Assembly (NCBI GenBank): GCA_905235605.1
Contig: CAJOMF010000005.1
Coordinates: 1-47,508, forward strand
DNA: 47,508 nucleotides
Source: an uncultured bacterium
GTDB lineage: Bacteria > UBP6 > UBA1177
Direction of reading: 5' to 3'
Both the position numbers and the translations under genes were made by a program. Below the pieces are notes generated by a model. It worked only from the letters and a program-made list of their open reading frames with translations, was not told the origin of the DNA and did not search any database. Shown here in pieces: positions 1-47,508 of the stretch; within the stretch, counting starts at the first letter, position 1, and each line of letters starts with the position of its first letter.

Positions 1-96
1 GGCTATAATGACGACGAATACTTTTTCTTAAAACTTATTGATATGAGCAGACACGGACATGAACAAAATCTTTTATCCCACACAAAATGTGACTGA
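1..96 (+). CDS. 3' end of an unidentified CDS (partial)
   Basis: Frame 1 is open from the first base to a TGA at 94-96 and encodes 31 residues ending HGHEQNLLSHTKCD. The composition looks protein-like, and the reading ends 15 bases before the convergent stop of the nucleotidyltransferase gene, which is a common spacing for convergent real genes. No family can be recognised from so short a tail. It could also be a chance open frame. Confidence 0.4.
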   Translation, partial: GYNDDEYFFLKLIDMSRHGHEQNLLSHTKCD

Positions 97-111
97 ACCG
101 TGAAAAAAGAA

Positions 112-1143
112 TCAGCAGTAGATTTTCCCGTTCTTTCCGTAGATCACTCTTGTTCCGTCGGCACCTGGAAGGTAAACGGCATTGGAAAGGTCGTGGTCTG
201 CCGTAAGAACTGCGCCGTCACCTGCAATGAGGTTCGGTCCGAGAACGATCTCGCTGCTTTTTTCGATATCGCAGTTGTTGCCTATAACTATCGGCGGTTC
301 CTGCTTGATCGGCGGGAAGTTCAGTTTTTTGCCGAGCGCTACGAAAAAGTCTTCGTTTTTACTGCTGCCGAAATCTTCGTATTTTGTGTGGTAGTAGTCG
401 CCGAAAATGTCGGTGTCGTCAAAAAATTTGAGCGGAAGCGTGCGCAGAAGTTCGAACGAACAGTCAAGATAGCCGTCGGGCGTTCCCATATCCCACCAGT
501 TTCCTTTGATGTAAAAGGCGTTGAGGTTCCTTCCTGATTTTACCGCCCGTTTGTAGACGTAGCTCGTGATCGAAACGAAGCATCCTTTCGGAATAAATTC
601 GAGAAGCTGCGGATTTATGACGTGGATCCCTGTGAAAAGTGCGTTTCCTTCGGGGATCGTGTCGTAAATCGATTCGTTGAGCATCCTGACGATCTTGTTT
701 CCGTCAACGCGGATGACTGCGCGCGGATCGTTCTGCGATGCCGGAAGTATGCCCAGAGTTGCCAGAGAATCGGAACGGTTGTGGCTTTCGATCATCTTGT
801 CAAGGTCGAAGTTGAAGATCGTGTCGGAATTTATGACGACGAAAGGCTCTTTTTTTACGAAAGGTTCCATCGAAGCGATCGCGCCGCCGGTGCCAAGGAT
901 CTCGCTTTCAGGCAGATATTCGATGGTGACGCCGTATCTGCTGCCGTTTCCGAGCGCTTTGGCTATCTTTTCACCGTGGGAATGAAGGTTGATATAGATT
1001 TCCTTTATCCCGTAGTGCTTGAGAAAATAGATGTTGTATTCTATCGTCGGGCGGTTCAGGACAGGAATGAGCGGTTTCGGGATGCTGTCTGTTATCGGAG
1101 CCATCCTGGTCCCGAAACCTGCGGCTAAAATCAGTGCTTTCAC
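112..1143 (-). CDS. murU: MurU-like sugar-phosphate nucleotidyltransferase
   Basis: This is a 343-residue NTP-transferase of the MurU / mannose-1-phosphate guanylyltransferase type. The N-terminus carries the nucleotide-binding signature LAAGFGTRMAPITDSIPKP at about residues 6-24. GTGGAI and the metal-binding INSD motif follow. With the AmgK-like kinase next to it, the likely role is converting MurNAc-1-phosphate plus UTP to UDP-MurNAc in peptidoglycan recycling. The start is GTG, overlapping the kinase stop by four bases (GTGA), so the two are translationally coupled. Known MurU is about 220 residues, whereas this protein has an extra ~120-residue C-terminal part. A GDP-mannose or similar pyrophosphorylase is therefore a real alternative. 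Confidence 0.8.
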   Translation of the reverse strand: MKALILAAGFGTRMAPITDSIPKPLIPVLNRPTIEYNIYFLKHYGIKEIYINLHSHGEKIAKALGNGSRYGVTIEYLPESEILGTGGAIASMEPFVKKEPFVVINSDTIFNFDLDKMIESHNRSDSLATLGILPASQNDPRAVIRVDGNKIVRMLNESIYDTIPEGNALFTGIHVINPQLLEFIPKGCFVSITSYVYKRAVKSGRNLNAFYIKGNWWDMGTPDGYLDCSFELLRTLPLKFFDDTDIFGDYYHTKYEDFGSSKNEDFFVALGKKLNFPPIKQEPPIVIGNNCDIEKSSEIVLGPNLIAGDGAVLTADHDLSNAVYLPGADGTRVIYGKNGKIYC

Positions 1144-2183
1144 TTTGCTCTCCCGTTGTCAAATTCAGGAATATAGGGCGCCAGAAGCTCCAGGATCTTG
1201 AAAAGTTCAAGCTTTATCAGTGCGTCTTTCACATAGCCGAGAGTAGGCAGGATGTAGGGGACGAACCACTCTTTTCCTTTTACCTGATTGAGATAGACGA
1301 ATCTTCCCGCGTCTTTCATCTTGCGCTGCAGAGTCTGGATGTAGAAAGCGTGCTCGAACGAATCGTAATCGTTGAAAAATTCGTGCATAACGCCGTTCGT
1401 GTCCCAGAAATAGGAAAGAAGCGACGAAAGTTCATCTGCCGAAAGTGTGACGTAAGAATCGCGCAGCAGCGAAACAAGGTCGTAAACCGCAGGTGCCGTC
1501 AGGGCGTCCTGAAAGTCGATGAGATATTTAGTGTCATCTTTGACCATGATGTTTTTCGACTGGAAATCCCTGTGTGAAAAGAAGTAGGGCAGGTTGTAAA
1601 GCTCTTTCGAAATTTTCGTGCAGTATTTTTCAAGTTTCGGCCAAAGATTTTTGTAGGGAATTGCGTAAACCCTTTTTGCGATCATATATTCGTAAAAATG
1701 GTAGAACTCGTCCATGAAAAGTTTGGTCGTGAATTTTCTTTTATCGGCAGGAGTGTCGTATTTAGTGCGGTCGTAAAGTTTTTTCTGAGTGTCGGTGAGC
1801 AGATCGAGCGCATCTTTTATGTATGTGAACTTGTTCCTTTTATCGTTTTCTATCTGTTTGAAAAGGGTGGTGTCGCCCAGATCTTCGAGGAGCATCGCCT
1901 TCTGTTCGGGAATGACGGCAAGAATTTCAGGCACATTCACTCCGATGCCGCTCAAAAAATCGCGGATCGCCATGAAGTCCGTGAATGAATCGCCCCGCCC
2001 GAATTCGCCGGGCTTGATATTTGCGACTTTCATCATTACGACAGTCGTGTCTTCAAAGCGGATGCGGCAGTAAGACCTGCCCGAAGCATCGCCGAAAAGG
2101 GGTTCTACAAAAAAATCGAGAACTTTTCTTCCTTTGTAAATGTTCAGAAGCTGATAAGCCAGAAAATCGGTTTCGTAGTTCAT
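1140..2183 (-). CDS. amgK: AmgK-like N-acetylmuramate/N-acetylglucosamine kinase (APH fold)
   Basis: This 347-residue protein belongs to the aminoglycoside-phosphotransferase-like kinases. The catalytic HRDFQSKNIM loop and the metal-binding LIDFQDA motif are followed by YDLVSLLRDSYV. That motif set is typical of AmgK, the anomeric kinase that makes MurNAc-1-P or GlcNAc-1-P. The N-terminal FGDASGRSYCRI segment fits the glycine-rich nucleotide loop. It is encoded between a membrane protein (TAATG, one-base overlap) and the MurU-like transferase (GTGA overlap). The pair reconstitutes the AmgK-MurU bypass known from Pseudomonas, which recycles cell-wall sugar without de novo MurA/MurB. Function is inferred from motif plus neighbour. 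Confidence 0.8.
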   Translation of the reverse strand: MNYETDFLAYQLLNIYKGRKVLDFFVEPLFGDASGRSYCRIRFEDTTVVMMKVANIKPGEFGRGDSFTDFMAIRDFLSGIGVNVPEILAVIPEQKAMLLEDLGDTTLFKQIENDKRNKFTYIKDALDLLTDTQKKLYDRTKYDTPADKRKFTTKLFMDEFYHFYEYMIAKRVYAIPYKNLWPKLEKYCTKISKELYNLPYFFSHRDFQSKNIMVKDDTKYLIDFQDALTAPAVYDLVSLLRDSYVTLSADELSSLLSYFWDTNGVMHEFFNDYDSFEHAFYIQTLQRKMKDAGRFVYLNQVKGKEWFVPYILPTLGYVKDALIKLELFKILELLAPYIPEFDNGRAK

Positions 2184-2794
2184 TATTTTGTCTCCAGCTG
2201 GTCGTAAAATTCATAAATTACCGAGAAAAAATAGGGTGTTGTAAGCGCACCGGCAATGAATCCCAGAGGCATGAAAAGCTGTGCGAGAAGAACTGTCAGT
2301 GCGGCGGAAGCATAAAAAATCAGGGAAAAAAGAAAAAGCGGAAGTCTGTATCCGTTTCCTTCGCGAAGGCTCTCCCACATTGCGTCAACGGCGAATGTCT
2401 GTTTGCGCGCCGTGATGAAAAAAGTGAACATGAAAACGCTGAAAAGAGCGACCGAAGGGACTACTGCGGCAGCAAAACCGATAACGAGCAGCGGAAAAAG
2501 AAGGATCGAAATCAGAAATCCGTTTTTGAAGCAGCCGAGAAGGAGTTTTGCCGAAGAAAAAGTGTCGTTTTTCATCCCTTTTGAAGCACATACGACCGAA
2601 TTAGCAAGAAGGATCATCAGAAATCCTTCGAAAATCAGTGTCAGGATCACTCCGGCGGTTATACTGAAATGGAAAAAAACAGGGGGAACTGTGATTGCCG
2701 CGCCCCAGCCGGCAAGTTTCGTAAAATTAGATTTGTACTGGATCCAGCCCTGCTCGAAAGCTCCTACAAAATCAAGCCTTTCTGTTTTCCGCAT
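2183..2794 (-). CDS. polytopic membrane protein of unknown function
   Basis: The protein has about 203 residues from the chosen start at 2794, which has a GGGAGG ribosome site six bases upstream. An upstream in-frame ATG at 2839 lacks one and falls close to the predicted promoter. It begins with a soluble stretch (DFVGAFEQGWIQYKSNF) and then has about five or six hydrophobic segments. The form resembles DUF4013 or other glycerophosphodiesterase-membrane-domain-like proteins, but I cannot assign a family firmly. It is the first gene of the transcript with amgK and murU. A role in cell-wall sugar handling is possible, by neighbourhood only. Confidence 0.7.
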   Translation of the reverse strand: MRKTERLDFVGAFEQGWIQYKSNFTKLAGWGAAITVPPVFFHFSITAGVILTLIFEGFLMILLANSVVCASKGMKNDTFSSAKLLLGCFKNGFLISILLFPLLVIGFAAAVVPSVALFSVFMFTFFITARKQTFAVDAMWESLREGNGYRLPLFLFSLIFYASAALTVLLAQLFMPLGFIAGALTTPYFFSVIYEFYDQLETK

Positions 2795-2842
2795 TACTTC
2801 CTCCCCGCGAACAGACAGCGCACAAAAAAGCAAAAACACCTT

Positions 2843-2870
2843 ATTCTATTGATTTTTTTTTATAAGGCAA
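2843..2870 (-). promoter_or_regulatory. candidate sigma70-type promoter for the membrane protein-amgK-murU operon
   Basis: On the minus strand TTGCCT (2870-2865) and TAGAAT (2848-2843) are separated by 16 bases. The -10 box matches five of six consensus positions, and the start codon at 2794 lies about 49 bases downstream. The 16-base spacer is shared with several other candidate promoters here. Confidence 0.5.
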
Positions 2871-2887
2871 AAAGTGGATGTATTTTG

Positions 2888-2907
2888 TGCCTGTGGTTTG
2901 ACAGGCA
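2888..2907 (-). terminator. hairpin downstream of the nucleoside transporter
   Basis: TGCCTGT and ACAGGCA form a perfect 7-bp stem with a 6-base loop, 19 bases past the transporter stop. No clean T-tract follows on the minus strand, so this is a weak or factor-assisted terminator at best. Confidence 0.35.
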
Positions 2908-2925
2908 GAAGGGCGAAGGGGAGGC

Positions 2926-4119
2926 CTAGACCAGTATCCCCGCGATGTTTGCGGTGAGAAGGCACGCGAAGGTGCCGCCGATAAGAGCTTTGATGCCAAG
3001 AGATGCGATCTCGCTCCTTCTTTCGGGGATCATTGCACCGATCCCACCCAAAAGTATCGCGATCGAGCCGAAGTTGGAAAATCCGCAGAGGGCGTAAATC
3101 GAAATGACGGTGCTTCTTTCGGAAAGCATGGTAGAGGCGTCGGCATTCATTTTGGCAAGCGAATCGTAGGCGATGAACTCGTTGAGGACTGTTTTCTGTC
3201 CGAGCAGAGTGCCGACCTGCGAGGTTTCCTCCCACGGAACGCCCATGAGAAATGCGAGAGGCTTGAATATCCAGCCGAGGATCTCTTCCATGGATGTACC
3301 GAAAAGGGAAAAAACGTAGTTGAACATCGCGACGAATGCGATGAACGAAACGAGCATCGCAACGACGTTTATCGCAAGGAAAACGCCTTCACCGGCTCCT
3401 CTTGCTGCCGCGTCGATTGCATTTTTGTCGGTGACTTCGATCTTTATCCCGCTCTGGGAAACTGTCTGCGGCGTTCCGGTCTCGGGAACCATTATTTTAG
3501 CCATGACTATTGCAGCGGGAGCACTCATTACGCTTGCCGCGATAAGGTGTCCGGCATCGATCCCCATCTGGATGTAAGCCGCGAGAACTCCGCCTGCAAC
3601 TGTTGCCAAGCCGCCTGTCATAAGGCACATGAGCTCGCTTCTCGTCATGTTTTTGATGTAGGGTTTGATGATAAGTGGTGCTTCGGTCTGACCGATGAAG
3701 ATGTTTGCGGCCGCCGAAAGGCTTTCTGCGCCGCTTGTTTTAAGGACTTTTACGAAGATCCACGCAAAAATGCGGACAAAAAACTGCAGGATCCCGAAGT
3801 AGTAGAGAACTGCGAAAAGAGACGAAAAGAAGATTATCGTCGGAAGGACGGAAAGGGCAAACGAGAACTTGTCGAGCAGGCCGCCGAAAACGAATTCCGA
3901 ACCTGCAGTCGTGAAACTCGTGATTTTCGTGAAACATTTGTTGAGAAAGTCGAAAATGGCCTTTCCCGGCGAAGTCTTAAGGACGAAAAAAGCGAATAAA
4001 AACTGGACGATGATGCCGTAAGCGACGATCTTGAAGTCTACTTTCTTACGATTTTCGCTTAAGAGCCACGCAATGAAAATGAAAACCAAGATCCCGAGCA
4101 AACTGATAAAGCGGTACAT
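2926..4119 (-). CDS. nupC: NupC/CNT-family concentrative nucleoside transporter
   Basis: This 397-residue protein has the usual length of bacterial CNT transporters. The N-terminus has three hydrophobic helices. The family hallmark GQTEAPLIIKPYI (nucleoside-binding first hairpin) is followed by LMTGGLATVAGGVLAAYI and, in the second repeat, LNEFIAYDSL. It should import nucleosides by sodium or proton symport through the inner membrane. Only 14 bases separate its start from the ROK kinase stop, so the two are probably co-transcribed. The substrate cannot be told from sequence. Confidence 0.92.
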   Translation of the reverse strand: MYRFISLLGILVFIFIAWLLSENRKKVDFKIVAYGIIVQFLFAFFVLKTSPGKAIFDFLNKCFTKITSFTTAGSEFVFGGLLDKFSFALSVLPTIIFFSSLFAVLYYFGILQFFVRIFAWIFVKVLKTSGAESLSAAANIFIGQTEAPLIIKPYIKNMTRSELMCLMTGGLATVAGGVLAAYIQMGIDAGHLIAASVMSAPAAIVMAKIMVPETGTPQTVSQSGIKIEVTDKNAIDAAARGAGEGVFLAINVVAMLVSFIAFVAMFNYVFSLFGTSMEEILGWIFKPLAFLMGVPWEETSQVGTLLGQKTVLNEFIAYDSLAKMNADASTMLSERSTVISIYALCGFSNFGSIAILLGGIGAMIPERRSEIASLGIKALIGGTFACLLTANIAGILV

Positions 4120-4133
4120 TTTATTCTCCTGTT

Positions 4134-5015
4134 TTAATCAAAAAGCAGCTCTACTGCGCCGACAGCACCTGAATCGGTATGCAGTGCGGCACGGACTATT
4201 TTCACGTTTTCTGCAGCGATCGAAAAGGCCGACGCTGCGACTTTTTTCCGTATCGGCTCTAAGATCAGGTCGCCCAGCTGCGAAACTCCGCCTCCGACAA
4301 CGATTATCTGCGGATTGAGAAGAGTCGTGACGTTTGCCAGAAATGTTCCGATCCCGTCAGTCATATATTCGACAGCCTTTTTTGCGCCAGGATCATTTTT
4401 CTCAACAAGTTCAGTAAGTTGCGGTGTCGGAATCCCGAAAAGTCTTTCGATTGCAGGACCTGCAAAACCGGTTTCAAAAATCGAGCCGTCTAAAAGTCTC
4501 ATCCTGCCGAATTCTCCTGCTGCGCCGTCTGCACCGTGGTAGATTTTTCCGTTCGTGATTATCGCTGCTCCGATTCCTGTGCTTACTGTGATGTAAAAAA
4601 CGTGATCAAAGCCTTTTGCCGCGCCGAGCCTCGTTTCGGCAAGTCCAGCGACACGTGCATCGTTTTCGACTTTGACAGGAACGTTCCAGCGTTCGTTGAG
4701 CATTTTTCTCACTTCGATATTTTTCCAGCCTGCAAGGTTCGGGCAGTCGTAGACGAGCCCTTTTTCGTGGTTTACAGGCCCCGGAACGCCGATCCCGATC
4801 CCCGAAAGTTCATTCGGCGTGATGTTGATGTCTTTGCACGATATCTCAAGTGATTTAACAATGTTATCCATCACAACTCCGACTCCGCGCGAAGCCTCCG
4901 TCGGTATTTTCGTCTTAGCCAGAACATTCCTTTCGGCGTCTTCGATCACTGTCAGGATTTTCGTTCCGCCGAGATCGATCCCTGCGTAAAAACCTTTTTT
5001 GTTTTCGTTCTTCAT
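4134..5015 (-). CDS. ROK-family sugar kinase (glucokinase-like)
   Basis: About 293 residues from the ATG at 5015, which has GGAG seven bases upstream; the longer reading from 5033 lacks a ribosome site. The phosphate loop GIDLGGTK is at residues 12-19, the catalytic Asp lies in VENDARVAGLAE, and STGIGAAII forms the second nucleotide loop. It probably phosphorylates glucose or an N-acetylated hexose with ATP. The usual ROK zinc site (CxCGxxGCxE, after the GEIGH motif) is missing: the equivalent stretch reads AAGEFGRMRLLDGSIFETGF with no cysteines, and the GH histidine is replaced by Arg. It may therefore be a diverged ROK enzyme with a different substrate. It is upstream of the nucleoside transporter. 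Confidence 0.85.
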   Translation of the reverse strand: MKNENKKGFYAGIDLGGTKILTVIEDAERNVLAKTKIPTEASRGVGVVMDNIVKSLEISCKDINITPNELSGIGIGVPGPVNHEKGLVYDCPNLAGWKNIEVRKMLNERWNVPVKVENDARVAGLAETRLGAAKGFDHVFYITVSTGIGAAIITNGKIYHGADGAAGEFGRMRLLDGSIFETGFAGPAIERLFGIPTPQLTELVEKNDPGAKKAVEYMTDGIGTFLANVTTLLNPQIIVVGGGVSQLGDLILEPIRKKVAASAFSIAAENVKIVRAALHTDSGAVGAVELLFD

Positions 5016-5084
5016 AACTGCTCCAAAAATCAAAATCTGCCTATTGTAGCCGGATTTTTCAAAAAAGCGAGAAGTGTTTCAGAG

Positions 5085-5507
5085 TTAGGCGATCGCAAAA
5101 CCGAGTTCTGCCGAGCAGACCGTTTCGCCGTTTATTTCTGCGTGCGCGGCGCCTCTGCCGATATTGTGCCTGAACGAAATGAGTTCGACGTAAAGTTCAA
5201 GATTGTCGCCCGGAACGACTTTTCTGCGGAATTTCGCGTTGTCGATCGATGTAAAATAAACTTTTTTGCCGCGGTATTTCTCAATGCTCAGGATCAGCAC
5301 TGCTCCGAGCTGTGCCATCGATTCTATGATTAAAACTCCGGGCATGACGGGCTCGTCCGGAAAGTGTCCGCGGAAAAAATCTTCGTTTCCGGTAAGAGTT
5401 TTCAAGCCTTTGGCCGATTTTTCAGGCTCAACTATTTCGGCACTGTCGATCATTAAAAAAGGATCTCTGTGCGGGATTATTTTGATGATTTCTTCTTTAT
5501 TCAGCAT
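5085..5507 (-). CDS. fabZ: 3-hydroxyacyl-[acyl-carrier-protein] dehydratase FabZ
   Basis: This 140-residue hotdog-fold protein has the length of FabZ. The N-terminal IIPHRDPFLMID segment, the catalytic His48 in RGHFPDEPVMPG and Glu62 in IIESMAQLG are all present. It dehydrates 3-hydroxyacyl-ACP to trans-2-enoyl-ACP in fatty acid elongation. Its start overlaps the ankyrin gene stop by one base (TAATG), an unusual partner, since fabZ usually lies with lpxD/lpxA. No lipid A genes are near. Confidence 0.93.
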   Translation of the reverse strand: MLNKEEIIKIIPHRDPFLMIDSAEIVEPEKSAKGLKTLTGNEDFFRGHFPDEPVMPGVLIIESMAQLGAVLILSIEKYRGKKVYFTSIDNAKFRRKVVPGDNLELYVELISFRHNIGRGAAHAEINGETVCSAELGFAIA

Positions 5508-6616
5508 TACTTTTTGAGCAGCATCGTTATGTAGGCCAGATCTTTTTCTTCAGCGATGTCAAGGGCGGTTTTGCCGTCCTTCCCTGCGATGTATTTGTCG
5601 GCTCCTTTTTCAAGAAGGTCTTTCACGACGTCTCCGAGTCCCATCTGGACTGCATAGATGAGTGCTGTTTTTCCGGCATCGTCTGTGATGTTGAGATCCT
5701 GACGGAATTTGGCTATCGAGCGGATGAAACGCCTGTCTTTCGTGAAAATCGCGATCATCAGGGCGGTGCGGCCTTTCGCATATTTGAAGTTGAAGTCGCC
5801 CAAAGCGCCGTTTTTAAGGAGTTCCTGAGCCAGTTTTATCTTGTTCGAAGCGAGGCAGTACATCAGGATCGTGTAGCCTTTGCTGTTTTTGAAGTTTACG
5901 TCTGCATTTTTTTCAAGGAGAAGTTTGAGCATCGCCTTGTCGTTGTTCCTTATCGCCACGAAAAGCGGCGGTTCGCCCGATTCGTTCTTGAGGTTGGGGT
6001 CGACTCCTTTGTTGAGCAGCGCACGGGCTTTTGAGACATTTCCCGTTTCGACTGCGATTATGAAATCGTGCGGCTGCGTCTCGTAAGCCCCGAGCATTTT
6101 GATTATCTGTTTGTTTCTGCCCGACATTGCGTAGTTGAGGGCGTTCATCCCCTTGCTGTCGGCATCGAGCGGGTTTGCTTTTGCCTTGAGCGCTCTGTTC
6201 ACGAGTTCGAGATCGCCCGCTTCTGCCGCGTACATGAGGACACTTTTGCCCGATTTGTCTTTTGCCGTGAGAGAAGCACGTGATTTAAGCAGAAAGTTCA
6301 CGACCTTTTTGTTTTTTGCAGAAATCGCGTGCATGAGCGCGGTCTTTCCGTCCGGACCCGCAATGTTGATTTTAACGCCTTTGCGGAGAAAAACGTCGAT
6401 CATGTAGATGTTTCCGCCGCTTACTGCGGTAATGAAGTAAGGCCAGCCGTCTTCGTCCACGCCGTTCACGTCGGCACCCGCTTTAACGGCGTTGCGCGCC
6501 TTTTCTACATTCATTGATTGAACTGCAAAAAACAGCCTGTTGTTTGCCTGCTGGTCGGCAAACAGAGCCGAACCGAAAGCAAAAAGGATAAAAAATGTCA
6601 GAAAAAATCTTTTCAC
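5507..6616 (-). CDS. exported ankyrin-repeat protein
   Basis: This 369-residue protein starts at GTG (6616). It has a classic signal peptide (MKRFFLTFFILFAFGSALFA) followed by about ten ankyrin repeats that fill the rest of the chain, with recurring G-ADVN, DKSGKSVLMYAAEAG and KTALIYAVQMG signatures. It should be a periplasmic or secreted protein-binding solenoid with no catalytic domain. It is co-transcribed with fabZ through a one-base overlap. The ligand is unknown, and a link with FabZ is positional only. Confidence 0.85.
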   Translation of the reverse strand: MKRFFLTFFILFAFGSALFADQQANNRLFFAVQSMNVEKARNAVKAGADVNGVDEDGWPYFITAVSGGNIYMIDVFLRKGVKINIAGPDGKTALMHAISAKNKKVVNFLLKSRASLTAKDKSGKSVLMYAAEAGDLELVNRALKAKANPLDADSKGMNALNYAMSGRNKQIIKMLGAYETQPHDFIIAVETGNVSKARALLNKGVDPNLKNESGEPPLFVAIRNNDKAMLKLLLEKNADVNFKNSKGYTILMYCLASNKIKLAQELLKNGALGDFNFKYAKGRTALMIAIFTKDRRFIRSIAKFRQDLNITDDAGKTALIYAVQMGLGDVVKDLLEKGADKYIAGKDGKTALDIAEEKDLAYITMLLKK

Positions 6617-6656
6617 AGCCTGACCCCGCAGAGAACATAAAAAACAGAAACGGGCG

Positions 6657-6684
6657 AGTATATAAAAAACTGAAATTCAGGCAA
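6657..6684 (-). promoter_or_regulatory. candidate promoter for the ankyrin-fabZ operon
   Basis: On the minus strand TTGCCT (6684-6679) and TATACT (6662-6657) are spaced by 16 bases, about 40 bases before the GTG start. The -10 box matches five of six consensus bases. Confidence 0.5.
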
Positions 6685-6750
6685 ATTTTCAGATGATTTT
6701 ATGAAAACATCAAAAAATCCGCCTGAAACATGGTTGAGGTAAAATAGGCA

Positions 6751-6772
6751 GTAAAATTTACCGCTAAATTTA
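6751..6772. promoter_or_regulatory. palindromic sites upstream of the toxin-antitoxin promoter
   Basis: GTAAA-A-TTTAC (6751-6761) and TAAATTTA (6765-6772) lie just upstream of the -35 box. Phd/YefM antitoxins normally repress their own operon at short palindromes, so these are operator candidates. AT-rich palindromes also arise by chance. Confidence 0.3.
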
Positions 6773-6783
6773 TGGAAAAATTC

Positions 6784-6811
6784 TTGCCAAAATGTGTTCT
6801 GAAAGTATAAT
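6784..6811 (+). promoter_or_regulatory. promoter of the toxin-antitoxin operon
   Basis: TTGCCA (6784-6789), a 16-base spacer and a perfect TATAAT (6806-6811). The antitoxin ATG at 6841 follows 29 bases later, behind GGGAGG. Confidence 0.65.
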
Positions 6812-6840
6812 TCACCGTATTTTTGTCTTGGGAGGTAAAG

Positions 6841-7101
6841 ATGCCGAATATCAAACCGATATCCGATTTAAAAAACTACACGGCGATAGTCAATCAAATT
6901 AGTTACGGCAACAGGATTTATCTTACAAAAAACGGTCTGGGAATGTATGCGCTGATCGACATGAAGGAATTGGATGATCTCGATAAACAGAAGGTTTTGC
7001 TGCAGCTTATGACAAAGCTGAACGATTCAAAAAGATCCGTTGCCGAAGAAGGAACAGTTTCGATCGAAGAACTTGAAGCCGAATTAGGAATCCGCACATG
7101 A
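6841..7101 (+). CDS. Phd/YefM-family antitoxin
   Basis: 86 residues from the ATG at 6841, chosen because GGGAGG lies six bases upstream; the longer reading from 6823 starts before it. The N-terminus (ISDLKNYTAIVNQI) and TKNGLGMYALIDMKELDDL match the Phd/YefM fold: a DNA-binding N-terminal half, then an acidic helical tail (EEGTVSIEELEAELG) that would wrap the toxin. It should neutralise the downstream ParE-like toxin and repress the operon. The stop overlaps the toxin start (ATGA, 7098-7101). Confidence 0.85.
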   Translation: MPNIKPISDLKNYTAIVNQISYGNRIYLTKNGLGMYALIDMKELDDLDKQKVLLQLMTKLNDSKRSVAEEGTVSIEELEAELGIRT

Positions 7102-7442
7102 TTTATAAAGTCGAATTCTCTCAAATAGTCCGGCAGAAAATGAAAATCCTCAAAATGTATTTAAATGAACAATTCGGAGCGGAAACTGCTCAAAAGATTT
7201 TGAAACAGATTATGGAATCTGCAAGAAATCTGGCTGTTTATCCTCAACAGGGAATAAGAATATCGTCGCTTTTCGATGTTGATACAGATTTCCGCTGTCT
7301 TTATGTCAAACACAACTATCTCTTTTATTACATCGATGACAACAAAGTGATTGTGTCGGAAATGTTCGATGAAAGAGAAGATTTCATGTTCAAACTTTTC
7401 GGAATAAAAAGCGTGTCGGATTCTGAGGATGATTTAAAATGA
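7098..7442 (+). CDS. RelE/ParE-family toxin
   Basis: This 114-residue protein has the RelE/ParE layout: two N-terminal helices (KVEFSQIVRQKMKILKMYLNEQFG), then SARNLAVYPQQG, and a beta-sheet core with DFRCLYVKHNYLFYYIDDNKVIVSEMFDERED. This is closer to the ParE/YoeB-like plasmid-stabilisation group than to classical RelE. Gyrase poisoning or ribosome-dependent mRNA cleavage are the two family activities, and sequence alone does not decide. It ends one base from the convergent stop of the lipoprotein gene. Confidence 0.82.
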   Translation: MIYKVEFSQIVRQKMKILKMYLNEQFGAETAQKILKQIMESARNLAVYPQQGIRISSLFDVDTDFRCLYVKHNYLFYYIDDNKVIVSEMFDEREDFMFKLFGIKSVSDSEDDLK

Positions 7443-7443
7443 A

Positions 7444-7848
7444 TCAAAGAATCAAAAGAGCAGGATCTTCTCTTATGCAGTCGGTATGCGGATCGACAGA
7501 ATAGGTCTTGCAGCCGGCAAGTTTTTCCATTTTAAGACTTTTCGGAATAAAATCGGGACATTCTACTGTTTTGTCATTGGAATCGCGGCATTCATCTTTG
7601 TTGAAAACGAGTTCCAGTTTCATCATCTCCGAAACCGCTTTTTCGATGACTTCGGGAATCACGTTGCTTCCTTTGTAGTAATCGTCTTCGGCGATTTTTT
7701 TAAAGCAGGTGTCCGAAACATTTTTCGTGAAGGAATTGACTCCGTAGGAATGTGCGGTCGTGCACGAGCTAGAACCGTTGCCGCAGCCGGCAGAAACAAA
7801 AACAAGGGCGGCAGTCAGAAACGCGGAGAAAAACAATTTTTTGAACAT
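7444..7848 (-). CDS. small lipoprotein of unknown function
   Basis: 134 residues from the ATG at 7848, which follows GGAGG; the longer reading to 7941 crosses the predicted promoter. MFKKLFFSAFLTAALVFVSAGC is a lipoprotein signal with SAGC as lipobox. The mature part is short and cysteine-containing (SSSCTTAHSYG, DTCFKKI, ECPDF, AGCKTY), suggesting disulfides in the periplasm. No family was recognised. Confidence 0.75.
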   Translation of the reverse strand: MFKKLFFSAFLTAALVFVSAGCGNGSSSCTTAHSYGVNSFTKNVSDTCFKKIAEDDYYKGSNVIPEVIEKAVSEMMKLELVFNKDECRDSNDKTVECPDFIPKSLKMEKLAGCKTYSVDPHTDCIREDPALLIL

Positions 7849-7881
7849 ATCAGCCTCCAAAAAACAAAAAACAAACAAAAA

Positions 7882-7909
7882 ATGATACGCTTTTTTGAAA
7901 ATTGTGCAA
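7882..7909 (-). promoter_or_regulatory. candidate promoter for the small lipoprotein
   Basis: On the minus strand TTGCAC (7909-7904), a 16-base spacer and TATCAT (7887-7882), 34 bases before the start codon. Confidence 0.55.
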
Positions 7910-7935
7910 GCGAAAAATTTTCGTTTCCGATAACC

Positions 7936-7963
7936 TTGCAATTTAAAAATATATGTGTATTTT
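7936..7963 (+). promoter_or_regulatory. candidate promoter for the methylmalonyl-CoA operon
   Basis: TTGCAA (7936-7941), a 16-base spacer and TATTTT (7958-7963) lie about 48 bases upstream of the epimerase ATG. The -10 match is only moderate. It is divergent from the lipoprotein promoter. Confidence 0.4.
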
Positions 7964-8011
7964 CCCCGCGTTTAGGTTTTTTAGTAAATGAATTTTTCTC
8001 AGGAGAAAGTT

Positions 8012-8416
8012 ATGAGCAGAAAAATCAATCACATCGGTATCGCAGTCAACAGCATTGACGCGTTTGTAAAAATTTATCGCGATGTTCTCGGCCTTGAATA
8101 TGCAGGAGAAGAGATCGTCGAAGACCAGAAGGTCAAAGTTGCTTTTTTCAACATCGGTGAGAGCAGGATCGAGCTTCTTGAGCCGACATCTCCCGAAAGT
8201 TCAGTCGCAAAATTCCTCGAGAAGAAAGGCGAAGGTCTCCATCACCTTGCAGTCAGCAGCGATGATGTCGAGGCAGATATCGCGCAGACCAAGGAAAAGG
8301 GACTCAGAATGATCGACGAAGTCCCGCGCGGCGGCGCACATCACACGAAAATTGCTTTCGTTCACCCGAAAGAGACGAAAGTTCTTATTGAATTCACTGA
8401 AGAAACTCATCATTAG
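8012..8416 (+). CDS. mce: methylmalonyl-CoA epimerase
   Basis: 134 residues from the ATG at 8012 with an AGGAG ribosome site; the frame is open upstream to 7988 but without one. It is a vicinal-oxygen-chelate protein with the epimerase pattern: HIGIAV near the start, HHLAVSSDDV, GGAHHTKIAFVHP and LIEFTE, supplying the His and Glu metal ligands. It interconverts (2R)- and (2S)-methylmalonyl-CoA. It leads the decarboxylase operon 28 bases upstream of mmdA, linking a mutase (not in this window) with the decarboxylase. Confidence 0.93.
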   Translation: MSRKINHIGIAVNSIDAFVKIYRDVLGLEYAGEEIVEDQKVKVAFFNIGESRIELLEPTSPESSVAKFLEKKGEGLHHLAVSSDDVEADIAQTKEKGLRMIDEVPRGGAHHTKIAFVHPKETKVLIEFTEETHH

Positions 8417-8444
8417 TTCATAGATTGTGATTTAGGAGGAAAGA

Positions 8445-9980
8445 ATGACAACAATCGAAGAAAAATTAGCTGCTCTCAGGGCTAAAAAAGAGAAAGGAAA
8501 GCTCGGCGGCGGCGAAAAAAGGATCGAAGCGCAGCACGCAAAAGGGAAGCTCACGGCGCGTGAAAGGATCGCGAAACTTCTTGACGGCGGCAGCTTTGAA
8601 GAGATCGACGCTCTCCGCTGCGCAAACGGCGCAAATGCGGCTGTCGGCGACGGCGTAGTCACCGGTTACGGCACGATCGACGGCAGAAAAGTTTTCGTTT
8701 TCGCTCAGGATTTCACGGTCGCTGGCGGCTCACTCGGAAAGATCGTCGGCGAAAAAATATGCAAAGTCCTCGACCTCGCAATGAAGGTCGGAGCACCGGT
8801 TGTCGGTCTCAACGATTCCGGCGGCGCGAACATCCCGGAAGGCGTTCATGCCCTTGACGGCTACGGCGAGATCTTCAAGAGAAACACTCTTGCAAGCGGC
8901 GTCATCCCGCAGATCTCGGCTGTTTACGGTCCGTGTGCAGGCGGCGCAGTCTACTCGCCGGCTCTTACCGACTTCGTTTTCATGACAGATACAAATTCCT
9001 ACATGTTCCTTACCGGTCCGAAAGTCGTAAAGACCGTTACACACGAAGACGTTTCGGTCGAAGATCTGGGCGGCGCGGCTGTCCACATGACTAAATCGGG
9101 TGTTGCTCACTTCTCGCACACTACCGAAGAAGAGAGCATCGCGGCTATCAGACAGCTCCTTTCTTACCTGCCTTCCAACAACGCTGAAGAGCCTCCGATG
9201 GTAGAACCCACCGATCCTTTCGACAGAATGGAAGAAGCTCTCAACCAGATCATCCCCGAAAACCCGAACAAGGGTTACGATATGAAACAGGTCATCGCGA
9301 TGGTCGTTGACAACAGCGAATTCTTTGAAGTCATGCCGCAGTACGCGACCAACATGATCGTCGGTTTTGCAAGACTCAACGGCAGAACGGTCGGTATCGT
9401 CGGCAACCAGCCCAACGTCCTTGCAGGCTGCCTTGACATCAACGCTTCCGACAAGGCTGCAAGATTCGTTCGCTTCTGCGATGCGTTCAATGTTCCGATA
9501 ATCACTTTCGTCGATACTCCGGGATTCCTTCCTGGCACGGGTCAGGAATACGGCGGCGTCATCAGACACGGCGCGAAGATGCTTTTTGCATACAGCGAAG
9601 CTACAGTTCCGAAGATCACGGTCGTTACCAGAAAGTCTACCGGTGGCGCTTACCTCGCTATGGCTTCGAAGAACCTCAGATGCGATATGAACTACGCATG
9701 GCCGACCGCTCAGATCGCTGTCATGGGTGCTAAGGGCGCAGTCGAGATCATCATGAGAAAGGAACTCGAAGCAGCTGCCGACAAGGCGAAATTCCTTGCA
9801 GAGCAGGAAGAGCTTTACAACGAAAATGTTGCAAATCCCTACATCGCAGCTCAGCACGGATACATCGACGACATTTTCGAGCCGAAGACGACGAGACCGA
9901 GGCTTATCAAAGCTCTCGAGATGCTCATCACGAAGAATGACGACCTTCCGGCTAAGAAACACGGCAACATTCCGCTGTAG
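8445..9980 (+). CDS. mmdA: methylmalonyl-CoA decarboxylase alpha subunit (carboxyltransferase)
   Basis: This 511-residue member of the acyl-CoA carboxyltransferase family has the normal length of MmdA/PccB. The conserved [22 protein letters not shown] start is present, followed by [20 protein letters not shown], the oxyanion-hole [16 protein letters not shown] and, in the C-terminal half, [14 protein letters not shown] and STGGAYLAM. It moves the carboxyl group of methylmalonyl-CoA onto the biotin carrier. The following OadG-like, biotin-carrier and beta subunits make the sodium-pumping decarboxylase the best reading, rather than an ATP-dependent propionyl-CoA carboxylase, for which no biotin carboxylase is present. 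GGAGG precedes the ATG. Confidence 0.93.
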
Positions 9981-9988
9981 GAGGAAAG

Positions 9989-10420
9989 ATGATCCATTCA
10001 ATCAATTTCATTCAGTCCGCTGCTGTCGCCGCTTTTTCGGCTGATCTGACAAAGGCTGACTGGGCTGTAATCAAGGCTCTTCCCTTCATCGGAATAGGCG
10101 TCGTTCTTAGCGGTCTGGCGATACTTGCGATCGTTCTTTCGCAGTTCTACCGCCTTGCAGGAAAGGACGCGAAACCGGCTCCAGCCGCAGCTCCCGCACC
10201 GGCACCGGCTCCCGAGAAAAAGGAAGAAGCTCCCGTTACGGAAGAGAGCGGGCTTGAGCAGATCGCTGCTATGATCGGCCTTTCGATCTACATGACCGAA
10301 AGCTCCGACAAGATCTATCTCACCGAAACGAAGCAGTATTACAACAACAATCCGTGGACAAGCGAAAGTTTGGCAAAACAATCCCGCCGTTTCAAAAGAT
10401 GGCAGGCAGTAAAAAAGTGA
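9989..10420 (+). CDS. OadG/MmdD-like small membrane subunit of the decarboxylase
   Basis: This 143-residue protein has one transmembrane helix (about residues 30-52, LPFIGIGVVLSGLAILAIVL), then a Pro/Ala-rich linker (APAPAPAPE) and a basic C-terminal tail rich in Lys and Arg. The form is that of OadG / MmdD (gamma/delta) subunits, which hold the soluble alpha subunit to the membrane beta subunit. Eight bases separate it from mmdA, with its own GGAGG. Small OadG proteins vary strongly, so the call rests on topology and context. Confidence 0.8.
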   Translation: MIHSINFIQSAAVAAFSADLTKADWAVIKALPFIGIGVVLSGLAILAIVLSQFYRLAGKDAKPAPAAAPAPAPAPEKKEEAPVTEESGLEQIAAMIGLSIYMTESSDKIYLTETKQYYNNNPWTSESLAKQSRRFKRWQAVKK

Positions 10421-10429
10421 GGAATCGAG

Positions 10430-10885
10430 ATGAAAAAGTATGAACTTACGATAAAAGGAAAAAAATTTGACGTCGAAGTAAAGGATTTCGGCGGCGCAAC
10501 GGCTAAAGTTGCGGTAAACGGCAACGAATACGATGTTGACATAACCTACAAAGGCGGTGAACCCGTTGCGTTCACTCCGGCTGCACCGAGACCGGCTGCT
10601 CCGAGAGCTGCCGCTGCTGCGGCTGCACCTGTTGCTGCTGCTCCGGCTGCCGCACCGGCAGGAGACGTAAGCGGAAACAACGTGGTCGCTCCGATGCCCG
10701 GACTTATCATGAAAGTCCTCGTAAAAGTCGGCGACACTGTTACCGCAGGCCAGAAAGTCATGACTATGGAAGCTATGAAAATGGAAAACGACATCAACAC
10801 CGGCACTGCGGGAACAGTCAAAGCCGTTCTCGTCAAGGAAGGCGACAATGTCAAGGAACATCAGCCGCTCGTAACAATAGGCTAA
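10430..10885 (+). CDS. mmdC: biotin carboxyl carrier subunit of methylmalonyl-CoA decarboxylase
   Basis: This 151-residue protein has a short N-terminal domain, a long Ala/Pro linker (about residues 45-80) and a C-terminal biotinyl domain (VVAPMPGLIMKVLVKVGD). The biotin-accepting lysine is Lys117 in the canonical EAMKMEND motif. It carries carboxybiotin from MmdA to the membrane beta subunit. It lies nine bases after the OadG-like gene. A biotin ligase must be encoded elsewhere. Confidence 0.95.
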   Translation: MKKYELTIKGKKFDVEVKDFGGATAKVAVNGNEYDVDITYKGGEPVAFTPAAPRPAAPRAAAAAAAPVAAAPAAAPAGDVSGNNVVAPMPGLIMKVLVKVGDTVTAGQKVMTMEAMKMENDINTGTAGTVKAVLVKEGDNVKEHQPLVTIG

Positions 10886-10894
10886 GAGGCGAAA

Positions 10895-12730
10895 ATGAAG
10901 AAAAGTATAATTTTTATTTTCGCCATTTTCCTGAGTTTCCTTATGCTTGCTCAGGAAGAAAGCGATCAGCAGGACGTCCAGCGTCCTGTAAACGTCAAAC
11001 CTTCGGTTACTGGCAGAGGATTGCGTCCCGATTCTTTCCGTTTTACGGGAAATTCCGAGAACAATTCTCTTGTCAAACTCGAAATTGAATACAAACTTCT
11101 CGACAACACTCCGCAGAAAAAGACCGAATATGCGGCAATCGTGTCGAATAATGTTGTCGAAGGAACGCCGGAATTCAAGACGATCGCGGAACACCGTGAC
11201 GAAAAATCGATCGGCAGATACCTTATGATCACCGGTCTGGAAGCTGTTCTTCCGAACCAGAAAACTCAGAAAGATTCGACACTTGCCGCTGTTGACCTCG
11301 AGTCATTCGATCCTGAAAAGCAGCAGTACAAAATCACGGCTTATTTCCCGAACGGCGAAAGAAGAGAGTACAAACATTCCGACCTTCTTCTTGCCGATAA
11401 CGGTGTGGCTTTCATCAACTTCGAAGCACCTGCCGACCAGTTTCCGGTCATGCTGAACGGCGAATCGGCGAAAGATGTCACGCTTACACGCACCCTTTCG
11501 ATCAAAAACTTCGGCAAAACCTACGAAGTCACCCCGCTTTTCATAAACTTCTCGCTCCGCTCTTCCGGAACGATGGAGTATTACCTCCAGAAGAACAGAA
11601 GCTTCCTGGCACGTTTCTTCAACACAACGGCAGTTGCCCACATTTCGTGGGGAAACCTTATAATGATGCTCGTCGCTTTCATCTTCATTTTCCTCGCGAT
11701 CGCGAAGGATTATGAGCCGCTTCTTCTTCTCCCGATCGGTTTCGGTATCCTCATCGGAAACATCCCGACAGCGGCGGGTGTTCAGATCGGTGTCTACGAT
11801 CCGGGTTCAGTTCTCAACTATCTCTACTTCGGAGTTCTTAAAGGTATCTATCCGCCGCTTATTTTCATGGGTATCGGTGCAATGACCGACTTCTCATACA
11901 TGATCGCCAACCCGAAACTTATCCTTATCGGCGGCGGCGCTCAGATCGGTATTTTCGCGGCGTTCCTTATTGCGATCTTCCTTGGATTCAATATTCAGGA
12001 AGCTGCTTCCATCGGCATCATCGGCGGCGCTGACGGTCCGACAGCTATTTTTACTACTGGCCTCATGGCTCCGCACCTTCTCGGTGCAGTTGCGATCGCG
12101 GCTTACTCGTACATGGCTCTCGTTCCGGTAATACAACCCCCGATCGTAAAACTTCTTACGACCAAAAAAGAGCGTCTCATCCGCATGAAACCGCCGCGCG
12201 TAGTTTCAAAGCGTGAAAGGATCGTTTTCCCGATAGTTGCATTCATCGTCTGTACATTCATCGCTCCCGGCGGACTTCCTCTGATCGGTATGCTGCTTCT
12301 CGGCAACATCATCAAGGAATCGGGCGTAACAGACAGACTTTCTAAGACTGCAAGCAACGCTCTCATCGATATCGTCACCGTTCTTATCGGTATCACAGTC
12401 GGTGCTTCGACAAGTGCTCAGACCTTCCTTACAGCTGCTTCGATCAAAATTTTCGCTCTCGGCGCACTTTCCTTCATGATTTCCACTGCCGGCGGCGTTC
12501 TGATCGCGAAACTCATCAACTGCTTCCTCAAACCGGGCAACAAACTCAACCCGATCATCGGATGCGCAGGTGTTTCCGCAGTTCCCGACAGTGCACGTGT
12601 TGCACAGAATATCGGTAAACAGGCTGATCCCACGAACTACCTTCTTATGCACGCAATGGCTCCGAACGTAGCAGGTGTTATCGGTTCCGCAATCGCAGCA
12701 GGTATCCTTTTGGGTATCATCCCGCACTAA
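10895..12730 (+). CDS. mmdB: sodium-pumping decarboxylase beta subunit with an exported N-terminal extension
   Basis: This 611-residue protein is longer than usual OadB/MmdB (about 370-430 residues). From about residue 248 (HISWGNLIMMLVAF) it is a normal beta subunit: FEPLLLLPIGF-type motif (here YEPLLLLPIGFG), GGGAQIG, and the ion-site motif GGADGPTAIF with Asp380. It decarboxylates carboxybiotin and exports sodium. Residues 1-247 are an added part: a signal peptide (MKKSIIFIFAIFLSFLMLA) and about 225 residues of polar, beta-rich sequence that should lie in the periplasm. The start has a GAGG-type site ten bases from the preceding stop. The extension is in frame without any stop or repeat, so it is not an assembly artefact that can be seen. 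Confidence 0.92.
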   Translation: MKKSIIFIFAIFLSFLMLAQEESDQQDVQRPVNVKPSVTGRGLRPDSFRFTGNSENNSLVKLEIEYKLLDNTPQKKTEYAAIVSNNVVEGTPEFKTIAEHRDEKSIGRYLMITGLEAVLPNQKTQKDSTLAAVDLESFDPEKQQYKITAYFPNGERREYKHSDLLLADNGVAFINFEAPADQFPVMLNGESAKDVTLTRTLSIKNFGKTYEVTPLFINFSLRSSGTMEYYLQKNRSFLARFFNTTAVAHISWGNLIMMLVAFIFIFLAIAKDYEPLLLLPIGFGILIGNIPTAAGVQIGVYDPGSVLNYLYFGVLKGIYPPLIFMGIGAMTDFSYMIANPKLILIGGGAQIGIFAAFLIAIFLGFNIQEAASIGIIGGADGPTAIFTTGLMAPHLLGAVAIAAYSYMALVPVIQPPIVKLLTTKKERLIRMKPPRVVSKRERIVFPIVAFIVCTFIAPGGLPLIGMLLLGNIIKESGVTDRLSKTASNALIDIVTVLIGITVGASTSAQTFLTAASIKIFALGALSFMISTAGGVLIAKLINCFLKPGNKLNPIIGCAGVSAVPDSARVAQNIGKQADPTNYLLMHAMAPNVAGVIGSAIAAGILLGIIPH

Positions 12731-12758
12731 GCGAAATCTGCTTGTTAAGATTTTTTAC

Positions 12759-12786
12759 GGGCTTCCTTCGGGAAGCCCTTTTTTTT
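12759..12786 (+). terminator. rho-independent terminator of the methylmalonyl-CoA decarboxylase operon
   Basis: GGGCTTCC (12759-12766), a TTCG tetraloop and GGAAGCCC (12771-12778) are followed by eight T. The 8-bp GC-rich stem with a UUCG loop and T-tract is a textbook intrinsic terminator, 29 bases after the mmdB stop. Confidence 0.95.
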
Positions 12787-12794
12787 GATTTGCC

Positions 12795-12824
12795 CGTCAT
12801 CTTGAGCAAAAGCGAAAGATCTCA
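12795..12824. repeat. half copy of a CGTCATCTTGA... dispersed element
   Basis: The 30 bases starting CGTCATCTTGAGC and ending GATCTCA closely resemble the left arm of the complete palindromic copy at 38235-38290. Only one arm is present here. Confidence 0.6.
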
Positions 12825-12827
12825 GTA

Positions 12828-12864
12828 TTGTCGGAGCTTAGGTCTGCTCGCCCGCAACAAAATC
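12828..12864. repeat. left member of a ~33-bp inverted repeat pair flanking the ATPase gene
   Basis: TTGTCGGAGC (12828-12837), an 8-base variable stretch, GCTCGCCCGCAA (12846-12857) and AAATC. The reverse complement occurs at 14384-14416 with the same block order and a 7-base variable stretch. It belongs to the 12787-13149 non-coding stretch, which is otherwise AT-rich and holds the TGGACA array but no further gene that I can see. Confidence 0.8.
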
Positions 12865-13045
12865 AACCCCTTGTTTTGTGAAACCGTGCGCCAATTTGAA
12901 ACACGCATCTTTATTGTTGCTTTTAATTTATACTTGGGTTAATTCTCAAAATATTTATTTAATAGATAATGCAAACTTGATTTTATATTTAAATTATTGT
13001 CTGATATTTTGTAAAAAGTTTTTTGGGTTCGATTTTTTGGCGCAT

Positions 13046-13122
13046 ACTGGACACTTTTTCTGTTTTTGGCAAAATTGTCCAGTGAAAATGGACAAAAATA
13101 ACATTTTGTGGTAAATTGTCCA
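13046..13122. promoter_or_regulatory. array of four alternating TGGACA motifs upstream of the ATPase gene
   Basis: ACTGGACA (13046-13053) pairs with TGTCCAGT (13076-13083), and TGGACAA (13089-13095) pairs with TTGTCCA (13116-13122). The four copies alternate in orientation and end 27 bases before the ATPase ATG. This looks like a set of paired operator half-sites. No regulator gene is adjacent, and no convincing -10 box was found. Confidence 0.45.
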
Positions 13123-13149
13123 ATAGAAGTTCTTTTGAGGAGGGAGAAG

Positions 13150-14331
13150 ATGATTAAAAGGGAGAAATACATTCAGGCGATCCGCGAATTTTACGACAGT
13201 GACCTGATAAAAATAATAACTGGGATAAGACGTTGCGGAAAATCGGTTATTCTCCGGGAGATTTATGACGAGATAAAGGAAAAATCGGACAATATAATTT
13301 ATCTGGATTTTGAAGATACGGCGGTTCTTTCTTCCATACCGGATGAAACGGCTCTTCTTGAATATATCGGGAGCAACCGCAAAGATTCTCTGTGCTATGT
13401 GTTTCTTGACGAGGTGCAGCGTGTTCAGGGATGGGCAGGGGCGTGCAGAACTCTCAGAATCAGAAACTGTTCTGTTTTCATCAGCGGTTCGAATTCAAAA
13501 CTGCTTTCCCGCGAATTTACGAAAGAACTTTCAGGCAGATATGTTTCTTTCAGAATACACCCGTTCGTCTACAAAGAACTTGCGGAATACGGGCGAGAAC
13601 TCGGCAAAGAAATCACGCTTACTGATTATATTGTCTGGGGCGGATTTCCAAAACGGATCGAATACAGCGGTGAAAGCGGGCAGCGGATATATCTCAACGA
13701 ATTGAACGAAACCATAATTCTGAACGATATAATAAACCGTTACAGCATTAGAAAAACCGAAATGTTCAAGCGGCTTGCGAATTTCATTTTTCTCTCGAAC
13801 AGCAGGATTTTTTCAGTCCGCTCTGTTGCAAAATATATGGCAGGAGTAGGTTTGCCGTGTTCCGTAACGACAATATCGAAATACATCGGATATCTGGAAG
13901 AGGCTTATGCAATAGCGACAGTAAAAAAATATTCCACCAAATCGAAACGAGAGCTGGAATATTACTCAAAAGTCTATAATGAGGATGTCTCCTTGAATTC
14001 TATCCGCGTCATGAACAACCGTTATGACCTCACGCACAATTTTGAAAATATCGTTTACAACGAACTCGTATATATGGGCTACAATCTTCAGGTCTATTCC
14101 TATGACAAACATGAAATTGACTTCGTGGCAAACAAGGGCAACAAACAATATTACATTCAGGTCGCATACAGCGTTGCAGAGGAAAAGACCTATGAACGGG
14201 AATTCGGAGCTTTTGCAAAACTCGACAATTCAAGCCAGAAAATAGTGATTACGAATGATGATATCGACTATTCGACAAGCACAGTCCGCCATATCAAATT
14301 CAAAGATTTTGTTTGGATGGATGAATTGTGA
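13150..14331 (+). CDS. AAA-family ATPase with DUF4143 C-terminal domain
   Basis: 393 residues from the ATG at 13150 with GGAGG upstream. The N-terminal AAA_14 domain has Walker A GIRRCGKS (residues ~26-33), Walker B VFLDEVQ and a sensor-like SGSNSKLL. The C-terminal part has the DUF4143 pattern with a nuclease-like fold at the end (FENIVYNELVYMGY, then HEIDFVANKG and YYIQVAYS, like the E-D-QxK restriction-endonuclease core). Genes of this family are common, strain-variable and of unresolved role. It sits alone between two inverted repeat copies, with AT-rich flanks, which suggests transfer as a cassette. Confidence 0.88.
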   Translation: MIKREKYIQAIREFYDSDLIKIITGIRRCGKSVILREIYDEIKEKSDNIIYLDFEDTAVLSSIPDETALLEYIGSNRKDSLCYVFLDEVQRVQGWAGACRTLRIRNCSVFISGSNSKLLSREFTKELSGRYVSFRIHPFVYKELAEYGRELGKEITLTDYIVWGGFPKRIEYSGESGQRIYLNELNETIILNDIINRYSIRKTEMFKRLANFIFLSNSRIFSVRSVAKYMAGVGLPCSVTTISKYIGYLEEAYAIATVKKYSTKSKRELEYYSKVYNEDVSLNSIRVMNNRYDLTHNFENIVYNELVYMGYNLQVYSYDKHEIDFVANKGNKQYYIQVAYSVAEEKTYEREFGAFAKLDNSSQKIVITNDDIDYSTSTVRHIKFKDFVWMDEL

Positions 14332-14367
14332 TTAAACATAGCTTCTACCGGACAGGAACTCATTCGG

Positions 14368-14423
14368 ATCTGTTTTAAATCAAGATTTTGCGGGCGAGCC
14401 GCCCGCGCTCCGACAAAACAGAT
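14368..14423. repeat. right inverted-repeat member, nested in a larger hairpin
   Basis: The flanking repeat is at 14384-14416 (GATTTTGCGGGCGAGC, 7 bases, GCTCCGACAA). It is enclosed by ATCTGTTTT (14368-14376) and AAAACAGAT (14415-14423), a perfect 9-bp pair, and contains a further GCGGGC/GCCCGC stem. It ends two bases from the flavoprotein stop. It may therefore act as a bidirectional transcript end as well as a repeat boundary. Confidence 0.7.
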
Positions 14424-14424
14424 G

Positions 14425-15963
14425 TCAAACCGCCGCTATTTTCATCGCGATTTTGATTCCGTCTGCTGCGCTTGAGACTATTCCGCCGGAATATCCGCTT
14501 CCTTCGCCGCAGATATATAAATTGGTGAACGGTGCCGCGGTAAGGTCTTGATTCCTCAGGCATTTTATGGGTGCTGAAGTCTTGCTTTCAAAGCCCATGG
14601 CGACTCCGCTTTCAAAGCAGTCGAGTTTTTTGCAGAAGATCGAAAGCCCCTTTTTCAGCCTGTCATAGACGCTTTTCGGGAAAAACCGGCTCATGTCGGC
14701 TGGCGCAATGCCGAAAGAAAAGCTCGTTTCGGGGAGATTCGCAGTTTTTTTATCGTGGAGTATGTCTGTAATCCTTGCTGCCGGAACATCGAATGATTTC
14801 CGGTAGTTGAAAAAGTTGTGCTCCATTTCTTCAAGCAGATCGAGTGCCGCTCCGGCTGTGATTTCTTTTCCGGCAAGCTCTTCGAGTGAAAAGGGTGTTA
14901 CGACTGCGCTGTTGGCAAAAGCACCGTTTCGAGCGAAATTCGACATGCCGTTTACGACTGACGATATTTCGTCCGGTGCCGACTGGACTATTTTTCCGCC
15001 GGGGCACATGCAGAAAGTGAATGCGTGACCGGGATCGCAGTCTGCGGTGAGGTGATATTCAGCCGCCTTCACGCCGGGAAGTGAGCGTCTGCGCCACATT
15101 GAAAAGTTGAGTTCTTCCTGGATGTGTTCGACTCTGAAACCTATCGCAAAAGGTTTCGGCGTAAATAAAACTCCTTGTGAGATCAATAACTTATAAAGTT
15201 TGAACGAGCTGTGGCCGTTTGCGAAAATAAAATGATCGCCTTCGATGATCCCGGTCTCTCTGCCTGAAATCCCGACCGAAGTTATTTTGTCCCCGCTTTT
15301 ATTGATCTCGGTGACTTCGCTGCCGAAAAGCGTTTCGCCGCCGAGTTCTCTGAACTTTTTAATGAGTGCAGGAATGATTTTTTTAAGGTTGTCGCTTCCG
15401 ACATGCGGATAGGTTTCGTAGGCGATTTCTTCGGGCGCTCCCGCTTTGATGAATTCTTCAAAAATGAAGTTTTTTTCGAGAGTTATCGATTTCGTTCTGC
15501 TTGTCAGTTTTCCGTCGCTGAATGTTCCGGCACCTCCTTCGCCGAAGCAGTAGCCGCCGAGGTGATCAAAAACTCCGGTTTTTTCAAACTGCGCGATCCT
15601 TTCAGTTCTTTCGGGAACTTCGCACCCTTTTTCGATGATCGTGACCGAAAATCCGGCTTCCTGCAGAATGAGGGAAGCAAAAATTCCGGCAGGACCGCAG
15701 CCCGTAACTATAACTTTTCTCTTTATTCCGCGCCGGTTCGGGATCTGAAGGTTTTCTATTGCCGGCTCTTTTCCTGAAAGATTATCAGCTGTTACGCCGA
15801 TCTTCGTCAGAAAGTGGATGTCGCGTTTGTTGCGCGCGTCCAGACTTCTTCTGATGATGTGGAAATTGAAATTTTCGCTACAAATCTCTTTTGAAATCAG
15901 CTTTTTCAGCAACTTTTCCGAATAATCGGTCGGAAGTTTCAAAGTCATTTCGGCGTAACCCAT
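14425..15963 (-). CDS. COG2509-type FAD-dependent oxidoreductase
   Basis: About 512 residues from the ATG at 15963; readings from 15948 or 16023 are possible, but 16023 lies close to or before the predicted transcript start. The N-terminal LKLPTDYSEKLLKKLI stretch is typical of this family. An FAD-binding VTGCGPAGIFASLILQEAG motif, then GGYCFGEGGAGTFSDGKL and FANGHSSFKL follow. The C-terminus has ICGEGSGYSGGIVSSAADG, the second FAD motif. The family is an uncharacterised set of flavin dehydrogenases related to geranylgeranyl-reductase-like proteins. The substrate is unknown. Confidence 0.9.
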   Translation of the reverse strand: MGYAEMTLKLPTDYSEKLLKKLISKEICSENFNFHIIRRSLDARNKRDIHFLTKIGVTADNLSGKEPAIENLQIPNRRGIKRKVIVTGCGPAGIFASLILQEAGFSVTIIEKGCEVPERTERIAQFEKTGVFDHLGGYCFGEGGAGTFSDGKLTSRTKSITLEKNFIFEEFIKAGAPEEIAYETYPHVGSDNLKKIIPALIKKFRELGGETLFGSEVTEINKSGDKITSVGISGRETGIIEGDHFIFANGHSSFKLYKLLISQGVLFTPKPFAIGFRVEHIQEELNFSMWRRRSLPGVKAAEYHLTADCDPGHAFTFCMCPGGKIVQSAPDEISSVVNGMSNFARNGAFANSAVVTPFSLEELAGKEITAGAALDLLEEMEHNFFNYRKSFDVPAARITDILHDKKTANLPETSFSFGIAPADMSRFFPKSVYDRLKKGLSIFCKKLDCFESGVAMGFESKTSAPIKCLRNQDLTAAPFTNLYICGEGSGYSGGIVSSAADGIKIAMKIAAV

Positions 15964-16019
15964 GCATCCCCGCAGAGAATAAGCAAAACGCCGGATTTTA
16001 GGAATAGGGGAGTGAAAAA

Positions 16020-16054
16020 TCAATAAATTGACATTATTTTATGATCAATTAAAT
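16020..16054. promoter_or_regulatory. overlapping divergent promoter region for the flavoprotein and nitroreductase genes
   Basis: Minus strand: TTGATC (16048-16043), 17-base spacer, TATTGA (16025-16020). Plus strand: a perfect TTGACA (16028-16033) with only a weak TTAAAT at 16049-16054. AATTGA (16027-16032) and TCAATT (16045-16050) form an inverted repeat across both. Confidence 0.35.
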
Positions 16055-16083
16055 TCAAGGGTCATTTTTTTAGGAGGAAAATC

Positions 16084-16689
16084 ATGAAAAAGATCGTTTT
16101 TTTGGCAGTTTTACTGAGTTTTTTTGCAGTTTTCGGAGGTGAAAAGATGGACAACGAAACAACAAAAACTATTTTCAGCAGAAAGAGTGTAAGAAACTAT
16201 GTCGAGACCACTATCTCGCCGGAAACACTGGAATTTCTGGTTAAAGCAGGCATGGCTGCTCCTTCCGCTATCGACAGAAGACCGTGGGAATTCATCATTA
16301 TCAACGACAAGAACATCGTAAAAAAACTCAATGACGCGCTTCCTTCCGCAAAAATGGCGGAGAAGGCGGGCTATGCGATAGTCGTTGCAGGAAATATCGA
16401 AAAACAGGCGGGCGGCAAAGATTCGACTTTCTGGATCATGGACTGCAGTGCGGCTGTACAGAACATTCTTCTTACAGCTGAATCGCTTGGTCTAGGAGCT
16501 GTATGGACTGCGGTCTATCCTAATCCTGACAGGGTCAAACCGGTAGTCGAAATCCTGGGACTTCCTGCAAACATCATTCCGCTCGCTTTTATTCCGGTCG
16601 GAAAACCTGCCGGCAGCGACAAGCCGAAAGACAAGTTCGATAAAGAAAAGATCCACTGGAATCACTGGTCGAATAAAAAAGCAAAATAA
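16084..16689 (+). CDS. nitroreductase-family protein with N-terminal signal peptide
   Basis: This 201-residue FMN nitroreductase-fold protein carries IFSRKSVRNYVE and MAAPSAIDRRPWEF, the FMN-phosphate and nitroreductase signatures, and LGLGAVWTAVYP in the C-terminal half. It should reduce nitro compounds or quinones with NAD(P)H. The first 19 residues (MKKIVFLAVLLSFFAVFGG) look like a Sec signal, unusual for an FMN enzyme. A second in-frame ATG at 16147 has its own strong ribosome site, so a cytoplasmic form starting MDNETTKTIF is equally credible. It is convergent with the 406-residue gene. Confidence 0.88.
   Translation: MKKIVFLAVLLSFFAVFGGEKMDNETTKTIFSRKSVRNYVETTISPETLEFLVKAGMAAPSAIDRRPWEFIIINDKNIVKKLNDALPSAKMAEKAGYAIVVAGNIEKQAGGKDSTFWIMDCSAAVQNILLTAESLGLGAVWTAVYPNPDRVKPVVEILGLPANIIPLAFIPVGKPAGSDKPKDKFDKEKIHWNHWSNKKAK
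16135..16149 (+). promoter_or_regulatory. internal ribosome binding site and second start in the nitroreductase gene
   Basis: GGAGGTG (16135-16141) lies five bases before an in-frame ATG (16147-16149) at codon 22, exactly after the hydrophobic leader. The upstream start at 16084 also has GGAGG. This arrangement can give two protein forms. Confidence 0.5.
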
Positions 16690-16700
16690 GAAATTTCTTA
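16687..16700. terminator. 14-base palindrome containing both convergent stop codons
   Basis: TAAGAAATTTCTTA is a perfect palindrome. Its first three bases are the nitroreductase stop and its last three are the stop of the convergent 406-residue gene. It is flanked by AAAA and TATTTTT. The stem is short and AT-only, so termination activity is uncertain. Confidence 0.3.
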
Positions 16701-17918
16701 TATTTTTCCTGCGTAGACCTGTTTCATTTTTGCTTTGAATAGTTCTGCCGCTTCAGGATCAAAAGTTGTGTTCAGACTTTGTGTCAGGCGCTCTTTCTGA
16801 GCGTTCAATTTTTCTACTGAAATTTCGAGCAGAGGGATAATGTCGTCGTGCATTATAAATGACGGCAGAGTTTTTTCGAGATAAAACATTATTTCAAAGA
16901 TTCTGCATACTTCCATGTCGATCTGAACATCAAGCATATAACGAGACACCTGCATGAAATAAGGCTGGAAAGCTTTTGAAAGAGCAATGTCTTCGTAGAG
17001 AGCGCTGTTGTTGCTTTCTTTTATGTGTTTTATCACCGAAGAAGCCAGATCCGATGCGATCGTCAGGTCTCTGATAACGTTGGCCTGACCTGAAATATCA
17101 GGATCAATAAATATCGAAGTTATTTTTCTCAGGCATTCAACAACACTTATTTCAGTTTCTAGTATACTGCTCAGAAGTTCCTGGATCTTGCTTTTGATGT
17201 TGATGTCTGTCAGAACTTCGTGCAGCTCGAGGATAAAACTTTTTGCAGAATATTCAGTCCCGTTTTTGAAATCTGATTCCGTATTGATGAATGCGGAGAG
17301 GCGGGCGATGATCTGATTGCGGAATTCCTGCCTGTCAGAGCCGAGAGCCGTAGAAAAAACAGCCTGCACCCAGATGAGATAGTCGATTATCTCCACCAGC
17401 TGAGCCGAAAAATCCCCGACCAGATAGCGGGTAAGCAGAATGTCGTAGTTGTACCTTACTATCATTCTTGCATCACACGATTTTTCAAGGAGCGGATATA
17501 GCACGGTCATTGAATCCAGGGCATTGAGAAAAAGCGGGAAAGGCATGAAATAATTAAGATTTTTATTTATAATGTTCGAAGCGTGCGAAAAAATGTCTTC
17601 AAAAGTTTTCAGATCTTTTCTGAGATAAAAAAACTCGTTTTCCGGAAGAGTTTTCTCTACGTTTTTTACAAAAGTGATTTTTTTCTGCATAAGCGGGAAA
17701 ACGCTTTTTATAAAAAACTCTTTTTTTGCATCGCTGATATCTGTCAGAGAATATTTCATGAGAGCGATGATGTAGTCAAGTTCGACCCAGAATTTTGCGT
17801 CAACTCCGCTTATCGCCGCTGCTTCTGATTTCTGCCGATGGATATAGCCGATCAGTCCCATTCGGTCAAAAGAGGAAAAATCCTCAATTTTTTTCAGTTC
17901 TTCGTAATATTTTTTCAA
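16698..17918 (-). CDS. uncharacterised helical protein at the end of the ruv operon
   Basis: This 406-residue protein has no recognisable family. It is predicted all-helical from its Leu/Ile/Lys/Glu pattern, without signal peptide or membrane segments. Several stretches are repeat-like ([25 protein letters not shown], and [17 protein letters not shown] near residue 90). Its start overlaps the ruvB stop by four bases, so it is translated from the ruv transcript. A link with recombination is inferred from position only; it may equally be a passenger gene. Confidence 0.75.
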
Positions 17919-18934
17919 AAGAGTTCTCCTTGAATCGTATCGGATTTGATCCCGAATTTATCCAAAGTTTTTTTCGTGACGATTCTGCCTTTCGGAGTGC
18001 GTGCAATAAATCCCGATTTGATGAGGTAAGGCTCGTAAACGTCTTCCAAAGTCCGTTTTTCCTCGCTGACGCTTGCCGCGATCGCTTCTATTCCGACCGG
18101 ACCGCCGCGGAATGATTCGATGATGGTCAGAAGTATCGTTCTATCCATCTGGTCGAGGCCGTCTTCGTCGATTTCCATCTGGTTGAGAGCGTATCTCGCA
18201 ATAGAAAGGTCGATGTTGCCGTTTCCTTTGACAAGTGCGAAATCGCGGACGCGCTTCAGAATCCTGTTTGCGATTCTCGGAGTTCCGCGCGAGCGCCTTG
18301 CAATTTCGTGCGCACCGTCGTCATCGATGGTTATTCCCAGCACTTTGGACGAGCGTTTGACGATAGTTTCAAGCTCTTCGACAGTGTAGTAATCCATTCT
18401 GAAAACTATCTGGAACCTGTCGCGCAGCGGGCTTGAAAGAAGACCCGTTTTCGTCGTTGCGCCGATGAGGGTGAAAGGGGCTATCGGAAGCGGCATGCTT
18501 TTCGCGTGCTGACCTTCGCCGAGCATGATGTCGAAGCGGAAGTCTTCCATCGCAGGATAGAGACTTTCTTCAACGGCAGGATTGAGGCGGTGGATCTCGT
18601 CGATAAAAAGGACGTCGTGTTCCTGCAGAGCGGTGAGAAGTCCGGCAAGATCGCCTTTTTTCTCGATAACAGGCCCCGAAGTAGTCAGCATGCTGACGCC
18701 CATTTCATTTGCGATGATCTGGCTGAGAGTAGTCTTGCCGAGTCCGGGAGGCCCTGCAAGGAGCAGATGGTCGAGCGGTCTGCCGTTCTTTTTGGCCGCT
18801 TCGATGAATATTTTTACGTTGTCAACGACAGCTTTCTGTCCGATGTAGCCGCTTAAATTCTTGGGTCTCAACCCCCCTTCAAGCGACGAATCTTCGGGAA
18901 GTTCCTGCGAATTGAGCAATCTTTCTTCTTCCAT
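17915..18934 (-). CDS. ruvB: Holliday junction branch migration ATPase RuvB
   Basis: This 339-residue protein has the RuvB length and motifs: Walker A GPPGLGKT at 61-68, Walker B FIDEIHRL at about 110-117, sensor [17 protein letters not shown] with the arginine finger, and a winged-helix C-terminus ([28 protein letters not shown]). It drives branch migration with RuvA at Holliday junctions. It is 14 bases downstream of ruvA and overlaps the next gene by four bases. Confidence 0.97.
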
Positions 18935-18948
18935 TTTTCACCGTCCAA

Positions 18949-19554
18949 TCAGCTGTTTCTGATGATTTTAAGTGCTTCTCTGACGATAAGCCCTGCGTCT
19001 TTCGATTCTTTGTCGGCGACTTTTGCAAGAGCATGCCTGATCTGAAGCGGATTGTAGCCCAAAGCGGTAAGAGCCTCGGCAGCTTCGCGGGTCTGGATTT
19101 CGTTTGACAAAGCCGGAGCGTCTGCTGTCCCTGCCTGGCTGATCGCCGAAAACTTGTCGGTTTTGTCCTTGAGATCGATTATGATCTTTTCAGCCGTTTT
19201 TGCGCCTACACCGCTGATTTTCTTGAAGAACTGCGAGTTTGCGGAAAGTATGGCCGAAACGATCTCTTCGATCGGAGCGAAAGCAAGTATCGAAAGAGCC
19301 GTTTTCGGCCCGATCTTGTTCACTTCGCAGAGAAGATTGAAAAGGTGTTTTTCCTCGATCCGCTCGAACCCGTAAAGATCTATCGCGTCTTCGCGGACGA
19401 AAGTCTGGACAAAAAGCGAAACAGCCTCGCCTTCAGGATATTTCACCGTAAGCGTCGGAGTTGCGCCTACAACGTAGCCGACACCGCCTTCAGTGAGGAC
19501 CGTGAGCTCGCGTTCTTCGTTTGCAACGACTGTTCCTTTGAGATAACCTATCAT
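18949..19554 (-). CDS. ruvA: Holliday junction binding protein RuvA
   Basis: This 201-residue RuvA has an N-terminal OB fold (MIGYLKGTVV, GVGYVVGAT), tandem helix-hairpin-helix motifs (NKIGPKTALSILA and SGVGAKTAEKIIIDLKDK) and a C-terminal RuvB-binding domain (EAAEALTALGYNPLQIRHAL). It clamps the junction as a tetramer. Two bases separate it from the ruvC stop. Confidence 0.96.
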   Translation of the reverse strand: MIGYLKGTVVANEERELTVLTEGGVGYVVGATPTLTVKYPEGEAVSLFVQTFVREDAIDLYGFERIEEKHLFNLLCEVNKIGPKTALSILAFAPIEEIVSAILSANSQFFKKISGVGAKTAEKIIIDLKDKTDKFSAISQAGTADAPALSNEIQTREAAEALTALGYNPLQIRHALAKVADKESKDAGLIVREALKIIRNS

Positions 19555-19556
19555 TT

Positions 19557-20036
19557 TTACACCGTAAATGCGTGAGTTAATGCGATGGCCAGTGCGTCTG
19601 CAGCGTCTTCGTAAGGCGCTTCCTTAAGTCTGAGAAGGATCTTTATCATTTCCTGGATCTGGAATTTTTCAGCTCTGCCGTTACCCGTGACTGACTGCTT
19701 GACCCTTGTCGGAGTGTATTCGAAAAGGGGGAGTCCGTGGATCGCCGCGGCACTCATGACTGCGCCTCTGACGTGACCGAGTTTCAGAGCACTCTGGGCG
19801 TTTTTCGCTATGAAAACGTCTTCCAGAGCGACTGCATTCGGTTTGAATTCGTCCATAACGTCGCATACGCCGCGGAAAATAAAGCCGATCCTCTCTTTGA
19901 AATCAAGCCCTTTCGGCGGCATTATGAGACCGTTGTCAATGTGAAAAAAAGAACGCCCGACAGCATTGATGAGTCCGTAACCCGTTTTGATGCTGCCGGG
20001 GTCGATCCCTAAAATGATGTAGCCTTTGTTATCCAA
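19557..20036 (-). CDS. ruvC: Holliday junction resolvase RuvC
   Basis: 159 residues starting at TTG (20036), eight bases after the yebC stop. The catalytic acidic set is present: Asp in ILGIDPGSIKTGYG, Glu in AVALEDVFIAKN, and the C-terminal YEDAADALAIALTHA pair. It cuts Holliday junctions as a dimer. TTG is chosen because no ATG lies before the catalytic Asp. A weak initiation signal (GGAAGAA inside the yebC end) suggests translational coupling. Confidence 0.95.
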   Translation of the reverse strand: MDNKGYIILGIDPGSIKTGYGLINAVGRSFFHIDNGLIMPPKGLDFKERIGFIFRGVCDVMDEFKPNAVALEDVFIAKNAQSALKLGHVRGAVMSAAAIHGLPLFEYTPTRVKQSVTGNGRAEKFQIQEMIKILLRLKEAPYEDAADALAIALTHAFTV

Positions 20037-20044
20037 GACTTAAA

Positions 20045-20791
20045 CTATTCTTCCTCTGGCAACTGGCTGAAATCTATGTCGTAGTTCGCATAGACATCCT
20101 GAACGTCGTCGCTGTCGTCAAACGCTTCCATGAGTTTGAGGACCTGTTCTGCGACTTTTCCTTCGACTTTTACGAAATTCTGCGGGATACGCGCGATTTT
20201 CGCTTCTTCGAACTGGTATCCTTTTTCGGTGAGAACACCCGAAACGGCGTAAACATCGCCCATGTCAGTTCTGATTTCCCAAACTTCGTCGTTGTCGATT
20301 ACGTCTTCAGCGCCTGCTTCAAGTGCGTCTTCCATAAGTTTTTCTTCGTCAACGCCCTCTTTCGGGATGATGATCTGACCTTTCTGGCTGAACATCCAGT
20401 TTACGCAGCCGTTGTTGCCCATATTACCGCCGGCTTTCGTGAAGATCCTTCTGATTTCGGAAACAGTCCTGTTTTTGTTGTCGGTAAGGCAGTCGACCAT
20501 AACTGCGACTCCGCCCGGACCGTATCCCTCATAAGTTGCCTCTTCGTAGCTTGAACCTTCAAGTTCGCCCGTTCCTTTTTTGATTGCTCTTGTAATGTTG
20601 TCGAGAGGCATGTTAGCCGCTTTTGCCGACTGGATGGCAGTCTTAAGACGCGGGTTGCCGTCAGGGTCTCCGCCGCCGCCTTTTGCAGCTATCGTGATTT
20701 CTTTGATGAGTTTTGTGAAAATTTTGCCTCTTTTTGCATCTGCAGCACCTTTTTTGTGCTTGATCGTGCTCCACTTATTGTGGCCTGACAT
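20045..20791 (-). CDS. yebC: YebC/PmpR-family protein (TACO1-like)
   Basis: 248 residues from the ATG at 20791 with AGGAGG upstream; the open frame extends to 20857 without a ribosome site. It starts with the family signature [23 protein letters not shown], then [13 protein letters not shown] and [22 protein letters not shown]. Members act as transcription regulators or help ribosomes through difficult motifs. yebC upstream of ruvCAB is a classic conserved order. Confidence 0.96.
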
Positions 20792-20884
20792 AGAAAACCT
20801 CCTGAGAGTTGTTAAAAAAAGCCGCCGCCCTTTACCATAAAATGAATAAATCTGCAAGTTTTTTGGGATAAGGATGTACTTTAA

Positions 20885-21748
20885 CTATCTTTTTCTGATC
20901 CGGTTGAGTTTCTGGAACTCGTTTACAAGGTCATCCATGTAGTTTTCGCGGTTTCTTATCCACATCGATGAGATCCCGAGGCGGTCGAATCCGCTCTTTT
21001 TTTCGGCGATGAAGCGTTCTTCACCGATCCTTGCCGCATTTGTGAAATCTAAAAGTGCCGTTTCCCCGTTTTCCGGGTCGACTGTTCTGAGTGCGCCGTC
21101 AGTAAATGGCGAAAAAAGCATGTCGTCAACAAGTCCGACCGAAACTATTTCGTGTTTTGATGCGGTCGTTTTGATTGAATCGGGCAGTTTGTCAAAAAGC
21201 ATGTCGGAAAGGAAAAAAACGAGAGCTTTACGTTTCATCATTTTATTGAGAAAGGCGAAAGCGGCATCGGGATCGGTTCCCCGCCCTGTCGGTTCGGCGG
21301 TTAGCAGCGAGCGGATGACTGTCAGGAGATGGTTTTTGCCCTTTCTCGGCGGGATGTATTCCTCGACTTTGTCCGAAAAAAGGAGAAGTCCCACTTTATC
21401 TGAATTTTTTATCGCGCTGAATGTGAGTGCCGCTGCAATCGTCGTCATCGCGTCGCGGATCCCGCTCCTCTGCCCGTAGATGCTCGAACCAGAAATGTCG
21501 GCGACGACCAGGACCGTGAGTTCACGCTCTTCCTTATAAAGTTTGACAAAAGGTTTTCCTGTCCTCGCCGTGACGTTCCAGTCGATAAGACGCGCATCGT
21601 CGTTTTCGGTGTATTCGCGCACTTCCTGAAACTCCAGACCGTGACCTTTGAACAGAGTCTGGTACGAACCCTGGAAATAGCTGTCGACCTTCTTTTTTAC
21701 ATTCAATTCTATGTATTTGATTTTTTTGAGCAATTCCTCGTTCAGCAT
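20885..21748 (-). CDS. DUF58 / von Willebrand A-like protein
   Basis: About 287 residues from the ATG at 21748; the start has a modest GGGA site, and the open frame to 21826 has no better one. The DUF58 hallmark FKGHGLEFQEVREYTENDDARLIDWNVTART is followed by a vWA-like core with VVADISGSS as a MIDAS-type DxSxS motif. DUF58 proteins usually accompany a MoxR ATPase; none is in this window, so the partner must lie elsewhere. Confidence 0.88.
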   Translation of the reverse strand: MLNEELLKKIKYIELNVKKKVDSYFQGSYQTLFKGHGLEFQEVREYTENDDARLIDWNVTARTGKPFVKLYKEERELTVLVVADISGSSIYGQRSGIRDAMTTIAAALTFSAIKNSDKVGLLLFSDKVEEYIPPRKGKNHLLTVIRSLLTAEPTGRGTDPDAAFAFLNKMMKRKALVFFLSDMLFDKLPDSIKTTASKHEIVSVGLVDDMLFSPFTDGALRTVDPENGETALLDFTNAARIGEERFIAEKKSGFDRLGISSMWIRNRENYMDDLVNEFQKLNRIRKR

Positions 21749-21903
21749 CGCAATTCCCGCAAAACAGACAAAAAAACGACCAAAAAACAGCTCAGATATT
21801 AAATTTATTTCAAAATTCGGCAACAATTTAAAAATTCTCTTTTCCGTTTTTTGTGCTATAAGCGTCCGTTTTTTGTTTTATAAACTTGAATTGAGAGGGA
21901 ATT

Positions 21904-23430
21904 ATGAAAAAAGTTTTTCTTAACGGTGAAAATCTCACGATCGATGATGTCGTTTTAGTTGCGAAAGGTCAGGCTGAAGTCGCTATCAACGAAAAGACGC
22001 GTGCTAAAATGGCAAAATGCCGCAAGTTCGTTGATTCGATCCTCAAAAATGACAAGGCCGTTTACGGTATCAATACCGGTTTCGGCATTCTGAGTGACGT
22101 CAAAGTCGAGCACAAAGACCTTGAAACTCTTCAGATCAACCTTATCCGCAGCCACGCGATCGGTGTCGGCGCACCTTTCAACAAAGAGACTGTCAGAGCG
22201 ATCATGCTTCTGCGCGCAAACGTCCTTGCAAAAGGCTTCAGCGGCATCTCTCTCGAAACTTTCGACAAACTTTTGGAACTTTTGAATAAAGACATAATCC
22301 CGTTCATCCCGTCACAGGGAAGTGTCGGAGCAAGCGGTGACCTCGCTCCTTTAGCTCACCTCGCTATCGTTCTCTGCGGTGAAGGTTTCGTAATGACCGA
22401 TGACGGTAAAATGGTCGAAACTGCTCAAGTTTTCAAGGCAAAAAAGATAAAACCCATAACGCTCAAGGCGAAGGAAGGCCTCGCTCTCATCAACGGAACG
22501 CAGGTAATGACGGCTCTCGGCGCGCTTGCAGTCCACAGAGTACATAACCTTCTCAAACTTGCCGACATCGCGCTCACCTCGACTATCGAAGGCATCATGG
22601 GCACGGACCGTGCATTCGACCAGAAAGTAAATATCGTCAGAGCTCACCCCGGACAGGCGGAAGTTTCCGAAAACGTCCTCAAACTTATCGCTAAATCGGA
22701 GATCAGGGAAAGCCACCGCAACTGTCCTAAAGTCCAGGACGCATACAGCCTCCGCTGCGCTCCGCAGGTCCACGGCGCAGTCAGAGACGCACTCCGCCAC
22801 GTCGAAAAAGTCATCACGACCGAGCTCAACTCTTCTACCGACAACCCGCTTATTTTCCCAGACGAGAAAGAGACGATCTCGGCAGGAAACTTCCACGGAG
22901 AGCCGATCGGACTCGTTATGGATTACCTCACTGCAGCTGTTTCCGAGCTTGGAAGCATCTCCGAGCGCAGGATCGAGCAGCTTATCAACCCCGTTTTCAA
23001 CCAGGCTCCGGCATTCCTCGTTAAAAACAAAGGTCTCAACAGCGGTTTCATGATCGCTCACGTTGCGGCTGCAAGCCTTGCAAGCGAGAACAAGACCCAG
23101 TCTTTCCCGGCAACAGTAGATTCGATCCCGACATCTGCCGGAAAGGAAGACCACGTCAGCATGGGAACGACTGCTGCAAGAAAGTGCACTGCTGTCGTTG
23201 AAAACACCGTAAAGATCATCTGCATCGAGCTTCTTACCGCAATGCAGGCGATCGATTTCAGAAAGCCGATGAAGGCAGGTGCCGGCATCGAGCCCGTTTA
23301 CAAACTCATCCGCAAGGACGTTCCCTTCATGGAAAACGATGCATTCCTTCACCCGATGTTCATGAACGTTCTCAAGAAAGAATACGAGATCGTAAAAGCG
23401 GCTGAAAAGGCAGTAGGCGCTCTCAAATAA
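21904..23430 (+). CDS. hutH: histidine ammonia-lyase
   Basis: This 508-residue protein matches HutH in length. The MIO cofactor is formed from Ala-Ser-Gly at about residues 142-144 in GSVGASGDLAPLAH. YGINTGFG, RSHAIGVG, NSSTDNPL and QSFPATVDSIPTSAGKEDHVSMG are also present. It deaminates histidine to urocanate. No hutU, hutI or hutG is adjacent. It stands alone between DUF58 and the accessory block, so either the rest of the pathway is elsewhere or it makes urocanate for another purpose. GAGAGG precedes the ATG. Confidence 0.95.
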   Translation: MKKVFLNGENLTIDDVVLVAKGQAEVAINEKTRAKMAKCRKFVDSILKNDKAVYGINTGFGILSDVKVEHKDLETLQINLIRSHAIGVGAPFNKETVRAIMLLRANVLAKGFSGISLETFDKLLELLNKDIIPFIPSQGSVGASGDLAPLAHLAIVLCGEGFVMTDDGKMVETAQVFKAKKIKPITLKAKEGLALINGTQVMTALGALAVHRVHNLLKLADIALTSTIEGIMGTDRAFDQKVNIVRAHPGQAEVSENVLKLIAKSEIRESHRNCPKVQDAYSLRCAPQVHGAVRDALRHVEKVITTELNSSTDNPLIFPDEKETISAGNFHGEPIGLVMDYLTAAVSELGSISERRIEQLINPVFNQAPAFLVKNKGLNSGFMIAHVAAASLASENKTQSFPATVDSIPTSAGKEDHVSMGTTAARKCTAVVENTVKIICIELLTAMQAIDFRKPMKAGAGIEPVYKLIRKDVPFMENDAFLHPMFMNVLKKEYEIVKAAEKAVGALK

Positions 23431-23516
23431 TTAAGCAGCAAATAAAAGATATGAAACAAATCCCTAGAACAAATAAAAATCCTGCTTATTGAATTAAAAA
23501 TTGTATCTTGAATCAA

Positions 23517-25694
23517 TCAGTAGTTTTCCGTACTGCCAGGCTTTGCCGGAACGATGACGGTCACCGGCTGGGTGTCGAGCACAGAATTCGTTTTGTTGTC
23601 GATTACGTTGATGTATGCCTTGAACATTTTCGCCTCTTTTTCCTGCGGGAAACAGTCATTCAGGGCTTCGACGTTGAAAGTGAGTTTGTTACCTGGAGTA
23701 TCTGCGGTCGAAGTTCCGGTCGAGAAATTGCTGAAACCGTTGTTGTAGTCAGCTCCGTTGAATGCCGCAGGTGTCGCCACGATTGTTGCGGCGCAGCTGT
23801 CGACCGGCTGATATTCGAGAGCCTCGACTTTTTTAAGGAAACACGATGTGTCAAGCGACGGATTGTCGGCATCTTTGGCAGGTTCGACCCTGACATCGAA
23901 ACTTGCATATTTGATAAGTGCATCGACACCGGCAACAGCGGTATCCCCCAATCCTGTCCCGTATTTATCCAATTCATAGAGAAGAGTCGTTCTTCCGGCG
24001 TCGGCACAGGTCGGAACGATTGCGCCGGTTCCGTTTGAAACTGAGGTGAGCTGTGTCTTTGCAGCGCTATAATTCGAACTTCCTGCCGATAGAACGGAAA
24101 CGACTTTTGCTCCGATTGTATTCATAGCAGTAATAACATCCGACTGGCTGAATATTGTGTAGACATAAGAAGAATTGTAAGGCTTGTGGGAAGAATCATG
24201 CGAAGCGTCGTCTGTGATATGGATAACTATCGGGATAGCTCCGTCTCTGAAAAAGACTTCATGGGCGGGCACGGAACCGCCCTTCCAGCTCAGTTCGACT
24301 CCTGTAGCAATTTTGTAAAGCGATTCATAACCTGACTCAGGAAGATCGTTACCGTTGTGGAGTGTTAGCTGGTTAACACCTGCCTGAGCTGTTGCAACGT
24401 CTATAGTCGGCGTCTGGAGCAAACCGAAAGGTCTGTCGCTGCCGCTTCCGTAACCGTTGACCGGAAAGTCATCAAAATAAGAGATACCGAACGCACTATC
24501 GGAAATTTTGTTGCGGATCCCGGGGATAATTGTTGTGGAAAGACTGTTTTTCAGGTTGTTTATCTCGTCTCCCATTGAGGCTGTCGTATCGACATTGAAG
24601 AAAATATCGGCTTTATGGACCTGCGGAGAAAAAACAAGGGTGTCGTTTTGTTTTTCCCCTTCGTAGGGAAGCTCGAAATAGAATTTTACGCCGACATCCA
24701 TGACTCCGCTTTCAGCATCGCACGGATCGCTTCCAACCATAACTTCTGCAAGATCGCTGTAGCCGTCGCCGTCGGTATCCCTGCTTGTGGCAGAGTGAAC
24801 ACCAAGATTTTCGCAGAAGATTTCCTGACTGTCCGGCAGACCGTCACCGTCACTGTCGGTTTCCATAAAATCGGGGATGTTATTGTTGTTCGAGTCGCGG
24901 CAGGGCAGCATAGGACACTCTTTTGCGTCAGGAATACCGTCGCCGTCGCTGTCCCAGTCCAAATAGTTCGGAATGCCGTCTCCATCAGTATCTTCGGCTG
25001 TTTCCACCCTGTCAGGAATGCCGTCGCCGTCGCTGTCCTCATCGATGTAATCAGGCAGACCGTCACCGTCGGTATCAGGACATTTCTGATCCTGCTCATA
25101 ATCAGGACATTCTTCGGAATCAGGAATGCCGTCAGCGTCACTGTCTATGTCGCGGTAATTCGGCAGACCGTCACCGTTTGTATCGGGGCATATTTTATTT
25201 TCTGCAAAGTCAGGACACTCTTCAGAATCAGGAATACCGTCGCCGTCTGAATCAGTATCTTTGTAATCGGGAGTGCCGTCTTCATCTGTATCGACCGGAA
25301 CGCCTTTCGGAACCTCGATGCAATTCGGGATACCGTCACCGTCTTCATCCGCTTTGCACCAAGCTGCGCCGTGCTCTGAAGCAAAAGACGGAACTTCATA
25401 CTGCTTGCCGAAACAGTCGCACATAACACCTGTTTTTTCGTTTGGATTGTCTGTATCTGAAGTGTCTGAGTCACCTGAATCGGAGCTGTCTCCAGAATCG
25501 GAAGTATCCGCAAAAGTGTCACCTGAATCGGAAGTGTCGGCTGCGTCGGGACGCTGACATCTTCCCGTATTGCATACGAAACCGATTTCACAATCAAGAG
25601 AACTTGCGCATCCGATTCTTTCGGCAGAATTTCCGCATCCGCAGAAAGCAAGAGCGGTAAACAGCGCGATTATTGCAAAAAATAATTTTTTCAT
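23517..25694 (-). CDS. lipoprotein with TSP3-type calcium repeats and a vWA domain
   Basis: This 725-residue protein has a lipoprotein-like signal (MKKLFFAIIALFTALAFCGC) and a cysteine-rich short domain. A D/S/T/G-rich linker (about 50-85) and about ten DxDGDGxPD thrombospondin type-3-like repeats (about 110-330) that should bind calcium come next. From about residue 360 there is a vWA domain with the MIDAS-like DTTASM motif and HITDDASHDSS. A C-terminal beta-domain follows. It is surface or periplasmic and probably adhesive. GGAGG precedes the ATG. It is divergent from the type IV secretion-like operon and may be a partner of it, by position only. Confidence 0.88.
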   Translation of the reverse strand: MKKLFFAIIALFTALAFCGCGNSAERIGCASSLDCEIGFVCNTGRCQRPDAADTSDSGDTFADTSDSGDSSDSGDSDTSDTDNPNEKTGVMCDCFGKQYEVPSFASEHGAAWCKADEDGDGIPNCIEVPKGVPVDTDEDGTPDYKDTDSDGDGIPDSEECPDFAENKICPDTNGDGLPNYRDIDSDADGIPDSEECPDYEQDQKCPDTDGDGLPDYIDEDSDGDGIPDRVETAEDTDGDGIPNYLDWDSDGDGIPDAKECPMLPCRDSNNNNIPDFMETDSDGDGLPDSQEIFCENLGVHSATSRDTDGDGYSDLAEVMVGSDPCDAESGVMDVGVKFYFELPYEGEKQNDTLVFSPQVHKADIFFNVDTTASMGDEINNLKNSLSTTIIPGIRNKISDSAFGISYFDDFPVNGYGSGSDRPFGLLQTPTIDVATAQAGVNQLTLHNGNDLPESGYESLYKIATGVELSWKGGSVPAHEVFFRDGAIPIVIHITDDASHDSSHKPYNSSYVYTIFSQSDVITAMNTIGAKVVSVLSAGSSNYSAAKTQLTSVSNGTGAIVPTCADAGRTTLLYELDKYGTGLGDTAVAGVDALIKYASFDVRVEPAKDADNPSLDTSCFLKKVEALEYQPVDSCAATIVATPAAFNGADYNNGFSNFSTGTSTADTPGNKLTFNVEALNDCFPQEKEAKMFKAYINVIDNKTNSVLDTQPVTVIVPAKPGSTENY

Positions 25695-25725
25695 ATTGCC
25701 CTCCTTAAATAAACATCATCTTTTG

Positions 25726-25753
25726 ATTATAAAAAATCAAAAATTATAGTCAA
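25726..25753 (-). promoter_or_regulatory. near-consensus promoter of the TSP3/vWA lipoprotein
   Basis: On the minus strand TTGACT (25753-25748), a 16-base spacer and a perfect TATAAT (25731-25726), about 32 bases before the start codon. Confidence 0.7.
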
Positions 25754-25847
25754 GCGGAAATATCCGTAAATTATGGGTCGTCATTTATGTTCCGTTTGAA
25801 AATGTTTGTAATGTTCTAATTCGAGGGAAAGATTGTTGATGTAAAAT

Positions 25848-25860
25848 CAGAATGATTCTG
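25848..25860. promoter_or_regulatory. 13-base palindrome in the divergent control region
   Basis: CAGAAT-G-ATTCTG is a perfect inverted repeat between the lipoprotein promoter and the secretion operon. It lies upstream of a weak TTGAAA (25901-25906), 16-base spacer, TAAATA (25923-25928) candidate promoter. It is an operator candidate only. Confidence 0.3.
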
Positions 25861-25972
25861 CTAATTTTTGAATATTTTTCTCTAATTGTTGATAAAAAAG
25901 TTGAAAAAATAAATTTTTTAAGTAAATAAAAGTTTGTGTATTTGCTGATTTGTATTTTGAGAGGTTGTAATT

Positions 25973-26281
25973 TTGAGAAAAATTAAATTGCGTGGATTTG
26001 TTGTTTTTGTGATCTTTGTTTTGGTTTTTTCTGATTACATATTTGCGGTAGCAGATACCGGCGGGATAAAGTCGAAATTTCAGGAGATGGCCGATACTGT
26101 TTTTGATGTCGCAAGATACATCGGGATCTACGGCGGTCTCGGCGGGGCTATAGTTTCGCTTCTTTTCAGATATATCAACAAGGATCAGAACATCTGGTCA
26201 GACGCGCTGAAAATCCTGGGCGCAGGTGCGGGACTTGCCGCCTTTTCGACGATTTTGAGCATTATTGCAGGCTGGATATGA
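25973..26281 (+). CDS. VirB2/TraA-like pilin subunit
   Basis: 102 residues starting at TTG (25973) with GAGAGG eight bases upstream. A signal peptide (about 1-26) is followed by a short polar segment, then two hydrophobic helices at about 46-65 and 79-101 joined by a charged loop (RYINKDQNIWSD). This two-helix form, with a glycine-rich first helix (YIGIYGGLGGAIVSL), is that of VirB2/TrbC pilins. It is the first gene of the operon, the normal place for a pilin. Sequence identity in this family is low, so topology and context carry the call. Confidence 0.72.
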   Translation: MRKIKLRGFVVFVIFVLVFSDYIFAVADTGGIKSKFQEMADTVFDVARYIGIYGGLGGAIVSLLFRYINKDQNIWSDALKILGAGAGLAAFSTILSIIAGWI

Positions 26282-26562
26282 AAGTGTTCGGGATTCTGGG
26301 TACAAAGCAGACTTTTGTCGATAAAGGTCAGGCTGCGGTCATGACGCTGTTTTTCTTTTCCGGCGCACTTTTGAAAGACATCTTTCTTCTTCTTGTTTTT
26401 CCGGCCGTGATTTTCGCAGTAACTTTTTTTATCCGCGAAAAAGTTTTTTCGGGCAAATCGGAATGGTGGATCTTTGTTCTCAGGATGTTTGACGGCGGAA
26501 AAGTTTTCTACTGCCGCCAGCAGAGAGACCGATCGGGGAGAAATAATGAAAAGCATCTTTGA
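26278..26562 (+). CDS. VirB3/TraL-like inner-membrane protein
   Basis: This 94-residue protein overlaps the pilin stop by four bases (ATGA). A short N-terminus (FGILGTKQTFVDKGQ) is followed by two closely spaced hydrophobic segments at about 21-31 and 35-52, and a basic C-terminus. This is the size and topology of VirB3/TraL, which lies between pilin and VirB4 genes in most type IV systems. The last 17 bases overlap the start of the ATPase gene. Confidence 0.7.
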   Translation: MKVFGILGTKQTFVDKGQAAVMTLFFFSGALLKDIFLLLVFPAVIFAVTFFIREKVFSGKSEWWIFVLRMFDGGKVFYCRQQRDRSGRNNEKHL

Positions 26563-28891
26563 AATGCTCAAAATAGCCGCGGTCGAAGAAGATTTTATCT
26601 TCAATTTTTCGATGCAGCGTTTTTCCGTCTGGGAAACTCAAGGAGCCGACTGTTATTTTTTTTCGCCTGATCTTCAGAGAGTGAACTCGTTTTTCATGCG
26701 TGAAGCCCGCGAGGGAACGACTGTCGAATTTTTTGCTGTTGTACGGGGAAAAGACGGGCTTGTCGAAGAACGCTGCTCTTGCGAAAGCGAGCCGGTGATA
26801 AAGCAGAGACTTGTTTTTCTTCGCAGAAAAGGGATCAAAAAAATCCGGTATTTTTTTGCGGTTTCAAGCGATTTTCCGAAAAGTGAGATCCCGAAAGCTC
26901 TTCCAGACATCACATACCACAAAAACTTGGTAGAAAGCTTCGAAGTAAGTGCGCGGCGCCTTGATACAGCTGAAATCAAAGAACTTCTTTACGAACTCAT
27001 ATCTTTCAACGGAGAGATGAAGATCCACCCCGAAATGAGCGTCCGCGAAGAACTTATTCAGAAACAGTGTTCTGCAACTCCCGGATATTTCAAAGTAGGG
27101 AACACTTTCTGCAAAGTCCTTTCTCTGAAATTCATGCCGAAAGAGACGCATCCTTTCATGGTTTCCCGCATTATCGACTCAATTCCGGGAAACTTTACTT
27201 ATTCGGTTTCATTCACAGTGCTTCCGCAGTCAAGAGAGCTTCTTTCTCTCGAAGCAAAAGAGCGTTTCTACATCGCTACAAGCGGCAGAGGGGCTGCAAA
27301 AAACGCAAAGGAAACTGACGAGCTGATGAATCTTCTTACAGTTTCAAAGCACAAAATCGGCTTTCTTTCGGCAAAAATCGTCATTTCTGAAAACGATGGC
27401 TTACTTCTTGAAAAACGGGCGGAAGAAATATCCGTTTTCATGAAAAACGGAGGTTTCTTTTTTGAAGAGGAGACATGGGGGCACGATCTCGAATTTTTCA
27501 GGTCTCTTCCGACTCTTATGAGTCTTTCCGGGCGTCAGATCAGAGTACTCAGTGCCAATTTTACCGACATGATCCCTGCGGCGAAACACGGTCACGGTGA
27601 TTCCGAGGGCAGATTCCCGCTCTTTTTAAGGAACCGCTTCGGTGAAATTTACGGTTTTGACGCCGGATCATCCAGGCGCAACAACAAAAACGGCTCTGTT
27701 TTCGGCTGCTCGGGAAGCGGAAAATCGGTTACTGTGAACACTCTCATAGCCCACACATTTTTTCCTAATATAAAATCGGACAAAAATTTTCCTGGTCGTA
27801 TTTTCATCGTCGATTTTGCAGGGGCTGAAAATTCCAGCTATCTCAAAATGGTGAAACTTTACGGCGGTGTTTTTATTCCGATAGATTCCGGCGGAAAAAT
27901 CGTGATAAACCCTTTTCCGAAGCGGGATACAGTGTATTCAGATGGAAAGTGGAACAGTTCTGTGCTCAACTTTCTGAATACGATTCTTTATATCATTCTT
28001 GAGATCCGCGAAAAAAACATGAACGCCGATCTTTTCAGAAACATCGTTTCAAAGGCTGTCCGCAGCATGTATGCGGTAAAAAGCGAACCTGTTCTTGAAG
28101 ATCTTGTCGGTTTTATCGAAGATGACGACACAGCAAAGGCCGAAGTTATACGCAGGCTTCTCCGCGGTTTTCTGGATGATCCTGTTTCACGCATCATAAA
28201 CGGAAAATCAACTGTCGATTACGGCAGAGAGCCTTTTGTGATCTACGATTTGCAGGGGATTTCGGGACTCAACGAAAAACTGAAGGAACTTCTGACTTTC
28301 ATCGTCATTCAGGAGGCGAAGCGGAGTGCTTTCGGGATAACGAACAGCTTCATTGTATTTGACGAGGCGGCGCAGCTTATCAAAGATCCGCGTCTTGCCG
28401 ACCTTATCGAAGAACTTTTTGCAACTGCGAGAAAGTACAATACCGGAGTGTGGACCGTGACGCAGAATTTTCTAAGTTTCAAAGAGGTTTCACTATCTTC
28501 AAAAATAAAGATCAACACTACGACGACCATATTTCTGAGCCACGCGAACGATGAAGAGGCAAAGCGTGTGATTGCCGAAGATTTTGGTCTCAGTGCCGCT
28601 GAAAAAGAGGCTTTCGAAAGTCTGAAAACTGTGAAAGGAGAGTATTCAACAGCCCTTTTCAGAACTCAGACCGGTGAAAAAACTGAATCTGAAGTCGTAA
28701 AAATCGAGCTTTCGCCTTTTGATTATGCCGTTGCAACGAGCGACAAGGAGGAAAACCGGCTTCTTGCAAAATTTGCCGAAGTTCTCGGTCTGAACCTGGT
28801 CAACGCCTGTGCTGAAGCGGCAATGCTGGCATATAGGAAAAATATTTTCGTAATTGATGCTGTGAAAGAATTTTTAAGGGATAAAATATGA
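26546..28891 (+). CDS. VirB4/TraC-like secretion ATPase
   Basis: 781 residues from the ATG at 26546 (GGGGAG upstream); the open frame begins at 26474 but that start lacks a site. The N-terminal part resembles TraC of F-type systems (FSMQRFSVWETQGADCYFFSPDLQ region). The C-terminal RecA-like domain has Walker A FGCSGSGKSVTVNTL at about 387-400 and Walker B SFIVFDEAAQL at about 600. ARKYNTGVWTVTQNFLSF follows. It should power pilus assembly or transport at the inner membrane. This is the anchor for naming the operon a type IV secretion-like system. Confidence 0.9.
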   Translation: MKSIFEMLKIAAVEEDFIFNFSMQRFSVWETQGADCYFFSPDLQRVNSFFMREAREGTTVEFFAVVRGKDGLVEERCSCESEPVIKQRLVFLRRKGIKKIRYFFAVSSDFPKSEIPKALPDITYHKNLVESFEVSARRLDTAEIKELLYELISFNGEMKIHPEMSVREELIQKQCSATPGYFKVGNTFCKVLSLKFMPKETHPFMVSRIIDSIPGNFTYSVSFTVLPQSRELLSLEAKERFYIATSGRGAAKNAKETDELMNLLTVSKHKIGFLSAKIVISENDGLLLEKRAEEISVFMKNGGFFFEEETWGHDLEFFRSLPTLMSLSGRQIRVLSANFTDMIPAAKHGHGDSEGRFPLFLRNRFGEIYGFDAGSSRRNNKNGSVFGCSGSGKSVTVNTLIAHTFFPNIKSDKNFPGRIFIVDFAGAENSSYLKMVKLYGGVFIPIDSGGKIVINPFPKRDTVYSDGKWNSSVLNFLNTILYIILEIREKNMNADLFRNIVSKAVRSMYAVKSEPVLEDLVGFIEDDDTAKAEVIRRLLRGFLDDPVSRIINGKSTVDYGREPFVIYDLQGISGLNEKLKELLTFIVIQEAKRSAFGITNSFIVFDEAAQLIKDPRLADLIEELFATARKYNTGVWTVTQNFLSFKEVSLSSKIKINTTTTIFLSHANDEEAKRVIAEDFGLSAAEKEAFESLKTVKGEYSTALFRTQTGEKTESEVVKIELSPFDYAVATSDKEENRLLAKFAEVLGLNLVNACAEAAMLAYRKNIFVIDAVKEFLRDKI

Positions 28892-29778
28892 ATTTCAACA
28901 TCTGTTACAACCCCAGGATCCTTCTTGAATCGGCCGGTGCCGGCTGGCTCTGGAGCGTTGTTTTTATCATTATTTCTATAGGTTTAGCCATAAGTTTTAT
29001 TGCCGAAATTTTCAAAATACAGAAGTCTGAAAAACCCGATTTCGCAGGTGTCGCGTGGAAGACGGTGCTTACGCTTCTGCTCTATCTTTATCTACCTGAT
29101 TTTATTGAAAAAATAATGCTTGTTACATATCAGTTCCCGATAGTTGAAGAGCTCGATGAAGAGTTTTTCAAGGCCTTTTCCCTTTATTCTTCGAATCTTC
29201 TGATGATATCCGGTCTTTCGGGAAGTGTTACGGCAGCGTGCCCGCAGTTTTCCGATCCGCTTTTAGGAGAAGCCGGCACAACACTGATCACATCTTTTTA
29301 TTTCCAGTATTTCTGCAAATTGGCAGTTTTTCTGCTCATGCTTTTTGTATGGACTGCAAAAGAAGTCATATTTTCTTATGGCTGGGGGACTTTGATGTCG
29401 CTGAATATGGTCGGATTATGCTTTGCGCTAGTCTTTCCGGCCTTTCCGAATCAGGGTTTCGCTTCAATCGGAAGTTTTTTCCGTTCCATTGCTGTTTTTG
29501 CCCTTTGGCCTGTGCTTTACGCCGTTTTTATCTTCATTACCGGTAAGGCACAGGTCGAGATCATGAAGCTCGCTTCGGAAATATGTTCATGCCCTTACAG
29601 TTTCAGGATAGACAGAGACGCTGTAACTGTTGTTTCCGGGCTTATCTTTACCGGGCTCGGTATTGCAGGAATTCCGCTTTTTGCTTCGAAAGCGGCAGCT
29701 TCGGAGCAGCTTAAAAGTGCTGTCGCAAATATAAAGACGATGAGTTCAGCAGCTATAGACCGTTACAGGATGAAATGA
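28888..29778 (+). CDS. VirB6/TrbL-like polytopic membrane protein
   Basis: This 296-residue protein overlaps the ATPase stop by four bases. About six hydrophobic helices can be seen (near residues 18-42, 53-72, 133-155, 160-182, 195-217 and 240-262) with a hydrophilic loop between the second and third. The position between VirB4 and VirB8 homologues and the polytopic topology fit VirB6, the inner-membrane channel component. No sequence motif defines this family, so it is inferred. Confidence 0.65.
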   Translation: MNFNICYNPRILLESAGAGWLWSVVFIIISIGLAISFIAEIFKIQKSEKPDFAGVAWKTVLTLLLYLYLPDFIEKIMLVTYQFPIVEELDEEFFKAFSLYSSNLLMISGLSGSVTAACPQFSDPLLGEAGTTLITSFYFQYFCKLAVFLLMLFVWTAKEVIFSYGWGTLMSLNMVGLCFALVFPAFPNQGFASIGSFFRSIAVFALWPVLYAVFIFITGKAQVEIMKLASEICSCPYSFRIDRDAVTVVSGLIFTGLGIAGIPLFASKAAASEQLKSAVANIKTMSSAAIDRYRMK

Positions 29779-30515
29779 TGAAAAACAATGATGCTTCAAA
29801 TTTTTTCGATACGCTGAAGTATCGCGACATTGAGAAAATACGGAAAGGTTTCCGGATACTTGCGATAACTTTCTGCGTTATGATGTTTCTGATAACTCTT
29901 TCAGCCCTTCTTTTTGCATGGTCTGTTTCAATGAAGCCTGCTCCGGTCATAGCCTTTGACAAAGAGGGGAGGAGGCTCGTTTTTTACGGTAGCGAAACGC
30001 TTGAGACTTCAACCAATTTGGTTAGGATCCACCGTTTTATTACAGATTTTATCGGTAAGTTTGACGGAGTGAGCCCCAATATCGACGAAGATCTTAAAGA
30101 GGCCTACAATATGCTTACTCCCAAATTCAGGCAGATACTGCTCGACAAGTCGGTACACAAGGAAAAGATAGAAACTTGGAAAAACAAAAATTTTGAGACG
30201 AAGTTCCGGCTTACGAAGCTCAAAGTAGTGAAAGGTGCATTGGATGTAGGTTCCACGCTTACTGTAGAAGGGCTCGGCGAGATGACTTTCGGCAATGCCG
30301 TCGACTATTCGGGAGAAAACGGGAAAAAGAAAACTCTTGTCTGGTTTTCGGCGTTGCTTTTTGTTGTTCCGGTCTCGCTCGAACTCTCTCCCGACGGGCT
30401 TCTCGTCGATTTCTACACCGGAAAAAGTTTTGAAGATTTCAGGGAACTTCGGGCTTATCTCACCGAAAACGGAAAAGAATATCTTATTGAAGAGGAAAAA
30501 GAACAGCTGGAATGA
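29775..30515 (+). CDS. VirB8/TraE-like inner-membrane assembly protein
   Basis: This 246-residue protein starts at the first of two consecutive ATGs, overlapping the previous stop. A cytoplasmic N-terminus, one transmembrane helix at about 28-50 and a periplasmic NTF2-like domain give the VirB8/TraE layout. RIHRFITDFIGKF, LTPKFRQILLD and KFRLTKLKVVKGALDVG resemble TraE-type proteins. It probably scaffolds the inner-membrane complex. The stop overlaps the next ATG. Confidence 0.75.
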   Translation: MMKNNDASNFFDTLKYRDIEKIRKGFRILAITFCVMMFLITLSALLFAWSVSMKPAPVIAFDKEGRRLVFYGSETLETSTNLVRIHRFITDFIGKFDGVSPNIDEDLKEAYNMLTPKFRQILLDKSVHKEKIETWKNKNFETKFRLTKLKVVKGALDVGSTLTVEGLGEMTFGNAVDYSGENGKKKTLVWFSALLFVVPVSLELSPDGLLVDFYTGKSFEDFRELRAYLTENGKEYLIEEEKEQLE

Positions 30516-31459
30516 AAAAACTTCTGATTTTATTAGCTTTATTCTCTGCATTAAGTGCTTATGGCAGGGATTTCGACAGTGCTGAAGAAAAGGCGAAATT
30601 TATCCCTATCACTGAAAAAGTTGCCGTGATCACGATCAGCAGCAGCGATACAGTGATCTACAGGACTGTGAATATTGCTCTGGGAGAAGTTTTCGTCTTT
30701 GAATTTCCTGAAAATATCTCGCTTACCGAGACACCGACAGTCGGGGATGCAGGTCTTCTCAAAATCGAAGTCGAAACGGAACCTTTAAAGATGAAAGTCT
30801 GGGGGCTCATGTTCAGTGAGGCGCCAGAAGAGGCTTTGATGTACGGACTCAGTTCAAATGTGCAGTTCAAAATAAATTCAGGGCAGGCGTTCATTTTCAA
30901 TTTCGTGATAAGTCCGACAGAAGATGCAAGCAACAGGATAATTTTTTCCTATCCCGAGTGGGAAACTTCTAATAAGGCAGTCAATAAACATTTGGAAATG
31001 TTGAGAAAAGAGCTTGAAGAGAAGTACGAAAAACGGATGAAGGAGATAAAAAAAGAGATAGATAAAAGCATGATAGGGATGATGGCAAAATCTTTCAGCG
31101 AATTTTTCCAGTGCAGCAGCTATTCTGCCAGAACTGAAGAGGAGCTTGTTTTCTTAAGGAGTGACCGCATCTGCAAGATAGGAAAAGACGCGCTAGTGAC
31201 GGTAAATTTTTCAGTCAAAAACCGCTACAGGCAGCGTTTCCACATTGAATCGGTGAAGATCTATTCGACGAAAGGCGGGAAGGTCGAGATCGACAATGCC
31301 CAGTATCATATCGACAGGTTTTCGATGCAGTTCGACGAGATAGTGAGCGGCGGTATCGCCTTTAAAATAAGCGATGAAGACTATTCACGCGAATACATAA
31401 TCGAAGTGAATGAAAGTGCCGGGAAAAAGCGCAAACTTGAACTGAAGGTATCGTTTTAA
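30512..31459 (+). CDS. VirB9/TraK-like periplasmic protein
   Basis: This 315-residue protein has a signal peptide of about 18 residues (MKKLLILLALFSALSAYG). A beta-rich N-terminal domain, a charged coiled-coil-like stretch at about 155-195 (LRKELEEKYEKRMKEIKKEI), and a second beta-rich domain with DRICKIG and VNFSVKNRYRQRFHIESVKIY follow. The two-beta-domain layout between VirB8 and VirB10 homologues fits VirB9/TraK, part of the outer-membrane core complex. The inserted coiled coil is not typical. It overlaps both neighbours. Confidence 0.6.
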   Translation: MKKLLILLALFSALSAYGRDFDSAEEKAKFIPITEKVAVITISSSDTVIYRTVNIALGEVFVFEFPENISLTETPTVGDAGLLKIEVETEPLKMKVWGLMFSEAPEEALMYGLSSNVQFKINSGQAFIFNFVISPTEDASNRIIFSYPEWETSNKAVNKHLEMLRKELEEKYEKRMKEIKKEIDKSMIGMMAKSFSEFFQCSSYSARTEEELVFLRSDRICKIGKDALVTVNFSVKNRYRQRFHIESVKIYSTKGGKVEIDNAQYHIDRFSMQFDEIVSGGIAFKISDEDYSREYIIEVNESAGKKRKLELKVSF

Positions 31460-32496
31460 TGGAAAAAAAGGAAAAATCGCCCCTCGAAATACTGGCTGAA
31501 AGTGAAAAAAACGTGGAATCAGCTGCTGTTCCTAATGAAGAAAAGGGTGATCAGTATGCGGCTCTGCGCAGGAAAGTCACCTTTTTCATCCTCTTTTCCG
31601 CTTTTTTTCTTGTTATCACAATTTTTACGACCGTTCTTTTCAAAGGGGAAGACAGGAAAGTGAAAGATGAAAATGCCGAAACGAAATTCAATGACTTCAG
31701 TGAGCTTTTACGCGGCAGGGTGGTAGGTGACATAGAATCTGCGATGAATGCAAAACATAAGAAAGATTTTGAAGCAGAAACAGAAGAAAAACGTGCTGAA
31801 GTTCCTGTAAAAGCGGCTCTTGCAAAGAAAAGGAATAAGAATGAGGAAAAGGATCGTGAGATACTTGAGGCTTACGCGAAAATGAGCGATGCCGCAGCTT
31901 CAGACCTTACTCAGACAGGGAGGAAAAGACGCTTTGTTCCAGGCGGGGAAAATTCCGGCGGCGGAGTTTTTGTCAAAGGAAAAAAAGATGCCGGGAAAAA
32001 AGAGAACATGTTTGCACTGCACGATGTCAAAGTGAAGGTCAAGCTCGACTTTTCGATCCGTTCTACTGCCCAGTCCACGGTCGTCGCGACTGTTCTTGAA
32101 GAAACTGACAGGATCCCGAAAGGGGCTAAGTTTTACGGAAGTGCCAAAAGTTTCGTAAACAAGCGGACACAGCTTGCCTTTTCAAAACTCATCATCGGTA
32201 TGGAGGAATTTTCGGTCAAGGGGTTTGCCGTTTCAGGCAAAGACCCTGGGATAGAGTCGGAAGTGACTGACATTTCGGATGAAAATATAAAGTCGGAAGT
32301 GAAGCAGGGAATTACCAAAACCGCAGGAACGATTTTAACCGGTCTTGCCGGAAGTGTGGGGAGCACTGCCGGAACGACCGCCGCAAACACGGTGAATCCT
32401 GCAGCAGCTGAGCTCGCTAAGCAGGAAGAGGCTAACAAAATGAAGCAGGAATACAGAGTCCCTGCCGGAACATCGTTTTTTGTGTATCTGGAATAG
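31459..32496 (+). CDS. VirB10/TraB-like core-complex protein
   Basis: This 345-residue protein has a cytoplasmic N-terminus, one transmembrane helix at 41-61, a long charged periplasmic linker (62-180) and the conserved C-terminal TrbI-like beta-barrel from about 188. RIPKGAKFYGSAK, NKRTQLAFSKLII and the final VPAGTSFFVYLE are typical VirB10 elements. The hydrophobic AGTILTGLAGSVGSTAGTT stretch (289-307) is at the place of the antenna helices that form the outer-membrane pore. It spans both membranes. TAATG couples it to the preceding gene. Confidence 0.85.
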   Translation: MEKKEKSPLEILAESEKNVESAAVPNEEKGDQYAALRRKVTFFILFSAFFLVITIFTTVLFKGEDRKVKDENAETKFNDFSELLRGRVVGDIESAMNAKHKKDFEAETEEKRAEVPVKAALAKKRNKNEEKDREILEAYAKMSDAAASDLTQTGRKRRFVPGGENSGGGVFVKGKKDAGKKENMFALHDVKVKVKLDFSIRSTAQSTVVATVLEETDRIPKGAKFYGSAKSFVNKRTQLAFSKLIIGMEEFSVKGFAVSGKDPGIESEVTDISDENIKSEVKQGITKTAGTILTGLAGSVGSTAGTTAANTVNPAAAELAKQEEANKMKQEYRVPAGTSFFVYLE

Positions 32497-32497
32497 C

Positions 32498-33124
32498 ATG
32501 AAAAAACTTATAGTTCTGATTTTATTAATGTTTTCTTTTAACATCTTCGCTGAAGAGGGGGAGATACAGATAAATATCGGCGGCGGCGGATTTTTCCCGT
32601 TTTCGCTTAAAACCGATGATAAAACGACTGTCGTATATGCAAGCTGGAATGCCGGACTTGATCTCTTTTTCGGTCTTACCGACAACTTCGATATCGGCTT
32701 GCAGGCTTCATTTACGAGAGTAGGCGATACTTCCAGAAAAGCTGAATTTCAGGATATCAAAGGGAAGGAATATTTCGATTACTGGCGGGTTCAGACATTT
32801 GTTCTTGCAAGATACAATCTTTTTCCGGGCACATTTTTTTCTCCTCATCTTGTTGCAGGCGGCGGATTCAAAGTCGAGACTTTTTCCAATATCGAATTTA
32901 TTGATGAAAGCGGCAGGAGCATTGCTGTTTACAAAAAGGAAGACTACGCGAAAGTAAACGGCGTCATTGCTGCAGGGCTCGACTTCCAGTTCAGAGTGTG
33001 GGAGTGGATCATTCTTTCGACACAAGTGCTCTACAAGTGGTCCCCTCACGATCATTCGCTTGATTTGTTCGGTTTTTTCGGGGCGACATTCTTTGTTAAC
33101 TATTATAACTGGGGGAAAGTATGA
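32498..33124 (+). CDS. outer-membrane beta-barrel-like protein
   Basis: 208 residues from the ATG one base after the VirB10 stop (the reading from 32480 lies inside virB10). A signal peptide (MKKLIVLILLMFSFNIFA) is followed by alternating hydrophobic/aromatic strands: GGGFFPFSL, GLDLFFGLTDNFDIGLQASF, LVAGGGFKVETF and AAGLDFQFRVWEWIIL. The C-terminus is rich in Phe and Tyr (FGATFFVNYYNW). It resembles small OmpA/OmpX-type barrels of eight strands. Standard VirB systems lack such a gene. It may anchor the giant lipoprotein or line an exit route. Confidence 0.72.
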   Translation: MKKLIVLILLMFSFNIFAEEGEIQINIGGGGFFPFSLKTDDKTTVVYASWNAGLDLFFGLTDNFDIGLQASFTRVGDTSRKAEFQDIKGKEYFDYWRVQTFVLARYNLFPGTFFSPHLVAGGGFKVETFSNIEFIDESGRSIAVYKKEDYAKVNGVIAAGLDFQFRVWEWIILSTQVLYKWSPHDHSLDLFGFFGATFFVNYYNWGKV

Positions 33125-36100
33125 AAAAGATTTCTTATTTTTTCTTTTGTATCGTACTATTTTTTCTTGTCGTTTCGTGCGACGGCAAAAGACCGGATAA
33201 CGGAATACTGGAATTTGATCTGACAGTTCAGGCTATACAGAAAAATGCACAGGTCGAAATTCTTGACGGAGAAAATGTGATTTTGTCGGGAAAAACCGGT
33301 GAAAACGGTACTGTCCGGTTTGAATCTGTGCGGAATATCGGCGATCTCAAAGTTAAAGTGTGCGGCGGATCGATTGATCTGGTATCGTCAAACGAGGCTG
33401 TGGCGTGGAACGGATGCAGCGAAGCCAGTGTGATGGCGGCAGATGAAAAAAATATCCTTGTTGCTGTCGATTTTTTCTCTTCGTTTATCGAAAAATACAG
33501 GTCGGAAACCTCGCAGGCAGAGTGGTTCGAATATCTCGGCATTTCGGGTGATGTCTTTCCCGAACTTCAGAGTTCTCTCACTGATGCCACTAAGCGCTGG
33601 CTGTGGCAGCAGGCTTTCGCGAAGATCGCAGAAACGGTCTCAGCCGCAAACGGGACACAGCCGGAGACACAGTTTTCTACCGAAAATCTGCTGACCATGC
33701 TTTATAATGATCTCACGGACGACAACACAATAAACGGCTCGACCTATGCGAAATTCGGGAGCGCAACTGTCAGCGCAGCTTTTATGAAAGGGCTCGTCAG
33801 CAGTTTTTTAAGTGAAGTCAGCGGCAAATTTTCAGAAGCCGAGCTTAAAGAGTGGAGTGAAAAAATAAGGACATCTGAAGCAAAGTTCCTGGGCGGCGAA
33901 GACGCTGAAAAAAGCGAAGTTTCAATAGAAATCGAAGTCTATCCTGAAGGAAACAAGGGAGCAGTGCCTGAGTATTTCAGCGGTACTGTCACAGTCGAAG
34001 CGAATGCAGAACCTGAAAATGCTATAGTGACGCTCAACTGTTCTTCCGACGGAGAAAAACTGGCTGACAAAGATGAGGAGGCTGCTTCTTTTCTCGGGAG
34101 TTTCACTACTGAAAGTATCGAAGATGAAAAAGAAGTTGTTGTCCGTTGTGAAGCAAGCAACGGCATAACCCTTGAAACTGCCGAAAAAACGATAATCGTA
34201 AACAACGGGGCTCCTTCGGTTCGCGCAGATTTTTACAGGCACGGAACTCTTGAAGCAGCGGCAACGGAGGAAGAACCGGCGAGAAACAGCATCGATATAA
34301 AGGTAGAAGCTGCTCACAAAAGGTATGCAATAGAAGAAATTTCATGTTCGATCGAAGGTTATCCGATGGAAAACCTGAGCAATACGGCTCATCAGTATAA
34401 AGCGGTAGTCGATACCGAAAAACTTCCCGACGGACAGAATATTCTTGACTGTACTGTTTCAGTGAACAAAAGAGAATATCGGACTGCATTCCCGTTTTAT
34501 ACGAAAAACACGGTTTCAGTTAAAGTGAGACCTTTTGTGACAAACCCTTTGAACGGTTTTGAAAATGTTTCGGTTTCATGCAGGAACGGTTCAGGGAACA
34601 TAAAAACCGACAATCTTTCTTCTTCGGCAGACAAGATACAAGTAAAACTGGGCAGGGTGTGCATGGTGAGTGTTTCGGGCGGCACTTACGAGCCGGTAGT
34701 TTCTGAAAATGCAGGAGCGAAGCGGTTTAACGGCACTTTGTCGGCTGTATTTATTCCCTCGGGTGATGAAGATGTCATTGTTACGCCGCTTACGACAGTG
34801 GGAGCTTATATTTTTACAAACCGCAGAATTTCGGAAAATGTTTCCGATGAAGAGCTTTACGACCTTGTTTCGACGCACCTTTCGCAGCATTTGAGCCATG
34901 CTTTTGGCTGGAATGAAGAACCTTTTGACACAAATGCCGCAGACAACAGAACGAAATATTTTATTCTGCTTGCAGGTCTTGAATACCTTGCATATTTTAT
35001 GGAGACAAATATCGGCTCTGAGCACGGGATCTACGATGTTTCCAATGTTTTGCAGCTTTTGCAGGAAGACTATAAAGACACGGTTTTCGACGGAAAAAAC
35101 GGCAGTATACAGCTTTTTTTCGGTGAAAACAGCGACGAAACGGCAGAACTTGATTCCAACTTTTTCAGATACTACTACGCTCTTTCGATAAAAAGGTTTC
35201 TTACGAGTTCTTTCAATGAAACGGTCTTTTCGCAGTTGGGCTCTATTGCCGGAAATATCGCCTCAAATTCCGATCAGTTTCTTTTCCCGGCTGAAAGTGT
35301 ACCCGTTCCGGTCGATTCATCGGGACCAAAAATAGAAATGCTTGGTTTTAACGATCTTTTTGAAACTGAAGATGAAGACAATGCTGAGGTAACCGGTGAT
35401 TTGGGCAGTTACACAAAAGGAGAGTTCGTTCAGTATGATCCTCAGAACGGTTCTATACCTCATTTCGCAAAGGCTTTTCTTCTTAAATTCAGGGTGATTC
35501 CTGAAAACGGGAGTCTTGCCGATCTCAACTCCGTAACTTTGCAAAGCAAATCCACCGATTTTGTTTTCAGAGTGAAAAAAATAGAGCCGCAGAGCATTGA
35601 AAGAAGCGGATTTTCAAGTGAAAGCTGCGAATTTGTCATGCTTGCCGAATATTCAGGGGATGAAATCGTTCCGATGGAGAAACTGCTTGAATTTTCTGTT
35701 TCGGCGCAGGATATAGCTTACAATACAGCAGAAAAAGATGTCTCTGTTTTCCTTGACAACAAAAGACCTTCTTTAAATCTGAACTGCACGGATGGGACTG
35801 TCAGAGCTGAAGATGTCGAAATTTCGTGGAGCGTTTCGGACAGCCTTGTGGAAAATATAAAATTTACTCTTGCCAAGTGGGAAGAAGAGGAGACGGTCAT
35901 TTTTGAAGAAGAGAGGGAAAGCTGCGCTGCAAATGAATGTTTTTTTTCATCTGAAAAATTTGCCGAAGCCCTTCTTGATGCAGGGATTTCCGGAAGTGAT
36001 GCTGACGGTCTTTACAAAATCACTCTTTCTGCAACTGATCATGCCGGAAACCGTTCGACGCTGTACTGTTCCTTCAAAGTCGATACGACTCCGCCGGAAG

Positions 36101-38007
36101 TTCCGCTTATCAGTTTGGAATCTGACGGAAGAGTGCTTTTCAAAAACAGTGTTATAAACAAGAATTATTTTACCGCTTCACTGATTGATCCTGACAAGGA
36201 TATAGTCAGATGGGCTCTCAAGGTTTCATGCGGCGTTTCAGACGGATCTTTTTCTCAGGATAAAACAGGCGGCTATGTCGCACCGGGCGAAAGTCTCGAT
36301 TTTTTCAATCTGCTTACCCCTGCGGAAGACAGCAGGTTTGTTGAATGCAAAGGTTTTCTCTCTGTCTGCGATGAAGTCGGTAACTGTACGAATGAGGATT
36401 TCAGCGATTCTTCAGGCTCTGTTTTTATAGACAACCGTCCGCCGCGCTTTGTCTCTTACGATACTGAAAAATCTGTTTTTACAGAGTGTATCGACGATGA
36501 TTCTATGTTCAATGTAGCTCATTGTGTCAATGGTCCCAACTGTAGTGCAAGCGGATATGTTTTGATAAACAGACCTAAGCCGCAGATCCTGCTTTCATAT
36601 ACAGACAATTTTTCGGATCCTGAAAATATGCTGGTTTTTATACAGTCTTCTGAAGTAGGCTGGATAAAAAACTGTCAATATGTGCCGAATCAGGATTCAG
36701 GAATTTTTCAAGGCAACTGCGATAAGTTCTACTGCGGTCTCGACGGCAGTGTCAACGGTATCAACAACTTTACTATCACGGCTTACGATGAAGTGGGCAA
36801 CCGTTCGGAGCACTCATTGACGATACCGATGGATTTTACGCCGGTAGAGCCTGTTAAAATCAACTTGACGGAAAAGTTTTTTACCAGTAATAGCAAATCC
36901 AATCTGTGGTGGGATACAAAAAGCGGTGTCGATTACAAGTGCACGATAACAAAACAGGGGAACACGATTTTTTCGGCAGATTGCTCGAATAACAGCGATA
37001 TTATGGCGTCAATGCTTATTGGAAGCGGCTATTACACAGTTACTGTCGAAAGCAGTTCTGCAACAACAAAAAGGACAGATGTGACAGAATTCAAATTTTT
37101 CGATATGACTGACCTTGATCTTTCTCTGGAGCCGCAAAAAGGGCAGTTTCTTTATCACGGTGATACTTTCAAAGTCAGACTTAAGGTGGATTCCGGGAAA
37201 ATGGCTGAAATTTCAAACATAGAGCTTTATCTTTACGGCAGATATCTCAACGGTCTTCTTCAGGACAATAACGAAAAACTTGTTGTCAGCATGAGTTATC
37301 CGATGGCGATCTCTTCTTTAAACAGTGTGTTGTCTTCAGTATTGCCTGTGGAAAGTGCGGGTCAGTTCAGAAACATGAAGGTGATTATCACTTTTTCGGA
37401 TACGAGCAACTATATCAGGACTTTTACGCAGTCTTCGGCAAACGCTTTTCTATACTGCCTTCTTTCTTCCGATGAAAAGCCCGACAGAGCCGCAGTAAGT
37501 TTCAAAAACAAAGCTCTCGATGTCAGTTTCGACAAGCCATCGTGTATTTCCGAAAACGACTATATTTTAACTTTCAATGCCGAAACGCCTTCCGTCTGCG
37601 GAGGAAAGGAGGTTCTCTCTGCATCTGTTTCCGCAGTGAAAAATTATCAGAACAACTTTACGGTCAAGGGCGATTTCGTATTTTACAAAAACGAAAATCA
37701 TTACCACGACTTTGATTGCAACATTTTCGGTAATCTCTGTTTAACTCTGGATCATTCGTGTGCCGTGGAGACGCACAATTTTGCATCAGGTACAAATCTT
37801 AAAATCGCTTATAACAGCGGAAAAACTTTCACTGTATATCCCGATTCCAGCGTTCAGTGCGAACGCTCTGAAGCGGAGATAGTTTTTTATGATGAGAGTG
37901 GTGATTATGATGAATATGACAACAGAAACTGCAAAAAGTGTGTCAATAAATTGAGCAGTCCGGCAAACTGCTTCGGCGGGAAATACAAAACTGTAAACCT
38001 GAAGTAA
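33121..38007 (+). CDS. giant 1628-residue surface lipoprotein with Ig-like repeats
   Basis: The signal (MKKISYFFFCIVLFFLVVSC) ends in the lipobox VVSC. A carboxypeptidase-regulatory-like beta domain (about 24-95) and a helical part follow. A second similar pair lies at about 460-700 (NTVSVKVRPFVTNPLNG, then EELYDLVSTHLSQHLSHAF). From about 730 onwards Ig-like/fibronectin-like units have boundaries at NNGAPSV (361), SSGPKIE (733), DNKRPSLN (878), VDTTPPEVP (987), DNRPPRF (1104) and DFTPVEP (1238). The C-terminus is cysteine-rich (KKCVNKLSSPANCFGG). It ends the operon, overlapping the barrel gene by four bases. It is probably surface-displayed; no enzymatic domain is recognised. Confidence 0.85.
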   Translation: MKKISYFFFCIVLFFLVVSCDGKRPDNGILEFDLTVQAIQKNAQVEILDGENVILSGKTGENGTVRFESVRNIGDLKVKVCGGSIDLVSSNEAVAWNGCSEASVMAADEKNILVAVDFFSSFIEKYRSETSQAEWFEYLGISGDVFPELQSSLTDATKRWLWQQAFAKIAETVSAANGTQPETQFSTENLLTMLYNDLTDDNTINGSTYAKFGSATVSAAFMKGLVSSFLSEVSGKFSEAELKEWSEKIRTSEAKFLGGEDAEKSEVSIEIEVYPEGNKGAVPEYFSGTVTVEANAEPENAIVTLNCSSDGEKLADKDEEAASFLGSFTTESIEDEKEVVVRCEASNGITLETAEKTIIVNNGAPSVRADFYRHGTLEAAATEEEPARNSIDIKVEAAHKRYAIEEISCSIEGYPMENLSNTAHQYKAVVDTEKLPDGQNILDCTVSVNKREYRTAFPFYTKNTVSVKVRPFVTNPLNGFENVSVSCRNGSGNIKTDNLSSSADKIQVKLGRVCMVSVSGGTYEPVVSENAGAKRFNGTLSAVFIPSGDEDVIVTPLTTVGAYIFTNRRISENVSDEELYDLVSTHLSQHLSHAFGWNEEPFDTNAADNRTKYFILLAGLEYLAYFMETNIGSEHGIYDVSNVLQLLQEDYKDTVFDGKNGSIQLFFGENSDETAELDSNFFRYYYALSIKRFLTSSFNETVFSQLGSIAGNIASNSDQFLFPAESVPVPVDSSGPKIEMLGFNDLFETEDEDNAEVTGDLGSYTKGEFVQYDPQNGSIPHFAKAFLLKFRVIPENGSLADLNSVTLQSKSTDFVFRVKKIEPQSIERSGFSSESCEFVMLAEYSGDEIVPMEKLLEFSVSAQDIAYNTAEKDVSVFLDNKRPSLNLNCTDGTVRAEDVEISWSVSDSLVENIKFTLAKWEEEETVIFEEERESCAANECFFSSEKFAEALLDAGISGSDADGLYKITLSATDHAGNRSTLYCSFKVDTTPPEVPLISLESDGRVLFKNSVINKNYFTASLIDPDKDIVRWALKVSCGVSDGSFSQDKTGGYVAPGESLDFFNLLTPAEDSRFVECKGFLSVCDEVGNCTNEDFSDSSGSVFIDNRPPRFVSYDTEKSVFTECIDDDSMFNVAHCVNGPNCSASGYVLINRPKPQILLSYTDNFSDPENMLVFIQSSEVGWIKNCQYVPNQDSGIFQGNCDKFYCGLDGSVNGINNFTITAYDEVGNRSEHSLTIPMDFTPVEPVKINLTEKFFTSNSKSNLWWDTKSGVDYKCTITKQGNTIFSADCSNNSDIMASMLIGSGYYTVTVESSSATTKRTDVTEFKFFDMTDLDLSLEPQKGQFLYHGDTFKVRLKVDSGKMAEISNIELYLYGRYLNGLLQDNNEKLVVSMSYPMAISSLNSVLSSVLPVESAGQFRNMKVIITFSDTSNYIRTFTQSSANAFLYCLLSSDEKPDRAAVSFKNKALDVSFDKPSCISENDYILTFNAETPSVCGGKEVLSASVSAVKNYQNNFTVKGDFVFYKNENHYHDFDCNIFGNLCLTLDHSCAVETHNFASGTNLKIAYNSGKTFTVYPDSSVQCERSEAEIVFYDESGDYDEYDNRNCKKCVNKLSSPANCFGGKYKTVNLK

Positions 38008-38108
38008 CGGAGCAGTAATATCGTTTTGAGATATTTTGCACTACTCGAGATTGCGGCAGGAGCATGATTTTTTTAAATTCAGGAGGCATAGCAGCTCAGG
38101 AAATCATC

Positions 38109-38158
38109 AATTCATCATTAAAAAACATTGCCGGAATCAGGAAAATGATGAATTTTTT
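38109..38158 (+). terminator. AT-rich stem-loop after the secretion operon
   Basis: AATTCATCATT (38109-38119) and AATGATGAATT (38144-38154) form a perfect 11-bp stem with a 24-base loop and run into a T-tract (TTTTTT including the stem end). The stem is AT-rich and the loop long, so it is weaker than the mmd terminator. Confidence 0.5.
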
Positions 38159-38234
38159 CATAGATCCTCCGATTGAGACAAATTAAAAACGTTATATTCC
38201 AAGATTCTCTTGAAAAAATTCAACAAATATAATG

Positions 38235-38290
38235 CGTCATCTTGAACGAACGTGAAAGATCAAAGATTCTTCGCTTCGCTCAGAATGACG
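38235..38290. repeat. complete palindromic CGTCATCTTGA.../...CTCAGAATGACG element
   Basis: The left arm starts CGTCATCTTGAACGAACG and the right arm ends CTTCGCTCAGAATGACG; they pair imperfectly over about 26 bases around a short AAA centre. A related single arm is at 12795-12824. The pattern resembles small dispersed palindromic repeats seen, from memory, in many genomes. It lies between the accessory block and the housekeeping genes. Confidence 0.75.
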
Positions 38291-38296
38291 ATAGGA

Positions 38297-39481
38297 TCAA
38301 TTCCTTTTCATGACGGCTCCGAACATTAAGTCGCGTTCGGAAAAGGGTTTCGTTCTGAAATAGAGATCGTTGGTTATTTCTGAAAAACCGGTTGAGTTTT
38401 TAATGTTTTCCGAAAGCCTTGCCTCTGCGGAAATAAGGGAAAAGTCTTTGTTCTCATTGAGAAATTTTTGAATTATCTCTTCGTTTTCGCGTTCGAGGAA
38501 ACTGCATGTGATATAGATGAGTTCTCCCCCTTTTTTTACTTTCACAGCGAATTTTCTGATGAGCTCGGATTGTAGTTTGTTCAGGTCTGAAAGTATCTTT
38601 TCATTGATATTCCAGCGGTCGCCGGGATTGCGCCTTATAACGCCGCTTCCGCTGCATGGAGAATCGATGAAAACTGTGTCGAAATCGCTGCTTATATCTG
38701 AAAATGCGGCTGTTTCTATTCTAGTTCCGGCGCGTTTTGCACGTTCTTTTATCTCTTTAAAAAGATATGTGCGGCTGTCGCTTGCCGTAACTTTGATGTC
38801 TTTGAAAAACGAACTTACCGCCAAAGATTTTCCGCCTCCGCCTGCGCACGGTTCAAGCAGAGTTTTAGTGTTTTTGTTCACAAGAAGCGATGCGAGCTGG
38901 CTCGACTCATCCTGAAATTCAAAGAATCCTTTTGCAAAAAGTTCAATATTTTTAAGGCTTTTATTTGTAGGTTCAAGAATTATTCCGGCTGGGGAGAGCG
39001 GAGTCGGCGAGTTTTCAAAACCTTCGCTTTTCAGCATTTCCGAAAGCTCGTCACGGGAAATTTTCCGGAGGTTCGTTCTCAAAACCGTTTTCGCTTTGGA
39101 GTTGAACCACGAAAAAGTGTCTGAACCATATAAACTTCTGATTTTATTGGATAAAAATTCAGGAAAAGATTCATTGAAAAGTCTGTTGTAAGTGCCGTTT
39201 TTATGCAGGTTCTCTATTTTTTCAGTCAAAATTTCATCAGGTTCGTCTTCAAAAATCATGGCGATATTTTTTGCGCAGATTTCCGAGTTTTCTGAAACTT
39301 CATCGAAAAAAAGTTTGTGCCTCAAGTAGAAGAAAAAACGGTCCGAAACCCAGATCCGATCCCGCTTTCCGAGCCTTTTTGCCTTGAAAATTTCATTCAG
39401 CATAATGTCATATTTGTCGCCGCAGGATTCTTTTTCCAGAGCGGCTGCAAGAATGTTTCCCAAAAATTGATTATATCTCAT
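38297..39481 (-). CDS. RsmB/NOP-family RNA (cytosine-5) methyltransferase
   Basis: This 394-residue protein has an N-terminal NusB-like helical domain (MRYNQFLGNILAAALEKE) and a Rossmann methyltransferase domain. Motif I LLEPCAGGGGKSLA binds AdoMet, DSPCSGSGVIRRNP is motif IV and YITCSFLERENEEII is motif VI with the catalytic cysteine. It should methylate a cytosine in 16S rRNA (RsmB type) or another RNA. Its start lies 11 bases inside the aroE end, so translation is coupled. Confidence 0.9.
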   Translation of the reverse strand: MRYNQFLGNILAAALEKESCGDKYDIMLNEIFKAKRLGKRDRIWVSDRFFFYLRHKLFFDEVSENSEICAKNIAMIFEDEPDEILTEKIENLHKNGTYNRLFNESFPEFLSNKIRSLYGSDTFSWFNSKAKTVLRTNLRKISRDELSEMLKSEGFENSPTPLSPAGIILEPTNKSLKNIELFAKGFFEFQDESSQLASLLVNKNTKTLLEPCAGGGGKSLAVSSFFKDIKVTASDSRTYLFKEIKERAKRAGTRIETAAFSDISSDFDTVFIDSPCSGSGVIRRNPGDRWNINEKILSDLNKLQSELIRKFAVKVKKGGELIYITCSFLERENEEIIQKFLNENKDFSLISAEARLSENIKNSTGFSEITNDLYFRTKPFSERDLMFGAVMKRN

Positions 39482-40229
39482 TTTTAGTTGCTAAATTTAA
39501 TATAAACATCTGATTTGACTGAGCTTTTGCATGAAGAAGCGTAATGCGTGCAAAACTTTCTTCTGTAACGGTTTTTCCAAACCACCTAAGAGCTGCCAGC
39601 CTGCCCTGGAAAGCAAGCATCATAGTTGCGTCAATATTTATCTTTTCGCTGGAATATCCGATGTTTACAAGGTTGTTTCCTTCGACTTCGAAGGGCAGGG
39701 TGCTTATCGTGAAAACGTCGTCTTTCCACTCAGAAAGATTGTGAAATGAGCCGAAATTTTTTTCCCATCCTTTTTCTGTCCTGCCGAAAACCGTGATTTC
39801 TGATTTTTCTTCAAAAAGCGCCGCTGCGATCGCTCTGGCGCTGCCGCCGTTACCTAGAATTGCGCAGTTTTTAAGGTCTACGCCCTTGATTTTCAGCCAT
39901 TTTACAAGTCCGGCACCGTCTGTGTTGTCGCCGATTATTCTGCCTCCGGCTTTAAAAATCGTGTTTACGCTCCCGGCAATTTCGGCTTTTTCAGTCAGCT
40001 CGCCGCAAAGCTCAATCGCCTCGATTTTATGCGGAATAGTGACATTCGCGCCGATACATCTTTCACTTTTCAGAAGCTGCATAAATTCTTCAGCGCTTCC
40101 CCTGAAAATTTTGTAAAGGATGCGGCAGCCGGAAAGTATCGCGCAGTGTTCCTGAAAAAACGGAGAAAGTGAAAAATCAAGGGGAAAACCCCAAATATAG
40201 ATGATTTTTGTCTGTTCAGGGAAAGTCAA
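39471..40229 (-). CDS. aroE: shikimate dehydrogenase (AroE)
   Basis: 252 residues starting at TTG (40229), three bases after the FHA gene stop and with no clear ribosome site. FSLSPFFQEH is the shikimate-binding Ser segment, NVTIPHK carries the catalytic Lys and GDNTDGAGLVKWL the catalytic Asp. ILGNGGSARAIAAAL binds NADP. It reduces 3-dehydroshikimate to shikimate. The C-terminal half is diverged (TMMLAFQGRLAALRWF), so a quinate/shikimate relative is possible. Confidence 0.9.
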   Translation of the reverse strand: MTFPEQTKIIYIWGFPLDFSLSPFFQEHCAILSGCRILYKIFRGSAEEFMQLLKSERCIGANVTIPHKIEAIELCGELTEKAEIAGSVNTIFKAGGRIIGDNTDGAGLVKWLKIKGVDLKNCAILGNGGSARAIAAALFEEKSEITVFGRTEKGWEKNFGSFHNLSEWKDDVFTISTLPFEVEGNNLVNIGYSSEKINIDATMMLAFQGRLAALRWFGKTVTEESFARITLLHAKAQSNQMFILNLATKNEI

Positions 40230-40232
40230 TTC

Positions 40233-41426
40233 TTAAAAATCGAGGATGTCGTCGGAAAGTGTGTCGAATTTTTTGCCGTCGGAAATGATGCCCATATCAA
40301 GGTATTTAACGATTTCCGACATAAGAATGAAGTCGTCGTTGTCTGCAAAAGCGTTGAGATATTTGATGACTTCTTTTGAATTTACCATGAACTGAAGTGT
40401 ATCGAGTTCGGTTTTGGAAAGATCGGAAAGTTTTCCTTTGATCGGGTTTGCAAATTCCAGTTTTCCGTGATTTGCGATGGTTCTGTATTTCGCAAGGCTT
40501 TCTTTCTGGTTCGAAATTTCCATGAAAATGTCTTCAAGCTGTCTGTTTGTAGCTTCGTCTTTCGGAGCGTTATCGATTTTGAAGGAATATTCGCCGTCTT
40601 TCGCCAGAAGTGCACGGGAAAGAGCCTTTTCCTGAGCGAAATTCTTGTTCGTGATTGATTCGCATGCAACGATTCCTGATGCGCTGATCGTAACTTCGAT
40701 CTGTTCCGCAAAAGGAGAAGTTATGTTGAGCTTGAGATATCCTGCGGAAGCCGACTGTGCCAGAATCTTGAGCAGATCAGCAACATCCATCGCTGAAAGG
40801 CTGCCGGTCGATGAAGTGTTCGGGTTTGCAAGATTGTCCTTTTCGATATCCGATTTTGTCGTTTTCTTGAGGTTGAGTCTGCCGATATTGACTTTGTCCT
40901 GAGATTCCTGCTGATCAGTAGTTATGACCTGAAGCGATTCGTCGAGCGTGAAGGCCTCTTCTTCATCTTCTTCCGGAGTTGCGACCTTTGTTTCGGGGAT
41001 CGTTTTTTCCTGAACTTTTCTTGATTTGGTGAAACTGTTTTCTCTGAATGAAACTTCAGGCGCGTTTTCGTCGGGAGCAGCACCGTCACCGACAAGGATC
41101 GTCGAATCGCCGACTGAGAAATTCGATCCGATTTTGAGTTCTGTTTCTGTCGACGGGCTAAGTTTTTCACCGTTCAGATAAGTTCCGTTCGTGCTGTTGT
41201 GGTCTTCGATGAAAAGTTTGCCGTCGCGTGCCGTTATCGAAGCGTGGTTGCGGCTTACCTTTGAATCAACGATTGCAACATCGGAAGAAATATCACGACC
41301 GATGGAAAGTTTCTGTCCGTCGCGTATGGAAAATTCACCGCCCGAATATTTTCCTTTTATAAACGTGAACTTGATTTTATCTGTCTCATTTCCCAGATTT
41401 TTTACCAAATTACTGTATTTTCCCAT
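40233..41426 (-). CDS. FHA domain plus DUF4388-like protein
   Basis: The 397 residues include an N-terminal FHA domain at about 30-112 (LSIGRDISSDVAIVDSKVSRNHASI, then DHNSTNGTYLNG), which binds phosphothreonine. An acidic, low-complexity linker (about 115-205) and a C-terminal domain starting SLSAMDVADLLKILAQSASAGYLKL follow. The latter matches the DUF4388/PATAN style of domain. The pairing is frequent in Myxococcota and related groups. It probably takes part in Ser/Thr kinase signalling, but no kinase is nearby. GAGGAG precedes the ATG. Confidence 0.85.
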   Translation of the reverse strand: MGKYSNLVKNLGNETDKIKFTFIKGKYSGGEFSIRDGQKLSIGRDISSDVAIVDSKVSRNHASITARDGKLFIEDHNSTNGTYLNGEKLSPSTETELKIGSNFSVGDSTILVGDGAAPDENAPEVSFRENSFTKSRKVQEKTIPETKVATPEEDEEEAFTLDESLQVITTDQQESQDKVNIGRLNLKKTTKSDIEKDNLANPNTSSTGSLSAMDVADLLKILAQSASAGYLKLNITSPFAEQIEVTISASGIVACESITNKNFAQEKALSRALLAKDGEYSFKIDNAPKDEATNRQLEDIFMEISNQKESLAKYRTIANHGKLEFANPIKGKLSDLSKTELDTLQFMVNSKEVIKYLNAFADNDDFILMSEIVKYLDMGIISDGKKFDTLSDDILDF

Positions 41427-41459
41427 AACAATCTCCTCTCAAAGGTTCAAAAACACCGC

Positions 41460-41488
41460 CCTATACTATATTAGCAATTTATTTTCAA
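41460..41488 (-). promoter_or_regulatory. candidate promoter for the FHA-aroE-rsmB operon
   Basis: On the minus strand TTGAAA (41488-41483), a 17-base spacer and TATAGG (41465-41460), about 34 bases before the FHA start. Confidence 0.4.
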
Positions 41489-41494
41489 GAAAAT

Positions 41495-41917
41495 TCACTC
41501 TTTATCCTTTTCCGGAGCAGGATTGCTTCCTGCTTCAAACGTTTTTTTCGCCGAGTCGAGAAAAGTCATGACAAGGTTCGTCTCTTCATTCGAAACGGCG
41601 ACTGAACCGATGTTTTCTGCGATAAAACCGGTTCTCTCGTAAAAATTTTCAGTATCCTCTTTTGTCGGTTCATATCCTTTTTCCATTTTGTTGAGAAGCA
41701 GCATGATCGAATCAAGGTACTTCGTAACAAGTTCTTTTCTGAGTGATTTTTCCTTGTAGGCAAGGCACTCTTCCTGCACCTGCATAAGCCCGATTTTCTC
41801 AGCTTTCAGTCTGGCTGTCTCCTCTTCCAGCGAAAAGATTTTTTTAAGGCTGAATCCCGTAGAAACGAGCGAAACGACTGCCGCAAGCAGCAGAATGACT
41901 GTAAAAATCCTGTTCAT
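41495..41917 (-). CDS. small membrane-anchored protein of unknown function
   Basis: This 140-residue protein starts at an ATG with GAGGTG upstream. One N-terminal hydrophobic helix (about 5-25, IFTVILLLAAVVSLVSTGFSL) is followed by a coiled-coil-like segment (LEEETARLKAEKIGLMQVQEE) and a helical polar part with a Pro/Lys/Asp tail. It should be tethered to the inner membrane facing the periplasm. No family recognised. Confidence 0.7.
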   Translation of the reverse strand: MNRIFTVILLLAAVVSLVSTGFSLKKIFSLEEETARLKAEKIGLMQVQEECLAYKEKSLRKELVTKYLDSIMLLLNKMEKGYEPTKEDTENFYERTGFIAENIGSVAVSNEETNLVMTFLDSAKKTFEAGSNPAPEKDKE

Positions 41918-42021
41918 TTTTCACCTCTAAAACTAAAACCTCCGCAACAAACGCGGCTTTTATACAGATCCGGTGGCGAAAAATCAAGGAGCAGAGCGCT
42001 TTTGCGGGTCAGTGAAAGATC

Positions 42022-45000
42022 TTAGAGAGGTCCTTCGATTCCGTCTCCCTTCAGAATGCTGTGACCGCCTGGAATCGGTACTACCGCTATTTTCTGCCCG
42101 ATCGCGTCGATAACGGCGGGAAGGTGAGAGATTATGCCGAGCATCTTGCCTGCTTTCTGCATCGATTTGAGCGTGTCGAGGACGTTGGAAAGTTCAGGCC
42201 CGCTCAGTGTTCCGAAGCCTTCGTCCAGAAAGAGCGAGTCTATTTTTACGTTCCGGCTCGCAAATTCTGCTATTCCCAGGGCAAGGGAAAGGCTTACAAG
42301 AAAACGTTCGCCGCCCGAAATATTGGAGATGCTGCGCGGTTCGCTGAAGTTGGCATCTTCGATCTGGAAGTCGAGATCGCCTTTTGCAGTCAGGGTGTAA
42401 CGCTCCTTCATCTGATGAAGGTATTTGTTGGAAATAATGAGGAGCTGCCTGAATGTAAGGCTTTGGACAAATACGGAAAATTTATCGCCCTTCAGGTCTC
42501 CTGTCCAATCTTTCATTTTATCCCATTTCGAAAAAATATTTTTCTGCTTGTCATATTTTTCTTTAATTTCAAGGGCATATTTCCCCTGTTTTTCGTTTCC
42601 GATGATCTGCTGCTCTATTTGCCCGAGATTTTTGTTCAAATTTCCGGTCTCTTCTTCGATCCGTGCTGCATTTTTTTCACATTCGCTTCTATCCGGCATG
42701 GAGTCTCTTTTTGTTGCGGCAAACTTTTCCAAGATAGATGAGTCGTTCTCCATTTTTTGCTTTGCCGAATTGAAATCATCTTCAACTTTTTTGTTCTCTG
42801 CACGAAGAGAATCGAGTTCGTCAGGTTCAAGAAGCGAATCGATGAATTCTTTTTCATCCGCAAATTTTTTTTCAAGGATCTCTCTGCGAAATTCATTTGT
42901 CAGGCTTATCAATTCAGATTCACGTTCCCGTGTCTGTTTTACAAGGAAATCGTATTTTGTTTTGACGGAAGCGTGTTCCCGGAATTTTTCATCCTTGATT
43001 TTTGTGAGGGAACCTATTTTTTCTCTGCTGTTTTCAAGCTGTTTGCGCAGTTTTGCTTCTTCTTCGGCAACGTTCTTTTCTCCGAACTTTTCTTTGCGGC
43101 GGTTTTTCAGGTTCCCGCAGTCTTGCTTTAGTTTTGAAAGTTCTCTCTCTTTTTCTGCTATTTCTGTTGTTATCCCGTCAAGTTGTCTTGAGAGTGCTTC
43201 CATTGAAACCTGAGCGGCATTTTGTTTCTGTTTGTTTTTGCTTATTTCTGTTTCTGCGTTTTTCCAGTCATCTGAACGTTTTTTCAACTGTTTCAAGAGA
43301 TTCTGGAGCTCGTTTCCGCTGAACAGAATTTCAAAAGCCGAAACTGATTTTTTGATTTCTCCGGTTGTATTTTCTATTTCGCAGGAATGTTCCTGCACGC
43401 TTCTTTTCAGATTCTCGCAGGCAGTCCGGCAGGAAGAAACTTTTTCTGAAATTTTATTCAGTTCTTCCTTTAGATTTTCCAGATTCATTTTCAGATTTTT
43501 TAAATTCGAAACGATGCTTTCAAGGCGGCCGGGATCATCTTCGGATTTTTCTGTCGTGCAGGTTCCGTGATATTCGTTACCGCAGACCGGGCAGATATCA
43601 CCGGGCTTCAGTCGAAGTTCAAGCTGACCCGCAATAAAGAACTTTTCATCAGATAATAGCTGTAAAAGAGCGGAATCTTTGCTTTCGATTTCTTTTTCCA
43701 ATCTCTCCTTCTGTTTTGAAAGCTCTTTCAGTTCTTCCGATTTTTTTCCGTATTCTCTCTCTGCTTTGTTTCGGGCCTCTTTTTTATCTTCGACATTTTT
43801 TATCATCAGTTCGATCCCTGACAGTTGAGATTCGATCTCTCCGTCGTTAGGATGCTGTTCCTGAAATTTCTTCTGAGACAAGATCAAGCTGTCGCACTGC
43901 TCAAGTGCTGTATGACATTTGGTAAGCTCTTCGTTCAGCTCTTTTGCCTTCATCTTCTTTTCATTCAGAGATTTTTCTTCGCGTGAAATGATTTCTTCTC
44001 TGGATTTTATATCTGAGTCGAGTTTTTTTACTTCTTCCAGCAAAGGACGCTGTTCGTTCTGCTGTCTGCTTAATTCCTGCCCGATGTTGTGTTCTTTCTG
44101 CAGATTTTCTTCGGATTCCTTATAGTTTTTCTCTGCTGCGGGAAGTGCGGCTTTTACCGTTTGAAGTTCTGTGAGTTCTTTTTGCTGTTCATCGCGCATA
44201 TTGTTGAGTATTTTATAGGAAGCCCTGCATAATCCGGCCTGTTCTGCACGTTTCAGACGTTCCTCTTTTTCCTTAAAATCTGCTTTTTGTTTTTCAGCTT
44301 CATCAAAAATCCGTTTTGACTGCGCTGCCGCTTTCTGTTTCGATTCAAACTCATCGTACCATCGGACATCCTGATAAAAAACGGCTTTTTGATCGTTCAA
44401 TTCAAGTATTTGTTTTGAAAGTTCATCCTGTTTTGTGGTCAGTTCTTTCAATTCATCACCGCTTAAAATATTTTTTGCGATCTCATCATGTTGTATTCTC
44501 AGCTCATTGCATTTTTGTTCTTCTGCTTTAAAACGCTCTCCGATTTTGACCGCGATATCCCTGTAACGCCCGCTTTGGTTCAGCTTTTCCAGAATTTCTG
44601 CGCGCTCTTTCTCACCGCAGTCAAGGAATTTGTTGAATTCTCCCTGGGCGAGCATGACGGAGCGGCAGAACTGGTTGAAATCGAGTTTTACGATTTTTAC
44701 CGTTGCTTTTTCCAGAGCGCTGGAAGAGGCTCTTCCCGAAGAAATGGTTTCTCCGTCCCTTTTTCTGATCAAATATTCAGGTTCCTGCAGTGTGCCTGAA
44801 ACGCTGTTCCGTGCGCGGTGCTGTGACCATTCCGAAATATAGACGCCGTCTTCCGTTTCGTAGGTGATGCGCGAATAACAGCCGGCAGTTTCCCGCGTCA
44901 TGACTTCGTTTCCTGCATCGCCTTTGTTTATTGCTTTCTGCCTTGCTGTTTTTCCGTAAAGAGCAAGCGTTATAGCGTCTAAAATGCTTGTTTTGCCGGA

Positions 45001-45123
45001 GCCTGTAGGGCCGTGGATCAGAAAAACATTGCGGTTCCTGCGATAGTTTTCATTCGTGAAATCTATTTTCCACCCGCCGTAGAGGGAATTTATGTTTTTG
45101 AACTCAAGTTTTAATATTTTCAT
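42022..45123 (-). CDS. sbcC: exonuclease subunit SbcC
   Basis: This 1033-residue SMC-like ATPase has Walker A GPTGSGKT at 38-45, then long coiled coils broken by the zinc-hook CPVC at about residue 510. The C-terminal ABC signature NISGGERFLVSLSLALG and Walker B LFLDEGFGTL follow. With SbcD it forms the Mre11-Rad50-like nuclease that cuts hairpins and blocked DNA ends. Its start shares one base with the sbcD stop. The length is normal. Confidence 0.96.
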   Translation of the reverse strand: MKILKLEFKNINSLYGGWKIDFTNENYRRNRNVFLIHGPTGSGKTSILDAITLALYGKTARQKAINKGDAGNEVMTRETAGCYSRITYETEDGVYISEWSQHRARNSVSGTLQEPEYLIRKRDGETISSGRASSSALEKATVKIVKLDFNQFCRSVMLAQGEFNKFLDCGEKERAEILEKLNQSGRYRDIAVKIGERFKAEEQKCNELRIQHDEIAKNILSGDELKELTTKQDELSKQILELNDQKAVFYQDVRWYDEFESKQKAAAQSKRIFDEAEKQKADFKEKEERLKRAEQAGLCRASYKILNNMRDEQQKELTELQTVKAALPAAEKNYKESEENLQKEHNIGQELSRQQNEQRPLLEEVKKLDSDIKSREEIISREEKSLNEKKMKAKELNEELTKCHTALEQCDSLILSQKKFQEQHPNDGEIESQLSGIELMIKNVEDKKEARNKAEREYGKKSEELKELSKQKERLEKEIESKDSALLQLLSDEKFFIAGQLELRLKPGDICPVCGNEYHGTCTTEKSEDDPGRLESIVSNLKNLKMNLENLKEELNKISEKVSSCRTACENLKRSVQEHSCEIENTTGEIKKSVSAFEILFSGNELQNLLKQLKKRSDDWKNAETEISKNKQKQNAAQVSMEALSRQLDGITTEIAEKERELSKLKQDCGNLKNRRKEKFGEKNVAEEEAKLRKQLENSREKIGSLTKIKDEKFREHASVKTKYDFLVKQTRERESELISLTNEFRREILEKKFADEKEFIDSLLEPDELDSLRAENKKVEDDFNSAKQKMENDSSILEKFAATKRDSMPDRSECEKNAARIEEETGNLNKNLGQIEQQIIGNEKQGKYALEIKEKYDKQKNIFSKWDKMKDWTGDLKGDKFSVFVQSLTFRQLLIISNKYLHQMKERYTLTAKGDLDFQIEDANFSEPRSISNISGGERFLVSLSLALGIAEFASRNVKIDSLFLDEGFGTLSGPELSNVLDTLKSMQKAGKMLGIISHLPAVIDAIGQKIAVVPIPGGHSILKGDGIEGPL

Positions 45124-46376
45124 TATTCCACCTCGTTCGCTATTTCTTTAAAAAGCGGAAGGTATTCGTCAATAAGTTTTTTTGCCTCGTCACTTTCGGG
45201 ATCGAGCTGCGTCTTGTTCAGAATAAGAGTCTTGAAAACATCTTCCTCACTGAGTTCCGTTACATTCGAGACTCCGAAAGATTCAAGCGTCGAGTCATAG
45301 CGGCGTTCATTGAATCTCGCTTTCCAGCTCACAATGTAGAGCGGCGGATCTATTCTGCACTCTGACAGCGCATCGTGAATGTTTTTTCCGGCTTCGGCTT
45401 TATATGCGATTTCGATATATGTATTCTTTTCGAAACTTCGGAGGCATAGAGAAACCATTGCGGTTTTTATTTCTTCGACCGTTCCTCCGACGCGTATGAA
45501 GTCGAAAACCTGCGGGACTTCAAGCGGTGTCACCTGCGGCGCGTTTCCGCATTGAATGTCGACGAGGAGAATGTTTCTCGGTATGTCTGCTTCATCGAAC
45601 CCGAGAATGAAAGGGGAGCCGCTGTAACGGATGCGGTCGTTTTTTGCGACGCGTGTCGTGTAGTGGATGTGTCCCAGCGCCACGTAATCAAATTCCGGTG
45701 GAAAGACAGAAACATTTACAGCCCCTAAATTCCCGACCAGATCAATGGTTTTTGTGCCGTCATCCGTTTTTTCTCTGCACGAAACTTCCGATAGCCTTCC
45801 TTCAAGATTTGCAGCATACAGGTGTCCTGTAGCGATAACCGGGATATTCCATCCGGCACGCAGTGAATCTGCTGCCTCGTAAGCCTGCCGGTAAAGCCCG
45901 CTGAATGAGTTGTCCACGAAATCTTTGCCGTCTTCCGCAAATCTCCTCAGATCGGCTTCGCGGACGAAGGGAACTGCGGCACATACGGCGATTGCGTTTC
46001 CAACAGCATCTTTCAATTCGAAAACGCAGTCTTCAAGCGGAATGTCGGAAATGCGTCCCACGACGTGGATATTGAGTGCTTCAAGCAGATCTTTCGGCGC
46101 ATCGATCAGAGGTGCTGAATCGTGGTTGCCTGCGACAATAATGATGTTCCGGCAGCATGAGTCGAGCAGCGTAGACAAAAATTTGTAGTATTCGTGGCGG
46201 ACTTCCAAAGGAGGATTTATCGTATCGAAAATATCGCCTGAAACAATGAGAGCTTCGGCTTTCTCTGCTTCGATCTGACCTTTCAGCCACTTGAAAAAAG
46301 CGCGTACCTCTTCGATCCGGTCTATATCGTGCATTGAATTCCCCAGATGCCAGTCTGCCGTGTGAATGAATTTCAT
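45123..46376 (-). CDS. sbcD: exonuclease subunit SbcD
   Basis: This 417-residue calcineurin-like phosphoesterase has all five motifs: HTADWHLGN (5-13), VSGDIFDT (about 45), VAGNHDSAP (about 80), ATGHLYAAN and ALGHIHY. These bind the two metals of the nuclease site. It works with SbcC. Its ribosome site GGAG sits in the loop of a 6-bp stem, TTTACC/GGTAAA, directly before the ATG. Confidence 0.96.
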   Translation of the reverse strand: MKFIHTADWHLGNSMHDIDRIEEVRAFFKWLKGQIEAEKAEALIVSGDIFDTINPPLEVRHEYYKFLSTLLDSCCRNIIIVAGNHDSAPLIDAPKDLLEALNIHVVGRISDIPLEDCVFELKDAVGNAIAVCAAVPFVREADLRRFAEDGKDFVDNSFSGLYRQAYEAADSLRAGWNIPVIATGHLYAANLEGRLSEVSCREKTDDGTKTIDLVGNLGAVNVSVFPPEFDYVALGHIHYTTRVAKNDRIRYSGSPFILGFDEADIPRNILLVDIQCGNAPQVTPLEVPQVFDFIRVGGTVEEIKTAMVSLCLRSFEKNTYIEIAYKAEAGKNIHDALSECRIDPPLYIVSWKARFNERRYDSTLESFGVSNVTELSEEDVFKTLILNKTQLDPESDEAKKLIDEYLPLFKEIANEVE

Positions 46377-46392
46377 TTTACCCTCCGGTAAA
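46377..46392 (-). promoter_or_regulatory. hairpin holding the sbcD ribosome site in its loop
   Basis: On the minus strand TTTACC-GGAG-GGTAAA abuts the ATG at 46376. The stem is six base pairs with a four-base loop that is the Shine-Dalgarno core. Confidence 0.3.
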
Positions 46393-46420
46393 GTCTGAGG
46401 TTTTTGCAGCAGTTATAAAA

Positions 46421-47044
46421 TTAAAGCAGCGATACTACCGCCAGATAGTGCAGTATTGCGCCGGAAAGGACGAAAAAGTGCCAGATGCCGTGAAAATATT
46501 TGCGTTTCGAGAGGTAGAAATAACTTCCTGCCGTGTAAACCACCCCGCCAGAAATCAGATAAGCCATAGTTGTGTAGAGTCCTTTTGTCCACATCGAGTA
46601 GAGCATGAATACCGAAAGCCAGCCCATCAGGACGTAAAGTCCGGTCGAAAGACGTTTGAATTTGAGGGTAAGGCACGAAAAAACGATTCCTGTTAGCGCC
46701 AGATACCAGATCATAACGAGAAAAATGATTGAGTAGGGGATATCGAGCACGAGCATCAGCATCGGCGTGTAAGTTCCTGCAATCAGAAGATAGATCGCGC
46801 TGTGGTCGATACGCCTGAAAACTTTTTTCGCGGTTTCGTTCGTCATTGCGTGGTAGCATGTCGATGCCTGGAAAGAGATGAAGAGCATCGCGCTGTAAAT
46901 TGCCGTTGTCGCGCTCTGCATCGAAGTGCTTGATTTAAAGGCGAGCATCACCATTGCGTAAATGGCAAAAAGTGCGCCGAAAGCGTGACTGAAAGCATTG
47001 ATAAATTCTTCTCCGGGAGTGTATTTTTTTTCTTCGTGACTCAT
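46421..47044 (-). CDS. hemolysin III / PAQR-family membrane protein
   Basis: This 207-residue protein has about seven hydrophobic helices. The family motifs are present: EEFINAFSHAFGALFAIYA near the start, STCYHAM (Ser-His pair), the FRRIDHSAIYLLIAGTYTPML core, and FHGIWHFFVLSGAILHYLAV at the end. The conserved Ser and His residues form a metal site. Members (YqfA, hemolysin III) may be membrane hydrolases or membrane-stress proteins; cytolysis is not assured. GGAGG precedes the ATG. Confidence 0.92.
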   Translation of the reverse strand: MSHEEKKYTPGEEFINAFSHAFGALFAIYAMVMLAFKSSTSMQSATTAIYSAMLFISFQASTCYHAMTNETAKKVFRRIDHSAIYLLIAGTYTPMLMLVLDIPYSIIFLVMIWYLALTGIVFSCLTLKFKRLSTGLYVLMGWLSVFMLYSMWTKGLYTTMAYLISGGVVYTAGSYFYLSKRKYFHGIWHFFVLSGAILHYLAVVSLL

Positions 47045-47075
47045 GGCCGCCTCCTGAAAATCCAGTAACGGTTAA

Positions 47076-47103
47076 GGATTACAGCTGAAAAATTTTATGT
47101 CAA
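47076..47103 (-). promoter_or_regulatory. candidate promoter for the hemolysin III-family gene
   Basis: On the minus strand a perfect TTGACA (47103-47098), a 16-base spacer and TAATCC (47081-47076), 32 bases before the start codon. The -10 match is weak. Confidence 0.4.
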
Positions 47104-47142
47104 GGAATGAATTTGAAAAAGAAAAAATGGGAAATAACTGAT

Positions 47143-47508
47143 TTAGAGTTCGACTTCAATTTCTACTTCGATTACACACTGATCTGCTGAGAAGCAGTGG
47201 CAGACAGCTTCAACGAGCTCGGCAAGAGTTCCGTTGAAACCAAGAACCTGTGCAAGTGTTGCACAGAAACTCTGGGTTACGACTTTTTTGCATTCGCCGT
47301 CATACCAGAGATAGTCGTCAATGCAGCCGCAGGAATAAGACTCTCCTTCAATAGTGCAGACGCCGTCTGAATTTTCGTCGTTCAGGCACTGGTTCGGATT
47401 GCACGGATCTTGCGGTTCGGTGTCAGCGTCGGTGTCAGCGTCCGTGTCAGCATCCGTGTCAGCGTCGGTGTCAGCGTCCGTGTCAGCATCCGTGTCAGCA
47501 TCAGTATC
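47143..47508 (-). CDS. 3' part of a secreted or lipoprotein gene with DTDA repeat and EGF-like domain (partial)
   Basis: The minus-strand frame is open from the window end to a TAA at 47145-47143 (121 residues). It starts with about seven DTDA units (12-base repeat), then a cysteine-rich EGF-like segment (DPCNPNQCLND, SYSCGCIDDYLWYDGECKK). A C-terminal cysteine-containing domain ends in VIEVEIEVEL. The layout matches secreted proteins with an acidic linker after the lipid anchor; the signal is outside the window. It encodes no recognisable enzyme. Confidence 0.8.
   Translation of the reverse strand, partial: DTDADTDADTDADTDADTDADTDADTDADTEPQDPCNPNQCLNDENSDGVCTIEGESYSCGCIDDYLWYDGECKKVVTQSFCATLAQVLGFNGTLAELVEAVCHCFSADQCVIEVEIEVEL
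47418..47508. repeat. 12-base tandem repeat encoding DTDA
   Basis: About seven copies of a 12-base unit (minus strand GACACGGATGCT, with third-position changes) run off the window end. The changes are synonymous, so selection keeps the Asp/Thr/Asp/Ala pattern. Confidence 0.8.

Follow-up and report, generated by a model that had tools for sequence, protein, structure and literature searches.

The locus described here raises the question of what a type IV secretion system (T4SS) is kept for once the components that handle DNA are missing. The window, the whole stretch of 47,508 nucleotides that was analysed, is one whole contig of a 2.67 Mb genome (96% complete) of an uncultured UBP6 bacterium. 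Near relatives are represented by rumen and gut metagenome assemblies, and no published work on the operon was found in a literature search. The initial annotation had read positions 25973–38007 as a compact, nine-gene T4SS-like operon without a linked relaxase, coupling protein (VirD4) or VirB11. Nine open reading frames (ORFs), all on the + strand, were recovered at the same coordinates, and none of the three missing components was found within the operon:

25973..26281, + strand: putative VirB2-like pilin, 102 aa, with a signal peptide and a C-terminal hydrophobic segment (from size, hydrophobic segments and position)
26278..26562, + strand: putative VirB3-like membrane protein, 94 aa, with two adjacent hydrophobic segments (from topology and its place before VirB4)
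26546..28891, + strand: VirB4 ATPase, 781 aa (PF19044, PF03135, TIGR00929, Walker A/B)
28888..29778, + strand: putative VirB6-like polytopic membrane protein, 296 aa (from five hydrophobic segments and position)
29775..30515, + strand: VirB8-like inner-membrane protein, 246 aa (PF04335 in orthologues)
30512..31459, + strand: VirB9-like protein, 315 aa (predicted fold)
31459..32496, + strand: VirB10/TraM-like protein, 345 aa (PF12508/PF03743 in some orthologues)
32498..33124, + strand: outer-membrane beta-barrel, 208 aa including the signal peptide (matches to OMP_b-brl and the TDE1717 family)
33121..38007, + strand: giant lipoprotein, putatively at the surface, 1628 aa (the lipobox leads into C-x-x-K-R-P; Ig-like stretches; 37 Cys)

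Successive genes are joined at −4, −17, −4, −4, −4, −1, +1 and −4 bases. The single positive junction results from the barrel ATG at 32498; with the TTG further upstream, at 32480, as the start, it becomes −17. Orthologues kept this gene order in those genus and family loci that were not truncated by the end of a contig. All operon genes were under purifying selection (NG86 dN/dS 0.03–0.20), strongest in VirB9 (0.03–0.04) and weakest in VirB3, VirB10 and the lipoprotein. This range, together with orthologues in the same order, confirmed that the nine genes are real and under selection and that the operon had been read correctly. Consensus scans for promoters and terminators gave matches at chance level only. 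The neighbours of the operon in the window are chromosomal genes of housekeeping type.

When the single window proteins were compared with Pfam and NCBIfam, those assigned to VirB2, VirB3, VirB6, VirB8, VirB9 and VirB10 remained unnamed; VirB8, VirB9 and VirB10 were named after all orthologues had been scanned and VirB9 had been folded. VirB4 matched PF19044 (57 bits), PF03135 (29 bits) and TIGR00929 (151 bits), with intact Walker A (GCSGSGKS) and Walker B (FIVFDE) motifs. VirB8 was recognised by PF04335 in 10 of 15 orthologues (best 5.1e-7). VirB10, which has a single, N-terminal hydrophobic segment, was recognised by PF12508 (TraM) in 3 of 13 (best 9.7e-5) and by PF03743 in 2. For VirB9 the CagX profile reached only 0.015, in 2 of 13 orthologues; the eight best Foldseek matches of its AlphaFold model (pLDDT 67) in the PDB were TrwF/VirB9, F-plasmid core-complex and Dot/Icm chains and CagX, all with probability 1.00. 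PDB sequence searches with the operon proteins returned chance matches only. Thus, of the VirB identities initially proposed, VirB4, VirB8 and VirB10 were confirmed by profiles, the latter two in a subset of orthologues, and VirB9 by its fold. VirB2, VirB3 and VirB6 are putative assignments from topology, size and position: VirB2 had no Pfam match (orthologues 80–100% in the genus, 70–84% in more distant members), and VirB6 had a TrbL_4 match of 0.013 in one orthologue. With a VirB4 carrying Walker motifs, a VirB8 and VirB9/VirB10 core proteins, the locus is a diderm VirB-type T4SS.

The barrel matched OMP_b-brl in one orthologue (6.8e-6) and the TDE1717 family (1.3e-4). The lipoprotein carries a Sec/SPII-type signal and gave weak matches to Big_13 and OmpL47. 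Its N-terminal ~360 residues are kept, and later parts mostly show 4–30% identity in distant members; dN/dS was about 0.15, which does not indicate positive selection. The N-terminus gave a low-quality model (pLDDT 61) whose only matches were generic Ig/NEAT-type domains. The N-terminus was found exactly once per genome, with no paralogue, in 18 of 18 family genomes tested and in the genome of a second family (f2).

VirB9 was present in single copy in 19 of 19 genomes of the family (f1), including one that is 59% complete, and VirB4 in single copy in 18, being absent from the least complete one. The second family carries the system in G019, and of the five genomes of a third family (f3), two (G020 and G024) have a related operon. 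It was not found in the other three (G021–G023), nor in the three other genomes of the phylum. The order B4-B6-B8-B9-B10-barrel-lipoprotein was held in f1 and f2 wherever the contig was long enough; the f3 loci differ, with two VirB8 genes and VirB10 before VirB9. The initial expectation that barrel and lipoprotein always follow VirB10 therefore stood for every member with enough sequence, as genes placed after VirB9/VirB10, except G020, in which no such lipoprotein follows the barrel; in G024 the lipoprotein adjoins the barrel. All UBP6 VirB4 sequences formed one clade (100/100) branching along family divisions, and the upstream neighbour in most genus loci is an aromatic amino acid lyase gene. 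Both observations indicate vertical inheritance at a fixed place. A VirB9 match in G037 was rejected as a glycosyltransferase-like gene at an unrelated locus.

Components for DNA handling were also sought outside the operon. VirD4 (PF02534) had no match in the source genome or in any family genome searched. The relaxase search covered PF03432, which matched in 0 of 28 genomes, and PF08751, which matched in G020 only; besides its operon this f3 genome holds TraD and TrwC genes on other contigs. The five strong T2SSE ATPases of the source genome were PilT (twice), PilB, a TfpB-like ATPase and GspE, with no VirB11 among them. A VirB5-like gene has no room between VirB4 and VirB6, since these overlap by 4 bases. 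The proposed absence of VirD4, VirB11 and relaxase genes thus extended, at the sensitivity of these searches, to the family; G020 of f3 is an exception for the coupling protein and relaxase. The weight originally given to VirB11 did not survive, as this protein is missing from many conjugation systems (PMC13395361) and its absence is not diagnostic.

The initial annotation had further suggested that the terminal barrel and lipoprotein would be a feature of such VirD4-less systems. This was contradicted by three plasmids from two other phyla that bear coupling proteins and end likewise. A tblastn search of plasmids with the window lipoprotein returned nothing; the link came through VirB4, whose best plasmid match (27% identity) was on Myxococcus stipitatus pYRE. 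The operon profiles also matched VirB8 (30 bits) and VirB9 (41 bits) of this plasmid, which encodes a 1605-aa lipoprotein homologous to that of the window (63 bits), a barrel homologue nearby (blastp 4e-6) and a coupling protein. Plasmid unnamed1 of Myxococcus sp. MxC21-1 has the same gene set; on the Myxococcus plasmids a protein kinase precedes the VirB10/TraM domain in one fused protein, and the lipoprotein gene lies before that of the barrel. When the pYRE lipoprotein was searched against 72,556 plasmids, it matched, besides itself, only one Vibrio record group, MxC21-1 and a Candidatus Tenderia electrophaga plasmid, and the latter two matches each adjoin a VirB operon. Behind a coupling protein, the Tenderia operon runs as two small genes, VirB4, VirB5-like, VirB6-like, VirB8, VirB9, VirB10, barrel and lipoprotein, on a plasmid typed with a MOBP relaxase. 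Burkholderia and Vibrio lipoprotein matches were set aside, having no comparable VirB operon adjoining.

The three plasmid systems therefore resemble the UBP6 operon in that their VirB-type genes are followed by barrel and giant lipoprotein genes, in Tenderia even in the same order, and differ from it in their own coupling protein, in an extra VirB5-like-looking gene between VirB4 and VirB6, and in low sequence similarity. Gene by gene, the resemblance to Tenderia is weak, and the relation rests on the shared order. Part of the lipoprotein similarity is a shared domain, since lipoproteins of Vibrio and Photobacterium that are not part of such machines have the N-terminal domain of the Tenderia protein as well. 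The VirB4 tree, whose branches outside UBP6 are weak and long, left the plasmids ununited with UBP6. Barrel and lipoprotein are probably old components, passed down within a lineage of conjugation-type machines that is poorly catalogued and of which the UBP6 version looks domesticated. The peculiarity of UBP6 would then be the loss of the coupling protein, the relaxase and the VirB5-like gene, if the direction of change is read in this way.

VirD4-less T4SSs are a recognised category, within which Bartonella Trw has been proposed to form adhesive pili, Ptl releases periplasmic proteins and ComB takes up DNA (PMC12857230). Our best guess ranks contact or adhesion first for the UBP6 machine, cargo export second, and DNA uptake and cryptic transfer third. 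The leading reading, which we hold tentatively and at somewhat below even confidence, is that of a chromosomal, vertically inherited, conjugation-derived and VirD4-less contact or adhesion organelle with the lipoprotein facing outward. The ancestor would have been a conjugation machine of the lineage to which the plasmid systems belong, with barrel and giant lipoprotein already as its terminal components, and loss of the relaxase, coupling protein and VirB5-like gene would have ended export of DNA or protein from the cytoplasm. VirB4, VirB3, VirB6 and VirB8 could still power the building of a VirB2 filament or pseudopilus by way of a VirB9–VirB10 core complex, and at the outer membrane the barrel and the giant lipoprotein may dock on this complex. 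The conserved N-terminus of the lipoprotein might serve as the anchor, perhaps in place of VirB7, while its faster-evolving Ig-like part would face outward and attach to a surface or a partner cell. This part would hold mating cells together in conjugative relatives, and UBP6 would have kept the adhesion or contact.

An argument for a contact role is that the lipoprotein accompanies the machine even beside a coupling protein, so that such a role best explains both settings. The contrast between a lipoprotein with a kept N-terminus and divergent remainder and a nearly frozen VirB9 also counted in its favour. Counted against it were the low dN/dS of the lipoprotein, the absence of such a lipoprotein behind the G020 barrel, and the single VirB2 without VirB5, unlike Trw, which resembles the UBP6 system in being VirD4-less with a proposed adhesive pilus but has many VirB2 and VirB5 copies.

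Bordetella Ptl suggests a two-step export, in which Sec would carry the lipoprotein (or other proteins) across the inner membrane and the VirB machine would release this cargo across the outer membrane. A last gene with a Sec/SPII-type signal is a possible Sec-exported partner, and its strict one-to-one co-occurrence with the machine would fit such a cargo, as would the fact that Ptl too has neither VirD4 nor VirB5 (PMC12857230). However, the Ptl cargo is a toxin, whereas lipoproteins of the UBP6 type also lie beside coupling-protein-bearing machines on conjugation-type plasmids, a setting in which a structural or contact role is likelier, and the conserved end of the UBP6 protein is its N-terminus. 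Ptl has a VirB11, and none was found here. We therefore regard export as unlikely, while still placing it directly behind the contact role. Transfer that depends, in trans, on a coupling protein and relaxase that are divergent or encoded on a plasmid appears more doubtful still. The plasmid relatives show that a divergent UBP6 coupling protein could have been missed, since that of pYRE matches PF12696 and PF10412 and not PF02534, and that of Tenderia matches no Pfam family; G020, with its TraD and TrwC genes, is a possible case. Against this stand the lack of PF02534, PF03432 and PF08751 matches in the family genomes searched, the single PF19044 match in the source genome (the operon's own VirB4), the housekeeping-type neighbours and a chromosomal position fixed across most of the genus.

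DNA uptake, with the machine bringing DNA into the periplasm and ComEC taking it in, is given the same low standing as transfer in trans. The initial annotation had named the ComB system of Helicobacter pylori as the closest known one, and the content of VirB2–4, 6 and 8–10 is indeed shared, as is the lack of VirD4 and VirB5 (PMC12857230, PMC13395361). ComEC was detected in 16 of 18 family genomes searched, and the HHH_3 matches of the family fell in ORFs about 420 and 700 aa long, with no small ComEA-like one. However, ComB has VirB7 and was shown in 2026 to need VirB11 (HP1421/ComB11; PMC13395361), and it works instead of type IV pili, whereas the UBP6 genome has type IV pilus ATPases and secretins. 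ComEC and the pilus ATPases also occur in relatives without the operon, so that nothing ties the operon to competence, and a small ComEA is missing in f3 likewise. A giant lipoprotein would be unexpected in such a system, and ComB has no known barrel or giant lipoprotein. ComB as the closest system was therefore not upheld, and it is a weaker analogue than first proposed.

Two further systems bear on the placement of the operon. The UBP6 VirB10 matches the TraM family, which links it to the Tra system of Bacteroidota conjugative transposons; Tra has a TraO gene, but the UBP6 barrel profile showed no detectable kinship with TraO, and VirB4 did not group with TraG in a tree with weak deep branches. 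Chromosomal T4SSs of Patescibacteria are likewise widespread in a candidate lineage, mostly relaxase-less and presumed repurposed, but belong to a monoderm MPF-FATA lineage without a VirB9/VirB10 core (PMC12102498). What is new in UBP6 is the chromosomal, coupling-protein-free form, along with the recognition of this pair, barrel and giant lipoprotein, as marking a lineage across three phyla. It is possible, though we hold this with less confidence than the contact role, that an unnamed T4SS lineage, recognisable by its terminal outer-membrane barrel and giant Ig-like lipoprotein, is spread over three or more phyla and has become fixed on the chromosome of one uncultured phylum, without coupling protein or relaxase, as a lipoprotein-based cell-contact organelle. 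This would add a repurposed, coupling-protein-free T4SS universal in a family so far seen only through metagenomics; T4SS classification would also gain a new landmark, the barrel and giant lipoprotein, that travels with the VirB9–VirB10 core in unrelated phyla. The lipoprotein is a testable candidate for how such machines touch the partner cell. Such systems have probably been overlooked, since plasmid typing calls pYRE and the MxC21-1 plasmid non-mobilizable and assigns a mating-pair type to none of the three.

A large lipoprotein with TSP3 repeats is encoded upstream of the operon:

Window 23517-25694, divergent to the operon: large lipoprotein with TSP3 repeats.

It adjoins the operon in just two other loci and is therefore no fixed partner of it. 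A Vibrio lipoprotein of 2658 aa (L094:7698-15671) has an N-terminal domain in common with the lipoprotein of the Candidatus Tenderia electrophaga plasmid; as no VirB operon was found near the Vibrio gene, this domain is in wider use.

In the Myxococcus plasmids pYRE and MxC21-1, a Ser/Thr protein kinase domain precedes the VirB10/TraM domain in one fused protein:

L090:17858-20299 and L092:28385-30760: kinase-VirB10/TraM fusions of the two Myxococcus plasmids.

The fusion was confirmed with Pfam in pYRE; in MxC21-1 it was assigned from the annotation and position of the gene together with a weak match to a profile.

Five matches to TrwC-type relaxases and two to VirD4 were detected in G020, a genome of the UBP6 family f3 (contigs C126, C146, C258, C265, and C266). 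G020 is the sole genome having the operon yet lacking a lipoprotein beside the barrel, and its machine may be conjugative. The two f3 loci (L048 and L049) carry VirB10 ahead of VirB9 and two adjacent VirB8-like genes (L048:5550-6883; L049:3724-5408).

Two members of the own family have one additional gene within the operon, each assigned by eye:

L043:2988-4433, between VirB2 and VirB3: AlbA/Schlafen-like candidate.
L051:4402-5460, between VirB10 and the barrel: DUF1016-like candidate.

In the genome G010, VirB4 is interrupted by a single TGA (L050:1926-1954); either the assembly is wrong at this point or this one copy of the gene is broken.

The ComEC genes of the family have short open frames of approximately 440-620 aa (for example L086:3017-4591), and a search for HHH_3 proteins in the family gave no small one of ComEA-like type. 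In the f4 genomes of UBP6 the ComEC frames are longer, and small HHH_3 proteins are present.
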